DNA of 64,000 bases, taken from assembly GCA_008690995.1 (NCBI GenBank), contig VRMN01000004.1:496001-560000 (forward strand), read 5' to 3'. The stretch is from Porphyridium purpureum. Taxonomy: Eukaryota; Rhodophyta; Bangiophyceae; Porphyridiales; Porphyridiaceae. The notes beneath the pieces were generated by a model. It had not been told where the DNA came from. It ran no database searches and worked only from the letters and a program-made list of their open reading frames with translations. Position 1 is the stretch's first letter. Each line of letters opens with the position of its first letter. This document shows, one piece after another, positions 1 through 64,000 of this stretch. A program made the position numbers and the translations under genes.

Positions 1-218
1 GGCTGTCCCCGATCCAGCGAGCTATCCACCTTCTTCCCGTCCGCGTCCAGCGTCAGCGTATAGTGCACGCTCAACGTATCACCGCTCTGCGAGCGAAACG
101 TGCTGCAACCCTCCGGCATGTGCGTGACGATCGTCTCTACTTGCTGCCCGAACGCCGCCGCGCACACCAGAGCAACCGCACACCACATTGCCACCAAACA
201 CGACACCCGCTTCATCAT
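1..218 (-). CDS. FKBP-type peptidyl-prolyl isomerase, secretory, 5' part only
   Basis: The reverse strand encodes 72 residues from a Met-Met start, then leaves the window. Residues 1-24 form a signal peptide: a basic start (MMKR), a hydrophobic Val/Ala/Leu core, and a likely cleavage near AAAFG-QQ. The following VHYTLTLDADGKKVDSSLDR matches the first strands of the FKBP fold (family pattern VHYTG-L-DG-FDSS), as in ER FKBP2/FKBP13-type isomerases that catalyse cis-trans prolyl isomerisation in the secretory pathway. The active-site second half lies outside the window, so catalytic residues cannot be checked. A thylakoid-lumen FKBP is an alternative, since the leader could be part of a bipartite presequence, but it looks too short for that. 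Confidence 0.82.
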   Translation of the reverse strand, partial: MMKRVSCLVAMWCAVALVCAAAFGQQVETIVTHMPEGCSTFRSQSGDTLSVHYTLTLDADGKKVDSSLDRGQ

Positions 219-953
219 GACTAGCTCCCTCCTCACCTTTCTCACCTTTCCGTCTCCAATTCTCGGCGTCTACTCTTCTCTCCTTTCCTCCTGCTTCGTG
301 ATCGCGGCAACCACGCTCGCGCCCCCTCAGATCTCTTACAAAACTCTTTCAGCGATGTGCTGCTTGATACGCAAGATGGCGCGGACGAGATATAGATGCT
401 GGAGACCGAAAAGGCTGTCCTTCGCTGAAGCCTCCTTGCCAAGTGGCCCGGCGCAGCTCTTCGTCGCCTGGTCGTGGAGAGCATAGAGCGAAGGAGGGTC
501 GCCTTGGTGCAGCCCACTTGACGCCATGGGCCATTTCATCGGATCAGGACGACTGAGGTACATACCGAGACGGTTGGACATGCCAACTGTTCAGGTGCTG
601 TGATTCACTTGTGCAGTCTTCTGGTTTGTTGTTGCCTGACGGATGGTCTTGTGTCGAGAAGATGGTGGAGCAGGTCTTGGACTTCACGAGAATCTCTTTG
701 ATATCGGCTCTGTTTGCTGTTTTCACACCAGCGTTTCATCTTTATATAGTCATGCTTTGCGTGACCCTGTGGTCGGTCACATCCGTCCAGCGCGCGTGGC
801 TTGCTTCCATCCATTGTCAATGGAGAGGTCAATCCACATCACTATACATTTGCACTGTGACAGTTAATGTTCTAGTCGCACTCATCATGCGTCAATCTCT
901 TAGGTTCGGCATGCGTTGCACGGCGCTTCGTTCGCTGCGGATCCAACTCGTCC
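219..953. other. Intergenic, no gene recognised
   Basis: Contains the upstream region of the FKBP gene. Short open frames occur on both strands, but none shows a domain, biased composition or a homologue I recognise. No RNA gene seen. Confidence 0.5.
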
Positions 954-1340
954 TTAGTACGATTTGGAAACTCTTCTTCCGCCTCCGCAGCATAGAGTGG
1001 GACACAGGTCATCCTCGAGATTAGTGGTTACCTTGTAGATGCCCATTCTGTCAGAGCCCGAGCCACCAAGGGTGCCGTGGGCACGCCTGGTATATGTTGC
1101 GATGAATTTATCCTCCTCCGCGGCGCGCTGCTCCTCGTCTGGCTCTTCATAGATGGTGCTGAGCGTCGGCCGGAAGCGAGCCAGCCGGCTGGGTCTGAAC
1201 AGGTTTGGCGACAGGTCGATGCACTTGAACTTGAGCTCCAGCAGCGTTGACGACGTGCACGAGGCGGTCAAGAACTGCGTGCGCGCGTCTGCCACGCGCG
1301 CAGCTTGCAGTCGCAGCGACGGTCTCCTCGGCCCGGACAT
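954..1340 (-). CDS. Possible small hypothetical protein (128 aa)
   Basis: A frame starting at MSGPRRPS runs 128 residues to a stop at 954. The same frame is open further upstream, but that part is translated (CA)n repeat and unlikely to be coding. The middle has a mixed composition (CIDLSPNLFRPSRL, then an acidic EEPDEEQRAAEEDKF stretch) more protein-like than the overlapping frames. No domain, membrane segment or known family is recognised. Competing frames of similar length exist on both strands, so this may not be a gene. Confidence 0.25.
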   Translation of the reverse strand: MSGPRRPSLRLQAARVADARTQFLTASCTSSTLLELKFKCIDLSPNLFRPSRLARFRPTLSTIYEEPDEEQRAAEEDKFIATYTRRAHGTLGGSGSDRMGIYKVTTNLEDDLCPTLCCGGGRRVSKSY

Positions 1341-1436
1341 GTTCAGTTCGCAAGCATGTGGCCCCACTTCTGACGCGCCGCTCGTGGTGGTCCAGCGGTC
1401 CCACCATGCGAGACGCCCAAGGGCTCGGCCATTAAA

Positions 1437-1502
1437 GAGAGAGAGAGAGGGACACGGCTTGTACGTTTTCCGTCCGTCCGCCTGTGTGTGTGTGTGTGTG
1501 TG
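1437..1502. repeat. (GA)n and (TG)n microsatellites
   Basis: A GA run at about 1437-1449 and a TG run at about 1483-1502 lie close together, just upstream of the possible gene ending at 954. Confidence 0.85.
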
Positions 1503-1745
1503 ATTGTGAGTGTGCACAAAACGGCATGCGGAGGACGCGTGCGAATCGCTACGCCCCTCGTGCCGTTCATTCCCCTCCTGGCCGGATCATGTGCGTCCAG
1601 GTTGGGCGTACTTACACTGCCGCCATCGTGAAAGGCAGCGCCATTTCGACATTGCGCCGCGGGTTTGCAGTGCGCCTTGATTTCATTCCCACAAGCGACG
1701 GAAGCGGCTTGGCGCTGAGACGTCATGACGCCAGCATCTGAAAGG

Positions 1746-1771
1746 CCAACCAACCAACCAACCAACCAACC
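1746..1771. repeat. (CCAA)n tetranucleotide repeat
   Basis: About 6.5 uninterrupted copies of CCAA. Confidence 0.9.
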
Positions 1772-1864
1772 ACCTACTGTGGTGGTGGTGTTTTGTTAGT
1801 TGAGGTGCTGGTGTCAACGCCTCAATCCCACACACTCTTCCACGCCGCTCAGTCAAAACACCCA

Positions 1865-1926
1865 CACCTACAAACACACCTACAAACACACCTACAAACA
1901 CACCTACAAACACACACACACACACC
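1865..1926. repeat. 12-bp tandem repeat grading into (CA)n
   Basis: Four consecutive copies of CACCTACAAACA (1865-1912), followed by a CA dinucleotide run to about 1926. The 12-mer looks like an expansion of mutated CA repeat. Confidence 0.9.
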
Positions 1927-2006
1927 AACCAAAGAATTCCTCCCGTGCGTGTCAGAGCCGCCTTTCAACAAGTGAAAGACAAAACCAAAACACACATGCA
2001 AAAGAG

Positions 2007-2027
2007 AAACCCTAAACCGGGTATAAA
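2007..2027 (+). promoter_or_regulatory. Telo-box plus TATA box, probable eL32 promoter
   Basis: AAACCCTAAA at 2007-2016 is followed at once by TATAAA at 2022-2027. The telo-box (AAACCCTAA) is an established promoter element of ribosomal-protein genes in plants. The next gene downstream is ribosomal protein eL32, whose ATG is about 500 bp away, so a long leader or a 5'-UTR intron is implied; a CAG stands just before the start codon (2523-2525). The link to eL32 is inference. Confidence 0.5.
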
Positions 2028-2530
2028 CCGCGTCGCCACTTTCGGCGCGTGCGTGCACTGCCGCATCCTGCGCGCTCCGGTCATATGAGCACTGCGGCGT
2101 TTCACTCCCCTCACCACCACCGCAAGCAAGAAACACAACACCTGCGAAAAAGGGCACTCGCTTGGTTTATCAGTAAACGCAGCACGGCTTGGTAGATCTT
2201 GCGTAACCCTGGATCTAACTGCGCCGTGTGGTGAGGCACGACCCTCGATCTAACCCGGCACGAAACTGCGCGTGTGTGGGGGGAGGGTAAGGTACAGTGT
2301 GTACACTCCGACGTTTCTTGGCACCGGCGGCGCGGTTTGAAGGAAGCTGTGCGTGGGTGTAATAGAACGGTGCTGTTTTGCGATTGTGGGTGTTCTGGGA
2401 AAGACGGGCCGGCGCGTAAGGTTGAAAAAGTTTGGTCGTGGGGTGGTCTGAAAAGTTTTGTGGGGAGGAGTGCAAGGGAAGCGAGACTGCGGGGGGAGAG
2501 AGAGAGAGGTGGAAGAAGAGAACAGGCACG

Positions 2531-2932
2531 ATGCCGCGACCACTCGTGAAGCAGAAGATCGTGAAGAAGCGCACAAAGCGCTTCCTCCGACACCATTCGG
2601 ACCGGTATAACCGCGTGCCCGAGTCGTGGCGCAAGCCAAAGGGTATTGACTCGGCCGTGCGCAGGCGGTTCCGAGGCACCGTGCGCATGCCCAACATTGG
2701 GTACGGAAGCGATAAGAAGACCAGGGATATGATCCCCAGCGGGTTCTACAAGATTGTGGTGAACAACGTCGAAGAGTTGCAGATGATTATGATGCACAAC
2801 CGTAAGTTTGCGGCCGAAATCGCGCACGCCGTCTCGGCGCCAAACAGGAAGAAGATTGTTGAGCGCGCAAGGGAGCTTGACATCAAGGTGACCAACGCGG
2901 GCGCCCGACTTCGTACGGAGGAGACTGAATAG
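2531..2932 (+). CDS. RPL32: 60S ribosomal protein L32 (eL32)
   Basis: 133 residues, the usual eL32 length (about 130-135). Conserved signatures include [15 protein letters not shown] near the N terminus, [30 protein letters not shown] and the final helix [20 protein letters not shown]. The protein is a component of the large cytosolic ribosomal subunit. The start is the ATG giving MPRPLVKQK, which fits the family; the frame stays open upstream to 2432, but that part is low-complexity Arg/Glu/Gly leader. No intron in the coding part. The gene converges on EIF2B1, with 331 bp between their stops. Confidence 0.97.
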
Positions 2933-3263
2933 ACTGTTTGCGTTGCGGTACATGCACGAACGGGCATTCGCGTCTGGGCGGCCAGGTGCAGTCGGCAAGA
3001 ATCCTTACGCGACACCGGCGCACTTCTTCTGCAGGCTGACGAATATGGAGGCCTAGCAAAGTGCGCAAGGACGCTGTCAGAGTGTGCCGATATTCTCATC
3101 TACAAAAGACGACAAGGCCGACAGGGTTTTCTTTGTGAATGGGTGCGTGGTCAGACGGACGCCAAGATCCTGCACTGCTTTCAGACACGATAAAGAGTTT
3201 TGTTTGTATTGCTTATATTAGTGGCGGTCCCCTTGGCTTTCTCTGGTGTTCTCAAGATCCATG
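2933..3263. other. Convergent 3' intergenic region
   Basis: Lies between the stops of eL32 and eIF2B-alpha and should hold both 3' UTRs. Nothing else recognised. Confidence 0.6.
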
Positions 3264-4268
3264 CTAGTTTTCCATGGCCATGTACATGTAGGTCGCAATC
3301 AGCTTGTCTGACACGGCGGCGGGCGTGAGCACGCCTTCGTCCGTGAAGAGCAAGGTGATGTACTGCGACGGCGTGAAGTCACTGGGAATAACTTCCAAAT
3401 CAAACGAATCAGAGTCGGAACTGGACGCATTTTCTTCTGGCGGGCCACGCGTTCCAACTGCCGGAAACCGCGGTCCGAGTTCCATACCGGGGACCCTTAG
3501 AAGGTCCTTTTGGTTCAGCGGATACAGACGGGCAAACTTGAAGCATTCACTCGCGACGTAGAAAGGCCGATTAAACGCCTTTGCCGCGAGTGCAATGGTG
3601 AGAGTGCCGATGCGGTTGACGAGGCCCCCGTTTTCCACAATGCCCTCTGCGCCCACTAGCACCATGCTCACTTGCTCCATGATGGCGCCAACGGCTGCGT
3701 CCACGACCATCGTCACCGGAATACCCAGCGCGTGCAAGCGCTTCACCATTTTCAGTCCGTCTCCAAACGGCCTGCCCTCGGTGGCAATGACGCGGAACGA
3801 CTTGCCTGAACTGCGCGCGCGCTCAAGAATAGCCGTCACGAGTGAACTATTGCCATGCACCAGCACAGTGCATCCGTCCGCCACAAAGCGTTCGGCGCTC
3901 TGAGCAACGCGCTCAGCGCAAACCTCGGTGCTCTGCGCAAACTCGGAGAAGCGCACAATCATTTGCTGCTTGCTGACCTCGAATGGCAGCGAGTCGAGCG
4001 CCACGCGTGTCACAAAGCGAAAGAAGAGCTCACTCGCCGCCTCGAGCGAGATCGATTTCCGCCCAACGGAGGCCCGGATCGCAGCCAGCGCATCACGCAC
4101 CTCGCGCTCAAGCCCCATCACCGTGCCGGCCTCACTATTTTTCACCACTTCGGCGAGCACTTGCAGCGCCGCCGGCGCCAACTTCTCTCCGCGGGCTACC
4201 CGCCCCTGGAAGTCGACACGAGCGTGCGCAGCCAGCGCTGTTTCGGGGCCCGCTTCGTCCGCCGCCAT
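3264..4268 (-). CDS. EIF2B1: Translation initiation factor eIF2B subunit alpha
   Basis: 334 residues from the chosen Met (MAADEAGPE); an in-frame Met 12 codons upstream at 4304 is possible. It is a regulatory subunit of eIF2B, the GDP-GTP exchange factor for eIF2, with the IF-2B (Rossmann-like) fold. Visible signatures are VLVHGNSSLV, VIATEGRPFGDGLKM, VDAAVGAIMEQVSMVLVGAE, GIVENGGLVNRIGTLTIALA, FYVASECFKFARLYPLNQ and the C-terminal ITLLFTDEGVLTPAAVSDKL, which singles out the alpha subunit from beta and delta. An acidic serine-rich insert (SSSDSDSFDLE) lies just before that motif. The upstream PP2C gene on the same strand ends only 56 bp before this ATG, so the promoter must lie within or very near the PP2C 3' end. 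Confidence 0.95.
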   Translation of the reverse strand: MAADEAGPETALAAHARVDFQGRVARGEKLAPAALQVLAEVVKNSEAGTVMGLEREVRDALAAIRASVGRKSISLEAASELFFRFVTRVALDSLPFEVSKQQMIVRFSEFAQSTEVCAERVAQSAERFVADGCTVLVHGNSSLVTAILERARSSGKSFRVIATEGRPFGDGLKMVKRLHALGIPVTMVVDAAVGAIMEQVSMVLVGAEGIVENGGLVNRIGTLTIALAAKAFNRPFYVASECFKFARLYPLNQKDLLRVPGMELGPRFPAVGTRGPPEENASSSDSDSFDLEVIPSDFTPSQYITLLFTDEGVLTPAAVSDKLIATYMYMAMEN

Positions 4269-4324
4269 ATTCGAATGATTCCAGTCCGAACCTTGCTTGT
4301 GCACAGATGTCTCTTTAGTGAACT

Positions 4325-5974
4325 TTAGTCTTTCAGGCTGTCATTCTTGGGCGCGAAGGGATGTTGCAGGCCATTAGGCAAAATGAGTACGGGCTTCTCG
4401 CCACTGGACGTAAATGCGCTAAATAGGCCCTTCTTCTTGCCCGACTTGGACAAGTTACCGGTCGAATGGATGTCAAGGTACAGCACGATGGCAGTTGTGT
4501 CGTCCACGACAACCTCCATGCGCCGCCACCGCCTCACTGCCTCTGCCACCAGGGCTTCCGCGGCCTCGGCGGCGTCTGAACCGGCGGCGTGCATTTTTGT
4601 CACAAAGTCGCATACTTCACGCGATGTCATGAATTCCCACACTCCGTCGCTGGCCAGAACAATAAACATGTCGCTCTCGGTGAGCGTCACATGCGTGACC
4701 TCCGGAATGGGCATCACTCCGTACTCGCTGAGAATGGTATCGCCAATGCTGCGAGTCATCGCGAGACCCGGAATCCATTCGCGTGGCATCCAAACCCTCA
4801 GCGGGCCCATGTTCCGTCGCCAGCGCGCGATGCGGCCGCCCGCAGCGCGCACTCGCTTCTTTTCATCCGGTCGGGTTGGCTTCTGATCGTACGATAGCCC
4901 AACGGGCTTACACCGCTCTTTCCCTGTTGCAGAAGTTGCACGACGACCCAATATGGCACGCGAGTCACCCACGCACGCCGTATAGCAGTCATTTCCGTGC
5001 AGCCATACGCAGATTGCTGTCGTGCCGCTAAACATGTGGTCTGCCTTGTCCGAAACAACTTCATGCAGCACCTTTTCGGCCTGCGCATGGGAAACGGAAA
5101 GAGCACGCATGCGCACGCGGTGAATCATGGACCTTCTTTCAACGCTTTCCGAGTTGACGTCTGTCCGAAATGTGGTAGTGCTCAACGAGTCCTGCAGCCC
5201 GCTCGCAATGCTGTCGCGCACCGAGTGACTCACTGTGCGTCCTTCGGTGCCATGCCCATCAAAGACACCGAAAAGCATCTGATGGTCAAGCCACGGACCC
5301 ATGGCGCAATATGCATCTTGGTTGGTCTTACGCACCTCCACGCTCCGGTTGTTCTCGCCCCTGACTTGCTCCCATCCAGCTTTGGTACATGCGCCAAACT
5401 TGATATGCGGCACCTTGTCCAGCGCCAGCTCCACGCGACCCTCGCCGTCCTCGCCATCCCTATAATCCGGCGCCGCATTTGGTCGTACTGTGCGCTGCAT
5501 TAGCAAGTCACCGTCAAGCGATAGGCGCTGCATAGCTCCATTATTCGGGTCCAGAGCGTCACCATCCGAGTCCACACTACCGGTCTCAGCCTTATCATTC
5601 TCCAGATCATCCGTCCCAGATCTTGAGGTCATTGCAGTGGCGTGACCCGCGCTCCCATCAGTCCGCGACCGCGTCGCGACTGACTGCGACAAAAGCGCAG
5701 ACTGAGGCTGCTCTTGCAGGTGCGACCCCGACGACGTCGAGCCTACATCTGCGCTGTCCGTTCTTCCATGCGCATGACTGCTACTCCCTTGGGCATGACT
5801 GTGACTGTGACTCTGACTGTAAGTGTGCGTGTGGCTCCTGGCATGCGCGTCGCCCGTCCCATTCATCCCACTCCTACTCGCGCTGTCCTGACGCGCCTCT
5901 GCTGCGGACGCTCCGCCCGCAACCGCCGCAGCAGCCTTTGTTCCACCGCCCCTCCACATTCTCCCGAGAAGCAA
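4325..5974 (-). CDS. PP2C-family (PPM) Ser/Thr protein phosphatase
   Basis: 549 residues. The first ~185 are low-complexity, with a His/Ser-rich stretch (about 46-70) and Ser/Asp/Glu-rich sequence, probably disordered. The catalytic PPM domain spans about 195-500 and retains the metal-binding motifs: FGVFDGHG (238-242 region), TACVGDSRAI (336-340), LAMTRSIGD (404-412), ASDGVWEF (443) and DDTTAIVLYL (491-492). It should be an Mg/Mn-dependent phosphoserine/threonine phosphatase; the substrate cannot be read from sequence. The domain layout resembles soluble plant PP2Cs. It is divergent from the SSB gene, with starts 273 bp apart, and lies tail-to-head with EIF2B1. Confidence 0.95.
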   Translation of the reverse strand: MLLGRMWRGGGTKAAAAVAGGASAAEARQDSASRSGMNGTGDAHARSHTHTYSQSHSHSHAQGSSSHAHGRTDSADVGSTSSGSHLQEQPQSALLSQSVATRSRTDGSAGHATAMTSRSGTDDLENDKAETGSVDSDGDALDPNNGAMQRLSLDGDLLMQRTVRPNAAPDYRDGEDGEGRVELALDKVPHIKFGACTKAGWEQVRGENNRSVEVRKTNQDAYCAMGPWLDHQMLFGVFDGHGTEGRTVSHSVRDSIASGLQDSLSTTTFRTDVNSESVERRSMIHRVRMRALSVSHAQAEKVLHEVVSDKADHMFSGTTAICVWLHGNDCYTACVGDSRAILGRRATSATGKERCKPVGLSYDQKPTRPDEKKRVRAAGGRIARWRRNMGPLRVWMPREWIPGLAMTRSIGDTILSEYGVMPIPEVTHVTLTESDMFIVLASDGVWEFMTSREVCDFVTKMHAAGSDAAEAAEALVAEAVRRWRRMEVVVDDTTAIVLYLDIHSTGNLSKSGKKKGLFSAFTSSGEKPVLILPNGLQHPFAPKNDSLKD

Positions 5975-6247
5975 ACGCCCAACGTCAACGACCTTTCCGT
6001 CCCTCGTTCACCTCCGCTCTGCTCCTCTTCCCTCACTCTTCCACGGGCTGCACGCAGCCGAACAGAAACACGCCCGTTTTTCGAAAATCGAAGCTGGCTG
6101 ACTGTACACCTCGATTGTACTTTTAACCGAAACCGAAAGGATGTTCGTAATTTGTGGCGGAATTTGTGAACCCGCTTTGGAATCACGGCGCGTGCGGTTT
6201 CGAGGCGCGCATGTGGGTGAGGAGGGCGGCCGTGCGTACTGAGAGGG

Positions 6248-7471
6248 ATGTGCGCGGCTCTGTTTGTGTCGCCAGCGCTGGGAGCACCCGCGGCTGGTGC
6301 AAAGCGCCTGCGAGACTCCCGCAGCGCAGTGCCATGCGTAATCTCGGTCAAGTCGAATCGTACGTCCATTCGCTGCATGTGTAGCAGTACCAGCAGCGGC
6401 AGCACAGATGCGTCGGCGACATTCCGAGCGAATCATGTCGAGCTAAGGGGTGTCATTGAAAAGGAGCCTGGCGTGAGAGCCGTGGGAGAATCAGAGGCGT
6501 TGCGGCTCGCGTCATTTGTGCTGCTCGTGCCGAGGTACACGGCAGATCGGAAGAAGGCATTTGACAAGGTGGAGATAAAGGCTTGGAATGAATTGGCAGA
6601 CTTGGTCAGTTCCGCCGCGTTGGGTGCGGGAGAGGAAGTAGCATTGCAGGGAAAACTACGACATGAGTCCTATACGACCAAGTCTGGTACTTTTGTCAGC
6701 AAACTCACTGTGGTCGCAGATGAATTGCACTTTCGTGACGCATTGGCGGCTGGGCGTGGCGAAGCCCAGCCCAGAACATCGCAACCGCAATTTTCAGCGG
6801 CCCCAAAGGCCGAATTCAATGGCTCTGCGACGATGGAGTTTCCGAGTCGTAATGCATTCGCAGGGCTGTCGCCACGTTCCCCGGCCAAGCAGGTCATTGA
6901 ACAAATTTCAGACGCTGTCCCTTGGAACGATCCGGACTGGTGGCCGGCGAGTCAAGAGGAATTTGAGATGGCAATTGGCGTGTCTTCAAGCACGTCTCGA
7001 GAACGAAATGGATATTCAAAACTCGAGTCTAGCGGAAGGCTAAATCGTGAGTCTGTGCGAGTGTCTCTGCCACCTTCGGCAACAGAGAGCGAACCGAGTC
7101 CACCCTCATCAGGGAATTGGCTTACAGAGCTAGAAATGCTGGAGTCGAAGTCATATGATGAAATAGACGTGGGTGCGGCCGACCAACACATTATTGAAGA
7201 TCCTGATTTAGATACGTACATTCCGTCCAAAGTCTCAGACGGGTCGTTTGCAGGCTTGGGTCTGCTTGACGGAGAGACAAACGTCGCTGCTGCCGAGGAG
7301 ATCAAAGAGGAAGCGGAGACGGACGGTGACGACGAATGGTCAGACGGAGAGAGCGATACGGAGACACTAACGTCAGTGGAAAGAAGCAGGCAAGAAGGTG
7401 GACGAGCCGGACATGACAGTGATGTCGATGAATCTTACCTGCACGGAACTTCGTCAGACGATGATTGGTGA
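6248..7471 (+). CDS. Organellar single-stranded DNA-binding protein, OB fold
   Basis: 407 residues. Residues 1 to about 45 (MCAALFVSPALGAPAAGAKR, Ser/Arg-rich) look like a plastid or mitochondrial presequence. Residues ~60-165 form an SSB-type OB fold: VELRGVIEKEPGVRA, LLVPRYTADRK, DKVEIKAWNELADLV, EEVALQGKLRHESY and KSGTFVSKLTVVADELHF follow the bacterial SSB strand order. A short conserved-looking PWNDPDWWPAS patch near residue 225 is reminiscent of motifs in plant organellar SSBs (OSB/WHY-type partners); that is inference. The tail is acidic (DDEWSDGESDTE, ending SDDDW) like the acidic tip bacterial SSBs use to recruit partners. It probably acts in organelle DNA replication or repair. Confidence 0.8.
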   Translation: MCAALFVSPALGAPAAGAKRLRDSRSAVPCVISVKSNRTSIRCMCSSTSSGSTDASATFRANHVELRGVIEKEPGVRAVGESEALRLASFVLLVPRYTADRKKAFDKVEIKAWNELADLVSSAALGAGEEVALQGKLRHESYTTKSGTFVSKLTVVADELHFRDALAAGRGEAQPRTSQPQFSAAPKAEFNGSATMEFPSRNAFAGLSPRSPAKQVIEQISDAVPWNDPDWWPASQEEFEMAIGVSSSTSRERNGYSKLESSGRLNRESVRVSLPPSATESEPSPPSSGNWLTELEMLESKSYDEIDVGAADQHIIEDPDLDTYIPSKVSDGSFAGLGLLDGETNVAAAEEIKEEAETDGDDEWSDGESDTETLTSVERSRQEGGRAGHDSDVDESYLHGTSSDDDW

Positions 7472-7814
7472 AAGAGATGGATTTACAAACACTCGTGTAC
7501 CTTGAGTTCGCCATTTTGTTAGAACGTGTCTGAAACCATCAAGTAAAATCGAGGCGGAAAACTACACGCTCAACGTCACACCTTTTTTTCGCGTGTGATG
7601 CCACGAGCGCCTATGCGTACCAGGGCCGGACACCGAAACCAATTTTCGAGCCCGAGCAGGAAGGAATAAATGCATCCAGCGCATACCTGCGTGAACAATG
7701 CAGAGATCACATCACGGCAATATGGCCATTCAAATATCTGACACCGTGTATGAGCTCTATTCTTGACTCTTCCCATCCTGCCTTCAGTCGGTGATCGTTG
7801 GAATCTATCCTGCG
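7472..7814. other. Convergent 3' intergenic region
   Basis: Between the stops of the SSB gene and the M3 peptidase gene; a T7 run near 7583. No gene or RNA recognised. Confidence 0.5.
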
Positions 7815-10199
7815 TTAGGCTGGAGAGGAAAGCCCTGCGTGCCGGAGCAGAGCATCGATGCTTGCTTCACGCCCTCGAAACATGCGGTAGATACTTTTCG
7901 CGGGGCGGCTACCGCCCATTGCGAAGACAGTGTTTCGGAGGCGCGTCCCGAGCTCCCGTACTCGCTCTTCATTCTCCAGACCCACCTCCTCGAACGCGGC
8001 GAACGCGTCCGCTGAATACACTTCAGCGTACTTGTAAGAGTAGTAGCCCGCGCTGTATCCACCGGCAAAGATGTGGCCAAACGTGCATAAGAAGCGATCG
8101 TATGGCTGTGGGGGCATGACGAGCGTGCGTTCGCCGACACGCTTTTCCCATTCCAGCATGTTCACACTGCCGTCCGCAGGGAACAGGGAATGCAGCTCCA
8201 GGTCCACGATGCTAAAGTGGAGTTGTCGAAGGAGCATCGAGGCGGCGCGGAATTTCTTTGCCGCGACAATCTTCTCGAAAAATTCCTCAGGCAAAGGTTC
8301 GCCTGACTCCACGTGCTTTGCCATGCCCATGAGTGTGTCGCGATGGTAGCACCAATTCTCCATGTACTGAGATGGCAGTTCAACAAGATCCCACTCCACG
8401 CCGCGGATGCCTGCAACCATGCCGTCTTCCACCGTCAGTGTATGGTTGAGTAAATGACCGAATTCATGGAAAAGCGTCTCGACTTCTCTGAACGTCATGG
8501 TGCTGGGTTTCGATCCTACCGGTGGGCTCTGGTTACAGACAGCATGTCCAACAGGAAGTCGCGCTGTCCGCCCTGCTGGCGCGAACAAGGTTGAACGCGA
8601 CACGACCTCGTCCATCCATGCTCCACCGCGCTTTTCTGCCGGGCGCGAGTATGGATCGAGATAAAAGTAGGCCATGGGCTCACCGCTCTCATTCTGAATG
8701 CAGTAAAATCGCACATGCTCATCCCAAACAGAAATGCTTTCCGCCTCCTTATCCACAGGGACGACAGTGACCCCAAACAAGCGCTTCACCAGACCAAACA
8801 GGCCGTCAAGAACATTCTCGAGTGAAAAGTATGGCCTCAACTGTTCTTCTTCGAAATCAAACTTGGATTCTTTCAGGCGCTCCGAGTAAAACGTCACGTC
8901 CCAGTGCTGTAGGGACTCCCCGGCCGGGAAGCCCATAGACTCCGCAAACGCTTGTAATTCAACGAGCTCCTGCTGCGCGGCTGCATACGCGGCACCACGC
9001 AGCTGCTCCATCAACGCGGTGGCCTCCTCAAACGTCGCTGTTTTGCGCGCAAGGCTCACTTCTGCATAGTGAGCAAAGCCGAGAATGCCGGCCATCTCCT
9101 TACGCAACGCCAAAATTTCTTCGCAAACCGGAACATTGTTCACATCACGCTCAACGTACTCTGCGAGCTCGGATGCGCGCGTCAGCGAGGCCTTGTACAC
9201 TTGTTCACGTAGCTCACGCGATTTCGCGTACTGCATGAACGGCATGTACGACGGAAAGTCTAGCGTGACCGCCCACGGACCGCTTTCAGGCGTCGCACCT
9301 TCGTGCCCCTTGGAAGCAGCGGTCTGTGCTGCCATGGCGCGCCATGAGCTAGGCATCCCCTCGATCTGCTCCTGCTTGTCGAGAATCAACACGTACGCCT
9401 TTGTTGAGTCAAGCACGTTGTTGCCAAACGTCGTGCTCAGCTCGGCGAGCCGCAACTTGATTTCGTTGAAGCGCTTCTTCTGGTCACCCTGCAAAGCGAC
9501 GCCCCCAAGCTCAGCACTGAGCACGTTTTGATCCACTATGCGCTTCTGTGTGTCCGAAAGGGCATCGTATGCCTCCTTTGACGACTGCAACGCCTTGAAG
9601 CCCTTGTAGATGGGTTCCGATTGGCTAATTCGACTCGTGAATGCCACAATCTTGGGCTGCATTTTCTGCTTCGCCTCCCGAAGCGCCTCAGTATCCTTCA
9701 CCCCGCTCAGGTGACTCACGGTGCCCCATACTTTGCCTAGCTTATCGCTCACCTTTTCCAGCGGATGCACGAGCGTTTCAAAGCTTGCGACCGCCGCTGG
9801 CGTAGCTTTGTCCAGCGAAGCTTCGAGCTCTGCCACTTGCTGCTCGGCCCATTGAAGCATTTGCTCCACGGCTGGCTCGACGTGCTCCGGAAGGACCTTT
9901 CCGTACAACGGGAGCACGGCACTGGTGTCGAGTAGGGCATTTGAGTCAGTGGAGGCGCTCATGCTGACAGCACTCAGTCCCACACATCGACGATGTGGCG
10001 CACACAGGTTATGCACTCGCGCAGAACCGACGCTCGCCGACCGCACATTCACACCACCCAGCCGGGAATATCCTGCGGCGTGTGCGCGCGCACGCGCCAG
10101 AGCCGCTGTCGACACGGACGAGGCCGACCACAGTGGCTGCGCCGACGATGACAGCACGAAACCCATAGCTGATTGACCAAGCCTACGCGACCTCCACAT
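7815..10199 (-). CDS. M3-family oligopeptidase (organellar OOP/oligopeptidase A type)
   Basis: 794 residues. Residues 1 to about 80 are Arg/Ser/Ala-rich with few acidic residues, a plausible organellar presequence; a Met-Ser-Ala at about 80 could be a second start giving a cytosolic form. The rest matches M3A zinc metallopeptidases (thimet oligopeptidase/oligopeptidase A). The zinc site is LFHEFGHLL (HEFGH 578-582), with the third ligand Glu in RGVEWDLVELPSQYMENW. Also seen are FYLDPYSRPAEKRGGAW and the C-terminal FGHIFAGGYSAGYYSYKYAEVYSAD block that closes the substrate channel. It degrades short peptides, typically cleared presequences in plastids and mitochondria. It is divergent from the kinase gene. 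Confidence 0.95.
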   Translation of the reverse strand: MWRSRRLGQSAMGFVLSSSAQPLWSASSVSTAALARARAHAAGYSRLGGVNVRSASVGSARVHNLCAPHRRCVGLSAVSMSASTDSNALLDTSAVLPLYGKVLPEHVEPAVEQMLQWAEQQVAELEASLDKATPAAVASFETLVHPLEKVSDKLGKVWGTVSHLSGVKDTEALREAKQKMQPKIVAFTSRISQSEPIYKGFKALQSSKEAYDALSDTQKRIVDQNVLSAELGGVALQGDQKKRFNEIKLRLAELSTTFGNNVLDSTKAYVLILDKQEQIEGMPSSWRAMAAQTAASKGHEGATPESGPWAVTLDFPSYMPFMQYAKSRELREQVYKASLTRASELAEYVERDVNNVPVCEEILALRKEMAGILGFAHYAEVSLARKTATFEEATALMEQLRGAAYAAAQQELVELQAFAESMGFPAGESLQHWDVTFYSERLKESKFDFEEEQLRPYFSLENVLDGLFGLVKRLFGVTVVPVDKEAESISVWDEHVRFYCIQNESGEPMAYFYLDPYSRPAEKRGGAWMDEVVSRSTLFAPAGRTARLPVGHAVCNQSPPVGSKPSTMTFREVETLFHEFGHLLNHTLTVEDGMVAGIRGVEWDLVELPSQYMENWCYHRDTLMGMAKHVESGEPLPEEFFEKIVAAKKFRAASMLLRQLHFSIVDLELHSLFPADGSVNMLEWEKRVGERTLVMPPQPYDRFLCTFGHIFAGGYSAGYYSYKYAEVYSADAFAAFEEVGLENEERVRELGTRLRNTVFAMGGSRPAKSIYRMFRGREASIDALLRHAGLSSPA

Positions 10200-11295
10200 C
10201 CACCCGTCGCGCGCTCAACGCCTCCACTAACATCTGCTGCTCTTTATATCCACTCGCGCTCACAGCAAGTTGACCTCCCCCCTCCTTCCACCCGACGCCG
10301 TTTCTGTTCGTCCAACAGTACACCCAACGTTCTGTAGAGTACAACTGAGAAGTACAGTTGGGCCTCGCTTTGCTCGCGTCGAAAATAGCGCGATCCGCCG
10401 CGCCGCTGCGCATCGCCAACAAAACGATCGGTCGATCTCCACAGGAATGCCAAAGGTACTTGACGTTTTCCATTTATTATTTCACGCAAAGGCCATGCTC
10501 TGCGCCGCAAAGGTTACGATACAAACACCTCCTGCATCAAAACCAAGCTGCGGGGCGTGCCGACTCTTACCACAGACCCGACCTTCTGATCACAATCACA
10601 GCCAGCCAACACGGCCCGACTGTCTCGATCCACGCTTCGCATCGGTTGCCACTGCGCCGTTAAGCATTTATCCGCTCGCCGTTAACCGTTATGCCGTGTG
10701 TGTCTCCAATGATCTCAAGCCGAGCGATGGTGCGAGTGTGTTAACGGAGGTACAGCGGCCCCTCTATCAGAACGTGACTGTTTTGGTATGCGCTGCGCGA
10801 TGCCGAACGACCGGAGTACAGTGCGGATGATTATGGACCGCCTTTTTTCCCCCCCCCCCCCTTTTTTCATAAGCGCCGTGATTGAGTAAAAAAAAACCCA
10901 ATGCGAGGCAGCGCGTGTGTCAAAAATAGCCAGCCGGCTGAAAGTGGTTTTTTTTTCTTTCTTTTCTCATTTTTTAACGAGGGAGAAGAAGACGAAGAAA
11001 AAGATAGACAGTAAGGAAACAGTGAATAAGGGAATTAGGAGGGGAGGAGGGGGGGAGAGGAAAGAGGGGCGGGGGAGGGGGGGATCTTGTTGTGCAGGTG
11101 AGTTGTGAAGAAGGGGGTGGGGAGGAGGAGGGGTTTCTGCTCGTGCGCGTGAAGGGCAGGGGCCTCGTAGCGCGCGGTACTGGGGACTGTGCATTGGACG
11201 TTGGAAGCCACGGGAACGAGGAACCGCGCGTGACGCGCGCGCGCGCGCACACAGAGACTGGCACGCGGCGCGAGAGCATTCGTCGGCCGGTGCAG
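10200..11295. other. Divergent promoter region between peptidase and kinase genes
   Basis: About 0.9-1.1 kb depending on the kinase start. Holds a CCGTTAACCGTTA motif near 10678-10690, a T-C-T homopolymer block at 10843-10867 and purine-rich sequence near 11030-11090. No gene recognised. Confidence 0.5.
10843..10867. repeat. T6-C13-T6 homopolymer block
   Basis: Six T, thirteen C, six T in a row. Such blocks are often miscounted in sequencing. Confidence 0.9.
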
Positions 11296-14200
11296 ATGGA
11301 TGCGGTGACTGGGTCTGTCTCGCCGTCGAGGAGTGGGCTGGATCCTGATGCGCACACGTTTCAGGAGGGTCGGCCGTGCGCCGCCCGAGATGCGCAGCAT
11401 GGTGGCCAAGCGCTGGACGAGCCCAGCTCGAGCGGCCACAGTTTTGGTGACCTGCAGCCCGCGCCAGAGTATGTCAGTGAGCACTCCAGCTCACGCAGCA
11501 TGAGCAAACCAGAATCGAACAGATACAGGGCAGAGATTAAGGGCCCATGGGAAAACAAGTCAAACTCGTCGGGCGACAGCTCTCCTGCGCTTGCCGCCGC
11601 GAAAAGCTGGGGCCAGCCCGCCGGCGCGAACAAGGCTTTTGTACGCACGCGTGGAAGCAAAGATCTCGGCCTCGAGTTGGAGCAAGACGGTGATGATGCG
11701 GGTAGTAGCAGCCGGCGCGCCAGTGGAAGTGTGTCACTGGACACGCTGGTGCACGAGATTGAAAGCGAAATCGTGCGCTCGCAGTCGGGCAGCATGAACT
11801 TGAAGCGGACGGGCTCGGACCCAGCGAAGACGTCATCGGTTCCGCCCGGTTTGCCGAAAATGCCCGTGAATGCCGTGCAAATAGAAAGACTCGTTCCAGC
11901 TGAACGCATGGAATTACGAAACGACGAATCCTGGCTTTTAGGGGCTCCGCTTCTTGCGAACAAGTCCTCGTCTATTGAAGCAAATGTATCGTTTGACTTG
12001 AGAGACGCATCCGGGAACCTGCAAGACCTTTGTGAAGACCTTCGCCAAGACCTTCGCCCGATCCAGGAAAGCCAAAGCGAGTCCCCAAATTCTGAAGATC
12101 GGGAGTTGAAAGCGAGCGGTGCCGAATCTGAGCTGCAGCTGGACGCTCAAGTGACAGCGTCGGTTGAAAGCGTCGATGCAGAAGGATCTCGCCCAGTTGC
12201 GTGGCGCAGTGAGTCGAAGGAGCAGAGTCAAGGAGCGAGTAGCCACATGTATGAGGAAGAGGATGATGATGAAATTCCAGACGAACTGCGCTTTGGCAGT
12301 GACCCTCCAAGCCCGACATCGGGCTCAGATGGCGTGGCTAGCTTTCACATGCATTTTCGCCAGAGTTCATCGAAGAACTCTGCCGTACCGCGTGAAATTC
12401 GGGCACTTGTTTTCGGAACCGATGCTGGCTCAGAGCGCGTCAACACGGCGCCTACCGATGGACCGGAGAGTGAAAGTAGTGGCGGTTCCAACTCGTCCCA
12501 CCATGATGATCTGCGAGCCAAAAGCGCGCCAGTGCCGCAGGAAGGAGGGAATGCCCCCAGTTGGATGAGGCTTGCAGATGAGAGCATCGCACCGCAGAAT
12601 CCAGCGCTTGCACATGATAGGCAGAGCAGTAGCCAAGATACGGATGGCCAGAGATTTTCGCCTGGAATGGCGTCTGGCATGGATGCCGCCTCGGAATCAC
12701 TCTCGGATCCGATGCGTTCGCGTGACTCGGAAGGCGCGATTAAGGTGTCTTCCATGTCAGACGTGCGCACGAAGCCCAAGCGAGGCGCAGAGAACACAAA
12801 CTTGAAGACAGCCGCAGACGCGTTCTTTGGCAAGGAAAAGATTGCTCCCGTGTCGGGGACCGGTCAGAACAAGGTGGAGTCGCCTCGGAGGGAAAAGGGG
12901 AGGAAGATAGTGTTTGATTTAGGGGTCGGCGGTGCAGCTGTTGGAAAGGATAAGGACTTTACTTCGGGTGCCCGCATCTCGGATGCAGGCAGCAGGAGCA
13001 CTCTGGCCAAGGAAAAGTCGTCCAGGAAGGAGAAAGGAACAGGCAATAATCAGAAATCCATGTCCCGATTTGCGCAGTCGGCGCTGCCTGGAGTACCCGC
13101 CGCATCTCCCGACTCTAGCGTGAACACTAGCGTGTTTTCTTCAAATGATACTGTGCTGGAAGATTTTGCGCGGTTTGGCCGCACCATATCTGGCCGCGAG
13201 GCCAAGACATCCGGGTCTGGAACATCCAGTGGTAGCCCGGCAGCAAATACGTCGAGCAGCTTGCAGGGTATATCGTCCACCGCTTCAGGCGGTGGCAGCG
13301 GCGGCGTCACTAATTTCGGATTTGGAAATATTATGCGTGGAAAGACAAAGCGCCACCAGCGGAAAAAATCGCTTGATGAGGCCATGTTGGCACGCGTGGG
13401 TTCGTATTCGAATCCAACGCAGTCGGGAAGCCACTCGCCGGTGTCTGATCTTCCGCGGAAGTCGGTTGAGTCTGGCAGCGGGAGTCAGAAGGACGTAACT
13501 TCCGTGCTCACTTCAAATACCAGGAGTGCTAGCAGGCAGGCGTCGGAGGGCACTGCGACATCTTCTATGCCGTCATCTTCGGGTACCAGCGGTGCTCCAG
13601 TGGCCGCCCGGGCGGCGCCATTTTCAGAATTTGCAATGGGCGTTGGCGGGGAGCTAGCGCAACTCGATCCGATCAAATACGAGTCTTACGTCAAGGGCAA
13701 ATCATTTCTAGAGTGCGTGGTGCGCTGCTTGAGCGGATTTTGTGCGACACGACGCAAGTCTCTGTTTCGGACGATGGATGTTTGCGTTTGGCTGGAGGAA
13801 GATCTGGAGGAATTGCGATGGAAACCACTGCACGGGCCATCACCGACTGGACGTGGCGGAGAAGTGCTTCCATTAGATGCGTGCACACGACTACGAGGGC
13901 AGGGTGTGGATGTCGGGCTTGACTACGGCGGTAAGGGTGCCGAGTCTCTGGATCTAACGTTCCAGTCGAAAGAGGATGGGCGTACACTGTTCTCCGGTCT
14001 GTGCTGTCTTGTACCTGAAGGCGTGCGCATTGGGAGCATGCTTCGCGGTGTGAGTGCTGATGTCTCGCGGTATAACTTATTTCTAGATTCGTACAAAGAC
14101 AAGCCCGTGTGCCACAGGAAGGCTATTGATCGCTACATCATGCTAACCACGCTGGGCCGCGGCTCCTTTGGCAAGGTGAAGCTCGCCATTGACACCACTT

Positions 14201-15165
14201 CTAAGCTTTTCCGCGCGATCAAGGTGATTCCTAAAGTGGTCATCCGCAAGCAGATGCGCGCAATGTCAGGCGGTGGCGCAGCAAAACTAAATATGGGTGG
14301 CGCAGGTGGCTCGCCGCCCGGAGATCTAGCGAACCAATTTGGCAGCGTAGCGGACATGCGCGAAATCGCCATTATGAGCAAGCTGAGCCACAACAATATT
14401 TTGCGACTCTTTGAAGTTTTTGACGACGAGGTGTCGGACAAGTTGTACATTGTGCTAGAGTACATGGCAGGGGGTGTCGTCATGAAGTCGAACCTGCTGG
14501 AAGGAGAGACGCCCCTATCTGAAGATCGGGCACGCGAAGTGTTCATCGATGCGCTTGCTGGGCTGGAGTACCTGCACCAGCGTCAAATTATCCATCGCGA
14601 TATCAAACCAGACAATTTGTTGGCCAAGGCTGACGGAACAGTCAAAATCGCAGATTTTGGTACTGCGAAAGTGATTGGAATCCGGGACGCAGATGGCAAC
14701 GTACTGCAAACAACAAAGACAAACTGCGGCACGCCCGCGTTTACAGCGCCGGAACTTTGTATTTCCGAGAACGCCCCTGACGGTCCTACAGAGACCTACC
14801 CGGCAGATATCTGGTCATTGGGTATCACGTTGTATTATATGCTGTTCGGGCGTGTGCCCTTTGTGGCAAGTAATGTGTTTCGAATGTATGGCGCTGTATG
14901 TAACGACAAGCTCTTATTTCCAGACGCACCCGTTGTATCGCCTGCCGTCAAGGAGCTGCTCAAACGCATCTTGGTCAAGAATCCGTACAAGCGGCCGTCG
15001 TTTGAAGAAATGTGGAGTCATCCATGGACCATAGAAGGTCTGCGTCTCGCGCATGCTGAGCGGCCCACAAACGCCCAGCAGGATATCTTTAAGCTCACCG
15101 AGGAGGATCTGGGCAACGTCGCGCGCTCGATGAAGACGATTTTCCGCAGGGCAGCAAATCAGTAG
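11296..15165 (+). CDS. Ser/Thr protein kinase, CaMKK/GRIK-like, with long disordered N terminus
   Basis: 1289 residues from the chosen ATG (MDAVTGSVSPSR). The frame is open from 11092 (1357 residues), but that extension reads like translated leader. Numbering from 11092: residues ~70-900 are Ser/Gly/Glu/Asp-rich and probably disordered. The kinase domain runs ~1013-1330: glycine loop LGRGSFGKV, Lys in FRAIKVIP, HRDIKPDN (1168), DFGTAKV (1188), GTPAFTAPEL. The REIAIMSKLSHNNI block, the GGVVM hinge and the Ser/Gly-rich insert in the N lobe match the CaMKK/SnRK1-activating-kinase group, which phosphorylates AMPK/SnRK1/CaMK T-loops. A region before the kinase (about 850-1000, FLECVVRCLSGFCATRRKSL onward) looks folded but is not recognised. 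Confidence 0.88.
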   Translation: MDAVTGSVSPSRSGLDPDAHTFQEGRPCAARDAQHGGQALDEPSSSGHSFGDLQPAPEYVSEHSSSRSMSKPESNRYRAEIKGPWENKSNSSGDSSPALAAAKSWGQPAGANKAFVRTRGSKDLGLELEQDGDDAGSSSRRASGSVSLDTLVHEIESEIVRSQSGSMNLKRTGSDPAKTSSVPPGLPKMPVNAVQIERLVPAERMELRNDESWLLGAPLLANKSSSIEANVSFDLRDASGNLQDLCEDLRQDLRPIQESQSESPNSEDRELKASGAESELQLDAQVTASVESVDAEGSRPVAWRSESKEQSQGASSHMYEEEDDDEIPDELRFGSDPPSPTSGSDGVASFHMHFRQSSSKNSAVPREIRALVFGTDAGSERVNTAPTDGPESESSGGSNSSHHDDLRAKSAPVPQEGGNAPSWMRLADESIAPQNPALAHDRQSSSQDTDGQRFSPGMASGMDAASESLSDPMRSRDSEGAIKVSSMSDVRTKPKRGAENTNLKTAADAFFGKEKIAPVSGTGQNKVESPRREKGRKIVFDLGVGGAAVGKDKDFTSGARISDAGSRSTLAKEKSSRKEKGTGNNQKSMSRFAQSALPGVPAASPDSSVNTSVFSSNDTVLEDFARFGRTISGREAKTSGSGTSSGSPAANTSSSLQGISSTASGGGSGGVTNFGFGNIMRGKTKRHQRKKSLDEAMLARVGSYSNPTQSGSHSPVSDLPRKSVESGSGSQKDVTSVLTSNTRSASRQASEGTATSSMPSSSGTSGAPVAARAAPFSEFAMGVGGELAQLDPIKYESYVKGKSFLECVVRCLSGFCATRRKSLFRTMDVCVWLEEDLEELRWKPLHGPSPTGRGGEVLPLDACTRLRGQGVDVGLDYGGKGAESLDLTFQSKEDGRTLFSGLCCLVPEGVRIGSMLRGVSADVSRYNLFLDSYKDKPVCHRKAIDRYIMLTTLGRGSFGKVKLAIDTTSKLFRAIKVIPKVVIRKQMRAMSGGGAAKLNMGGAGGSPPGDLANQFGSVADMREIAIMSKLSHNNILRLFEVFDDEVSDKLYIVLEYMAGGVVMKSNLLEGETPLSEDRAREVFIDALAGLEYLHQRQIIHRDIKPDNLLAKADGTVKIADFGTAKVIGIRDADGNVLQTTKTNCGTPAFTAPELCISENAPDGPTETYPADIWSLGITLYYMLFGRVPFVASNVFRMYGAVCNDKLLFPDAPVVSPAVKELLKRILVKNPYKRPSFEEMWSHPWTIEGLRLAHAERPTNAQQDIFKLTEEDLGNVARSMKTIFRRAANQ

Positions 15166-15329
15166 ATGATCTTGTACGGGCGTGAACATGCGAGGCGGGT
15201 TGTATCGTCTCTTAGTCGCCAGGGACAAATAAAAGCACAAGGGAAGCAGCGATTTGTCGTCTTCTTTTTACAAGAACAATGGCTCGGTAGGGTGGGCCAA
15301 GCCGGCTGGTCCGCTTATCAGAGGGCACA

Positions 15330-17549
15330 CTAATCTGAATTGTATTGAGCCCGGCTAATTCCAGTGCCGCCCATATCGGCGGATCCGGTGGAGGGCGCAC
15401 CGTCTACGTCCGAATTCGCACGCTGATTAGCTGTCCACGAGCGCGGCGGATTCCGCGAGCGCGAGCGTGGCACGCGCGGAGGACCGTTGCTTCCGCGCCG
15501 CTGCGCACCACCGCGCCCCCTGGCTGACTTTGTACGAGCGAATTGCGGGCCGCCGTCGTCGTAGTATGCGTCAGGCCTCGGCCTGCGCGTGGTTTCGCGC
15601 ACACCTTCGTTCTGTTCCATAAAACGACGCGACGCTGCGCGCACTGCGTCAGCCTTTTTCTGGCTGCGACCGTACGCAAAGTGTCTGTCGGAGCGCACGG
15701 GCGGAATGTACTCGTCGCAGTGCGGAAAGTCTTGAGCACGCCACACATGCTCGGTCTTCACCTTGTTACGCTGCCGCTCGCGATCCTGAAAGTCCTTCTT
15801 TGGGTTAGTCTTATCCGTCTCCTTGAGAAGCCGCTTTTCGTCGATGAAAGGAATCTTCACCACAGCCTCCCAGGCATTCTTCTTCCCATTGAGGTCAACT
15901 TCAAAGTCGATCGGATAAAAGTCTCCAATGGGCGACGTCGGCTTCATGAGGGCGGCAAACTGCTTCGGCAACAATGGCGCACTGGCTGGCGGCAGCACCG
16001 CGAGCAGCTGCACAACGGGCCGGAAAGGACGGCCTTTCCTAAACTTGATCGTATGCGAGCGCAGGTTCTTCAAGTCAGACGCCAGAGGTGCGTACAAATG
16101 CGGGAAGAACCACGTCCAGCTTTGGCAGCCCTTGTGATAGTACTGCAAAACCCAATGCAGCCCTTCGAGATAATGACGACACAGTTCGTCGACAAACTCG
16201 GCGTCGTCGTGTGAACGGTTCAACTTTGTCTCGTAGTAGAATTGCTTGTATTGCGACGGCGCGAAGCCTGGCTCCTCCTCCTCGAATGCCCGGTTTTCAA
16301 AATGTTGCACCTCTGTCTCCGCAATGCGCTCGAGAAAGTGCTCTAAGCGGTCTGGATGCAGCTGGTGCGCCTTGGTAAGGTAGCCGCGCCACTGAGGCAG
16401 CAGCTCCTTGTAGACGCGAAACAACAGATTGAGTGCCCCTTCACCAATATCCAGATTGGGCAGGTGCGGCACAAAGTCATTCCCGACGAGCATGCACATG
16501 AACACAAAGTCGTCGACGATGCGGTGTGCCTCGTACTTGAACGTGAGCGAGCCGAGCGTGATGGCCCGCATCGCGGCGGTCTCTTCGGTAAGTGGCGGCG
16601 GCGGCTTGGGCTTCGGCAGCATTTTCTTCGATCGGCGAGGCGGTGGGGGTGGAGGGATTGGCTCTGTGAAGCCGCGGCGTGGGTCGACCACGCCAACGCC
16701 GTCATCGTCGCCACCAATTCCGCCGCCACGCCCACTTCGCGGCGCTGGCTGGGGCTTGAACTCGAGGTAGAGCATGTCGCGCAGAAGCGCGATCTCCAGC
16801 AGCTCAAACTCATCCGCATCGTCCGCTGACCCCGTAAGCACGGGATTGACGCGCTTACGGCCCTTCCAGCGCATCTTCTCGCGCAGTAGCGTGAAGTGCG
16901 GCTCGTGCGTGACCAAACCCAACATGATAAGGTCTGCGTCCAGCCCATACATGCAATGCCGCACCGACGGATTCCAGTTCTTGGACTCTCGCCACGTGCG
17001 AATGTGGTCCATGATCTTATGCTCTCCCTCGCCTGGCACATTGGGTCCGGACCAAATCACATCGCAGCCCTGCTGCCACGCCGGGTCGGTGAGGTACTTG
17101 TGCCGGATCCACTTTCGAAACTGCCAACTTAGGTCAGCCATGAACTCGGTGCCCGGTGTGATGCAGTTGGAGTCGAACTGCTGTCCCTCTGGCAGCTCGG
17201 CACCGCGGGCCAGCTGCTCTGCGACGGCGCGCTCCGCGTCCTTGGATGAGCGGAAGCGGCGCGCGCGCTGCTGGTTCATTTTGGCGCGCGGCGCGACGCC
17301 GTCGACGGCGAGGTACATGAGCTTGCGCGGCCTCACGATCTTGTAGAGACGATCGGTGTAATCAAACATGGCCTGAAACATTTGCTCCTGATTCATGACC
17401 ACAATCTCATCATCATTTGGGTGCGTGCACTGATGAATGATGCCATTCATATCAAGGTAGAAATTATCAAACTCATGACTGCTGTCCAGGCGCTGATTGA
17501 TGAGCGGATACCGCTCGGACAACCAGCGATAAAACTTTGGAATTCCCAT
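15330..17549 (-). CDS. 5'-3' exoribonuclease, XRN family, short form
   Basis: 739 residues starting with MGIPKFYRWLSERYPLI, the invariant XRN start. Region 1 is present (YLDMNGIIHQC; VDGVAPRAKMNQQRARRFRS; CITPGTEFM; SGPNVPGEGEHKIMDHIR; YGLDADLIMLGL), carrying the acidic metal-binding residues. Region 2 is present (NDFVPHLPNLDIGEGALN; GLHWVLQYYHKGCQSWTWFFP). A Pro/Lys-rich insert (around residue 300) lies between the halves. The RG/RS-rich tail is probably RNA-binding and disordered. Typical XRN1 has about 1,500-1,700 residues and XRN2/Rat1 about 950, so this lacks XRN1's C-terminal domains. It degrades 5'-monophosphorylated RNA; cytoplasmic or nuclear location cannot be decided. It converges on the kinase gene, stops 165 bp apart. 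Confidence 0.93.
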   Translation of the reverse strand: MGIPKFYRWLSERYPLINQRLDSSHEFDNFYLDMNGIIHQCTHPNDDEIVVMNQEQMFQAMFDYTDRLYKIVRPRKLMYLAVDGVAPRAKMNQQRARRFRSSKDAERAVAEQLARGAELPEGQQFDSNCITPGTEFMADLSWQFRKWIRHKYLTDPAWQQGCDVIWSGPNVPGEGEHKIMDHIRTWRESKNWNPSVRHCMYGLDADLIMLGLVTHEPHFTLLREKMRWKGRKRVNPVLTGSADDADEFELLEIALLRDMLYLEFKPQPAPRSGRGGGIGGDDDGVGVVDPRRGFTEPIPPPPPPRRSKKMLPKPKPPPPLTEETAAMRAITLGSLTFKYEAHRIVDDFVFMCMLVGNDFVPHLPNLDIGEGALNLLFRVYKELLPQWRGYLTKAHQLHPDRLEHFLERIAETEVQHFENRAFEEEEPGFAPSQYKQFYYETKLNRSHDDAEFVDELCRHYLEGLHWVLQYYHKGCQSWTWFFPHLYAPLASDLKNLRSHTIKFRKGRPFRPVVQLLAVLPPASAPLLPKQFAALMKPTSPIGDFYPIDFEVDLNGKKNAWEAVVKIPFIDEKRLLKETDKTNPKKDFQDRERQRNKVKTEHVWRAQDFPHCDEYIPPVRSDRHFAYGRSQKKADAVRAASRRFMEQNEGVRETTRRPRPDAYYDDGGPQFARTKSARGRGGAQRRGSNGPPRVPRSRSRNPPRSWTANQRANSDVDGAPSTGSADMGGTGISRAQYNSD

Positions 17550-17954
17550 CCTGCTTCACTTGCCCACAGACCGACCGCCCGACCGACCGACACACAGAAA
17601 CGCCGGTCCGTCGCACGCGTCCCTACCGCGTCATGCACGTCGCTTACGCGCACCTCACGTCCCCACGTTTCCGCCGATAACCGCCACCTTCTTCAACCCT
17701 CAACCGCGCGGACCCGAATTGCCACGCGCGCGCGTACCACGTCGCCGCGCGCACCTCACAATCCCCCCTCCGCCACCCCTTCGTTGTGTCTCGCGCTGTT
17801 CCCTCTCTTCTCGCCGTCGCGCACTGCATACCCCCAACGCTCACACAAACCTTCCGCCCCCGCGCTGCGCGTCCGATAGGAGGTACAGTCGCAAGCTTCA
17901 TCGGTAATCTATACTAAAACACACGCCTTTTAATACCCGCGCCCCGGACGCGCC

Positions 17955-17962
17955 AAACCCTA
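17955..17962 (-). promoter_or_regulatory. Telo-box-like motif upstream of XRN gene
   Basis: AAACCCTA about 400 bp upstream of the XRN start codon, one of three such motifs in 5' flanks in this window. Function is inferred from plants. Confidence 0.3.
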
Positions 17963-18034
17963 GAGTCAATGCCCAGCACTGGACACGCGCACGGCCGCGC
18001 TCGCGCAGATACTTCGCCGCAGGCCGTTCGGTTA

Positions 18035-18084
18035 CCGGCTAAACGGCTACACGGCTAAACGGGTTAACGGGTTAACGGGTTAAC
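18035..18084. repeat. GGCTAAAC/GGGTTAAC tandem motif cluster
   Basis: Three perfect 8-bp copies of GGGTTAAC (18061-18084), preceded by diverged units (CGGCTAAA, CGGCTACA, CGGCTAAA). The cluster repeats the AACGG core, a binding core for plant three-repeat MYB factors. Regulatory role is inference. Confidence 0.6.
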
Positions 18085-19100
18085 GCAAACTGAACCGCGT
18101 GTGGAGGGGTCATGCCGAGAGTGGTGGCAGGGGGTCAAGGTGGAGCTTGTGTGCAAGGATTGGGTGACGGCTGGCAAACGTTGGGTATGGAGCATGGGTT
18201 AGATGAAAAGTAAGTTGGGTTTTGGGCTGGCGGATTTCAATGCTGCGACGGGATTCTCAGGTTGCGGCGTGTCATGTTTGCACAGCATTGGAAGTATCCT
18301 TTGAATTTATCGACGCAAGAAGAGCAGTTCGCAAGTACGTTCATGCGCCTGGCTGGTCGACCAGCACAGAAGGGCCACGCGTTGCTCATTGTTGCGACAG
18401 CTAGTAATTTCGTCATACCAAAGTTGCTTGTCACGCACTGCAGGTGTTTTAGCGAGTAGGGTCAAGCGCAGTCCACAAGGGAGCTTATGTGCGCGTCGTG
18501 CGACATGTTTGACTGCTAACGATTCATTGGTGGAGCGTTGTGCGATCTCCCACCGGAACACACATGCAAAGATCTTGCAGCAGCACATGCCAAACTTGTC
18601 CACTCAATTGAGTGTCACCGCATGACCTGCTCCTGCGATGCTCACACCGGGTGACACCTGCGCTCGCCTGAAATGTCGTGAATGGCATGCCCGGCGCGCG
18701 AATCTTCACCAGTTTCAACACTCAGCGCGTCTGCATCAAAATGCGGATGCTTGAATCCTGGCTTTTCTCGACGCGCGCTCAAGAATCTTTTGGTGGTAAC
18801 ATTACTCAATGTTTTGTAAAAGACCTTTTAACGCATTCACGATACACGGCAGATGCTTTCTGTTCAAATTTTTTCAGAACGCGGGACTGATGTTCCCAAT
18901 TGTCCGCACGATTCCAAAAGCTTACACGGTTCCATCCAGTACAAGCGAACTCGCCCTGCAAGCCAATAACAAGGGCGCTGTATTTGACCTGAACACGTCA
19001 TTAAACCGAAACACGCTCGTTGAAGGTGCAAGAAGAGCTTCGCGAATTGGTGTCATGCTGCCCTGGTGCACCAGCATGCGAGCAGGAGTGATCGAGCACC

Positions 19101-19607
19101 TCAGGCAGCGAGTTCGACCAGCGTGTGGTCTTCGCCGGCAAGTTCTTCGTCGATAATCTGGGCAATAATGGCCCAGTCCCCACCGCCCAGGCCTGCACCA
19201 ATTTTGGGGTAACCGATTCGGCGCATTTGGCCACCAAACTGTTCCTTGATGAGCCTGAAAGCGGGGCGAATGCCATTTTCATAGTCCACCAATACTTTGG
19301 CGCCGCTGTAGTTGTTCTGCGTGTACGCGTTCACCACGGTCAGCGTGTGCGTCCTGCTCGGCCCGTCACTTTGTGAGCCTTCAACTAATGGGAGATCGAT
19401 CCGCGCAAATGAAATGGTTCCCAGCTTCCGTTCGTCGGGCTTCACGTCTCGAGTGCGCAAGTCAGCCGCAAAAGCCGCCGGGAACTCAACTTTGATCACG
19501 CGCGCGATGCCACCGCCCATCTTGCAGTGACAGTTGCAGCCATGTACAATCACATCGAACCGTCCGGCCTTGGCTAGCGCAATCAAATCGCCCTGTATGA
19601 TCCTCAT
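19101..19607 (-). CDS. Macrodomain (ADP-ribose-processing) protein, bacterial type
   Basis: 168 residues, essentially one stand-alone macrodomain. Motifs: IIQGDLIALA, VIVHGCNCHCKMGGGIARVI (ADP-ribose-binding loop with the catalytic-type Asn in GCNC), KLGTISFA, TLTVVNAYTQNNY and IGYPKIGAGLGGGDW with the second ligand-binding loop. Macrodomains of this group bind or hydrolyse ADP-ribose derivatives (for example ADP-ribose 1''-phosphate, or ADP-ribosyl groups on protein or nucleic acid). The YPKIGAGLGGGDW...IIDEELAGEDHTLVE ending is very like stand-alone bacterial and phage proteins, suggesting acquisition from bacteria. It has no recognisable targeting signal, so is probably cytosolic or nuclear. 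No partner genes adjoin. Confidence 0.9.
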   Translation of the reverse strand: MRIIQGDLIALAKAGRFDVIVHGCNCHCKMGGGIARVIKVEFPAAFAADLRTRDVKPDERKLGTISFARIDLPLVEGSQSDGPSRTHTLTVVNAYTQNNYSGAKVLVDYENGIRPAFRLIKEQFGGQMRRIGYPKIGAGLGGGDWAIIAQIIDEELAGEDHTLVELAA

Positions 19608-20198
19608 GTCTCCTGTTTTCTCAGCTTCTTCCCAGCGTGTTTTGCGGTTTCATACGAACAAAGAGATGTTCGGGGATGCTATAGACAAGAACGACCACCC
19701 GCGGGTCTCGGCCGGTAACTCCGCGATACTTTCTTGCGCGAATAAGTTGGTAATGAGCGTCCAGCTCGGTTCCCAGTGCACAGCGAGAATCCCAACCCTT
19801 GCTGCGTCCTCCGTCACGCTCCCGCAAGGCAGTATACAACTATCACTCCCGCTGCGGCTCCACAATAAATCAAGTGATTAGTTGTCAATACCGTCAACTT
19901 TTTCGCTGCCTCGCTTTGTACTTCGCAAGGTGGACGTTGGTTTTTTTCGCTACTTCTATGCGACCTGCCCTCGGGCATGCGAAGACGCCCTCGTCTTGCC
20001 GGGTACTCCAGAGGCAGAGCTGGCGTATCTCGTCCAGCCGTTGAGCGCTCGAGGTACTGCGACCATCTTCCGCGAGTGTGACTCCCTTTGATTTGTGGAT
20101 TTCCGACAGAATCACGAGACTGTAAAATGCGCAGGCAGCTCATCGTTTTACAAGAAGCAAAAGAGCAAAAAAGGGGGAAAAAATAAAAAATATTGTAC
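19608..20198. other. Intergenic region, no gene recognised
   Basis: Between the macrodomain gene and the 3' end of the TPR/J gene. Nothing supported. Confidence 0.5.
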
Positions 20199-21818
20199 CT
20201 ACACCGCGTTGTACCGTTCCCAGCGCGCCTCATTTTCGTACATTTCTTCCTCCTCGCGCTCACGTGCACGCATGGCGGCGAAGGCTTCTGGACAGCAGCA
20301 CATCATGATGAGGCGGTACGGCAGGCACAAAAGGTACGTGACAATATACACGACAAACAGCAATATGAGCACCGGCAGCATCAGCAGGAACAGCGTAAGT
20401 GCGATCGCCCAGCCGATGACAGGGATACGCAATAGCATGGTAAGCAGCGGTGGCAACATGGTGAAGCCTTGCCGCGCCTCCCACTCGGCAAACGAAACGT
20501 CGGGGTCGTTGTCGGCGCCAGAGCTACTTGTCTCTTGCAGATATCGGTCATATAGCCCTCTTTTCACCGGATTGATAAGCGCACCGTACGCCATCGTCAC
20601 GGTCTGCATCGCGGCCTCCGCATTATCCTCTGGGCACTTGTCTGGATGCAGCTCTTTGGCCAACTTGTAGTATTGTCGCTTGATCGTGGCTATCGGTGCA
20701 TCGCGCCTCACGCCAAGGACTTTATAGTACGTCTTGGCGTACAAAATCTCACGGATCCGGGTTGATGTGGGATCGACCTCGTCGCCACGTGCCGTTTCTG
20801 CTCCGCGTTCTTCCTCCATCGGTATCGCCGCATCCCCAGCCTGAACCTGCGACGAGGGCTTGCTGAGGCTAGATGCGCTTTCTACGGCCTGCGCTCGAAT
20901 GCCATCCAGCGCTACCTTGCGCGACTCGAGCAACTCACTAGCCTGTGGATTGTACAGCAGGCCGGCGTCCAGCGTCTCGAGTGCAGCTTGGAATTCGCCC
21001 GCGCTGAGCTCCACGCTCGCACGACGCCAATATCCTCTGCTCCACGTCGGCCGCAGCTCAATCGTGCAGGCGGCGTCCTGACGAGCCTCAGACAGCCGTC
21101 CCATCTTCATGTACGCAGCGCTGCGGTTGCTGTACAAAATTGCGTACTGCGGATCTATTCGGATGGCCTGCGTATAGTACTCGATTGCCGACTCGTAGTC
21201 TTGCCGACCAAACGACCCGTTGCCGAGTTCCTTGAATCGTTCCGCATTGCGCGGCTCGGTAACACTGCCGTCACTCCCACCCGAGTCTTGCGACGCGGCC
21301 CGGTGCGCCTCACGCCCGGCCAGCAGATCCGATCCTGTTGCCGGTGAGTTCGCACTGGCCCGCTCGCTCTTCCTGTCGGATAACATTGGGATTTGAAGAA
21401 TTTTTGTTGTCTCTCCGCTTGGTTCTAGGCGTAATACATCTTGCGGCTCTGCTGCGTCTTCATCCTCTGCAGTTATCGAGCCTTCGTCGCCATCGTCTGG
21501 TTGCATTAGCGAGCTTTGGCGGAGCGCTGCAAACTCAAGATCACTGTATCCTGGCGAGTCGGTCACGCCCGCGTCAAAGACGGGTTTGAGCGGCTGCTTG
21601 ACGGGTGTTTCTGCCTGAGCCTCAGTGACCCTTGCGGCTGCGGCCGACACCGTCCCCACTAGCGGTGCCGGAGATAATCGTGTCGCTGCGACATCTGGTT
21701 GCTCGTGCGAGCCTGATGGCAAGCTCGAGCCTTCTTTTCCCGCTCCGGACGGTGATTGCGATGGCTGCGGCTCCTGCTCTGATTGTGAGCGCGACTTGCG
21801 GGTCTTTTTCTTCCCCAT
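20199..21818 (-). CDS. TPR and J-domain co-chaperone, membrane-anchored
   Basis: 539 residues. Residues 1-190 are low-complexity. Three TPR units span ~192-298 (AERFKELGNGSFGRQDYESA, AILYSNRSAAYMKMGRLSEA, RGYWRRASVELSAGEFQAA), the arrangement that docks Hsp70/Hsp90 tails. A J domain spans ~363-425 (YYKVLGVRRDAPIATIKRQY) with the essential HPD at 391-393. Residues ~455-508 are strongly hydrophobic (one or two membrane segments: WAIALTLFLLMLPVLILL and YIVTYLLCLPYRL), then a CCC patch and a charged tail. It should stimulate Hsp70 ATPase at a membrane surface; the order TPR-J-TM resembles DNAJC7-like proteins with an added anchor. The membrane (ER, plastid envelope) is not evident. Confidence 0.9.
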   Translation of the reverse strand: MGKKKTRKSRSQSEQEPQPSQSPSGAGKEGSSLPSGSHEQPDVAATRLSPAPLVGTVSAAAARVTEAQAETPVKQPLKPVFDAGVTDSPGYSDLEFAALRQSSLMQPDDGDEGSITAEDEDAAEPQDVLRLEPSGETTKILQIPMLSDRKSERASANSPATGSDLLAGREAHRAASQDSGGSDGSVTEPRNAERFKELGNGSFGRQDYESAIEYYTQAIRIDPQYAILYSNRSAAYMKMGRLSEARQDAACTIELRPTWSRGYWRRASVELSAGEFQAALETLDAGLLYNPQASELLESRKVALDGIRAQAVESASSLSKPSSQVQAGDAAIPMEEERGAETARGDEVDPTSTRIREILYAKTYYKVLGVRRDAPIATIKRQYYKLAKELHPDKCPEDNAEAAMQTVTMAYGALINPVKRGLYDRYLQETSSSGADNDPDVSFAEWEARQGFTMLPPLLTMLLRIPVIGWAIALTLFLLMLPVLILLFVVYIVTYLLCLPYRLIMMCCCPEAFAAMRAREREEEEMYENEARWERYNAV

Positions 21819-24237
21819 CGCTGAGCCAAAAAAAGAAGAAGAAAAAAAAGCTCAGATGTACACGCAGAGACGCGTGAGTGTCCTGTCGCCAAGCGGGTGC
21901 CGTCCAAACCTTCAGCACCTATCACACGACAGCTTGTTCCATACACGCTTGTGCGCGACACCACCTGAACACCTAAGAGCGATACATCAACACGCCCACA
22001 CGCCCACACACACACACACACACACACCGACCTTCACCCGCACCGCACTCCGCGTCGGCGCCGACTTCATCACCACGCACTCAACCGGGCCGGACATATA
22101 TTACGTCCGCTCGCGAAGAAAATGTCCAGCCCGCGCTCTGGGCGGGCGCACGAGCCGTCCATTGCCGCGTCGAGTCTGGCGCAGTTGAGAATCGGCCACC
22201 ACGCTTCTCTCCTCACGGCGGTATCTTCACATCCTCCCTCGTCACCACCCAACCACCAACTGCCACAACTCATAGTGGCAACTGCAATTGCCACAAAAAT
22301 TCCTCAAAAATTCCCCAAGAAGGCCTCAAAATCACTCACAAGGCTCAAAATATCACAAAAGACCAATTCCAGAAAAGCGCGTTTGACGAACGCATTACAT
22401 TGTAATTGGCATTGCGACATTTTTGGGAGGGGTCTAGATTGCATGTAGTGTACAGTGATTTGTGGTGGTGCGGTAGAGGGGAGCTGTACCTCGTTGAGTT
22501 GAGTTTGTGGCGCGCGGTTCAACGGTTGAAGCGGTTAAGGGGAAGGCGAGTGTGGCGGGTGGCTTGGTGGAGGTCGGTGGAGATGCGTAGGTGCGCGGTC
22601 GTGCGGACGTGCGCACGAGGATGTGAGAGTCCGGCCGCTGGAAAAGGACGGAGAGCGTGCTGCACTGCGCCAGAATGGTGCAGTGCACGTGGTCGTGCAT
22701 TTGGACCAGTGGGAGACTGGTGTGATGCCGAATGTGGATCGTAGTTTCGGGTCTTGGATTGTCCGCTCGGGCTTGCGGTAGAGGGCTTGGGTATGCACGG
22801 CGACGTGAGGCTGCGCAAGGATGTCTGTCTAGCAGGCGGGTAAAGAAAACGCGCGGTGCGTGAGTTGGTCAGCTTTTTTCGTTTTCGGCGAATGATACCG
22901 CCACGGAGCCATAAAGTGCGGTGGCTTGGGCGCATATCGAGCGAGTCCACGAGACTTCGTGTGCTCTGCACAGTCACAAGGGAACGCCCATGGTGCCCGA
23001 CATCCTGACTCTGTCAGTGTGGCCGTTGCACGAGGGCAGAAGACATTGAGGGAAACTACAGTTCGACCTGCCGACCATACGGCATGTAGAATGAGCATGA
23101 GCTTTTGTATATCAGCGTAAGCAAGGAACAGTATAGACGGCAAAATGGAAGCGAGGCTTGGCTTTTGTTCGGTGAAACACCTTTATGGACGGATGTGGGC
23201 GCGCAGTGGCGCTGAAGATAGCGGCTCGTCAGCTCTCTCGTCTTAGGTTCGATGAAACCTTTTGGAGAATGGATTGCTCAGGAGAATATCTGCTTTTCCC
23301 CAACGTTTATCTAGAGTCAACACTCAGTGTTGGGAGAAACCGGCGCTGTCTGGCATGTGTGGATATCTATAGATGCAGAACGTGCGGACTTTTGCGAACG
23401 CCCTGAAAATGTCATACTACTCACGCTTCAGAAGAGCGCAGCAAGACCGTACATGAAAGCACGCTGACTCTCATAAGTTAAGTTGAAGTTTAGATGCGTT
23501 ATGGAAGCTCGATGAAGGCTCACGGTTTTCGCAAACCTTGTCGATTGCAAATAAGTGGCGCGCACGTATCTTCACGTGCTGCCGCATGGTAGGCAAGTAG
23601 AACTCGATGCTCGACTCCAAAGTCCAACATGGTGAAGAGTCTGAGAAGTCTCAGGTAGGCATAGATGGTTAAGGGAAGCAGCCTTTCTTCCCGTTGAGTA
23701 TTTGTGCGAAGTAAACGGCAGTCCGCGTGGCGAGAAAGTCCCAACTTTCAGTAGAGGAATTGAACAAGGAGAGGCGCTCACGCTGGACCGCTCAACCACC
23801 GTGTCGTTTGGGCTGAACTGTGAAAAGATGCATTCAATCTGTTAGCACTTGCACATTTCGAGGTCGGCGTCAAAAATATGTGGTGTCCCGTTAAAGAGCG
23901 CTGTGATTGGATCCATTTTGCGGTGGTATTGGGGAACGGAGGTGCACTCCGACGAGAACGACGCTGAATTGTCCGGATGGGTCTCCTGACTTTCGCGTCG
24001 GGCTGGAGTCACTATTGCGCGGCCAGAAGCGCGGCCGTGTCCGCACGAGTATCGCATTGGGAGCGGCGGTGCCCGGGACGCGGTGATTGGAGTCGGAGCT
24101 GGTGGAAAAGAGGTAGCGTGTCAAAGCGTGCATTGACCGTGTGCGTTGCTCCAGACGCACAGTTGGGCGTGGACGTGAAAGAGCGAGCAGAAGGAGCTGT
24201 AAATCAGCAGGTATGTGGAAGATCGCAGGTCAAGAAA
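21819..24237. other. Long intergenic region, no gene recognised
   Basis: About 2.4 kb. Holds a (CA)n run at 22005-22027 and several small open frames without recognisable homologues or domains. The last part is the upstream region or N-terminal extension of the HAD gene. Confidence 0.5.
22005..22027. repeat. (CA)n microsatellite
   Basis: About eleven CA units upstream of the TPR/J gene. Confidence 0.9.
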
Positions 24238-24945
24238 ATGGACGCGCTGCGGGGTATCATTTTTGACATGGACAACACGTTGACCACAGATGGGCACATC
24301 GATTTTGCCGAAATGCGCCGCCGCGCAAGAATTCCACAAGGCGTGGATATTCTTTATCATCTCGAATCACTGAGCGGGACCGATCGTGCTGCATGCGAGC
24401 AGGCTATTCACGAAGTCGAGGTCGAGTCGCACAAGGCAATGGAGTTGAGTGCAGGATGTGTGCGGTGCCTTGAACGCATTCGTGAGCACGAAGAGACGAT
24501 GCACAGCGACCAGGCGAATAGTATCGCGCTTCATCAGCGCAAGCCTGTAAGAATGGCCATTCTTACGCGAAATTCGACTGCCAGTGTGCAGGTATTTCTC
24601 GATCGTTTCGGTCTCAACAACCGCAGCGACTTTACGTACTTTGACGCCATCATGGCGCGCGACTCCGTGGCTGGAGTTCGGCCCAAACCTGCGGCCGACG
24701 CCATCAACTATTTATGTGAGCAGTGGCAGCTGAATCCGCAAGAGTGCATCATGATTGGCGACGACGTGATAGATATTCAGACTGGTCAGAATGCCCGGTG
24801 CGGTGCGACCATGCTGCTCAAGTATCCACGCAACCAGCCATACTGGCACATGGCCGACTATGCCGTGAACGACCTTGACCAGGCGGCCGACATTCTGCTA
24901 GAACTCATCTCTCCACGCCGCTCAGACATTTTGATTCCTCTTTGA
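24238..24945 (+). CDS. HAD-superfamily hydrolase (phosphatase-like)
   Basis: 235 residues from the ATG giving MDALRGIIFDMDNTLT; the frame stays open upstream to a Met at 23977 (322 residues), so an N-terminal extension or presequence is possible. All four HAD motifs are visible: I, FDMDNTLT (nucleophile Asp10 and Asp12); II, AILTRNS; III, Lys in GVRPKPAAD; IV, MIGDDVIDI. A helical cap lies between motif I and II. It resembles the phosphoglycolate-phosphatase-like branch, which removes phosphate from small metabolites; the substrate is unknown. Spacing to the next gene is 253 bp on the same strand. Confidence 0.9.
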   Translation: MDALRGIIFDMDNTLTTDGHIDFAEMRRRARIPQGVDILYHLESLSGTDRAACEQAIHEVEVESHKAMELSAGCVRCLERIREHEETMHSDQANSIALHQRKPVRMAILTRNSTASVQVFLDRFGLNNRSDFTYFDAIMARDSVAGVRPKPAADAINYLCEQWQLNPQECIMIGDDVIDIQTGQNARCGATMLLKYPRNQPYWHMADYAVNDLDQAADILLELISPRRSDILIPL

Positions 24946-25198
24946 CATCCATCAGCATGCATCAACCACTTTTTCTTTGCCCGCTTGTGCCCGCGAAAGT
25001 TAAATTTTTCATAAATGGAGGAGGGACGTGGACGAAGCTCGACGACTCCAAAAGAGGAAGAAGACGTAGAGATGCGTGCGTCGAGCATCCCGGCTCTGCT
25101 CGCGGTTAGATTGAGCGTCGTAGTCTTCAACCCAACCCCAATTTGGCGTCCCGAGTCTGTGATTTTGTGACTGTGTCAAGGCAGGTGATTGATTCATC

Positions 25199-28100
25199 AT
25201 GGATGTTTCGCCCGGTAAATACTTTTTGGCGCGGTCGACGGACGTGGACGACATTTTTGCACCACAGTCGGTACTAGCGGAGAAGCAGCCGTGCCGACAT
25301 TATGCCGGCGAAGATCAGAATCAGAAGCCGAATTATTCTGACGAGGATCCGGCTCAAGGTCAAGCCAGTGTGTCATCGACGTCATCGGCGCTTTCGTTTT
25401 CGTCCGCACACCGCAAGACACTACAGCTCGAGTCAGGCCTTTATTCAGATGGCCGGCGTGCTGAACACATTGAGAGCGTGTACGATGATATGTCACCGTA
25501 TTTGCTTCCGCCGCAACGAAAGGGCGACAGAAGTGACCGTGATCGAATCGTTCAAGGAGAAAGGCTGCAGACCGAAAGGAGACCTCATGTGTTGCTCTCG
25601 GATCTCGCGGTATCTCCCACTTTTTTGTGTCGCATAAACGTGGACGCACAGGATTTGTCAGTGTCTGGCGGGACCAACGGCAATAGCAGTGTGAACGAGG
25701 GCATAGTTCACGTGGACGTGGGCAGGGTGCCTGGCGAATGTTTGCAAGTCCTCGGTATTGAACTGGCATTGGTCCAGCACAGGGCTATTTCTTCGCATCA
25801 TGTCCCAGTGATGGTGTCAATATCGAGTCGACAAGCAGACAGCCGAGGCGCACGAGTGGCGCTTGAACGACCCGTTCTTCATGCGCAGCTGGAGAACGAC
25901 GACGAAACGCTGCGCTTGATGGTACTCTTTTGCGCCCTGAACTCCTCTGGAGTAGAATCTTTCGACTTTCAGCTTTCTGTGCTCGTCCAAGGCGCTCAAG
26001 ACCAAGTTGGTGATCCCGCAGGGTCTAACGCATTGAAGCATCAGGAAGCGGTGCTCGACGTCAGCGGTCAGGTTCAGCCTGCCAGATGGAGCATGGTAGT
26101 GGACGGCACATGCATGGATCATCCCCATGACGTACTGGAGCTCTACAATGCAGCGAATGTTCCGTTCCGCACGAGATGTGAGGTTTCCAATGCATGCGAT
26201 TCACCGATGCTTTTCGCCGTTGAACTCGATGACCATAGTCCTTGCAGCGCGGTACAAGACCGTGCTGGATTAGATGAGCGCGAATCTGAACCACCGGGCT
26301 TGCGGATGACAGCAGCGTTGGCGTCGGATCTTGACCAAAGTCGAAATGCCCAGAGAGACAGCATGTCAGACTCGGATCCTGCTTGGATGTCGTCAATTTG
26401 GGCAGATGAAGAAGATACGGGGCTCCGTTTTATACTTGTGCAAGCGCACGGTCAAATTGTGCTCGACATCGAACCCGAATTAGATGTGGATCGAGATCTT
26501 TTGAAACGGTCGGATGGCAACGTGACGCTCGAGTGCTTACTCAAGATTGGACCCGTTGTTTTCAGAAGCACAGGAGAGATCACGTGTGATGCGGAACAGC
26601 AGCACAGCGTACGTTTCACAAGCCGAGCGCCGCCACTACCACCAGCAGCGCTCGCTTCATCTACATTGGAATGCCACGGACACGAAGAATCATTCGCCGA
26701 CGGTTGGGATCTGGGCGACACGCTTGTCTTGTTCTCAAAATTTTTGATGCAGGTCAGAATCGGCGAAAATGATACTGCGGTGAACAAAATCCTGGTTTTG
26801 CCAGCACACGCTCATGAAGTTCCGTTCTCAATACGCAATGCGGCCGCAACGGGCGCCACAGTTAGGGCTCGGATAACGACATACTCAAAAGAGCCGGACC
26901 TCGAGCTTGGCGTGCTTATCTACCCGAGCGTGTGCGAGCTTCCATCGCAGGCGCAAGTGGACATGCAGATCGTGCGAAGAGTTTCCGGATTGATATCGCC
27001 GGAACAACTATACTTGGAGCTCGAGTATCGCTCCGCGGAAATGTCGCGCTTGTACATGTACCAAGTCTCTCTTCAGCAGACAGATACGGACGAGCATGCT
27101 CCAATCTCATCAGTCAATAATCGGCAGCGAACGACCCTGCCTGCACGGCTACTCCTGCTCCATACTTCTGCGATCGTGTTTGGCGGAGTCGACATTGACT
27201 CGGCAAGTCCGGCCATGGATGAGGATGATCATGGAGGTGCAGCAAACGACAAGGCAGCTCGTCTCTTGGCACGCTTGCGCCGAGACAAAACATTGGAGGA
27301 CTACAATCGCGCCGTGGTCGAGCTTGAGTACTTGGGAACAAACGCATCCACGTACGAGCTTCGAATTGCCGACACAAGTGAGAACGTGTTTCTTCTGTTG
27401 GACCCAAGAGACCGTAAGCTGAAAAGAGCTATACAAGTGCACATGAACAGACGCGCACTCTATGGAATCTACGTCTACTTTTTCCCCTGCCATGTGATTT
27501 GCTACCGCGCCGAGCTTCTTGTGAGCGAAGTTGCCAAAGGATCACGGTCTAAAAACAAAGCAGGCGACAACGCTTCTAGCATTCCAATTTTTGGATACGG
27601 TGGACGAGCTGACCTACGCATTCGGCAGCGTGGCCGCTCGGCTCTTACGCTAGAAAACGTGGGTGCGCGCTGTGCTTATGCCATTCTACTTTCCAGCAGG
27701 CGCGGAACCACGACACGACCATTCTCCGCATCACTCGTGCGCTGCGCACTCTTGCGCAGCGGAGAGTTGTGTGACATGGCACTGGATGATCACGACGCGC
27801 CGAGCTTTGTGCTTGCGTGGGGTGACGAGCTGGCTCGGCGATGGCGCAGGCTTTCTTTGTCGATACAGGAGGGACATGAATCTACCATGAGCCGGGTCCA
27901 GACCTGTTCCGATGCGTATTGTGCTGAGATACCGCGCGAAAAAATGCTCGAGCCGGACGCCGCTGAGCTCGAAGACCAGCTTATATCTGACCAGCTGGGA
28001 CGAAATGAATTACTGCTGGAGCTTTTATTCCACGCGCCAGCAATGTTTGAAGCCCAAAATCGGTTTGTACGTGTTGCGCTGCCACGACACTCCCGTCGGG

Positions 28101-28960
28101 GTAAACATTTAGCACGTGATGCTGTGGTTGGTGGTCATGCTACTCTTCGTCCTCTGTCTCGTGATAACAGTGAACAAAGCACTCGGGCACGCGTTGGCTT
28201 TTTTTCATTTCATGTAGAACGACTGCGCATCCCAGACACGCCCTTGGGCTACTCCCACAGCGTGGTACATGTCCTGGTGAATGATGACGCCTACGCACCT
28301 GTGCAATGGCGCATCGAGCGCCGTGTCGACTCTGCCCGCCAGGCGGGATCGCAAGCGTGCATTCGCGTAGACCGAACGAGTGCGTCCATAGCCGCGGGTA
28401 AGTGGTCGTCTGTGTCTTTTATTTTTGCGCCCAAGGATGATCGCGTGGGAGAGTATTGTGAACAATTTTATCTGTTCAAGGACCGTGCAGATGACCAGCT
28501 TCCCGACCGAATGATAGAGGTGCACGCTAAGTCTATCGGACCTCTAGCCTTGGACGACAAGACTGGTCATGTGGCAGACTCTGCTCGCAGCGGCGGCGGT
28601 ATCAGTTTTCGGCAGCGCAAGGTGATAGTGAACTTGAATCGCATGATGACGATTGAAGCCGACGGCCGCACACCCCAGAGTGTGTATGAGGACGAGGTGG
28701 GCAATGTGACACTATGTAACCACTTGGCGCACCCAGTCGAGGCGGTGATTGCGTGTTTACCGCCGCCTTTGCGGCTCGCAAAGCCGCACGCACGGTTTAG
28801 TCTTCCGTCGTGTAGCCGCGTGCGTGTACCACTCTTCCACGAACGGGAAGCGACAATGACGGGGTCACAAAAGACCATCGAAAGGAGAGGGCACATCTTG
28901 ACTGCTGTCACCCGCGATGGCGAACACTGCTGCTCTGTCGCCATCGCTTATTCCACGTAG
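25199..28960 (+). CDS. Large protein with Ig-like repeats, ASH/MSP-type candidate
   Basis: 1253 residues, one exon. Residues 1-110 are low-complexity. The rest looks like a series of beta-sandwich units: repeated patterns of short alternating hydrophobic strands with endings like VSFIFAPKDDRVGEYCEQF, VYFFPCHVICYRAELLV and VPFRTRCEVSNACDSPMLF. This pattern (N-x-P-W-x-I, then F-x-P, then G-x-Y) is typical of ASH/MSP Ig-like domains, known from centrosomal, ciliary and membrane-traffic proteins such as CEP192/SPD-2, Hydin and TRAPP-associated proteins. No signal peptide or membrane span. The family call is by pattern only. Its stop lies 30 bp from that of APC6, so the 3' UTRs must overlap. Confidence 0.6.
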   Translation: MDVSPGKYFLARSTDVDDIFAPQSVLAEKQPCRHYAGEDQNQKPNYSDEDPAQGQASVSSTSSALSFSSAHRKTLQLESGLYSDGRRAEHIESVYDDMSPYLLPPQRKGDRSDRDRIVQGERLQTERRPHVLLSDLAVSPTFLCRINVDAQDLSVSGGTNGNSSVNEGIVHVDVGRVPGECLQVLGIELALVQHRAISSHHVPVMVSISSRQADSRGARVALERPVLHAQLENDDETLRLMVLFCALNSSGVESFDFQLSVLVQGAQDQVGDPAGSNALKHQEAVLDVSGQVQPARWSMVVDGTCMDHPHDVLELYNAANVPFRTRCEVSNACDSPMLFAVELDDHSPCSAVQDRAGLDERESEPPGLRMTAALASDLDQSRNAQRDSMSDSDPAWMSSIWADEEDTGLRFILVQAHGQIVLDIEPELDVDRDLLKRSDGNVTLECLLKIGPVVFRSTGEITCDAEQQHSVRFTSRAPPLPPAALASSTLECHGHEESFADGWDLGDTLVLFSKFLMQVRIGENDTAVNKILVLPAHAHEVPFSIRNAAATGATVRARITTYSKEPDLELGVLIYPSVCELPSQAQVDMQIVRRVSGLISPEQLYLELEYRSAEMSRLYMYQVSLQQTDTDEHAPISSVNNRQRTTLPARLLLLHTSAIVFGGVDIDSASPAMDEDDHGGAANDKAARLLARLRRDKTLEDYNRAVVELEYLGTNASTYELRIADTSENVFLLLDPRDRKLKRAIQVHMNRRALYGIYVYFFPCHVICYRAELLVSEVAKGSRSKNKAGDNASSIPIFGYGGRADLRIRQRGRSALTLENVGARCAYAILLSSRRGTTTRPFSASLVRCALLRSGELCDMALDDHDAPSFVLAWGDELARRWRRLSLSIQEGHESTMSRVQTCSDAYCAEIPREKMLEPDAAELEDQLISDQLGRNELLLELLFHAPAMFEAQNRFVRVALPRHSRRGKHLARDAVVGGHATLRPLSRDNSEQSTRARVGFFSFHVERLRIPDTPLGYSHSVVHVLVNDDAYAPVQWRIERRVDSARQAGSQACIRVDRTSASIAAGKWSSVSFIFAPKDDRVGEYCEQFYLFKDRADDQLPDRMIEVHAKSIGPLALDDKTGHVADSARSGGGISFRQRKVIVNLNRMMTIEADGRTPQSVYEDEVGNVTLCNHLAHPVEAVIACLPPPLRLAKPHARFSLPSCSRVRVPLFHEREATMTGSQKTIERRGHILTAVTRDGEHCCSVAIAYST

Positions 28961-28990
28961 ACGTATCTGAGGAGGCATTTATCTTGCCGC

Positions 28991-30850
28991 TCATGATTCC
29001 GGTTTTGAAAAGAGCTCCTCTAGCGCGTGATCTAACAATACCGAGACCAAAGCGTGGTTGACGTCGTACTCGAGGGCGAGGTGATACATATCCACGGCGC
29101 CATTTAGATCGTCGAGTACATGAAGAACCATGCCGAGGCTTGCATACAATGTTGCGCTCCGCAAGCCCAGTCGCTGCGCGCAACGCAGGTGTTGGAGTGC
29201 GCGTTCAAACTGCCTCGCGCGCCGATATGCTTGGCCGGCGTTGTAATACAGAAGCGCGCTCTGCTCTTGCTCAGCTGCGGAACCGATTTCGACCACTGCG
29301 TTCCCGTCTATACTGTCATCTCGCCCGGCATCGCTCAAGCCCAGCGCAAGAGCATTTTTTTCCGTCGCATCTAGAGCGCGGTCGAACCAGTCGATGGCCT
29401 CCGTGAAGTTGCCGTGGCGATAGGCGTTCAATGCAAGCTCATGCCAGCTGTGTATTTCCTCACAGGTATTCGTGCGGCTGAGCTCTAGCGCTAGTTGTAG
29501 TTGTCGCTTCGCGTGTGCGTATGATAGCTGTTTCGAATACTCTGCGCCCATACATCGAATCGGCTGCGGCGCCTGCGGCGCCAGCCGAGCAGCGGTGCGG
29601 TAGGCGGCCATCGCCTGGTCTGAGTCTTGCTGCATCGCGAAGCAGTGCCCAAACGCGAGCCAAGCTTGTGCGAGTCGCACATTCATACTAGTGGCCTTGC
29701 GCAAGTAGCGACGCGCGAGGTCTAGCTTGTTGCATAGCATGTAGTAGTATGCGACTACAGTCCAGCTTGTGGCATCGGCTGCATGTTCTCGTGCGGCGCG
29801 ATGTGCCAGCGAGAACAAATCGGTACGCCGATCCAGCTCGTAGAGCGCTGCTGCATATGTCAACAGGAATCCGCCGGATCCACTGCGTGGCGCATCGCCA
29901 AGCGCACGTTCGCACGCACGCACGCACGTTGCGTAAAGCTGCTTTTCATACAGAGCTTTGGCTTGCAGCTCGGCCGCCACCCGCAACGGTATACTGGCCA
30001 AATCTGAGCCTGATTCACTTGCATCGTGGCCGAGGTGCGCCAAATACAGCGCACAAGCCCATCTTGGCATGACACCAGAGTTAACTGCGAAAAGCATAAG
30101 CTGGACAACGTCACAGATTTGCCCGGCGGTGATCAACGCACCGTCCACCAGGCGACGAAGCGCATCGTAGCACAATGGGTCGACGTGAAGGGCGCGTAAA
30201 TATTGGTCAGAGGCAAGCTCATTATTTTCCAGCTCTTCGTGAGCGCGCGCGCACAAGAACAACAAGGCAGCAGAAAGCTCGTCTTGTACTGCTGAAACTG
30301 CATGCATGTGTGACTCTCGATCGAGGTCGCTGCGTGGATGTGCAGCGCGGTCCCTCATCGGCGAACCTGCCAAAAGACTTTCTGGCGGCGACGCGTCCAC
30401 ATGCGGTGTGAGAAGTGCAACAGTCTGCTCATACTGGCCACTTGCAAAAAGACACTTTGCGAGCATGTACGTGACAGTTTTTGCCTTGACCGGGTCTTTC
30501 GATGGCACGCGGTCTGTGGAAGCAGTCAGTACCTGCACCGCGGCGGAGTACATTCCGCCGCGGTAATACGCCCGCGCCAGCCGCAAAACGTCGTTGTCAT
30601 CATCATCTTGATCACGACGATCCTCATCACCAGCAAGAAGAGCGTTTCCTCGAAGCGCGTGCTGCCCGCTTGTCAGATCTTGAGGAGCTTGCTTGCATCC
30701 ATTCGAAGGCGCGCCACCTCCTAAACGCGCATACACCATCACCGCCTCAGCGAGCAGCTGCGCAGTCGTCACCAGATCCATCTGCATGTACCGCTCTGCC
30801 TTGACGCGCAGGGCTTGCAAATCCATTCCATGTTGGCCGTCCAACACCAT
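28991..30850 (-). CDS. CDC16: Anaphase-promoting complex subunit APC6/CDC16
   Basis: 619 residues from the preferred ATG (MVLDGQHGMDLQ); an in-frame Met at 30934 is only 3 bp from a transposon insertion and less likely. The protein is an array of TPRs. The best-conserved block, WTVVAYYYMLCNKLDLARRY..KATSMNVRLAQAWLAFGHCFAMQQDSDQAMAAYRTAARLAP, is diagnostic of APC6 (human: WFAVGCYYL...ARRYLSKAT...AWIGFGHSFA...DQAMAAYFTAAQL). N-terminal repeats (LRLARAYYRGGMYSAAVQVL, LAKCLFASGQYEQTVALL) also match. APC6 is a structural TPR dimer of the APC/C ubiquitin ligase that controls mitotic exit. A DNA transposon sits 87 bp upstream of the start codon. Confidence 0.92.
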   Translation of the reverse strand: MVLDGQHGMDLQALRVKAERYMQMDLVTTAQLLAEAVMVYARLGGGAPSNGCKQAPQDLTSGQHALRGNALLAGDEDRRDQDDDDNDVLRLARAYYRGGMYSAAVQVLTASTDRVPSKDPVKAKTVTYMLAKCLFASGQYEQTVALLTPHVDASPPESLLAGSPMRDRAAHPRSDLDRESHMHAVSAVQDELSAALLFLCARAHEELENNELASDQYLRALHVDPLCYDALRRLVDGALITAGQICDVVQLMLFAVNSGVMPRWACALYLAHLGHDASESGSDLASIPLRVAAELQAKALYEKQLYATCVRACERALGDAPRSGSGGFLLTYAAALYELDRRTDLFSLAHRAAREHAADATSWTVVAYYYMLCNKLDLARRYLRKATSMNVRLAQAWLAFGHCFAMQQDSDQAMAAYRTAARLAPQAPQPIRCMGAEYSKQLSYAHAKRQLQLALELSRTNTCEEIHSWHELALNAYRHGNFTEAIDWFDRALDATEKNALALGLSDAGRDDSIDGNAVVEIGSAAEQEQSALLYYNAGQAYRRARQFERALQHLRCAQRLGLRSATLYASLGMVLHVLDDLNGAVDMYHLALEYDVNHALVSVLLDHALEELFSKPES

Positions 30851-30937
30851 GGCCACTTGTCGCCTCCGCCGCGCGCGCTCTTCCTCTCCGCGCGCACGCA
30901 CGCACGCCGTCCAACAAGCCCCAGTACACGGCACTTA

Positions 30938-31056
30938 AAGTGCGTCTCAAACAAATAGGACACTGCAAAATTTGTCCATTTTCATAGTAAATTATGAAAG
31001 TTTACTATGAAGACGTGTCTTCGAGGGGGAAACAGGATGCTCAAACAAATAGGACA
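30938..31056 (+). repeat. Left terminal inverted repeat with two internal direct repeats
   Basis: Outer direct repeat 30947-30962, inner 31041-31056. Between them an 11-bp palindromic arm pair, TTCATAGTAAA (30981-30991) and TTTACTATGAA (31001-31011), can form a hairpin. Confidence 0.95.
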
Positions 31057-32159
31057 TTTGACAAAGAGAGACTATATGGAGCTCTAGAGATTAGAAGTTC
31101 TGAGCGTTCGCGCCCTCTATGTTCACGCAGCGGTGTAGACGTGCATTCCACCCCCGTCAGAAGGCTCCGAACCTCTGCGTTCGTGATCGACGCCCAGACT
31201 TCTATGATTTCAGCCTCCAGCTCCGAGAGAGACTCATACTGCCTGTTTCCTGCGTAAATTCGGCGCGACATAATGCTCCACATGTTCTCCACCGGATTCA
31301 GGTCTGGCGAGTACGCTGGCCAATCCATTACATGCCATCCTTCGCGCGCGAAGAAGGACTTTGTATTCCGCGCCGCATGAGCAGGGGCATTGTCCTGCAT
31401 GAATGTCCATCCTTCTGGATGGGTTTCACTGAAGATGGTCGCCACTCGAGAGGACTCCAGCATGGCCACATAGTTTTCTGAAGTGATCCTTGCTGGGGTC
31501 TTCAGGAGCGCCATCTTCCCAGCGGAAGAAATTGCCATCCAAAACATCACACTTCCGCCGCCCGTATGACGGCGGACTCGATCCGGGAGCTCTCCTGTCC
31601 GGACCCACTGACCAGAATACCCATCAGGGCCATCTAAATTGAACTTCTTTTCGTCCGTAAAGATGACTTTTCTATGCTCTTCAATTTTATTCAGATTTTG
31701 CATGGCAAATGCCACGCGACGCAGCCGATTCTCACGGGAAAGAGGCTGCCTGACGATGGCACGCCGAAAGGAGATATCATCGGCAATATTGCGCCTCACT
31801 GTCTCACGGCTTACCGGCTTCCTTTGGGACCTGCCAGTATTGACCTGAATTGTGAGAGCCTTTAGAGGGCTCCTAGGAGCCGCTCTAAGTTTATTAAAAA
31901 CACGCGTTTGAGCGGGTCCTGTGAATTTACGGGCATTCTGATTGCCGACGTAGCCTGGGGTCGCGTCGGGCTGGTCCAGAAAGCGTTTTACGGCATTTCT
32001 GGACCGATCCGCGCGTGTGGCTATATCGGACAATTTCAGCCCCTCCGCGCGCCATCCCCAGATGGCACGCTTCTCTGCCTCGGTCAACGCACCCGCGCGC
32101 CCCATTTCCCGCCCGAAATCGCCCTCTTCTTGTCGACTGGCCGCCGCCGGGCGCGCCAA
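31041..32159 (-). CDS. Tc1-family transposase (DD34E)
   Basis: 372 residues, uninterrupted; a second Met (MGRAGALTEAEKRA, 32105) may be the true start. N-terminal helix-turn-helix: LTEAEKRAIWGWRAEGLKLSDIA...DRSRNAVKRFL, followed by a second HTH-like segment. The RNase-H-like catalytic core has VIFTDEKKFNLDG (first Asp), TFMQDNAPAHAA (second Asp) and WPAYSPDLNPVENMW (Glu), with 34 residues between second Asp and Glu, i.e. DD34E, the Tc1 signature. GGGSVMFWMAISSAGKM is the usual glycine-rich block. The gene exactly fills the space between the inner direct repeats, and its stop codon is read from the inner repeat. It encodes the cut-and-paste enzyme for this element. Confidence 0.96.
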   Translation of the reverse strand: MARPAAASRQEEGDFGREMGRAGALTEAEKRAIWGWRAEGLKLSDIATRADRSRNAVKRFLDQPDATPGYVGNQNARKFTGPAQTRVFNKLRAAPRSPLKALTIQVNTGRSQRKPVSRETVRRNIADDISFRRAIVRQPLSRENRLRRVAFAMQNLNKIEEHRKVIFTDEKKFNLDGPDGYSGQWVRTGELPDRVRRHTGGGSVMFWMAISSAGKMALLKTPARITSENYVAMLESSRVATIFSETHPEGWTFMQDNAPAHAARNTKSFFAREGWHVMDWPAYSPDLNPVENMWSIMSRRIYAGNRQYESLSELEAEIIEVWASITNAEVRSLLTGVECTSTPLREHRGRERSELLISRAPYSLSLSNVLFV

Positions 32160-32167
32160 AACGCTTG

Positions 32168-32286
32168 TGTCCTATTTGTTTGAGCATCCTGTTTCCCCCT
32201 CCGAAACACGTCTTCATAGTAAAATTTCATAATTTACTATGAAAATAGACAAATTTTGCAGTGTCCTATTTGTTTGAGACGCACTT
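32168..32286 (-). repeat. Right terminal inverted repeat with two internal direct repeats
   Basis: Mirror of the left end: inner direct repeat 32168-32183, outer 32262-32277, and the palindromic arms TTCATAGTAAA (32213-32223) and TTTACTATGAA (32233-32243). Confidence 0.95.
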
Positions 32287-32528
32287 TATTAGGCACTGTA
32301 CTCGGGGCTTTTCCTTTTGTAGCCGTGTTACCGGCTGTCTTGGATCGCGGCGGAAAGGTTTGGCTGTGCTCAGGCGCGAACACGCAGGCATGGCCTCGTA
32401 CAATGAAGTGCGACCAAAACGGATCGAGGACACTGCGTCGAAGCGATATACCCCGTAATTCGGCAGTTCAGTGCAAGCGCAGAAGGGCGGGTCCTGCGCA
32501 GCTCGTAAGGAGTTCCATTTTGAAGCCA

Positions 32529-33330
32529 TGAGACGCAATACTGGCCTTTTGGGCGAGGAGAAAGAACGCATTCAGAGTATTCGGGAGTCAGACAACGGCG
32601 TCGAACCCATTGCTACCAAAGTTGAGCGCTCTAAGAACGTGATTTCCCGCTAATTGTCTGCTCCAAACATCTTCTGGCAGAATCATGCCAATGTCAACGC
32701 TCTAAAGCAGACAAAAGCGGTCAAAGCGAAGATCTACAACATCGCCAAGCTTCCGTCCATTCACCGGTCTCGTCAGATTCGAGCAGCTCTGCGAATTCGT
32801 GGAGCTAAAGCAGTCCAAAGTTTGACGACAATCAGGAAGGCAATGAGTGTCACGCATGCATACCGCAAAGTCCAGCTTGTCCGCCACTGACACTCAACCG
32901 CAAGCTCAAGAGGCTGGCCTGGGCCAGACAGTTTCAGTTGGAACAGACAAATTCGGCCCCCATTGTGTTTTCTGACGAGAAGAAGTTCAACCTTGACAAG
33001 CCAGATGATTTCCACAAGACGTGGCTTGAGCGTGCGGCGGACGCTCCGGACGTTTAGTTGCGACATTTCGGCGGCGGTGGATGCATGCTCTGGGGCGCAA
33101 TTTCTATGAGAGGAAAGATTCACCTTCATTTTATTGAGGGGACATTTACGGCTGCAAAATATGTCTCCATGCTTCGAGATGACAATGTGCTGGACCGCTG
33201 CTATCAGCTGGTGAGCCCGAACATGATTTTTCAGCAGGATAACGCGCCATTGCGCACAAGTCGCCCGGTTAAGAATTTCAGGATTGATCAGAGTATCGAG
33301 CTTCTATGTTATTCGTTCGACCCCAGTCAC
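32529..33330 (+). pseudogene. Decayed Tc1-like transposase (family B)
   Basis: Two frames together show a recognisable but broken Tc1 transposase. N-terminal HTH: LLGEEKERIQSIRESDNGVE...ATKVERSKNVISR, followed by a stop and then KAKIYNIAKLPSIHRSRQIR. After a frame change near 32,875 come LKRLAWARQF, PIVFSDEKKFNLDKPDDFH (first Asp), an in-frame stop at 33056-33058, then GGGGCMLWGAISMRGKI and MIFQQDNAPLRTSR (second Asp). The Glu region (IELLCYSFDPSHLE) is degraded. It is related to, but distinct from, the intact element beside it. No terminal repeats identified. The similarity stops abruptly near 33,330. Confidence 0.85.
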
Positions 33331-33388
33331 CTAGAACGGTTCGGTAAACCCGAAACCGTTAAACCGGTAGACCGTTTAACCGTCTCTA

Positions 33389-33498
33389 GAAGCTTCTAGA
33401 CGTTCCAGAACCTTCTAGACGCGCGCAGAAATGCCAATGATTTGCATTGTCATTTCTCTTGGCGCCTTGCTGTCCCTGGCGGAAGTAAGGGTATAAAA
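33389..33498 (+). promoter_or_regulatory. Heat-shock-element array plus TATA box
   Basis: GAAgcTTC (33389-33396) and a perfect three-unit heat-shock element TTCcaGAAccTTC (33403-33415) lie about 77 bp upstream of a TATAAAA (33492-33498). The nGAAn inverted-unit pattern is the binding site of eukaryotic HSF. No gene I recognise follows. It may be the promoter of a lost gene or a solitary terminal repeat (LTR) of a retroelement; no second copy or internal region is seen here. Confidence 0.6.
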
Positions 33499-35486
33499 AG
33501 GCGACGCGCCTGCCCGGACTAGCCGGTCAGGTCTTGCTCGGAGAGAGAAGAGGTAAGAAGGAAGAGTGAAGAGACCGACAGTAAAAGCACTCAGATACAC
33601 AGCTGATAACACTGGGTGAAATTGTGACGGGCGACTGTATATGATGGGTTTGCATCCGTTGCAAAGATGCGGGTCAGCGGGGGTAATCTGTGGTATTTCC
33701 GCGGGCTCCAGCCATGACGCGTCGGAACGTTGAGTCGTAGCGGCCACTCGAGGCGCCAGCAGTTCCCGGCGCTGCGGACAACCGTAGTGTAAATAGGCGT
33801 GGAATGGATGTTGCCGAGCAATGGTTTGTTGGCTTCTGGTCACGGCTACGATTGAGATTCTTGTCTTCAGTCCAAAAGAGGGAAATGTTTGCGTTCCTGA
33901 TTTTGTTGTTTACTTACACTGCCCTCTTGGTTACCAGTATAATCTTACCTGAGGTGCAAGTTTGACAAGAGCAAAGGCTTATGGTATTGTGGGTGTCACC
34001 TACAGCAGGCATGACGTTCTAGATCTATTCGGGAAGGAGTGGCTGTTGTTTGTTCGCAGATAGGCTGGGTGATAAAGAATTTGTTTCGCAAAGAATGCCG
34101 GTAAGCTTGCACAGAGCAGGAGCAGCCGTGGAACATCAGGCTCTTAATACGAAACATTTATTTACTTCCGAACATGTTAGAATTCCGTCACATCTCAGGT
34201 TTACAAGGGTGCATGACTGCGTCACACGATTCTGGAGCTCGAAGGTGCCATCACACTGGCTTGGGAGACTTTGGACCAGCTTGTACTGATAAATTTGTGT
34301 GGCGAATGGCGTCGGGTTCCTTTTAATGTAGACTTTCAGTTATGGCGGCTCAAGCAGCGGCGCTTCTTGTACTTATAGATTCAGACTACGGCGCAGTTGT
34401 ATGTTTGGAAAGTCTTCGGGCATGGTACGTTGGGAACAGCTGGAAAGGAAGTCAGCGTGGAGTACTGCGGGACTGCTGTCGTTCTGTCCATCCAAATTCG
34501 ACTTGGAAATAGCCTCATCCTCTCTCAAACCCAACATAGGCACACTTTCTCAACCTCTCTAATTCTAAACACTTTTGCTGGATATCTAGAACTACTGGCA
34601 AGTTGATGCTTCTTTACCAGCCCAGTGCGATAAAGGATAAACTAACATGTGTGGTGCCCGAAATCTTGTGCAAGCATGTACAAAGTCCTTCTTTTAAGGT
34701 CGTGGTCGCGTCTTCTTTACATCTTGCCCACTCCACCGCAAGCGACCTCAACGCATATTTTAGGTCTAGGATTCAATAGTAAGTTTATTCACGGTTTGTG
34801 AGCGTACACGCCGAATGGTATATCAGATTGAACAAGAACTTTAGACTCGTGCGCGATTGGAAACCGCCACTAATTCTGATTCTCTGTGGCTGAAAGATGG
34901 CCAACAATATGCGATGTTCCAATTCATTTCAATCCCTTGCCAAGACAACCGCTCACTTAACCTTTCTCCATTTTCTCCATTTTCATAATAAAATGGATCA
35001 TTCTGTCACGATAGTGCGAAAGGAAGGACTAACACTTATCTGCTTGAGGTTTCAGCTTTAGTTGAAGCTACCCGCAGGCATGGTTCTATACAAGCACTGA
35101 TCTGCCGTCGTTCACATTGTCTGTGGCCGTTCCCCGCGTGCGAAAATATAGCAATGTTGATGGTCTTCTGGCGAGCAGCAGGCCCAATCCGAACTGAAAA
35201 GGTTTCCCTGCGAAAGCGAGAAATGGCGAGCAAGAAACAAGATTATTCCGCTTTTAATACCGCTCCGATGGACCAGTCTGGCACGGTTTGGCCACACAAT
35301 CTGACGGAGAGGCGAATGCAGACCACAAATTGGTCGCCTTCAAGTCATGCATGGTGGCCGTGATTAAGTTCAGTGCTGTCGTTCTGATCATTCATCCCGT
35401 AGTTGGATCAGACCACCAAATGTTCGGCGTACTTTGTCTTGCCGTATCGCACGACATCGCGCAGCTCTTTACGAGCCTTCCCCCTG
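33499..35486. other. Intergenic region, no gene recognised
   Basis: About 2 kb downstream of the heat-shock-type promoter. Only short unrecognised frames; base composition is more AT-rich than in the genes. May hold unrecognised repeats. Confidence 0.5.
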
Positions 35487-37571
35487 TCACCTTCTTGGGG
35501 CCACGGTTGCGCGCGGAGACCGACCAGAGGCCTTCATGCGATTCAAAAGCCTCGCCATGCCAGGCGACTTTGCTATTGGGCGCGGCGAGGACCGTTCCGT
35601 CGCCAATCTTGTGCCATTCGCACGTGGACTTGCAGCTGGGCCTTCCGTTGCACCTTCATTATCCTGAGTACTCGTAGATCGGGATGCACTCCGACTTTCA
35701 TCTTCGTCTTCGTCAGTGTTGGAATTCAATTCCAATGAGTCACCCTCATTTTCTTGCTCAGAGCTGGAATCGCTTCGATCCGCATCCACATTGCCGTCAT
35801 CCATATCGGAATCCGAACCGTCAGAAGAGTCCGTGGCCCCACCCCTGCGCTCGCGCTGCTTCGTCTTTGCACCTGAACGCGCGTCTGAGTCTGAAGCGAG
35901 CGGGGTGACCTTGATCTTCTGCAATTTGCACACGAAAAAGCCGTCCATATTGTGCACGTGCGGGTAGTAGCGCATGGAGTGCTGGAGGCTTGGGTGAAAG
36001 CGGAACTGCCGAAAACGAGTGAAACCTGGTATGCCGAACGGCAATCCAGTGGTGACCACGCGCACGTCCCTGCGCTTTTGTAGAATATGGTCCACAACGG
36101 CTTCGTTCTCCTCGACCAACACGCTGCATGTAGAGTAGACCACCACACCGCCCGCCTTGGCGCCTGCGTCGACGGCGTCTATTGCTGCATTCAGCAATTC
36201 CTTTTGCAGCTTCGCAGTTGCAGCCACGTCTTCGTCGGTGCGAGAGAGCTTGACGCTCGGGTCGTGGCAAATCACGCCAGTGCCTGAGCACGGTGCGTCC
36301 AGGAGCACGCGGTCAAAATGGCTCATCAGTTTTGGGATTTCGCGACCATCGTAATGAATCACCACCTCATTACTCACCCCCATGCGGTGCAAATTGCCGA
36401 CTACGGCTTTGAGTCGCTCTCGCTTGAAGTCATTGGCCACAAGCACGCCAGTGTTTTTCATCATGGCCGCCAAGTAGGTCGTCTTTCCACCTGGAGCGCA
36501 AGCCATGTCAAGAATTTTCTCGTGCTCCTGAGCACCCAGTGCTATACATGGTAGGAACGAAGATGCCGACTGGATCATGTAATGACCAGCAAGATACTCA
36601 GGCGTTGCACCCACAGGTACTTGAGACTCGAACACCACGAGCCCAACTTTGGTCCACTCGCCCACGGGCTGTACGTTCATACCTCGCGCAATGAGTGCCT
36701 GCGCCAGCTCGCGCCGGCGGCATTTGAGCGTATTGGTACGAATGGTGAGAGGCCGTGGGGCCTCATTGGCGTCCAACAGCTCAAGCACTTCACCCGCGGG
36801 GAACAACTCCATCAATTTGTCCATGAGAGAAGGCAAGTAGCCGTAGCATTCACAAAGGTCATCCCTCAGCTGTGAGACATACTCTTGCCGTGATGTTTCT
36901 GCCGCACGCAGCCGCCTGAAATCAGAGAGCACTGCCAGTACCGATTTGATCCGCGACAACAGCTCTTGCCGGGACTCGGGGACAGTGATGGCTCCGTCTG
37001 CATCAGCTGCAAATACTCCGTGCTCACCTGACCTTTCGACAGTTCCTGGAGCATGAGGAACGCCACCACGCGGTACCGCATTGGAAGGCAAGCGAAATTG
37101 CTTCTGTGCCAACCGGGTGGTCATCTCGAGCTCGGCGTGCGCAGCTGTGGCAGTATCCGCTACGTGCCGCTCGATTCGTGCAGCACGCACTTCGATATCA
37201 TCATTGCTCTCCGCGTCGCTCGCGTCATCCGACCCTTCCGAACTTGTGCTCGAAGACGAGCGCGACGCCTGAGACGGACTTCCGCCACTAGAAGCCGACA
37301 CCTCGCCGTCGCCGCTGCCGTCGTCACGATCCTCATCCTTGTCCTCATCCGAATCAGTGCCAGCACGGGCGCGTTTCTTGAGACGCAGCCAGTCTCGATT
37401 GTCGTCCCGGATCCCTGCTTTTGAGCTTGGCTGGTCGCCCACTTTCGCCGCCGAGTTTTTCGCCTTCTCGCGGTGCAGTGCCTTTCTCTCGAGAATCCGG
37501 GCGGACTCGCCGATCCCCGTGCCCTTCTGCTTCTCGCGCTTGGCGCGCTTGGCCCGATTCGTGCCCCCCAT
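35487..37571 (-). CDS. NOP2: NOP2-type rRNA (cytosine-5) methyltransferase
   Basis: 694 residues from MGGTNRAKRAKREKQK; a frame Met at 37631 is further upstream. The Lys/Arg-rich N terminus and an acidic Ser/Asp/Glu region (about 60-130) fit a nucleolar protein. The core is a NOL1/NOP2/Sun methyltransferase: TIRTNTLKCRRRELAQALI, YMIQSASSFLPCIAL, the SAM loop DMACAPGGKTTYLAAMM, motif IV DAPCSGTGVICHDPSVK and motif VI VVYSTCSVLVEENEAVV with both functional cysteines. HNMDGFFVCKLQKI closes the domain. NOP2 makes m5C in the large-subunit rRNA and is needed for 60S assembly. The C terminus is a second acidic low-complexity tail. Confidence 0.95.
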   Translation of the reverse strand: MGGTNRAKRAKREKQKGTGIGESARILERKALHREKAKNSAAKVGDQPSSKAGIRDDNRDWLRLKKRARAGTDSDEDKDEDRDDGSGDGEVSASSGGSPSQASRSSSSTSSEGSDDASDAESNDDIEVRAARIERHVADTATAAHAELEMTTRLAQKQFRLPSNAVPRGGVPHAPGTVERSGEHGVFAADADGAITVPESRQELLSRIKSVLAVLSDFRRLRAAETSRQEYVSQLRDDLCECYGYLPSLMDKLMELFPAGEVLELLDANEAPRPLTIRTNTLKCRRRELAQALIARGMNVQPVGEWTKVGLVVFESQVPVGATPEYLAGHYMIQSASSFLPCIALGAQEHEKILDMACAPGGKTTYLAAMMKNTGVLVANDFKRERLKAVVGNLHRMGVSNEVVIHYDGREIPKLMSHFDRVLLDAPCSGTGVICHDPSVKLSRTDEDVAATAKLQKELLNAAIDAVDAGAKAGGVVVYSTCSVLVEENEAVVDHILQKRRDVRVVTTGLPFGIPGFTRFRQFRFHPSLQHSMRYYPHVHNMDGFFVCKLQKIKVTPLASDSDARSGAKTKQRERRGGATDSSDGSDSDMDDGNVDADRSDSSSEQENEGDSLELNSNTDEDEDESRSASRSTSTQDNEGATEGPAASPRANGTRLATERSSPRPIAKSPGMARLLNRMKASGRSPRATVAPRR

Positions 37572-37727
37572 TATGTCCGTTGGCTCTGTGAAACTCACCT
37601 TCCGTATCCACGTACCAACCTCGACGACCACCTGGCGTGCGCTGCTACGCGCCCGTCACGCACGACCGTCGCGGTCGGCCGCATAGACCGTTTAGCCATG
37701 AAGCCAAAACGGTTTATCATCGCGGCT

Positions 37728-37746
37728 TAGCGGCTTCAAGCCGCTA
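37728..37746. repeat. Perfect inverted repeat overlapping the FANCJ-like stop codon
   Basis: TAGCGGCTT-C-AAGCCGCTA, a 19-bp palindrome whose right end is the stop codon of the helicase gene (minus strand). Could fold in the 3' end of that mRNA or be a binding site in the NOP2 upstream region. Confidence 0.8.
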
Positions 37747-40435
37747 GGGTAGCGCGCTGGCCGTGAGCTCGTGGTCTTGGTCGCTGTGTGTGCGATGAGC
37801 GCTGAAGAAGACGTCCAGAGCCTGGCACGCCGAGCGAACAGACACGCTTCGAGAGCACCCAGCGCCGCCATGTCCTCCGGCTATCCACGTGCTGAGGCTC
37901 GCTGTCTTGCTGGCGACGCGCGAGTCCAGAAAAAGCACGGCGCCGTAGTCTTCGCGATGGCGGATGCAACGCCCCACGGCCTGGTTCAGCGCGCGAAACG
38001 CCTGTGCCTCGTACCATTCGGCTCCACTCTGCAATTGGGTGACTGAGCATGCGTTAGACTCAAATGCGTTATCATGTTCACTGGCCCGTTGGCGCACTCG
38101 GTCATTGAACTCGCGCTTGAATTGCACTTGCATGTCGCGGAACGGTGCATACGGTATGCCCAGCGCAATCACCGCACGCGCTTGGTTGTCTCGAAAGTCA
38201 ATCCCTTCGCTCGATCGTCCACGGTACACTGCAAACAGCATGGCAGACGGTGGGGGTGGAACTCGGTGGCTCGCCACGCGTTTGCCAACGTCAGCTTCAC
38301 CTTCTCGCCCAGTTAATCGGCGGTACTCGAGCACTGCGTCACGTTTGCCATGGCTTGTCCGCGCACTTGAGTTATCCCCAACGTCTTCTTCTTCATTTTC
38401 TTCGTCAAACCGGGTCCTCTCCAGCGTGGCACTGCTACACTCTATAAATACGGCACCGCCTTTGGCACGCTCCATCTCGTCGAGAACGGCTGTGTCACGC
38501 CACCGCTCCACAAGTCGCGACATGAGATGGAAACTGGGGAAGAAAACCAGTGCGCCACCTGGAATGTAGCGCACAAGCTGAAGCAACGCGTGCCCGTAGC
38601 GGTCCTGCATCAGCAGATCCTGAGCTGCCTGATAGTTTAGTACCAGCGACTGCCCTTGCGAATGTCCCAGTGCTGCCGTGGCCGTCGTACCTACGACGGC
38701 GCTATACAGCTGCGTGCGCGTATCAATCACATGACGTAACTGCGCAGTGATGGGGAATGCGACACCAAGCTCTGACTTCAGCGATACCAATGGTGAGAGA
38801 GTCCCGGACGCCAGTATAGCACAACGCACACGATCAGCGACTTGTTTGAACACCAGCTTGGCATCAAAGCACCACAACTTGAGCTCCACATGGTGCTCGG
38901 CGCCCTCGTGACGACTCTCCAACACCATATCGTACGCATCCAGCGCGTCGTCGCTGCTCGTGCACAGACTCGCCGCAAAGATCATCTTCTCTACGGGGCG
39001 AAGCGAATGTACCGCCTTGCTCAGCGTTAAAAGTAGCTCTTCGTCCATGCTTGCCTGCGCATCGATATCGCACCCGCGCTTGTTGTTCACTCTTTTGTAA
39101 ACCGCCTGCTTCGTCGTATGCTTTTGCTTGACACCTTCTTCCAGCCATTTCTGAAGCGAACTCATGTCGGCCTTGACTTGCTTCGACACGGTTTCTGAAA
39201 GGCCCAGTTCATCCAGTGCGCGACGTAGTTCTTGACCACGGAGCCGGCGGATGTGTGTGTTTCCTGTGAGGCTCACTTTCCCAGCCATTGCATTTCGCTG
39301 CAGCCATGCACACATGCTCTTCAAAAATGAAACCATTCTGGAGATGCTTGTGACAATTTGTGCAGCCACCGAACGCTGCAGTGGAGATTCGATTTCTGAA
39401 TCTTCTTGCACTTGTCTAGATGCCGTTGCAGCTGCCACAGTCGCTTCCGCCATGGCAGCAGAGGCACGCACCTCGTCGTCTAAGATTCTAGAAGCGTCAA
39501 GAAACGCAGAGTTAAGACGCTGGACGATGCGCATAAGCTCGACCACGCTCTTGCAAAACGATGCGCTGTCACGACAGACCTCATCGACATTGTGCGCTTC
39601 GTCTACGATGAGCACGGCATGCGCAAGGTCGATGCGTGCCGCGGCGCACGTAAGCGGATCCAAAACATAGTTGTAAGGTAGCACGACGAGCTCGGCTGCA
39701 CCAGAGGCGACGCGCTCGAACGCCGCAAAGTACGCGCAGCTGCGGTGTTCACGGGCGACGCTTGCCATATCTTCTAGATCCCATTTCGCAAAACGACCTA
39801 GCGGTGGCTCGAACAGAGGGTCCAAGGCGAGCCGCTTGACACGCTTCGGTGCTGAAAAGTAGCAGTGCGACTTTTTCGATGGCGGTGCCAACACGGCATC
39901 GACACACGACTCGTCCACATTTCGCTGCCTCCGCACACGCTCATTAATGCACGCGCGACTGCGTGATGCCAGCACGGCCAGACGGGGCGAGTATGTGCTC
40001 AATTTCCTGAGCTCATGCACCACCTGCGTCACCTGGCTGTGCGTGCGTGTCGCGTAAATAATGAGCGGAACACGCGATGTCGTTTTTGATGCAAACTCTC
40101 CACCCGAGCCCTTATCTGCACCGTGAGTGCTTGAGTCGCCATCGGACTGCTCGCTTGTATGCTGTGCGCGAGATTCTAGTGCCTTACGAATGAATGGCCT
40201 CGTGTCTTGGAAATCGTCGTCACCTGACAGCTCGGCGCCGAGCATTGACAATGGCTTTGGTGATTGCGGCGGTAATATCGGTGGTACTGGAACGACAGGC
40301 TGCTGGTCTGAAGTGGTGCCTGTTTGAAGTCCTTTGGTACATGCGTCGGTACCTGTTCCGGCACATCTCGGGAGACCAGACCCAGCATTCTCGTCCCTCG
40401 GATCGTGCTCAATCCCAGGTTCGTCCTCGTCCTCA

Positions 40436-40474
<39 letters not shown>

Positions 40475-40752
40475 ACAAAATGCTCACGCCAGGCCAGTAC
40501 ACCGCCAAGAAGCGCGAGCGTCTTACCAGTTCCGGTCGGAGCCTCGAGCAGTGCGTGCTGCGCGCCGCTGAGCGCGGCGAGCAGGTTATTGAGCAGCGCG
40601 AGCTGAGGCGGGTATGGCGCATACGGTAGCTTGACGCACACACCGCGCACCATGCGCATATGCTGCTCCTGTGGCGGCGCCGGCGGCAGCTCACAGTCAC
40701 TCGCCTCATCATGCTCCGCTTCATCCGCCGATGCAGCTTCATGCGACGCCAT
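37744..40752 (-). CDS. XPD-superfamily Fe-S DNA helicase, FANCJ/BRIP1-like
   Basis: 1002 residues. Walker A APTGTGKTLALL (71-78 core); a pure Gln run of 12 residues (94-105) follows; ATRTHSQVTQVVHEL (motif Ia); four cysteines in SRSRACINE, NVDESCVDA, KSHCYFS and EHRSCAYF that should hold the 4Fe-4S cluster; VDEAHNVDEVCRDSASF (DEAH); YRGRSSEGIDFRDNQARAVIALGIPY (motif V); EWYEAQAFRALNQAVGRCIRHREDYGAVLFLD (motif VI). The last block and LLxxxLAWRE match FANCJ best; RTEL1 and DDX11 are the alternatives. It unwinds DNA 5'-3' in interstrand-crosslink repair and G-quadruplex processing. Long acidic Ser/Pro-rich insert (about 105-220). Head-to-tail with NOP2, 172 bp from stop to NOP2's ATG. Confidence 0.9.
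40435..40473. repeat. (CTG/CAG)n trinucleotide repeat coding for polyglutamine
   Basis: A CTG run ending in TTG, read on the minus strand as CAG, gives the Gln run of the FANCJ-like helicase directly after the Walker A region. Confidence 0.92.
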
Positions 40753-40884
40753 CTAAGGTCGCCATGCGTTATGCATCACTACCACTGCCGCCATCCGTGC
40801 GTTCAAACAATCCGTGAGCTTTTTTCTACAAATAAGGGATATTATATTATAATTTCTCACTTCAGGAGACAGTTCTCTAATACA

Positions 40885-41016
40885 GGGAGCTTGGTCTAGT
40901 GGTATGATTCGCCGTTCGGGTGAGGGAGTTCCCTGTGGGAAAACCTAATCTGTGTTTCGGCGAGGTCCCGAGTTCGAAGACGAGTCACGTCGTCTGAACC
41001 TTTCTCGGAGTTCCCC
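40885..41016 (+). tRNA. tRNA-Pro(CGG) with two introns, one in the T-loop
   Basis: Acceptor 5' GGGAGCT (40885-40891) pairs with AGTTCCC (41009-41015), one G-U; discriminator C (41016), as in eukaryotic tRNA-Pro. D-arm contains TGGTCTAGTGG, also the A box. Anticodon stem CGCCG (40910-40914) pairs with CGGCG (40958-40962); anticodon CGG at 40917-40919. Intron 1 is 36 nt (40921-40956) at the canonical 37/38 site. The T-stem CCGAG (40968-40972) pairs only with CTCGG at 41004-41008, leaving 24 extra nt (about 40979-41002) inside the T-loop. Removing them gives the standard loop TTCGAAT. The exon TTCG can pair with TGAA (40995-40998) and GACG with CGTC inside the insert, a relaxed bulge-helix-bulge. 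A T5 terminator-like run follows at 41054-41058. Confidence 0.9.
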
Positions 41017-42321
41017 CTTGCGTTGAGAAGAGAACCTTTCTGAGGAAAGAAACTTTTTGGTCCTGGGTACAGCGATAATTTCTCAGCGTGTCTCTGCCCC
41101 GTGTGACTGGGCAAGCTGTATAATACCGCTGAGAGTGCATTGCGGCAATTTTCTGACAAGCGCCCTGCCCTTGGTTTCATAAGCTGCAAAATTTGCGCGT
41201 CGACCACATTTATGCCGCGCTAAACACGCAATGGCCAACCCAGTCCTCTTGTCAAAATAGCACATCGCTTCAGAATTGTTCAACGCCGTCGTATGTTTCT
41301 TTTCCTCGTCACTTTACGCTCGCTCTTCAAGTAAGGGCTACATTGACATCAGCACCTTGATGCGTAGCACCTTGTCGCCCAAAACGAATTCATTTCATGA
41401 CGTCATGCGTCCAGGTATACTTTCAGGTATCCAGCGTTTCCCGACAAAACGTGACCCTGCCTCCGTGCATCCACCGCATGGCATCCATGCGCAGTCTCAT
41501 GATAAAAGGTCGGCATTTCGCCTGCCTCCTGAATCACCGAAGATGAGGGTCTCGCGTAGTTTGTAGCTCATCTGGGTCCTCCACATGCGAGGCCAGTCTG
41601 TCTTCTTCTAAACAGGTCTGGTTGGAGTGCCAAGATCTGCGTAGTTGCCTTGGATCTAAACGGGTTGATTTCAACCCGGACAAAATGCAAGTTCGTGCGT
41701 TCTTGGTGCCTGGTCAATGTGGCGGAGTCCCAAATGCCCGTTCAACCCTTCCTTGCGCCCCACATTGATAGGGTCTCCACGTGTGAATGACGTTTTCTCC
41801 TAATAGACAGCTTTGAGATTCAGCAGCACCCGTCTGACCCAGACAGGCACATACCCACGGGCAAGAAAAAAAGAAAGAAAAACACCACGCAAGCTGCCGA
41901 ACCAGGCAGGCGCCTGGAAGAACAAGAATGGCAATCTCCAGTACAGCAAACCGAGCGCATATGGGATCGCCGTGTCCTCCGCCTTTGCGCAAAAATTTCA
42001 CGGCAAGAGCGCTTCCGCCCTGTTTCGAGATGAGAGCTTGGACATGATTCAAGCCACGTGCACAAAGACCTGTGAGCACATTAATCGGCCAAGATATTGA
42101 AGGCTTTTCATTCCGTGAAATAGTCGAGCATGATAAAAGGGGGAAAAACCGTGCTTCGTTGGAATCTTTCTTGAAGAATCACGACACGTGCAATTTGAGA
42201 ATGACTACGCCGCGGTGGGAGAAACGAAAAAGAGGAGCAAGATCTACCGCAACACGAGCCTACCAACTCATGTGCACAGAACCAAGGCAACCGTCCCCGC
42301 CAAGCCTAGGTCCGGAACACC
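41017..42321. other. Intergenic region, no gene recognised
   Basis: 1.3 kb between the tRNA and the BAR-domain gene. Small open frames only; none recognised. Confidence 0.5.
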
Positions 42322-43071
42322 CTAGACATGGATGTCCGAAAATCGGAATGCCAGCGTATCGGTCTCCTTCTTGAACGCATGGTCAAACGTCTCGACAAAG
42401 GACTTGTCCATGGTGTCCAGGAAAAGCGCATGCGCGTAAAAGATCGCACTGTATGCGATGCGGAAAGCGTCCTCTTGCTGCCCGAGCAACTCCTCCTGAC
42501 GTGCCGCAACAAACTCGATTTTCTCCTGGTATGCCTTCTTTGCGCTGTCCAGCTTTTCGTGATTGCGGTTAATCTTATCGCCTGACTTCTCATCAGGTCC
42601 GCCTTTCTTCTCTGCCTTGCCCTCGAGACCGTGCACCTTGCCCGCGTACATTTCATAGTCGACGCGAAGGTCCTCCAATTTCTTGTACTCGGCGTCCAAC
42701 TTGGTGATTTCCGCGAGGTACGCGTCCAGGTTGCTCGCTGCCTTGTTGTAGGACTGCGAGTTCAGCTGTGCGTTGGAGGCGTTGCGCTGAGCGTCAGACG
42801 ACTCCTTGGCGACGGTCTTTGCCATCTGCTTGACGCTATCGTCGTCCGGGTAGCTCGAAACCATGCTGGCGAACGTCGTCTCCATCGTTGTGAACACGCC
42901 CTTCCAGTTCTTCTCGGCCTCCTTGACCTGCGCCTGCGTGGGCTTGAGCGCGTCCTTGGTCATCTTGAGCTTACCTGCGCGGTCCAGAATCGTTGCGTCC
43001 TTCTCGACCACATACGAAGCATCGGCCTTGACCGGCACGACCTTGTGCATCACCTTTTTCAGCGCGTGCAT
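42322..43071 (-). CDS. BAR-domain protein (membrane curvature)
   Basis: 249 residues from MHALKKVMHKVVPVKADASY; the frame is open upstream to 43320, but that part is Arg/Gly-rich and implausible. Almost the whole length is predicted amphipathic coiled helices with the BAR pattern: DAYLAEITKLDAEYKKLEDLRVDYEMYAGKVHGLE, KINRNHEKLDSAKKAYQEKIEFVAARQEELLG, and a last helix YSAIFYAHALFLDTMDKSFVE. BAR dimers bind and bend membranes in endocytosis and trafficking; amphiphysin/BIN-like single-domain forms are about this size. The conserved N-terminal helix (MHALKKVMHKVV) is amphipathic, as in N-BAR proteins. No SH3 domain. Confidence 0.75.
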   Translation of the reverse strand: MHALKKVMHKVVPVKADASYVVEKDATILDRAGKLKMTKDALKPTQAQVKEAEKNWKGVFTTMETTFASMVSSYPDDDSVKQMAKTVAKESSDAQRNASNAQLNSQSYNKAASNLDAYLAEITKLDAEYKKLEDLRVDYEMYAGKVHGLEGKAEKKGGPDEKSGDKINRNHEKLDSAKKAYQEKIEFVAARQEELLGQQEDAFRIAYSAIFYAHALFLDTMDKSFVETFDHAFKKETDTLAFRFSDIHV

Positions 43072-43344
43072 CTTGACACCTTCTTCTCGCGCTTGGCCCC
43101 TGTCCCCGCGCCGCCCCGCAAATACCCTCACCAACCTCCGCGGCTCAAGCGCAAACGCTCCGTCTTCGCGCGCACGTCCGTGATAGCGCCCGTCCCAGAT
43201 CACCGCCCTCGTCTCTTCCTTCGGCTCACTCTCCCAATCCCGTTCTCCCCTCGTTCCCGCATCGCCTCTTCCCCTCTCTCCATCCGACCTGCCACGCCAC
43301 CACTGCCTTCCAAAAATCACAACTTTTACAAAAGGGGGAAAAAA

Positions 43345-43353
43345 AAACCCTAA
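43345..43353 (-). promoter_or_regulatory. Telo-box-like motif upstream of BAR gene
   Basis: AAACCCTAA about 275 bp before the BAR-protein start codon, after a run of A. Role inferred from plants. Confidence 0.3.
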
Positions 43354-43910
43354 CCGAAAAAGCCTTCACGAAAACGGCGCATCCGCTCCAAAATCTGCGT
43401 GAGGGTGGTAATGGCTAATTCTTATTTTTCAGGCACCTTTTACTAGACGAACGCCACAGGAAAACAAACCGCGCCTCGAAGCTCACTCCGGAATAAATAG
43501 AACTGTCTATTGAATCTGTTCATTTCTAGTGAGTCTGTTTGTGCTTGACGGTACAGCTGAACACAAGTGGTTGTTTTTTATTTATTTTTTTAATTCATTG
43601 TTTAAACCATGATGAGTGAAAGAAAAAAAAAAGGGAAAAAAAAAGGAAAAAGGGCACCGCACGGAACTCGACTCGGTGGTGCTCGTGCGGAGTCGAAATC
43701 TCCGACGATTATGGAAGCGCGATTGGAAGCGTGGCAAGTGGGTCCCGTGGGAGACGCGCGAGCATCCTCGTGCATGGAGTTTCTTCCTCGAAGCATGACG
43801 CACTCGACCCGTTTGCCTTTCGACAGGAGGCCTGGGACGTGTGCCACACGGGACAAACAATAGCGGGTATTACTATGCAATGGCGGCGGTGCCGACTCGC
43901 CGTTCACGCT
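43354..43910. other. Intergenic region, A/T-rich tracts
   Basis: Contains A/G-rich runs near 43620-43650 and a T/A-rich stretch at 43571-43600. No gene recognised. Confidence 0.5.
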
Positions 43911-45638
43911 TTACTGATCATACTGGTGTGAGTAAAGCGTCGGATCCATCTCGAGAAACTGCTGCTCCATCGCGTCAATCATGTCGTCGTGCTCCGTGCC
44001 CAGATCCATCGTCGGATTCATACGCGAATCCCCAATCAGTGACATTTGCGGCATCTGGCTATCAAGCCGGGCCTCAGACTGATCTTGAGGCTGGTCGGCC
44101 ATTTTTTGCTGCTGTTGCTTGCGCGCAGAAGTATAGTAAAAGCACTGCGAGCCTGGCATGCAAGTGCCCTGGCAGTGAAAGCAAACAAACGCGGGGTCGA
44201 CGAGAATACCCTCCACTTGTTCTGGGGTCATAATCTTGAGTACGCAACGCTCGCAAAAAATCTTGCGGCACTTGTTCAGCGCGAGATTACTGCACGCCGC
44301 ATAACGCCCCTTGGCCACGTGGCCGCATGCGTGGCAAGTCCGAGAACTGATCATCAGCCGGCTGTTTGCAAGCCCCGTGGGTGTAATCTTGCTCGCGGGC
44401 GTCACGCGATTGCGCCTGCGGCCACGCGACTTCTTGATACCTAAGGAAAGATCAGATGCGTGCGACGAAGCTCCAGACGATGCTTCTGACGCCGAACTCT
44501 CCTGCTCCGACAGATCACGACGCATCCAGCGATCTGGTGATACGTCTCGGCTCGACTTACGCGAGTGCGACTGCGAGTGTATCCGTTGCACGAGCGGGTT
44601 CTTTCCGCCAGGCTCACCACGCGGGCTACGGTACGGCACGCCCGACGTGCGCGCGTGCTGTTCAACCAGCATGCGTCTCAGCATGAACGGACTCGTGCTC
44701 GGCACGTTTGCCCCACCTGTCTGCTGCAGCTGCGCTTGCTGCTGCTGTTCCTGAAGCTGCTGAAACTGGCGCAAGTCTTCCTCGCACAGGGGCGCCGAGA
44801 AACCAAGGTTTGACTGGCCCGCGCGTGATGGACCGGGCAGGTTTTCTTGCATGGCCCCAGCCTCCTGTGGCGGTGATCCCGCTTGACCTGCTGTCCGGAA
44901 CCACAAATCGCTATTACTACCGTTTTCACGGAGCGAGCTATTGTTCATGCCGCGGATAGAGCTCATACTGACGCTACGTATTGGCTCCTGCAACAACGGC
45001 GACGGCGGGCCTCGAATGACATGCGAAGATGTGTGCAAAGCATTGTTCCCCGGCGTCTGCCCTCTGTTGTTTTCCGCTGACACGCGCGTGATGGGTGTGG
45101 GCGTATTCCGCACTGGCGTGTGATGCTGTCGAACGCCTGCTTGGTAATGGGCTCCTGGCGACCCAGAAAATTGCGCAGAGGAACCGTCGTCGTCATAAGT
45201 TGGTTGGTCTGCAACCAACGGTTGCAGGTCTCGCATCAGCGCATTCCAGTCCTCCAGGTCGTCGCCGGGCTTGCTCGGCAATTCGTCGTCGGGAACATAC
45301 GCATTCATGCGTGTGGACAATTGGCTCAGTCTAGACGGCTCCTTGGGAGCAGAAGCTTGTGCGCCCCGCAAAGATGGGGAACGCGGCTCATAGTTTCCGT
45401 ACATCGCCGCGTTTACCATGCGACTCTGTACGGATGAGACTGCGGCCGTGCCATTTCCGGCGCCCATGCCGCGCGCACTACCACTACTACTGTTGTCTTG
45501 CGGGGCCCCGCTTGCCGACGCAGCGCCGTCCGCTGATGCATGTGAGTCCTGCTGTAAGCATCCTTTAAGGTCAGTGATCATGTTCATGATCTCCTCCTCA
45601 GAAGGAATATGCAGATCATGGACCGCATATTCGTCCAT
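43911..45638 (-). CDS. Zinc-finger protein with CDCA7-type (4CXXC_R1) domain
   Basis: 575 residues. Residues 1-425 are Ser/Gln/Asn-rich and probably disordered, with a Gln-rich stretch near 290-305. A cysteine-rich module occupies about 430-505: TCHACGHVAKGRYAACSN, NKCRKIFCERCVLKIM, then PAFVCFHCQGTCMPGSQC. The order C-x2-C, C, C, FCxRC, CxxCxGxC matches the zf-4CXXC_R1 domain of CDCA7/CDCA7L and plant relatives, which bind DNA and work with the HELLS/DDM1 chromatin remodeller. The basic patch KKSRGRRRNRVTP before it suits a nuclear protein. The family call rests on cysteine spacing; a PHD-like finger is the alternative. Confidence 0.68.
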   Translation of the reverse strand: MDEYAVHDLHIPSEEEIMNMITDLKGCLQQDSHASADGAASASGAPQDNSSSGSARGMGAGNGTAAVSSVQSRMVNAAMYGNYEPRSPSLRGAQASAPKEPSRLSQLSTRMNAYVPDDELPSKPGDDLEDWNALMRDLQPLVADQPTYDDDGSSAQFSGSPGAHYQAGVRQHHTPVRNTPTPITRVSAENNRGQTPGNNALHTSSHVIRGPPSPLLQEPIRSVSMSSIRGMNNSSLRENGSNSDLWFRTAGQAGSPPQEAGAMQENLPGPSRAGQSNLGFSAPLCEEDLRQFQQLQEQQQQAQLQQTGGANVPSTSPFMLRRMLVEQHARTSGVPYRSPRGEPGGKNPLVQRIHSQSHSRKSSRDVSPDRWMRRDLSEQESSASEASSGASSHASDLSLGIKKSRGRRRNRVTPASKITPTGLANSRLMISSRTCHACGHVAKGRYAACSNLALNKCRKIFCERCVLKIMTPEQVEGILVDPAFVCFHCQGTCMPGSQCFYYTSARKQQQQKMADQPQDQSEARLDSQMPQMSLIGDSRMNPTMDLGTEHDDMIDAMEQQFLEMDPTLYSHQYDQ

Positions 45639-46619
45639 GACTGCGCCCCGTGACTGGCGCCCGAAGAGTGGGTGGAAAGAAGGCGTGAAGCCTTTGGCAA
45701 ATCACTTTCCCTTGTTCGCCGTTGCGCTCAACCCGAGCCAGAGCTTTCACGGTCGTTCCGAAATTCCGCCGCCCAGAAAGTCTCTCGCCCACAAGTGTGA
45801 ACGCGTGAAGCTCGGCGTGAGGCGCCCTAACCCCACCCCCCGTACGTCTTTCTCCTTTTCACACGACGCAACGCGGAGACCTACATGCGCGTGCTGCCGC
45901 GTGCACAGCTGTCCCGCGCACCGCCCGCTGCGCGGCGTGACGACAACGCCGTCCGCCGCTTACCCGAGCAAGCCCGGCGCGCCGAGGCAAACAACCGGCC
46001 GCGCGCGCCAAGCTAGACACGCACTGCGCTCTTGTGGTGCCCACTCGCTCCTTCCCACCATGCGATTGCGCGCGCTCTTGACCCCCGCGTTCTTCCGCCC
46101 TTCCCTCCGCCCCGGCTCCCCCACAAAGATATCGCCTCAAATCAGTAGTGTCAAGGCGAAATTCAGTTCGCGCGCACGAAGTGTACTCCACATTTCCTAA
46201 CAAAATGGCGCGGTTTTAGTATGACACTTGGAGGAATCAATCACTAAAGGATAAAGTACAGTGGTCAAGAGTAAGCACTGTCCGCTGCGCCTCCGGGAGT
46301 GGTTGTGTCCCATGCGCGCCAGGCACAAACGTCGACAACGACAGTTTTCTGGTCAACCAGGGCGCTTGCACATGAATTCATCGTGTCAAGCGTTGCACAA
46401 CACGTTCACGTTCGTCTAGTCCGTGACTCGCGCGCGTTAGCAGGACTCTGCGCGGCCGCGAAGAGGGACTCGTTACATGTACAAGCTCGCGAGTGCCTCC
46501 CGATTTCTCGTGCACACAGAAGCTGCCGGGTTGGGCAGCCGCAGGGACAGAAAACTCAGCGCCATGTCAAAGCCAGGGGCACATTGACGCTAGCTTCCGG
46601 CTGAAGCTGATTCTGCGCA
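45639..46619. other. Intergenic region, no gene recognised
   Basis: Upstream of the zinc-finger gene. A long plus-strand frame overlaps the opposite-strand gene end and is not supported. Confidence 0.45.
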
Positions 46620-47350
46620 TAGGCCAGACCAGATCGTGCCACAAAAGTGCGAAACAAACATCTGAATCAAGGAAGCGAGAAAGGATATTTAGAAAGCCAG
46701 GACTGACGCCGAAAATCTCGTCAAAATTGGAACGCTGTCTGACTTGGCACGCATGCATTGATAGGCTGACGTCTGCGCAGGCAGTGACGGGACTACGGCT
46801 TGCATGTGATGCGAACACTGCTCGATGTGTGCAGCAGAAGTTACGAGAAGATCGTATCGTCACGCGAAGAAAACCTTTCGCTCATTTTTGAACAGCAGCG
46901 GATCTCACGACTCAAAGTCGCTTGGTCTCACGTTCACAAGGCTTTCTTGATTCAGAAGAAATCCGTCTGCTCTGACGCAAAAGAGACTTTTACATACACA
47001 GGCCACACGCGTCAGAAACGATATGCTGGCGCATGTGGGGAATATAGTTCGCGCCAACCATTTATCGCCGCAGCGGCGGAATACCTTTCATATCTTGGGT
47101 TGGCATGTTCTATCAGCAAAAGGCTTGTCTTGAATCACGTCAGAGGGAATTGGATTGACCCGTCTAAGCAGCATATTATGCTGGACGTGACATTGCCTTC
47201 CGAACTTGCGATTTCTTAGCGCCTCGAACAGGCGGATTTGCTACTCGCAAGCAAGCATCCTTGTTCGCTTCGTTGTGGTGACGCCAAACGCCACCAGACG
47301 CCGCCAGACGAAGCACAAGCTCCATTATCATGGTCAGATCTTTTTCAGAA
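46620..47350 (+). pseudogene. Decayed Tc1-like transposase (family C)
   Basis: Two overlapping frames carry a faint Tc1 pattern. RKPGLTPKISSKLERCLTWH, LTSAQAVTGLRLACDANTAR and CVQQKLREDRI match the second HTH; after a frame change near 46,885 come RISRLKVAWSHVHKAF and KKSVCSDAKETFTYTG, corresponding to the first-Asp block with Glu replaced by Ala. A third frame (ISWVGMFYQQKACLES) may be the glycine/tryptophan block. The second Asp and Glu were not found. It differs from family B in the residues after the first Asp. Low certainty. Confidence 0.5.
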
Positions 47351-49543
47351 TTTTGTTCGTTCGCATCACAGTGTTTTCATGCGTTCCTCAGATTTCTTTT
47401 CATCGCCCCTGTTCCATCTCGTTTGTCTTTCCGTAATTCCTTCTTGTCCGTTTTTACCTCTTTTCCTGAACGCGTATTTGTTTGATGTCATCAAATGGGA
47501 CAATATAATAGTCGAATGCATCAAGCTTTGTACGCAAGAATCCTTTGCATCTACTCTGATGACATTTGCCTTGGAATCGACTGGATTGGGCCGTACGGTT
47601 TTATTCCATCGACCCTTTCTGCAATGAGCAAGTACGGGTCAATATTTCGAGGCATCCGCAGTCGCGCGCTGCAAGGGAAATATAAAGTTTTCGCAAAGAG
47701 AAGTTCCGTGCGTTGTCTTCCCAGTAGGGGCTCTTCGTTGCCGTGACTTATTGGCGTTCCAATCGAAAACGGTAAATAGTGCGGTTACAAAATCAAAGAA
47801 AGTAATAGCAGGAAAGAGTGTGGAGTGTTTCAGGGCGGCTTTATGTGCTCTTGATCATTGAGTCAAACGGTCACTGCCTCTTCGGCCAGGACCGTCTGTG
47901 CACAACCGTTGCAGGATGAAGGGTATATACCTAGCTCGAATCACAACCTCCGGTCCAGTCCGACAATAGAAAAGAAGGGCAAAAGAGAAGCCCAGTTCAA
48001 ACATTCACAAGGCACCTGCACAAAAGACCAGGGCATCGGAGTGGCGAGGCTCTCTTCACATGGAAATACGTTTCAGGAATGCTAGATTTTGGCACCCTTG
48101 GGTCAAAGACTTCAAAATTCGTGACACACTTCAACCAGAAGCAACGTTCCAGCCTGTGAACAGTGGAGCAAGGTTGATTGTCGATCGTGTCTCGCCACAG
48201 CCACTCTCTGTTTGAATTCGGCTTTATTCACCGCCTTTGTCACTCCATTCCCACCATGCGGCCTACTCTAGTCACACCTGATAGAACCCGGAGAGAATAT
48301 AAGGCGGAAAGTCGGGCGGGTGGGAAAGAATACTCTCACTTATATCGCTCCGGATCGCTCGTAGCTTCAGCCTCTCGAAAGTGCAGGGCAAATGCAATGC
48401 TCACATTTCCGCGGACGATGTAGAGAAGAGGAAGCTAAACGCAGACAAAAGTATACTGGACTTTGATGGTTAGCTCGCAATCGATAGAAGGCCCGGATTG
48501 CATCACAAATAATTGTAAATCGAAGCCAGATGGACTAAAGGTCTGAGGAGATATAACAAAATACACTCGGCGCTTAATTCCGCTAATTTCACTCATATTC
48601 TATTTAGGCTGAGCTAATCTGTGTTGAGCTGAAACGTGGCCTTAGAAGACCGATCGGCTGGTTTGCTCTCCATTTTTCATTCCTTGTCCGAGTCCTGTTT
48701 GGTTCTAGTGATCATTCATTACTCGTGGTTCTACGCTTTGCTTTATGTGTAGATTGTTTTAGTCACTGGTGTTAATCCGTTTGAGAAAATTCAGAGGGAC
48801 GTGAGCAGGGCTTTGCCAGCTGCTCGATATTCGTGCGTGTGTACTGAATGGTGGCGGCCATTGAAGACGTTCGCGAGATACCAAGTGGCTCGATTTTGGG
48901 GCCCAGCTACCGTCGTACGCTATCATCCCTTGGAACCATGAGAAATGGCCGCATCGGATCGGATGTCGAGAATCTCGAGAGTGAGGGGCCAGTCAAGTGG
49001 TCCCCCCCGGAATCCAGACGGAATCACGACGCTGCATGCTTTTCTGTCGGGATGAATATACAAGGCATGTAGTATAGACAACTTGGATTCGACACGTGCG
49101 CGAGTGCTTGTTCATATTACGGGTCGTTATAGACGCACGGAAACCAAAATCGGCTTACTCGGACTGCCCGTTCTCGTTTGCCTCCCACGGTACTCTTTGA
49201 AGAGCAACAACGAGAATGAAAAACCTTATCGCTACATCCGTTATCATCATCACTGATGCCAGCATCTTGCATTAGCCACGTCGCCACGGTCCTGGACAAC
49301 CCCCATGGTATTCATGCCCGACCTTTCACCAGTATTCCGATCACGCCGTTCCACGCCACAACCTTTTTGCCAACTCTAGTAAGCGAGACGCGCGTGCGTC
49401 ACGGTAAATCCTAAACACGATCACACCGGCGAATTGAGCTGCATCCACAATCCAATCTTCGTGTGACCTACCTAAGCACCTATGAGTTAACAAAGACAAC
49501 GCGAACTGACTTGTTCGCTGAAGTCGTGCGCTGGCACTCTCTC
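47351..49543. other. Gene-poor region, nothing recognised
   Basis: About 2.2 kb with AT-richer composition and frequent stops in all frames. Probably old repeats, but no family identified. Confidence 0.45.
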
Positions 49544-51433
49544 TTATGTACCGCCCCCACCACCGCCCCTCTCCTGAAATTGAAGACATACCATGTGCAC
49601 GTCAAACTCTTCCTCTGCGAGCGCTTGCCCACAAACAGAGCACGCACCATCTGTGTTCTTTGACACTTCGGCTCCAGCGGTCAGAAGGGTTGAGCTAAAA
49701 AGCTCGCCATAGATCGTATCCTGGCTTTCTTCGTTGCTCGTTCGCTTCGGATTTGATTCTGAGCCGCTCGAAACATTCCCCTGCGGGAGCGCAACAGTGC
49801 GAAGAAACCTCCCTGTCAGCCGGTCGTCAAGTTCACATGCCGGCAAGCCTCCTGGGCCGGATGATAAGCCGCCAAGACCCGCGCCTTGGGCAGCCTGGTG
49901 TCCCTCTTCCGTCCGCAAAGTATGTACATGGACCGTAGGACTTAAGCCAAGCGGCCGAGGCGCACTTGTACTTGATGACGCAGCCGCCTCTGTCGAATAA
50001 GGACCTGAATACGTGCCATCTTGACTGTTGTCTAGCACTTCAACCTCGCGCCAAGCCTCACCCTCGTTGCGACGTGCCTCTCGTCTATACTGCTGATTAT
50101 GTTCATCTTGATAATGCATTGCTCCTTGCTGAACATGCTGGTGATCCCAGGGTCGATCTTCGGATGGAGATCCACTCGATCCACGACGTTCATTGTCATA
50201 AATGCCGGATGTCAGGGTCTGCGTAAGACCGGCCGCCACCTTGGTGAGTCGCGTCATGTCAGTAACCGCTTTCATAGCCGCAGCAATACTATCCGTGAGC
50301 TCTTGCTGCGCAACATCTTGCCCGCGAGTCGCGCGCAGCTGCATTGCCGCGCGCAAAGCATACGCAGCAGCTTCCTCAGCCGTCGCTGCTTGCATGGATG
50401 CGCTCTCGGCAGACGCGTGCTGCTTGCTCACAAGCGAGCGAAATTGCTCATTCGACAAAAGCGAATCGAAAATTTGATCGAATGCCACCGCGTCCCCGCG
50501 CGAACAGTCCCTTGGTATTGATTTATCGCCCAGCAGCGCGCCCCGCTCGCCCATTTGCTCCAGTAACTCAAGCATGTTGCGTTCTGTTAGTGCCGAGTCT
50601 GCCATTGATTCCTCCCCATCGCTGCGTTGTGATTCAGAAATAAAGTGGTCCTGCCGTTGGGCCGAGCTTTGGTGCGACCGCTCGGCCGAGACAGCTTCTC
50701 GATACTCCTCACCTTTAGCGTTCGACCTCGACGAGCTCGATCGGCCGCTCGAGCTCGTATTTTCATGTTTGTATCCGCCGCCGCGCTTGCGTTGCCAGTT
50801 CCGGTCGCGATCACGGCTTGGTCCTTGCCGATGTTCGCTCGACGACGCAGATGCACCTGCGAAAGGAGGGTACGTATAGTCATGGGGCGCCAAGCTCTCG
50901 TAGCTCGCTCGCGCGGTCGCGGCAGACGAGGACGCGTCTTGTTCGTCCTGCCGCATCTGTCTCTCTGCCTCTATATGACCAACCGTCCGCGCGTCGGGCT
51001 CCTCGTCTGCGTCTTGGCGCAGTGCGCGCTGCGCATCCTGATTGCGGAGAAACTCGACCCGGTCCGCTGCGTTCATTGCCGCTCCTCTTTCAAGATCGTG
51101 ACGCCATGAATCGGCGGCGACGTACCGCTCCTGGCGCCCGACCTGTGCAGACGCGTGTTGATAGTCGTCCACAAACGCTGCGCGCGACATGCCCTCGCGT
51201 CGCGTCTTGCCCAGCGCGGCACTTCCGGAGCCCGTTTCCGTGGTGGTCGTCGCGGTGCTGCTACTATACTGCGTCGGGCTCGCCGCCCGCGCCGAGCCAT
51301 TCCCGGCAGCGGCAGCAACACTAGCCGCCGCCGAAGCAGACGACGCGCCCGCAGCATCCGACATGGCCGCGTTCTCCATGCGCTCGGTGTCAGACGCGCG
51401 GGGCCCTTGTCTTCTGCGCGCGCCGGCCGCCAC
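49544..51433 (-). CDS. Unknown protein with C-terminal C2HC (UBZ-like) finger
   Basis: 629 residues; the internal Met at residue 19 (MENAAMSDAAG) is an alternative start. Most is Ser/Ala/Gln/Arg/Glu-rich low-complexity, with two helical stretches: MLELLEQMGERGALLG near 285 and a region of Ala/Gln-rich helix around 335-395. The last 35 residues hold CSVCGQALAEEEFDVHMVC, a Cys-x2-Cys...His-x3-Cys finger of the type seen in ubiquitin-binding UBZ/C2HC fingers (Rad18, SLX4-like), followed by a Gly tail. The function is not known; a ubiquitin-binding role is inference from the finger alone. Confidence 0.7.
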   Translation of the reverse strand: MAAGARRRQGPRASDTERMENAAMSDAAGASSASAAASVAAAAGNGSARAASPTQYSSSTATTTTETGSGSAALGKTRREGMSRAAFVDDYQHASAQVGRQERYVAADSWRHDLERGAAMNAADRVEFLRNQDAQRALRQDADEEPDARTVGHIEAERQMRQDEQDASSSAATARASYESLAPHDYTYPPFAGASASSSEHRQGPSRDRDRNWQRKRGGGYKHENTSSSGRSSSSRSNAKGEEYREAVSAERSHQSSAQRQDHFISESQRSDGEESMADSALTERNMLELLEQMGERGALLGDKSIPRDCSRGDAVAFDQIFDSLLSNEQFRSLVSKQHASAESASMQAATAEEAAAYALRAAMQLRATRGQDVAQQELTDSIAAAMKAVTDMTRLTKVAAGLTQTLTSGIYDNERRGSSGSPSEDRPWDHQHVQQGAMHYQDEHNQQYRREARRNEGEAWREVEVLDNSQDGTYSGPYSTEAAASSSTSAPRPLGLSPTVHVHTLRTEEGHQAAQGAGLGGLSSGPGGLPACELDDRLTGRFLRTVALPQGNVSSGSESNPKRTSNEESQDTIYGELFSSTLLTAGAEVSKNTDGACSVCGQALAEEEFDVHMVCLQFQERGGGGGGT

Positions 51434-51703
51434 TCGTCGCGGTCACGTACCGCCGCGCGCCGCCCGTCCTGGAGTCTCGTCCTGCATCCCACCGGCGCGC
51501 GCACCGCCTCGTTCCTTACACACCCCCCCACCTTCACCCCCCCACGCCACGTCGCACGTGCCAACCCTCCCTTCCTGTTCTCCACTTCATGCACCCGCAC
51601 CGCATTTTTGCATCAGCGTCGTAACAAGGAAAAGCACGCCAAAAAGCCGCTCCGCACCGCGCCTCCCAACAAGCACCAAAAAAGGCACAGTACACCCCCC
51701 GAA

Positions 51704-51772
51704 CACCCACTGGACACCCACTGGACACCCACTGGACACCCACTGGACACCCACTGGACACCCACTGGACAC
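51704..51772. repeat. 11-bp minisatellite, about 6.3 copies
   Basis: Perfect tandem copies of CACCCACTGGA. Confidence 0.95.
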
Positions 51773-51975
51773 TATCTATCCATCCGCAACGAAACACAAA
51801 GAAAAAGATCTACCGCCACGCGCCTCTCGAAGTCTCGAGTCGCGCGTGTGACTGTCACTCACAAAGAGAACGAGCCGTGCTTTGCGCGGCGCGGCTCGTA
51901 TCAAAATCATGCCGCATATGAAGGAGCCACGGTTTTTGTGTGTGCGAGTTGTTCCTGTGCGCGCTGGTGCGTGTC

Positions 51976-51999
51976 GTGGTGGTGGTGGTGGTGGTGGTG
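51976..51999. repeat. (GGT)n microsatellite
   Basis: About eight GGT units, then an interrupted TGATGGTGG tail. Confidence 0.9.
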
Positions 52000-52343
52000 A
52001 TGGTGGCGCTCGTGCTGTGATCCTCCGAACGTCACAAGAACCTGTCGATGTAGATTTTTGAGCGTCTTCCCAACGCACGCACGGGATTCACAAAGGAAAC
52101 GCGGATACGTATGAAAAACCAAGGGCTTCTACGAGCAAATGGGCGTGCTGTAATGCGCTGTGTGCGCGTTTGTGGGGGACGGTCCACAGAAAGCGGCGGT
52201 TTGTTGATAAAGATGATCAGGATGCGTTTGGAATTGGGCGGGTCTTGGTGGGAAGGGAAAGGCATGATGGGAGGAGGTACAGTGATGGTGTAAACATCAT
52301 TGTGCAGCGTTTGTGGGTTGGTGGGGGAGGGAGCGTGGCAGCG

Positions 52344-53531
52344 TTAGACGCGCGTTTCGCGGGAGAAAAAAGTGCTCATCCATGCGCCGTTCGCGCGGTA
52401 CGTGCGGCTGACGCGGTACCGCTCGTTCGCGGTGCGGAACCAGCACAGCTCGAACAGCAGCGGCGCGGTGGACGGAATGGAAAAGGCTGCAGGCTGCAAC
52501 GACGTCACGCCCGACTCGCCAAGCAGCACCATGCTCAGCGTGCTGCGGTCAAATGTGGCCGTCAGCGCGTTGCTCGCACTCACCGTGCCAACGGTCTCGA
52601 ATGACGCAGGCGTGTCAGACCGCACGCGTATGGTCTGGCTCGCAGCGTCAAAGTCAAACTGCATCGTGTACTCGCTGACCACCGGGGGAGCGCCTGCGGG
52701 AGCCTCAGACGTGAACGTCTCGCTTCGGCCTCGCCACGTGCCCTCTAGGGCTGCAAAGTACTCACTCAGTGACCTGAAAGCCACGGTCTGAGTGCTCGCT
52801 ACGTCGTTCACATCGGCGTTGGCTACGTCCGGCGACACCACGCTTGACTGAGGCACACGCATACGTTCGGCTTTCATGTCCTCTTCCTTGGCCGGATCGC
52901 TCCGCTTCTCACGGAAAACAGACAGCCCGCTTAACTTGAAACCACCGCTTCCACAAAATTCGTAAAAGATCACACCTCGCACTCTCGCTTCGACCGGCAC
53001 GCTCGCACCGTTTTGATCCACGGTGCACGCGTTCATTCCTTGCTCGAGAACGGGCGGTGCCATAGAAGATAGCTGCAAGGTCCCGTTTGAGTACGCACCC
53101 AGATCGGAGCAAAACGTACCGCTCAGGCGCATATTCTGCAGCATAGATTTTGTTCGGTACTCCAGCGCGTCACGTTGTCCACCGGCCGGTCTTCGCAGGG
53201 CAATGCTGATACCCACGGGATCCACGTCGTCGTTACTTGTAGAGCCGCTGCTGAACGGGTACTCTGCCTCAAGGAACAAAATGGTCGGCTGCCGACTGAC
53301 AAACTGTCCGTCGGGCGTGTAACGAGCCAGGCTGCCTTCCCACCGACCTGCGGACCGACCCATCCTGCGCGCATCGCTCATGCTCATGCAGACCACGGGC
53401 GACGACAGTCGAAACCCGCGACAGAGATCAGGCGAATGAGCGCCCCGGCCATCCCATCGCGTCCGCTGTATCTGCCGAGACGCACCCGCGCCCCATGCGC
53501 CTACTCCAGGAAGACCACAAGCAAAAGCCAT
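52344..53531 (-). CDS. Plastid-targeted calycin-type protein (DUF3598/CpcS-like)
   Basis: 395 residues. Start MAFACGLPGVGAWGAGASRQ is a red-algal-type plastid presequence with Phe at position 3; mature protein probably begins before residue 55. Two calycin-like beta-barrel halves follow: first from GRWEGSLARYTPDGQ to GGFKLSGLSVFREKR (about 62-210), second from LSEYFAALEGTWRGRSETF to the end (about 255-395). The closing FELCWFRTANERYRVSRTYRANGAW matches the end of cyanobacterial/plastid DUF3598 proteins, which share the fold of CpcS/CpeS bilin lyases. A bilin-related role is suggested by the fold only; no lyase residues can be asserted. Confidence 0.68.
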   Translation of the reverse strand: MAFACGLPGVGAWGAGASRQIQRTRWDGRGAHSPDLCRGFRLSSPVVCMSMSDARRMGRSAGRWEGSLARYTPDGQFVSRQPTILFLEAEYPFSSGSTSNDDVDPVGISIALRRPAGGQRDALEYRTKSMLQNMRLSGTFCSDLGAYSNGTLQLSSMAPPVLEQGMNACTVDQNGASVPVEARVRGVIFYEFCGSGGFKLSGLSVFREKRSDPAKEEDMKAERMRVPQSSVVSPDVANADVNDVASTQTVAFRSLSEYFAALEGTWRGRSETFTSEAPAGAPPVVSEYTMQFDFDAASQTIRVRSDTPASFETVGTVSASNALTATFDRSTLSMVLLGESGVTSLQPAAFSIPSTAPLLFELCWFRTANERYRVSRTYRANGAWMSTFFSRETRV

Positions 53532-53643
53532 TCTCGACTCCCGCCAAAAACGCCCAGATCGGTCAAAGGATTCTACGAGTAAAGATCAACGTTTCGATTT
53601 TCTTTGAAAAACGTGTTCCATCGAACGATTACCAAAGCTACAA

Positions 53644-55047
53644 TCAATCAAAGTCCTCTTGTCCAGCAGTCACGCGGGCACTACACAACAAGTAAATGCC
53701 GACTCCAAACCATACGACGAGGGACAAGGCGGGCGCCAGGTCAGCTTTCAAGTTCTTCCGCTTCTCGTCCTGTTGGGGCTCAAGATTCAGGCGGGTTCTG
53801 ACCGGCTCCAAACACCGGATCCGTGCCAAGCTGCAGTCGCTGAAAATGTCTACAGAGGAGAGTCCCTGCACCAGATCCCTCGACTCGTTGAGCAAACATT
53901 CGTGTGCGACTCGTAAAGCCTCCAACTTGTCTTCGACCGAGCTTATTTTCCACGTGCTTACGACGCTGTCGTAACCTTCCCACAATGCGACCGGAGATTC
54001 CAACGCCCGCCCAATGCCACTCAGCAGCTGAGACGCCTCTGTGACCTTTTCTAGATTCGACGCCGCATCGTTTTGAAGCTCTGTGATCGTTCTCAGCATC
54101 TGTTCAAGTTTCGTGCGAACTTCTGCAACTTCATCAGCTTTGATCACGTCGGCCCAGGCAGTGATTTCGTCTCCATCTTGCTGCTCTGTGCCAGCATTGC
54201 TACGGCCACCTCGATGATCTGACGGGGCAGTCTCGATGTCTGCCTGCTGAGGAGAACAAATCGCTGACTCTAATGTATCTGCACCCGTGCCGTACAAGTT
54301 GTGATTATTCTCTCGGGACAGCACAGTGTGGGGCCCACAAGTACCTGCTTCATGCAATGCAGAAGTACTTGTAACTGAGCTTGAAGAGGCTTCGCGGAAC
54401 GTCCAAAGAGTTCGAGTTACTTCGCTTGATCGAGAGCTGAGCGCTTCCGTGTGCGCAAACAGTGATCGCGTGTCTGGATCATAACCCCAGTCAGAGCGCG
54501 CGGTCGACTCCGGCACCGTTAATGTCCCATCGGTGGTCATGTGCTGTGAGGTATATTGGGGCGGCGTCACATTCTCAAAAACTTTCTCTCCCAAATCCAG
54601 CTCGGACGTGACATCTATATAGCCAGCTGTAAAAGCCCGGATCATACCAGTCTCTAACGAAAATCTAGGGGTCAGGAGATTCTGCTTTAGCTCGCCTGAA
54701 CCAGCTGAGGAGCTGTCCATCTCTTCCCCCGCGTTGTGAGTCTGAGCAACCACATGAGGCGTCAGAAGTGCCGCTGCCAGTGACGGCTCGCCCAAAGCAT
54801 GCATATCCTCCTGAGTTCCTTGCCAGTTTTCATCCAGACCCCAACCTGGCTTGGTCTTTACAAAGTCGTGTCTTGGTACCAAACTTGTTGTCCTTGTTCC
54901 GGCGAAAATTTCTTGAGTGCGTTCTGGCGTGACACCGTCAGAGTCACTAGGCTCGTAGAACGGCACCACTGGCTCGCGCGCGGGCGTGAGTCCCGCAAGC
55001 AGTGCAAGTTGTGCAGCCCTATCCTCATCGACATCTCCAGACTGCAT
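53644..55047 (-). CDS. Unknown tail-anchored membrane protein
   Basis: 467 residues. The first ~300 are polar and low in recognisable structure. Residues ~305-430 look helical/coiled (KLEQMLRTITELQNDAASNL, KLEALRVAHECLLNESRDL). A single hydrophobic segment near the C terminus (LAPALSLVVWFGVGIYLLCS) followed by about ten residues predicts a tail anchor, as in SNARE-like or ER/mitochondrial outer-membrane proteins. No SNARE heptad signature with the central Gln/Arg is evident. A TATA box lies about 90 bp upstream. Function unknown. Confidence 0.8.
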   Translation of the reverse strand: MQSGDVDEDRAAQLALLAGLTPAREPVVPFYEPSDSDGVTPERTQEIFAGTRTTSLVPRHDFVKTKPGWGLDENWQGTQEDMHALGEPSLAAALLTPHVVAQTHNAGEEMDSSSAGSGELKQNLLTPRFSLETGMIRAFTAGYIDVTSELDLGEKVFENVTPPQYTSQHMTTDGTLTVPESTARSDWGYDPDTRSLFAHTEALSSRSSEVTRTLWTFREASSSSVTSTSALHEAGTCGPHTVLSRENNHNLYGTGADTLESAICSPQQADIETAPSDHRGGRSNAGTEQQDGDEITAWADVIKADEVAEVRTKLEQMLRTITELQNDAASNLEKVTEASQLLSGIGRALESPVALWEGYDSVVSTWKISSVEDKLEALRVAHECLLNESRDLVQGLSSVDIFSDCSLARIRCLEPVRTRLNLEPQQDEKRKNLKADLAPALSLVVWFGVGIYLLCSARVTAGQEDFD

Positions 55048-55132
55048 CCTGCTCCTTGTTCGCCTCGAACTCTACTGTGCGCGTTGCATCGCCAAAGAGG
55101 CCACAACCTCCACTTGTGCGCAGCTCGCTCGC

Positions 55133-55140
55133 TTTATATA
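55133..55140 (-). promoter_or_regulatory. TATA box of the tail-anchored-protein gene
   Basis: Minus-strand TATATAAA about 85-93 bp upstream of the ATG at 55047, implying a short 5' UTR of about 60 nt. Confidence 0.65.
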
Positions 55141-55346
55141 TCTTTCGGCGTGGTCATGCACATCCACAACGCCGCGAAGTTGGGGAGGTCAGGTCCATCA
55201 CACGGCTCGGTCACTGCGGTCATACACATCACAACGATTCCCACATGTGGTGCGAACACACGAGGTGTAGGTCGCTGGCTAGTCGTCATTCCTCATGACT
55301 TGGTTCACCTGCTACGTCCACGTGTGCGGTTGCTATGCCCACCGTC

Positions 55347-56177
55347 CTAGACGGAAAACTCTACTGGGAAGAACACCTCGTTCGTGCGCAGAAACGGCAG
55401 CGTAAACGGCGGGTTGTACCCTTGTCCTCCCCAAGCTCCAGTGATCTTGATCTTTGCCGCGTCCAGCTCTTCCTTGAGCTGCTGCGCCATCGATTCCTGC
55501 ACATCCTTGGCAAAGCTTCCGCTGAATGTCTTCACGGCAAGTGTGCGCTCCGGAACTTCGTGGATACGCACGCGCGGGTCTGTCGGAACAGGCGCAGTCT
55601 CCAAAGTGTATTTAGCTGGGAGAAGGAAAGTCATTTCGCCCTTGCCCTTGGACTGCCCGTCAGGACTCGTGGTGCTAGCGCCTTCCATAACGACGGGCGC
55701 TGTCATGGCCACAGCCTCGGCACCTTGTTCTTTGGGCGGGTTCATAACAACTGGAGCTGTCATAGCTACAGATTCCGCAGCTTGCTCCGTGGGCGGATTC
55801 ATGACGACTGGTGCGGTCATGGCCACCGGCTCTTGAGTGTCGCTCGCGGATCCGGTCGCCCGAGCCTGATTCTCTGGCGTCCCAAACACTCCAATGTACC
55901 TCGCGAGGCGCTGAAACGCTCCACCCGAGTCATCTGAGCGGTCCCAGCTCATGTCGGTGCTCGCGGCCACCTGCTTGGGATACTTCCGGATCTCAAACCC
56001 GCCAAACTTTTGCAGCACTTCATGCGCCGGCTGCTCGACGGACACGCGCCCAAACACGATCCCCATCGGCGAATGTAGCAATCCTATCACTGCAGCGAGT
56101 CCGAGTACCAGCGCTGTTGCCGCCGTCTGCGTGCGCATGACCTGCCTTGTCGCCACACCCGGTTTGCCCTTGCTCAT
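55347..56177 (-). CDS. SOUL-family haem-binding protein with triplicated motif
   Basis: 276 residues; a Met at 14 (MRTQTAATALVLGLAAVIGL) may be the true start. Residues 18-36 form a hydrophobic segment, a signal anchor or presequence. The SOUL fold follows: FGGFEIRKYPKQVAASTDM, AFQRLARYIGVFG, the signature VAMTAPVVM, MTFLLPAKYTLETAPVPTDPRV and the ending NPPFTLPFLRTNEVFFPVEF. SOUL proteins bind haem or tetrapyrroles. Unusually, the signature motif occurs three times (residues 118, 137, 156) with a 19-residue period (DNA 55686-55826); the usual protein has one. The middle copies share NPPxEQxAE linkers. It lies 300 bp upstream of the tail-anchored gene on the same strand. Confidence 0.93.
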   Translation of the reverse strand: MSKGKPGVATRQVMRTQTAATALVLGLAAVIGLLHSPMGIVFGRVSVEQPAHEVLQKFGGFEIRKYPKQVAASTDMSWDRSDDSGGAFQRLARYIGVFGTPENQARATGSASDTQEPVAMTAPVVMNPPTEQAAESVAMTAPVVMNPPKEQGAEAVAMTAPVVMEGASTTSPDGQSKGKGEMTFLLPAKYTLETAPVPTDPRVRIHEVPERTLAVKTFSGSFAKDVQESMAQQLKEELDAAKIKITGAWGGQGYNPPFTLPFLRTNEVFFPVEFSV

Positions 56178-56536
56178 CCACTCGGCATGCCCACGCTTCG
56201 TGCTGGAGGCACAAACGCAAAGAAGACAAATCCAAAAATCGCTCGGAGCGACTATCGTGCAACCGGTTTAAATTTAGGCGAGTCATACAAGCAAGTGCGA
56301 TCGCATAAGCATCCTCCAGAGGCGGCATGGGTTGGAACCCAGCAACACCTTGTGCGCGTCTGGAGAGGCCACGCGCAGGTGCTGCAGTCGGTAGAATGGC
56401 TAGTCACACGTTCGGCATGTTTATGGTTGGTAAGCGGAAAGCGCCAAAATATCGCAAGTGTGCAACACGCATTGACGCACGAAAATGTCGAAACGCAACA
56501 AAAAGTACAAGCCGACTGGTCTAGAGTTTAGGCTAG
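56178..56536. other. Intergenic region, no gene recognised
   Basis: Between the BSD2-like gene stop and the SOUL gene start. Includes the SOUL promoter; TTTAAATTTA near 56269-56278 is the only TATA-like stretch seen. Confidence 0.5.
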
Positions 56537-57040
56537 TTACGGGGTCTGGGCAGAACTAAATCCATACAGACCGCGGCCGCGGCCGCGGCAGAACCTGCAG
56601 GGCAGCGCGCAGGTTCCTTTACAGGCAGAGCAGACCACCGGCACTTCGCCGGGCATGCTCACGTTCTCGCCCTTCATCATACGTTCAATATCCTCCTGCA
56701 GCGCCTCATTTGACTTCAATTCGGTCTCCATGCGGGTGCCCTTCCCTTTGCACCAGCTGCAGGCGCACTTGCCTGAGCCCGCGCAATACAGGCATTCTGT
56801 CTCCTTCACTTCGACCGGCGCCAACGCAAAGTTCTTCTCCAGCTGGGAGCGCAAGGACTCCATGAACTGGTTCTGGTTGGGGTTAGGGTTGCCGTTTCCA
56901 TCTGACGGAATCGACGCACCACTGCCACTGCCACTGGCGGCCATTATCCATTGCGCGTGCGCGGGCGCGCGGCACACGCTGCCGGCCTGCTGCTTCCGCA
57001 GCGACGCCGCGGCACTACCCTGTCCAGAAACAAACGCCAT
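56537..57040 (-). CDS. DnaJ-type zinc-finger protein, BSD2-like, plastid
   Basis: 167 residues from MAFVSGQGSAAASLRKQQ, a plastid presequence with Phe at position 3. This start is preferred over an upstream frame Met (57208) because a TATA box at 57170-57175 would make 57208 untranscribed. The mature part has four Cys-x2-Cys-x-Gly-like repeats: CLYCAGSG, CSWCKGKG, CSACKGTC and CRFCRGRG, which bind two zinc ions as in the DnaJ cysteine-rich domain, without a J domain. Plant BSD2, ORANGE and PSA2 are such proteins and help assemble Rubisco, carotenoid enzymes or photosystem I. The helical stretch between the CxxC pairs is BSD2-like. Which client is served is unknown. Confidence 0.85.
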   Translation of the reverse strand: MAFVSGQGSAAASLRKQQAGSVCRAPAHAQWIMAASGSGSGASIPSDGNGNPNPNQNQFMESLRSQLEKNFALAPVEVKETECLYCAGSGKCACSWCKGKGTRMETELKSNEALQEDIERMMKGENVSMPGEVPVVCSACKGTCALPCRFCRGRGRGLYGFSSAQTP

Positions 57041-57169
57041 CTCCACCCTATCTATGTTAGCCGAGCTGCGTCCCGAGCTGCTTGTTTGCACCCACCGTCT
57101 TCCTGTTCCAAGCACACACGATAACTCACCTGTCTTTCCCCTCGTCATGCGTGCGCACATGTTTGTGGC

Positions 57170-57175
57170 TTTATA
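57170..57175 (-). promoter_or_regulatory. TATA box of the BSD2-like gene
   Basis: Minus-strand TATAAA about 130 bp upstream of the ATG at 57040. It decides between the two candidate starts of the gene. Confidence 0.6.
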
Positions 57176-57215
57176 TCCGACTCTGGGTGGCGCCTTGGGC
57201 TTCCACATCCACCAT

Positions 57216-58626
57216 TCAAATTATGGAAAGGGGGGGTACAGCTATCCCTCCACCCCATAAAATGGGCGCATTTTGCCACACGCATTCGTGCTGACACGCC
57301 CCGCCTTCCATTTGACTGCGTGGCGCGCGCCAGCGCGTTGCCAAAAAATGCCGTTGGGCGTTGCGCCGCCGTGACAGGTGTAGTTGGGTCTGAATCGGCA
57401 CCTGCGCATGTGTGCGTCTGTGTTTGTGGCCATCACGCACGCCGCACGTGTGGCTGGCAACGGCGCAGGTGTCGAACGCCACCAGGCCACGTATCGTTTG
57501 GGCACGGGCTATTGGCGTGGGTACGCGGACAAAGGCAGCCGGCCCCAGCCATGACCCAGAGCCTTCGTGACGTCCGCTGCACAGTCGACCGCATTGCAGG
57601 CAGGCGAAGCAAGTGTGTCATTGAAGCGCTGACGCGCCACTCGTTCAGCGTTTTAAGTCAATGCCAGAGCTTGCCATTGCTGACTCGAACCCAGCGTTTT
57701 TCTGCTCGTGTTCGCAGAGTGAGTCATAATGCGGCTCGCATTCAGCAGCCTGGCAGACGCCGCGGCAGGCTCCTCGTTTGAACGTTGGACCCGCGTTCTT
57801 CGCGCATTTGTCGCAGCGCACTGCGCCGCAGTCCTACAAGGAGGCGAAGCGTCCGTCTGCGCGCGCAACTTCCACCACCCACTGCCACACCGTCACAGAC
57901 CCTTGCACGGCCAGCCCGCACGTCATGGTATCCCGCCAACCCACCTCTCGCTCCCCACGCCCACCTGCCGCCTGCCATCCCCGCGCGCAACTGCTGAACC
58001 ACTGTACCTCGCCTGTACAACAACTGTACCGCGCTGAACACCCACTGTACTTCTCCTCAGCGGGGTTGTGGCGGGGCCGAAATCACAAATCTACTGCTTA
58101 TCTGGCGCCCGCGATACGGCACGCGGACCTGCCCGCCCACCCGCTGCAGATCCGCGTATGCAAACGACACCGATTTGTGCGGGTTGTGTGTGTGTGTACT
58201 GCGGAGGCCGTTTTCCCGGCACACACATCAACCACGCCAGTCCGCCAACGTCTCTTTTGCCCTCGTTCTTGCTTCGTAGTGTGTTTGCCGCGCTTTGGCG
58301 CTTTGACGCTTTGACAGGGGGAGGGGGCTCGCGCTGCTGGTGTTGCTATGAAATCGCGCCCGTTTTACTACGCTTGCGGGTTGAAACCAGGCGAGCGCAC
58401 GCACGAAAAAAGCGTCCGGAGTCATTATGAGTCACTAGAATCAGGGAGGGGAGGAAGAGAGCAGACGTCAAAGGGGGAAGCGGTATAAGATTTACATGGG
58501 AGATAGAGGAGAAGTGGTTGCGGGGTGGTGTGGGTGGGGGTGTGTGTGTGTGTGTGTGTGTACTTGGGGGAGTTGGTGGTGGTGTGTCGGGGGACAGGGA
58601 GGGGGTGAGTGTGGTGTGAAGGAATA
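57216..58626. other. Intergenic region, no gene recognised
   Basis: 1.4 kb holding the divergent upstream regions of the BSD2-like and the Ala-rich gene; (TG)n at 58541-58562. Open frames on both strands are short or compositionally odd. Confidence 0.5.
58541..58562. repeat. (TG)n microsatellite
   Basis: About eleven TG units 65 bp upstream of the ATG at 58627. Confidence 0.9.
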
Positions 58627-59533
58627 ATGGCGTTTGTGGTCGGATCAGTGGCAGGCTCGTCGTTTGTCGGCGAGGCCGTGGCCAGCACCTCCGCGGCGTG
58701 CCCGAAGGAGGGCAGGCTCGGCGTGTCGATGGCCATGGCGCAGAACCGCCGCCGGTTCAACTTTGAGTCCGCCGCCGCCGCGAACATGCGCTCGTATGCC
58801 GCCGCGATTGCGCAGAGCAAGAACAAGACCGCCGCCGTCACGGGCTCCAGCTACTACTCGACGGACGTCGCCGCGCCGGTCCCGGCGTACGCGGTCAGCG
58901 CCAACGCACTGAACGCAGGCCTCAGCGCTTACGGTGCGCAGCTGTACGCCGCGCAGCAGGCTGTGCAGGCGAAGGCCGTCGTGCAGACCGCGCCGGTGCA
59001 GGTGCAGCAGCAGCAGACTGTCTCCGCGCCGGCATACTCGCCGCTCACAACGTACGCTCGCCCCGTGCCCGTGCAGGGAGGAATGAGCTCGGCGGCCATG
59101 GCTTGGGCGTCCAAGCAAACCGGACGTGTGATTGTGCCCGCGCGCGCAGAGCAGGCGCCCGCAGTGGTTCCGGAGTTCAAGGCGCCAGAGGCAGTGGCCG
59201 CACCGATCCCGGCCGCCAAAGGCTGCGGAACCGGCGCGTGAGCTGGTGATGCTGCTGAAGCCGCACCGGCGCCCGCTGCTGCTCTGGTTTGCTCCAGTTG
59301 CCGCTGCTGCACCGGTGGCAGCTCCGGCCGCGGTTTCCAGGCAGGTCGCTGCCAAGGTTGCGGTCGTCGCCGCCGCGTCAGTTGCCGCCGCCGCCACGGA
59401 GCAGCCTGCTCCGGTTGCAGTTAGCAGGGCGCGCTCCACGAGGAGTCCGCTCGAGGCCATCGTCCTCGGTTTGGTACGCGGCCTGAGCCGCGGCCTCTTT
59501 GGCAAAGACGAGCGCCAGACCCAGCAGGCCTGA
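58627..59533 (+). CDS. Ala/Pro-rich plastid-type protein, reading frame broken
   Basis: The first frame reads 204 residues: MAFVVGSVAGSSFVGEAVAS is a red-algal plastid presequence, then a polar segment (NRRRFNFESAAAANMRSYAA) and Ala/Val/Pro/Gln-rich sequence. It stops at 59239-59241. Downstream, another frame of matching composition (PVAAPAAVSRQVAAKVAV...) runs to 59533, ending SPLEAIVLGLVRGLSRGLFG. Between 59,210 and 59,300 the coding-like frame switches two or three times. A sequencing or assembly error is one explanation; a true frameshift another. A GTGAGC...CCAG intron (59238-59297) would be 60 nt but would not restore the downstream frame. Function unknown; a structural thylakoid or phycobilisome-associated protein is only a guess from abundance-type codon use. 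Confidence 0.6.
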
Positions 59534-59733
59534 GCACAATTTGAGATGGTGTGGCGAAAACAATGATAATCCTGATGCTTTTATGAATAAAGAACTGTTT
59601 CTATTTCAAAGCCTACATGCAGAAAACGGTTTGACCAACTCGGGACTTCATTCGCAGTCAAGCCGTCTTCGTTTTTTAATGTGCAACTAGTTCTCAGCAA
59701 TCGGCGTGTCTTGCCGCACGCTGCCAGACGTTA

Positions 59734-62700
59734 TCATGACGGCGCGGATGCACTGGCCTGGAGCCTGAACGACGCAAGCACTGCCCCGCTCGACTCGTCT
59801 TCCTCTACGAGCATGTCTGCCTGCACCACAAGGCGACGACACAGCTCCTTCCACCGTTCCTGCGGGTTGGCGCGTTTTTCGCCACTCGCCCGCACCGGTT
59901 GCGCTGCATTCTGCACCAAGGCAGACAAGTACTGCCACGCGCGCGCAGTATCACTATCAATTGTGCGGGCGGCAACCCACGTCGAGTGATGTACCCGCTC
60001 CTCGTCGGAAATCCATGCCCAGAAGCCCGCCTCGTAGCCGTTGCCATGGTAGGCGTGCTGCCATGCGAACATAGACAGCATGTAGCTCGACTTGCGATGC
60101 CACAAAAGGCCGTCGCGCGAAATGCCAAGCGCGCGCACTTCTAGACCGGACGGGTCGAGCAACAGGAACCCGCGCTCATTGAACACCGCCTTGCGCCCTA
60201 CGTGCTCGTACCCAAACTTTGGGAGCGTCGGTACAATGTCGTACAATGTGTTCACGCGCCAATGTACAATGTTTTGTGCCTCGTAGAGGCGCTTGAATGC
60301 ATGGTTACCCACGCGGGGAGCTCCAAACACCGACACGACGAACTGCCGGGGCATTTTCGCAACACTCTCATCAGGGGCTTCGGTTTCTGATTCGCGATGT
60401 GGGCGCTGAGGGCCGTAGCGCATAGAGGCCTCGAGCGCGGTCAGTGTCGCGAGGCTGCCTCCCATGCTATGACCGGTGAAGTACATCGGCATTTCAGCAT
60501 TTTCGCATGCATCGACCACCTTGTCAAGACACTCCAAAAGCCGCTCGCGCACAGACTTGTACGCCTCGGCAAATCCGGCATGCACACGCGCAACAGAAAG
60601 AAGCGCTTGCACATCAGCGCCAAAGCCTCGACCGGCGAATGCGCCCTGCATCAAGGCACCGAGTCTCACCCGACGAATCGCCACATCAGTCTGTACATTG
60701 CGCAAGCTCGAGGTGCCTCGCGCGGCCACCACAATACGGTCGCGAGCCTGAATCACGAAAAAGTGGGTGTCGGTCTCGGCAGAGCCAATGTACTCGACCA
60801 ATTCAAATTGCTCCTGCTTTGCTACGTCCGAAAAGTCCCACTTGAAGTAGCTGTACGCGAGCCACGCAAAGTTGAACAGCTTGACTTGAGTCTCCATGCA
60901 AAAGACCATTTTGTGTTGGCGCGGGAAACCATGCTTTAACCGCTCCCTTTCACGGTACGCAAAAGCCCTTGCGACTGCATTGGCTTGCTCGACCTCTGAG
61001 TTTTTCGAACCCAGAATATATCTCAACGAGCTTCGTCGCCTTGACAAGTGCTCATCCACAAACCATCCGCTGATGCCGTCTGCGCTTGTTGGTGGTAAAT
61101 GACACCAGGCCTCGGTGATGAAGTACTCGAGAACCATGATATAAAGTGACACGACAGGCGGCCCAGAAAGACTGAGCACAGCTTGGTCCATGAACACAAG
61201 CACTTCCATCTTTGAGCCAAGGGGCCAGCCAAACACAAGCAGCAAATAAATTATATAGAATACTGCGAAGAACAGTGCCGTATGGAATCGGAACAACCGA
61301 AAACCAATTTGGTTCGGGCGTGTTCGCATATAGTCCAACGAGTTGAGGCACTTGGCTGTGCCCCTAAATGTCCAGAATATACCAAACACCATGGCGAGCT
61401 CACAGGCTGTGAGGACCGAAACAACGATTACCACGTTCGTCTGCCAGATTCCCGAGCGCCCGAACAAGAAAAGCATCGACAAAAAGGTGATGAATGGCAA
61501 CGTAGAGACACCAGTCTCAAAAACAACCCGGTACGTGATCTTGAGTCCAGACAGTACAAGCACCGCGGCGAGCTTCCATCCCCATACGGATATGGGAACT
61601 CGCTTGCGCGAACGGTTCAGCCGAAAAGTGTGGGCTACGGCCCACGGGTAGAGAATGAGCGCGAGCCCGAAAAAAATTTCGAAAATCGCGTCGACAACAA
61701 TCTTGCCGTCGGGCGGCTCGCCGGCACTTTCACTAGGCCCGTTCGAGATGTCGATCATCGCCTTGATCGCGTCGTATGGGTTCAAGAACAGTACGCCGCT
61801 GAGCATCTGCATAATACTCCACCACTGCACAGGGACACGGTCCGTCCTGGGAAGCCGCAGGATTCGCACAACGTAAGCCACAAAGTAAAAAAGGATGACC
61901 GCAAAGCCGAGCACATACATGACATTATTGAAGTATGCGAACGCCGTTTCCTGTCGGTTGTCGCTACCCACACGGGGACTGTTCGGATCAGTCACTGCCA
62001 CGCGAAACACACGAGTCGATTCGTCCCCAAACAGAGCCGTATACTCGAACAAGAAATACGTATTGCCCAGAATGGTCTCGATCACAGCATACACGACCGC
62101 GCAAAAGATGGCACTGAACATGTACCGGAGCAGGACAGAGACCTCGCGTGCGCGGATCACTTCAAGCTTTAAGAACGGATGAAAGTCGTGCTCAAACTCG
62201 GTCACAAAATTCTGCGAGTCGCTACGAAACACTCCTGAAAACCACGAAGCGCGCCGGCTAAGCGAGCTCGTATTCTTTTTCAGATTGCTACCAGCGCCGT
62301 CTAGATCACCGTCGACTTCTCTGGGAGAATGGAACGATCCAAATTCCAACAGCTGCCCGGACACATCCTCGCCGTAAGTGCTGCTTGAAACAGCGTCAGT
62401 CGCGTGCTCGGGCGGTCCTTCTGGCGCATTTCTTTTAAGCAATGATTTCGAAGGCTCTGCTCGAACACGAGCGCGGTCTTCCACGCGTACAGGGCTCTTT
62501 ACAGTTTCGAGCCGCTGCGTATGCGACGCAAAATGCACAGCTGCCGTCGGGTTAGACACAGACGACAGATCTCCGCTAGCACAAAGAGTCGTCCTAGTTT
62601 GCTCTGCCTGACTACTAACAGCCGTTGTCCCAGAGCGCACCGCTCCGCCACTGCCATGTTTGAATAAAGGAAACCTGCGCTCAACACCAGGAAGGTCATC

Positions 62701-63018
62701 ATCGTTCTCGTCAGTGCCCGTCGAGGTCGCCGCGGCCAATACGGCGTTGCGCAATCCCACAAACTCCATTTCTGTCGATGCGTGCGATGCTAATGAGAAC
62801 ACGCCACCGGCCTGGGTGACCGAGGAGGACGCGGCAGCTGCAGACCCCCATTCATCTGCCGGCGCGTCGCCGGCTGAGCGCGGCGCCGCCTTGAAGGTGC
62901 GTATCCGGCCCAGCGTCGCGGCCATCGGTATGAAATCCAGCGTTGTGCCGCCACTCCTGCTTCGCGCAGTGCCTGTGTCTTGCGAGTGCTCCAGCGCATT
63001 GCTCTCACCGCTCTCCAT
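59734..63018 (-). CDS. Multi-pass class-3 lipase (diacylglycerol-lipase-like)
   Basis: 1094 residues. Residues 1-285 are low-complexity cytosolic sequence. About seven or eight hydrophobic segments follow between roughly 295 and 690 (YMFSAIFCAVVYAVIETIL, VLGFAVILFYFVAYVV, LAAVLVLSGLKI, FITFLSMLFLF, VVIVVSVLTACELAMVFGIFW, TALFFAVFYIIYLLLVFGW). The alpha/beta-hydrolase class-3 lipase domain spans about 735-1000: VVAARGTSSLRNVQTD (oxyanion region), YFTGHSMGGSLATLTALE (nucleophile Ser in GHSMG, about 847), FGAPRVGNHAF, and LYDIVPTLP with the catalytic Asp. DAG lipases combine N-terminal membrane spans with this domain, though usually only four. It likely cleaves a membrane glycerolipid. It converges on the Ala-rich gene. 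Confidence 0.92.
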   Translation of the reverse strand: MESGESNALEHSQDTGTARSRSGGTTLDFIPMAATLGRIRTFKAAPRSAGDAPADEWGSAAAASSSVTQAGGVFSLASHASTEMEFVGLRNAVLAAATSTGTDENDDDLPGVERRFPLFKHGSGGAVRSGTTAVSSQAEQTRTTLCASGDLSSVSNPTAAVHFASHTQRLETVKSPVRVEDRARVRAEPSKSLLKRNAPEGPPEHATDAVSSSTYGEDVSGQLLEFGSFHSPREVDGDLDGAGSNLKKNTSSLSRRASWFSGVFRSDSQNFVTEFEHDFHPFLKLEVIRAREVSVLLRYMFSAIFCAVVYAVIETILGNTYFLFEYTALFGDESTRVFRVAVTDPNSPRVGSDNRQETAFAYFNNVMYVLGFAVILFYFVAYVVRILRLPRTDRVPVQWWSIMQMLSGVLFLNPYDAIKAMIDISNGPSESAGEPPDGKIVVDAIFEIFFGLALILYPWAVAHTFRLNRSRKRVPISVWGWKLAAVLVLSGLKITYRVVFETGVSTLPFITFLSMLFLFGRSGIWQTNVVIVVSVLTACELAMVFGIFWTFRGTAKCLNSLDYMRTRPNQIGFRLFRFHTALFFAVFYIIYLLLVFGWPLGSKMEVLVFMDQAVLSLSGPPVVSLYIMVLEYFITEAWCHLPPTSADGISGWFVDEHLSRRRSSLRYILGSKNSEVEQANAVARAFAYRERERLKHGFPRQHKMVFCMETQVKLFNFAWLAYSYFKWDFSDVAKQEQFELVEYIGSAETDTHFFVIQARDRIVVAARGTSSLRNVQTDVAIRRVRLGALMQGAFAGRGFGADVQALLSVARVHAGFAEAYKSVRERLLECLDKVVDACENAEMPMYFTGHSMGGSLATLTALEASMRYGPQRPHRESETEAPDESVAKMPRQFVVSVFGAPRVGNHAFKRLYEAQNIVHWRVNTLYDIVPTLPKFGYEHVGRKAVFNERGFLLLDPSGLEVRALGISRDGLLWHRKSSYMLSMFAWQHAYHGNGYEAGFWAWISDEERVHHSTWVAARTIDSDTARAWQYLSALVQNAAQPVRASGEKRANPQERWKELCRRLVVQADMLVEEDESSGAVLASFRLQASASAPS

Positions 63019-63594
63019 GCCGGCGCATCCCAGCCGCGGCCCAACGCTCTGCTCCTCCTGCTCGTTGCTGAGTGCCGCGCAAACGAATTGAGACGGTCAA
63101 GATCCCGAGCAACGTGTACACTTAACAAGTGTACCTCCCGGACGCCCGGGAAAAGTGCGACTTGAACAGGCAGCAAGAGTTTCCTGTTTGCATTTTCCTC
63201 ACCCGGTGATCTCTTTCCATGGCCGAAGGGTCGCATTCAGGGGATTCGGAAGCGTAGCAAGACGCGAGAAACGGATAGGGACACGCCACTTGTCTGGCCA
63301 GGATTCAGGCATAGAGGCTCGAAGCCGATGCCGGGCTCCTTGCATGCTAGCGGCTCAAAAGAACGCGCAATATAACGTGCGTTTCGACGTTGACGCAGGC
63401 ACATTTTGAATTGCACCCTGCGCCAAAGTGTCTCGAGCCAGTCGGATGGCACTTCTGAGGCCATGCATAGTCTCAGACTACCGCGTGGCGTCGTACACTT
63501 TGCGCACCATCATCCTCTACGAGTCCTTGATGAGGTTAAAGTCTGGCCAAGACGTTGCTCAGTCTCCGAGCTCCGCATTTTCTTCTGACACAAA
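63019..63594. other. Intergenic region, lipase gene 5' flank
   Basis: Upstream of the lipase start; no gene recognised. Confidence 0.5.
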
Positions 63595-63955
63595 CTACTT
63601 CAGCAAGCGAATGGTACGCACTAGTAATTTATCATGTGAATAAGTCGGGCTTACGCTTATCATTGTAGGGCGTGGGCCCAGCACAACGTCACCACGAAGC
63701 ACAGAAATGTATTCTGCGGCCGCCAAAATGCCCTGAATAAAAGAAGGTAAACCTTTCCATCCGCAGGCATTGCGCCAAAACCATGCATCCGCCGCCGCTG
63801 GCATGTAGTGCCTGAACATCCGGCATGTTCCCAGCACGCTCAAGCCAATTCCTGTGAAAATCACCCGGCCCGTTCCTATTTGGCTTCCTTTCATCACTGA
63901 GCAGAATTGTGACGAGCGAAGTCCAAAGCTGTCCGTTGCCGGTTGTTGAATGGAA
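63595..63955 (-). pseudogene. Decayed Tc1-like transposase (family B), edge copy
   Basis: On the minus strand two frames carry pieces of the same transposase as the 32.5-33.3 kb copy: TALDFARH, then LLSDERKPNRNGPGDFHRNW (first Asp) and LERAGNMPDVQALHASGGGC, followed after a frame change near 63,770 by LPSFIQGILAAAEYISVLRG. The matching stretches in the other copy are DEKKFNLDKPDDFHKTWLER and FIEGTFTAAKYVSMLR. The second-Asp region (MISVSPTYSHDKLLV) is hard to recognise. It may continue past the window edge. Confidence 0.75.
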
Positions 63956-64000
63956 AAAAAAATAAGAGTAGGCCTGTCTCCCTCTTCTGGAGTTCGTGTG

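Follow-up and report, generated by a model that had tools for sequence, protein, structure and literature searches.

Introns away from the canonical 37/38 site of tRNA genes, which the original prediction had noted for archaea and for the red alga Cyanidioschyzon merolae, are described for both in the available text of PMC9602550, PMC3978253 and PMC4090602. T-arm introns, multiple introns and permuted tRNA genes are known in C. merolae (PMC9602550, PMC3978253), and T-arm introns are also known in nucleomorphs and archaea (PMC4090602). In C. merolae, tRNA-Ile(UAU) and similar nuclear genes simultaneously carry introns in the D-, anticodon and T-arms (PMC9602550), their A and B boxes are interrupted and a TATA-like promoter lies upstream (PMC9602550, PMC3978253, PMC4090602), and Sen2, Sen34 and Sen54 were found in this alga, Sen15 not (PMC3978253). 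Non-canonical insertions of 3 to 24 nt, some of them in the D and T arms, occur in tRNA genes of the Guillardia theta nucleomorph (Kawach et al. 2005), where intron excision was confirmed by sequencing RT-PCR products, according to the available text of PMC4090602. The same text places archaeal introns at, among other sites, 29/30 and 59/60, and describes genes such as Pyrobaculum islandicum tRNA-Pro(UGG), which have two or three introns, one of them in the T-loop, with bulge-helix-bulge junctions (PMC4090602).

Here, we describe a gene of Porphyridium purpureum that appears to be split by two introns, one of them in the T-loop, which is rarely interrupted. It lies in a window of 64 kb, by which we mean the whole stretch of DNA analysed, on contig C11 of a genome searched as 22,164,627 bases in 46 contigs. 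Judged from its sequence, it is a Cyanidioschyzon-type disrupted tRNA gene, a kind already known and now met in a mesophilic red alga that stands outside the Cyanidiophyceae and is only distantly related to the hot-spring alga C. merolae. It resembles the nucleomorph genes in its short T-arm insertion, but these belong to a reduced endosymbiont nucleus, whereas the P. purpureum genes, whose T-loop inserts measure 10 to 70 nt, sit in the nuclear genome of a free-living alga. The likeness to archaea is limited in another way: the T-loop intron of P. islandicum tRNA-Pro(UGG) is at 56/57 (PMC4090602), and the P. purpureum gene is eukaryotic and would depend on a Sen-type enzyme.

To resolve the gene, we wrote a cloverleaf parser that accepts introns at four places, namely the D-loop, 26/27, 37/38 and the T-loop. 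The best-scoring parse in the 64 kb (score 47.1) was a tRNA-Pro(CGG) gene at 40885-41016, interrupted by a 36-nt intron at 37/38 and by 24 nt inserted into the T-loop, and no second place reached 34 when both strands were parsed in 260-base tiles. None of 1000 dinucleotide shuffles of the gene reached its score, the highest being 28.2. The acceptor stem has 7 pairs (one G-U), the anticodon stem and the T-stem each have 5 of 5, and the discriminator is C. The gene is in normal 5'-3' order, not circularly permuted, and is flanked by two open frames, the nearer of which starts at 40752 on the opposite strand. Its features, with the means by which each was placed, are as follows.

40830 to 40884, + strand: AT-rich/TATA-like predicted Pol III promoter (ATATTATATTATAATTTCTCAC, about 40840-40860) and leader (leave-one-out model)
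40885 to 40920, + strand: exon 1, positions 1-37 (parser, ARAGORN)
40921 to 40956, + strand: intron 1, 36 nt, at the canonical 37/38 site (ARAGORN after removal of the T-loop insert)
40957 to 40978, + strand: exon 2, positions 38-59, with the anticodon 3' strand, variable loop, T-stem 5' strand and TTCGAA (parser, ARAGORN)
40979 to 41002, + strand: intron 2, 24 nt, in the T-loop at 59/60 or one base earlier, splitting the B box (parser, shuffles, ARAGORN, 7 other genes)
40996 to 40998, + strand: GAA within intron 2, complementary to T54-T55-C56 and 5 nt from C61
41003 to 41016, + strand: exon 3, with position 60, T-stem 3' strand, acceptor 3' strand and discriminator C (parser, ARAGORN)
41054 to 41058, + strand: TTTTT, probable Pol III terminator (sequence inspection)

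A normal cloverleaf appears only when the T-loop segment is taken out, both with ARAGORN and with the parser. ARAGORN reported no gene for the unspliced form, tRNA-Pro(cgg) with a 36-nt intron after removal of the T-loop insert, and tRNA-Pro(cgg) after removal of both inserts; ARAGORN and Rfam found zero tRNA in the raw 64-kb window. The T-loop junction is ambiguous by one base (TTCGAA|T or TTCGA|TT) and, as either choice leaves a 7-nt T-loop and a 24-nt intron, 59/60 and 58/59 are equivalent at the level of sequence. This anatomy is the one that the original prediction had drawn: the parser and ARAGORN bear out the isotype and the site and size of an insert at about 40979-41002, ARAGORN agrees on the 36 nt at 37/38 once that insert is gone, the parser recovers the paired acceptor, anticodon and T stems and the discriminator C, and the coordinates of exons and introns place the second insert within the B box.

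We compared this gene with the other tRNA genes of the genome, as the original prediction had proposed for tRNA-Pro. An insert at one T-loop site was found in 8 of the 29 resolved tRNA genes, on several contigs: Pro(CGG) (24 nt), Pro(TGG) (16 nt), Met(CAT) (16 nt), Arg(TCG) (10 nt), Glu(CTC) (13 nt), Leu(TAG) (70 nt), Tyr(GTA) (11 nt) and Trp(CCA) (32 nt). All eight, ranging from 10 to 70 nt, fit site 59/60. The other proline gene, Pro(TGG), thus has an insert at the very same site; it has the acceptor and D arm in common with Pro(CGG) and carries three introns, one on the D side, one at 37/38 and the 16 nt in the T-loop, the sequence of which is unlike that of the Pro(CGG) insert. Comparison with Pro(CGG) places its D-side intron at 21/22, and the parser favours 26/27. 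The spliced product of each of the eight genes was recognised by ARAGORN as the expected isotype (that of Trp after rearrangement as well), and none of the seven non-permuted genes was called unspliced. When the T-loop insert alone was removed, Glu, like Pro(CGG), was called correctly and Pro(TGG) was miscalled as Ile(gat), while Leu(TAG) and Tyr(GTA) remained uncalled because a D-side intron was still present. We conclude from sequence comparison that tRNA-Pro(CGG) belongs to this T-loop series, though it is not its best example.

In six of the eight inserts, a GAA lies exactly 3 nt before C61. Such spacing was attained by four of the eight in seven of 200,000 trials with shuffled inserts, and never by more; it should be noted that the genes had been found via stems or promoter, not via the GAA motif. 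The two exceptions are Pro(CGG), in which the GAA leaves a bulge of 5 nt, and Glu(CTC), in which GAA is absent; Lys(TTT) was left out of the counts, and its inclusion would make the spacing 6 of 9 T-loop genes. As GAA can pair with T54-T55-C56, the 3' splice site would fall in a 3-nt bulge, in a bulge-helix-bulge geometry. Folds of the single arm contain the TTC/GAA pairing in Met, Arg, Leu and Tyr and part of it in Pro(TGG), and lack it in Pro(CGG), Glu and Trp. The fit of eight T-loop inserts to 59/60, with a common GAA spacing in six, is a point of difference from C. merolae.

The original prediction had also proposed that the second intron of Pro(CGG) can form a relaxed bulge-helix-bulge. 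In the minimum-energy fold, TTC and GAA stay unpaired, although the T-stem and the AGACGA/TCGTCT hairpin are both formed. In the centroid, GTTC pairs with GAAC only by opening the T-stem, so that neither structure combines the TTC/GAA bulge-helix-bulge with the T-stem. The 3' bulge measures 5 nt (CCTTT), against 3 nt in six other T-loop genes. Moreover, the stability of the precursor is ordinary (z -1.44; 17 of 200 shuffles at least as stable). The modelled bulge-helix-bulge of this gene is thus weak and would rank among the poorest in the T-loop set, below that of six of its seven sister genes.

The interrupted B box is accompanied by an upstream TATA-like element and a T run, both predicted from sequence, and the interior of the gene contains no run of four or more T. 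Using a promoter model built from 14 other tRNA loci, with Pro(CGG) left out, we obtained the best match in the window at 40830-40907 on the + strand (15.5 bits, E 6.9e-4). This score is modest, since AT-rich places picked by a similar pattern and without an assigned RNA gene give 12.7 to 18.8 bits. The runner-up in the window, at 20163-20193 on the - strand (11.9 bits, E 0.0098), lies where the parser finds no tRNA. Among the 14 resolved tRNA loci outside the model, 12 had a match at E up to 1, with 10.3 to 28.5 bits, and the other two, L079 and L162, had none. The element precedes most of the disrupted tRNA genes found here. The 20 promoter places examined comprise 10 tRNA genes, 4 5S genes and 6 places without assignment.

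The same upstream TATA-like element is carried by four 5S rRNA genes (L151, L155, L159 and L164), and two further loci, L171 and L172, look 5S rRNA-like by eye. At L152 (C45:401100-401441), a strong promoter match (25.5 bits) lies ahead of a stretch that resembles a transcript and contains GCCGGGTTCGA...CCCGG, to which no RNA family was assigned. An element common to tRNA and 5S genes suggests a Pol III promoter type shared by both in this alga, so that splitting of the B box would probably not impede transcription. As regards TFIIIC, the genome gave a weak match to TFIIIC Tau95 (27.5 bits, cut-off 23.7) and none to the B-block_TFIIIC model. Tau95 presumably corresponds to TFC1. This weak match is a difference from C. 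merolae, in which TFC1 is reported missing.

We then considered the 29 resolved tRNA genes as a set. Seven are uninterrupted (Lys CTT, Phe, Arg ACG, Gln, Ala CGC, Leu CAA and Ile AAT), two have a 37/38 intron only (Arg TCT and Ser CGA), and 15 carry one or more introns at other sites (Pro CGG, Pro TGG, Gly CCC, Gly GCC, Ala TGC, Met, Arg TCG, Val TAC, Val AAC at 29/30, Ser TGA, Ser GCT, Glu, Leu TAG, Leu TAA and Tyr). ARAGORN assigned the expected isotype to the spliced form of every one of these 15 and 2 intron-bearing genes. The readings of Glu, Val(AAC), Trp and Ser(AGA) were first made by eye and afterwards checked with ARAGORN. For Gly(CCC) and Ala(TGC), the intron reading has a competitor, because the unspliced forms are also called, as SeC and as an undetermined tRNA, respectively. 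The exact borders of the D-side introns are uncertain. In tRNA-Val(AAC), L165 (C43:432846, - strand), an apparent 53-nt intron interrupts the anticodon stem at 29/30, and ARAGORN calls the gene after its removal.

The resolved genes are an incomplete sample, drawn by Rfam model, B-box pattern and promoter pattern, so that these fractions are not free of bias. The Rfam tRNA model passed at least 12 places in 22 Mb, with 63 of 475 candidates scored; it did not pass any of the 20 promoter loci, 10 of which are tRNA genes. The B-box pattern gave no excess over its reversed control (134 and 145 matches); 97 loci were taken from the 100 matches listed, the remaining 3 overlapping known loci. The promoter pattern gave 124 matches against 47 for the reversed pattern. 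When only places found by it are counted, 14 of 19 resolved tRNA genes have a non-37/38 intron or a permutation, among about 45 places inspected of the 100 matches listed. Parsing of 12 further regions (one Pro-like, 11 promoter-like) yielded zero tRNA.

Four entries, L040, L045/L053, L044 and L152, were left out of all counts. At L040 (C2:2091229, - strand), Lys(TTT), the T-arm is followed by TGGCAAAACTTTTTGCC; its acceptor pairs at 5 of 7 positions, it has an internal T5 run and lacks GAA, and its spliced form is called tRNA-Lys(ttt) by ARAGORN; it may be a pseudogene, or else a disrupted gene of a more complex kind. L045/L053 has a good promoter and T-arm but several competing parses with introns longer than 50 nt, and L044 gave no parse.

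Five further genes of the resolved set are apparently circularly permuted, the 3' half preceding the 5' half, as known from C. merolae, prasinophyte green algae, the Bigelowiella nucleomorph and Thermofilum.

C14, about 661270-661400, + strand: Thr(TGT), L043, 3' half before 5' half
C11:964865, + strand: Cys(GCA), L147, 3' half before 5' half, with a 4-nt spacer
C11:1462397, + strand: Leu(AAG), L156, 3' half before 5' half
C22:162138, - strand: Trp(CCA), L160, 3' half before 5' half, with a T-loop intron in addition
C1:1873341, + strand: Ser(AGA), L162, 3' half before 5' half, with a D-loop insert in addition

The junctions of all five are at 37/38, the commonest junction in green algae, whereas those of C. 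merolae vary, according to the available text of PMC3978253. With the halves joined, ARAGORN recognised the expected isotype directly for Thr, Cys and Leu, and for Trp after removal of the T-loop intron. Rejoined Ser(AGA) gave the expected isotype only with the D-loop also shortened, for which several shortenings work, and was called Pro(agg) otherwise. A parser for permuted genes scored Thr at 51.5, Leu at 49.0 and Cys at 48.5, and gave no score of at least 38 across 666,550 strand-bases of further, partly overlapping sequence; Trp and Ser, which bear additional introns, were missed by it. The flanks of each junction pair when folded together. In 1000 flank shuffles, folding energies as low or lower were obtained 24 times for Thr, 120 for Leu, 171 for Trp, 296 for Ser and 598 for Cys. 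Only in Thr does the junction pairing clearly beat the shuffles, and the permuted order therefore rests on the halves rather than on junction structure.

Two PF01974 genes lie on the contig of the window, one matching PDB chains named Sen2 and the other PDB chains named Sen34, and the Tyr, His and Lys of these chains are aligned in both P. purpureum proteins. We take the matched chains to be human and the aligned residues to be the catalytic ones of Sen2/Sen34. A Sen54 homologue and two RtcB genes are present in the genome, while the Sen15 model had no match there even at E 10, which is weak evidence of absence. The original prediction had proposed that the tRNA-splicing endonuclease of this alga accepts non-canonical sites. 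This proposal is strengthened by the seven other genes with the same T-loop site, and further by the D-side and 29/30 introns and the five apparently permuted genes.

Overall, we consider it very probable that 40885-41016 holds a functional nuclear tRNA-Pro(CGG) gene, driven by its promoter, and that the endonuclease excises both introns from its transcript under TTC/GAA pairing. We infer the following course of expression, including the enzymes and the order of the steps. RNA polymerase III would transcribe the gene from the upstream TATA-like promoter and stop at the T run at 41054. The T-loop TTC would pair with the GAA of the intron, placing the splice sites in bulges and directing the cuts, and the Sen2/Sen34/Sen54 endonuclease would remove the 37/38 intron and the 24-nt intron between 59 and 60. 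A ligase, perhaps RtcB, would then join the exons.

Among the alternatives, the one that carries some weight, though we regard it as improbable, is that the locus is a disused pseudogene: a T-loop insertion would have broken this copy of tRNA-Pro, and CCG would be read by another tRNA-Pro (e.g., TGG by wobble). The poor bulge-helix-bulge, inferior to that of six of seven sister genes, would fit such a copy, and the available text of PMC4090602 notes that, in eukaryotic tRNA genes, short D- and T-arm insertions mostly affect a single gene among many synonymous ones and are presumed to mark pseudogenes. A decayed copy is, however, difficult to reconcile with intact stems, a spliced product recognised as tRNA-Pro(CGG), a promoter-like element and a T run, and neither the other proline gene found, Pro(TGG), which has the same kind of T-loop insert, nor the occurrence of an insert at this site in eight genes speaks for an isolated accident. 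The original prediction had named a better, intact tRNA-Pro(CGG) elsewhere as evidence for a pseudogene; none was found by a D-arm pattern or a 5'-end pattern, both of which miss genes disrupted within the pattern. The D-arm pattern (up to 3 mismatches) gave 16 places, of which Pro(CGG) (47.1) and Pro(TGG) (39.9) parse well; the next best scores 31.3, and the remaining 13 have no parse at 30. The 5'-end pattern gave 39 places, 36 of them with three mismatches; the three inspected were the two exact matches, which are Pro(CGG) and Pro(TGG), and one with two mismatches (L167), which is not a tRNA. A Pro(AGG) gene was not found by these two patterns either. CCG is the commonest proline codon (216 of 548) in the 15 stop-to-stop frames of at least 400 codons in the window, which are frames and not verified genes.

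It is very unlikely that the 24 nt are retained, giving a mature tRNA with an enlarged, hairpin-bearing T-loop. In the minimum-energy structure, the insert does form a hairpin of its own, but the same place is interrupted in eight genes by anything from 10 to 70 nt, and the GAA spacing common to six of them makes most sense as a splicing signal. Moreover, because the elongation factor and the ribosome contact the elbow formed by the T-loop and D-loop, 24 additional nucleotides there would be hard to tolerate. An assembly or sequencing artefact has hardly any probability. In its favour, the published assembly is a Nanopore/Illumina hybrid (PMC6811547); random errors, however, would not put inserts of differing length and sequence into the same site of eight genes, spread over several contigs, and leave the exon stems intact. 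On this counter-evidence, we rejected all three alternatives in favour of a working, spliced tRNA-Pro(CGG) gene.

In the literature searched for Porphyridium together with permuted tRNA, permuted tRNA was mentioned only within a reference list, and disrupted nuclear tRNA genes of Porphyridium were absent from the titles and abstract openings searched, a scope mostly outside subscription papers; their novelty is accordingly provisional. Our sequence analysis indicates that multi-intron and permuted tRNA genes occur in a mesophilic red alga, where they are easily missed. The tRNAscan-SE 2.0 paper, in its available text, limits eukaryotic tRNA genes to one intron and assigns the search for non-canonical introns to the archaeal mode (PMC8450103).

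We further think it rather likely that the tRNA set of P. purpureum is about as scrambled as that of Cyanidioschyzon, with most genes either bearing introns outside 37/38 (D-side, 29/30, 59/60) or circularly permuted, that its T-loop introns follow a TTC/GAA rule with a 3-nt bulge, and that its Sen enzyme reads the bulge-helix-bulge in the archaeal manner instead of measuring from the tRNA body. If this is true, tRNA scrambling would be of old standing in the red algae instead of being an adaptation to acid hot springs. P. purpureum is reported to be transformable (PMC6110788). The eight T-loop introns, six of them under one pairing rule, offer a series of substrates for enzyme assays, and two questions would become testable in this alga: by what route a eukaryotic Sen enzyme acquired its tolerance of junctions in several parts of the tRNA, and whether tRNA scrambling predated the split of the Cyanidiophyceae from other red algae.
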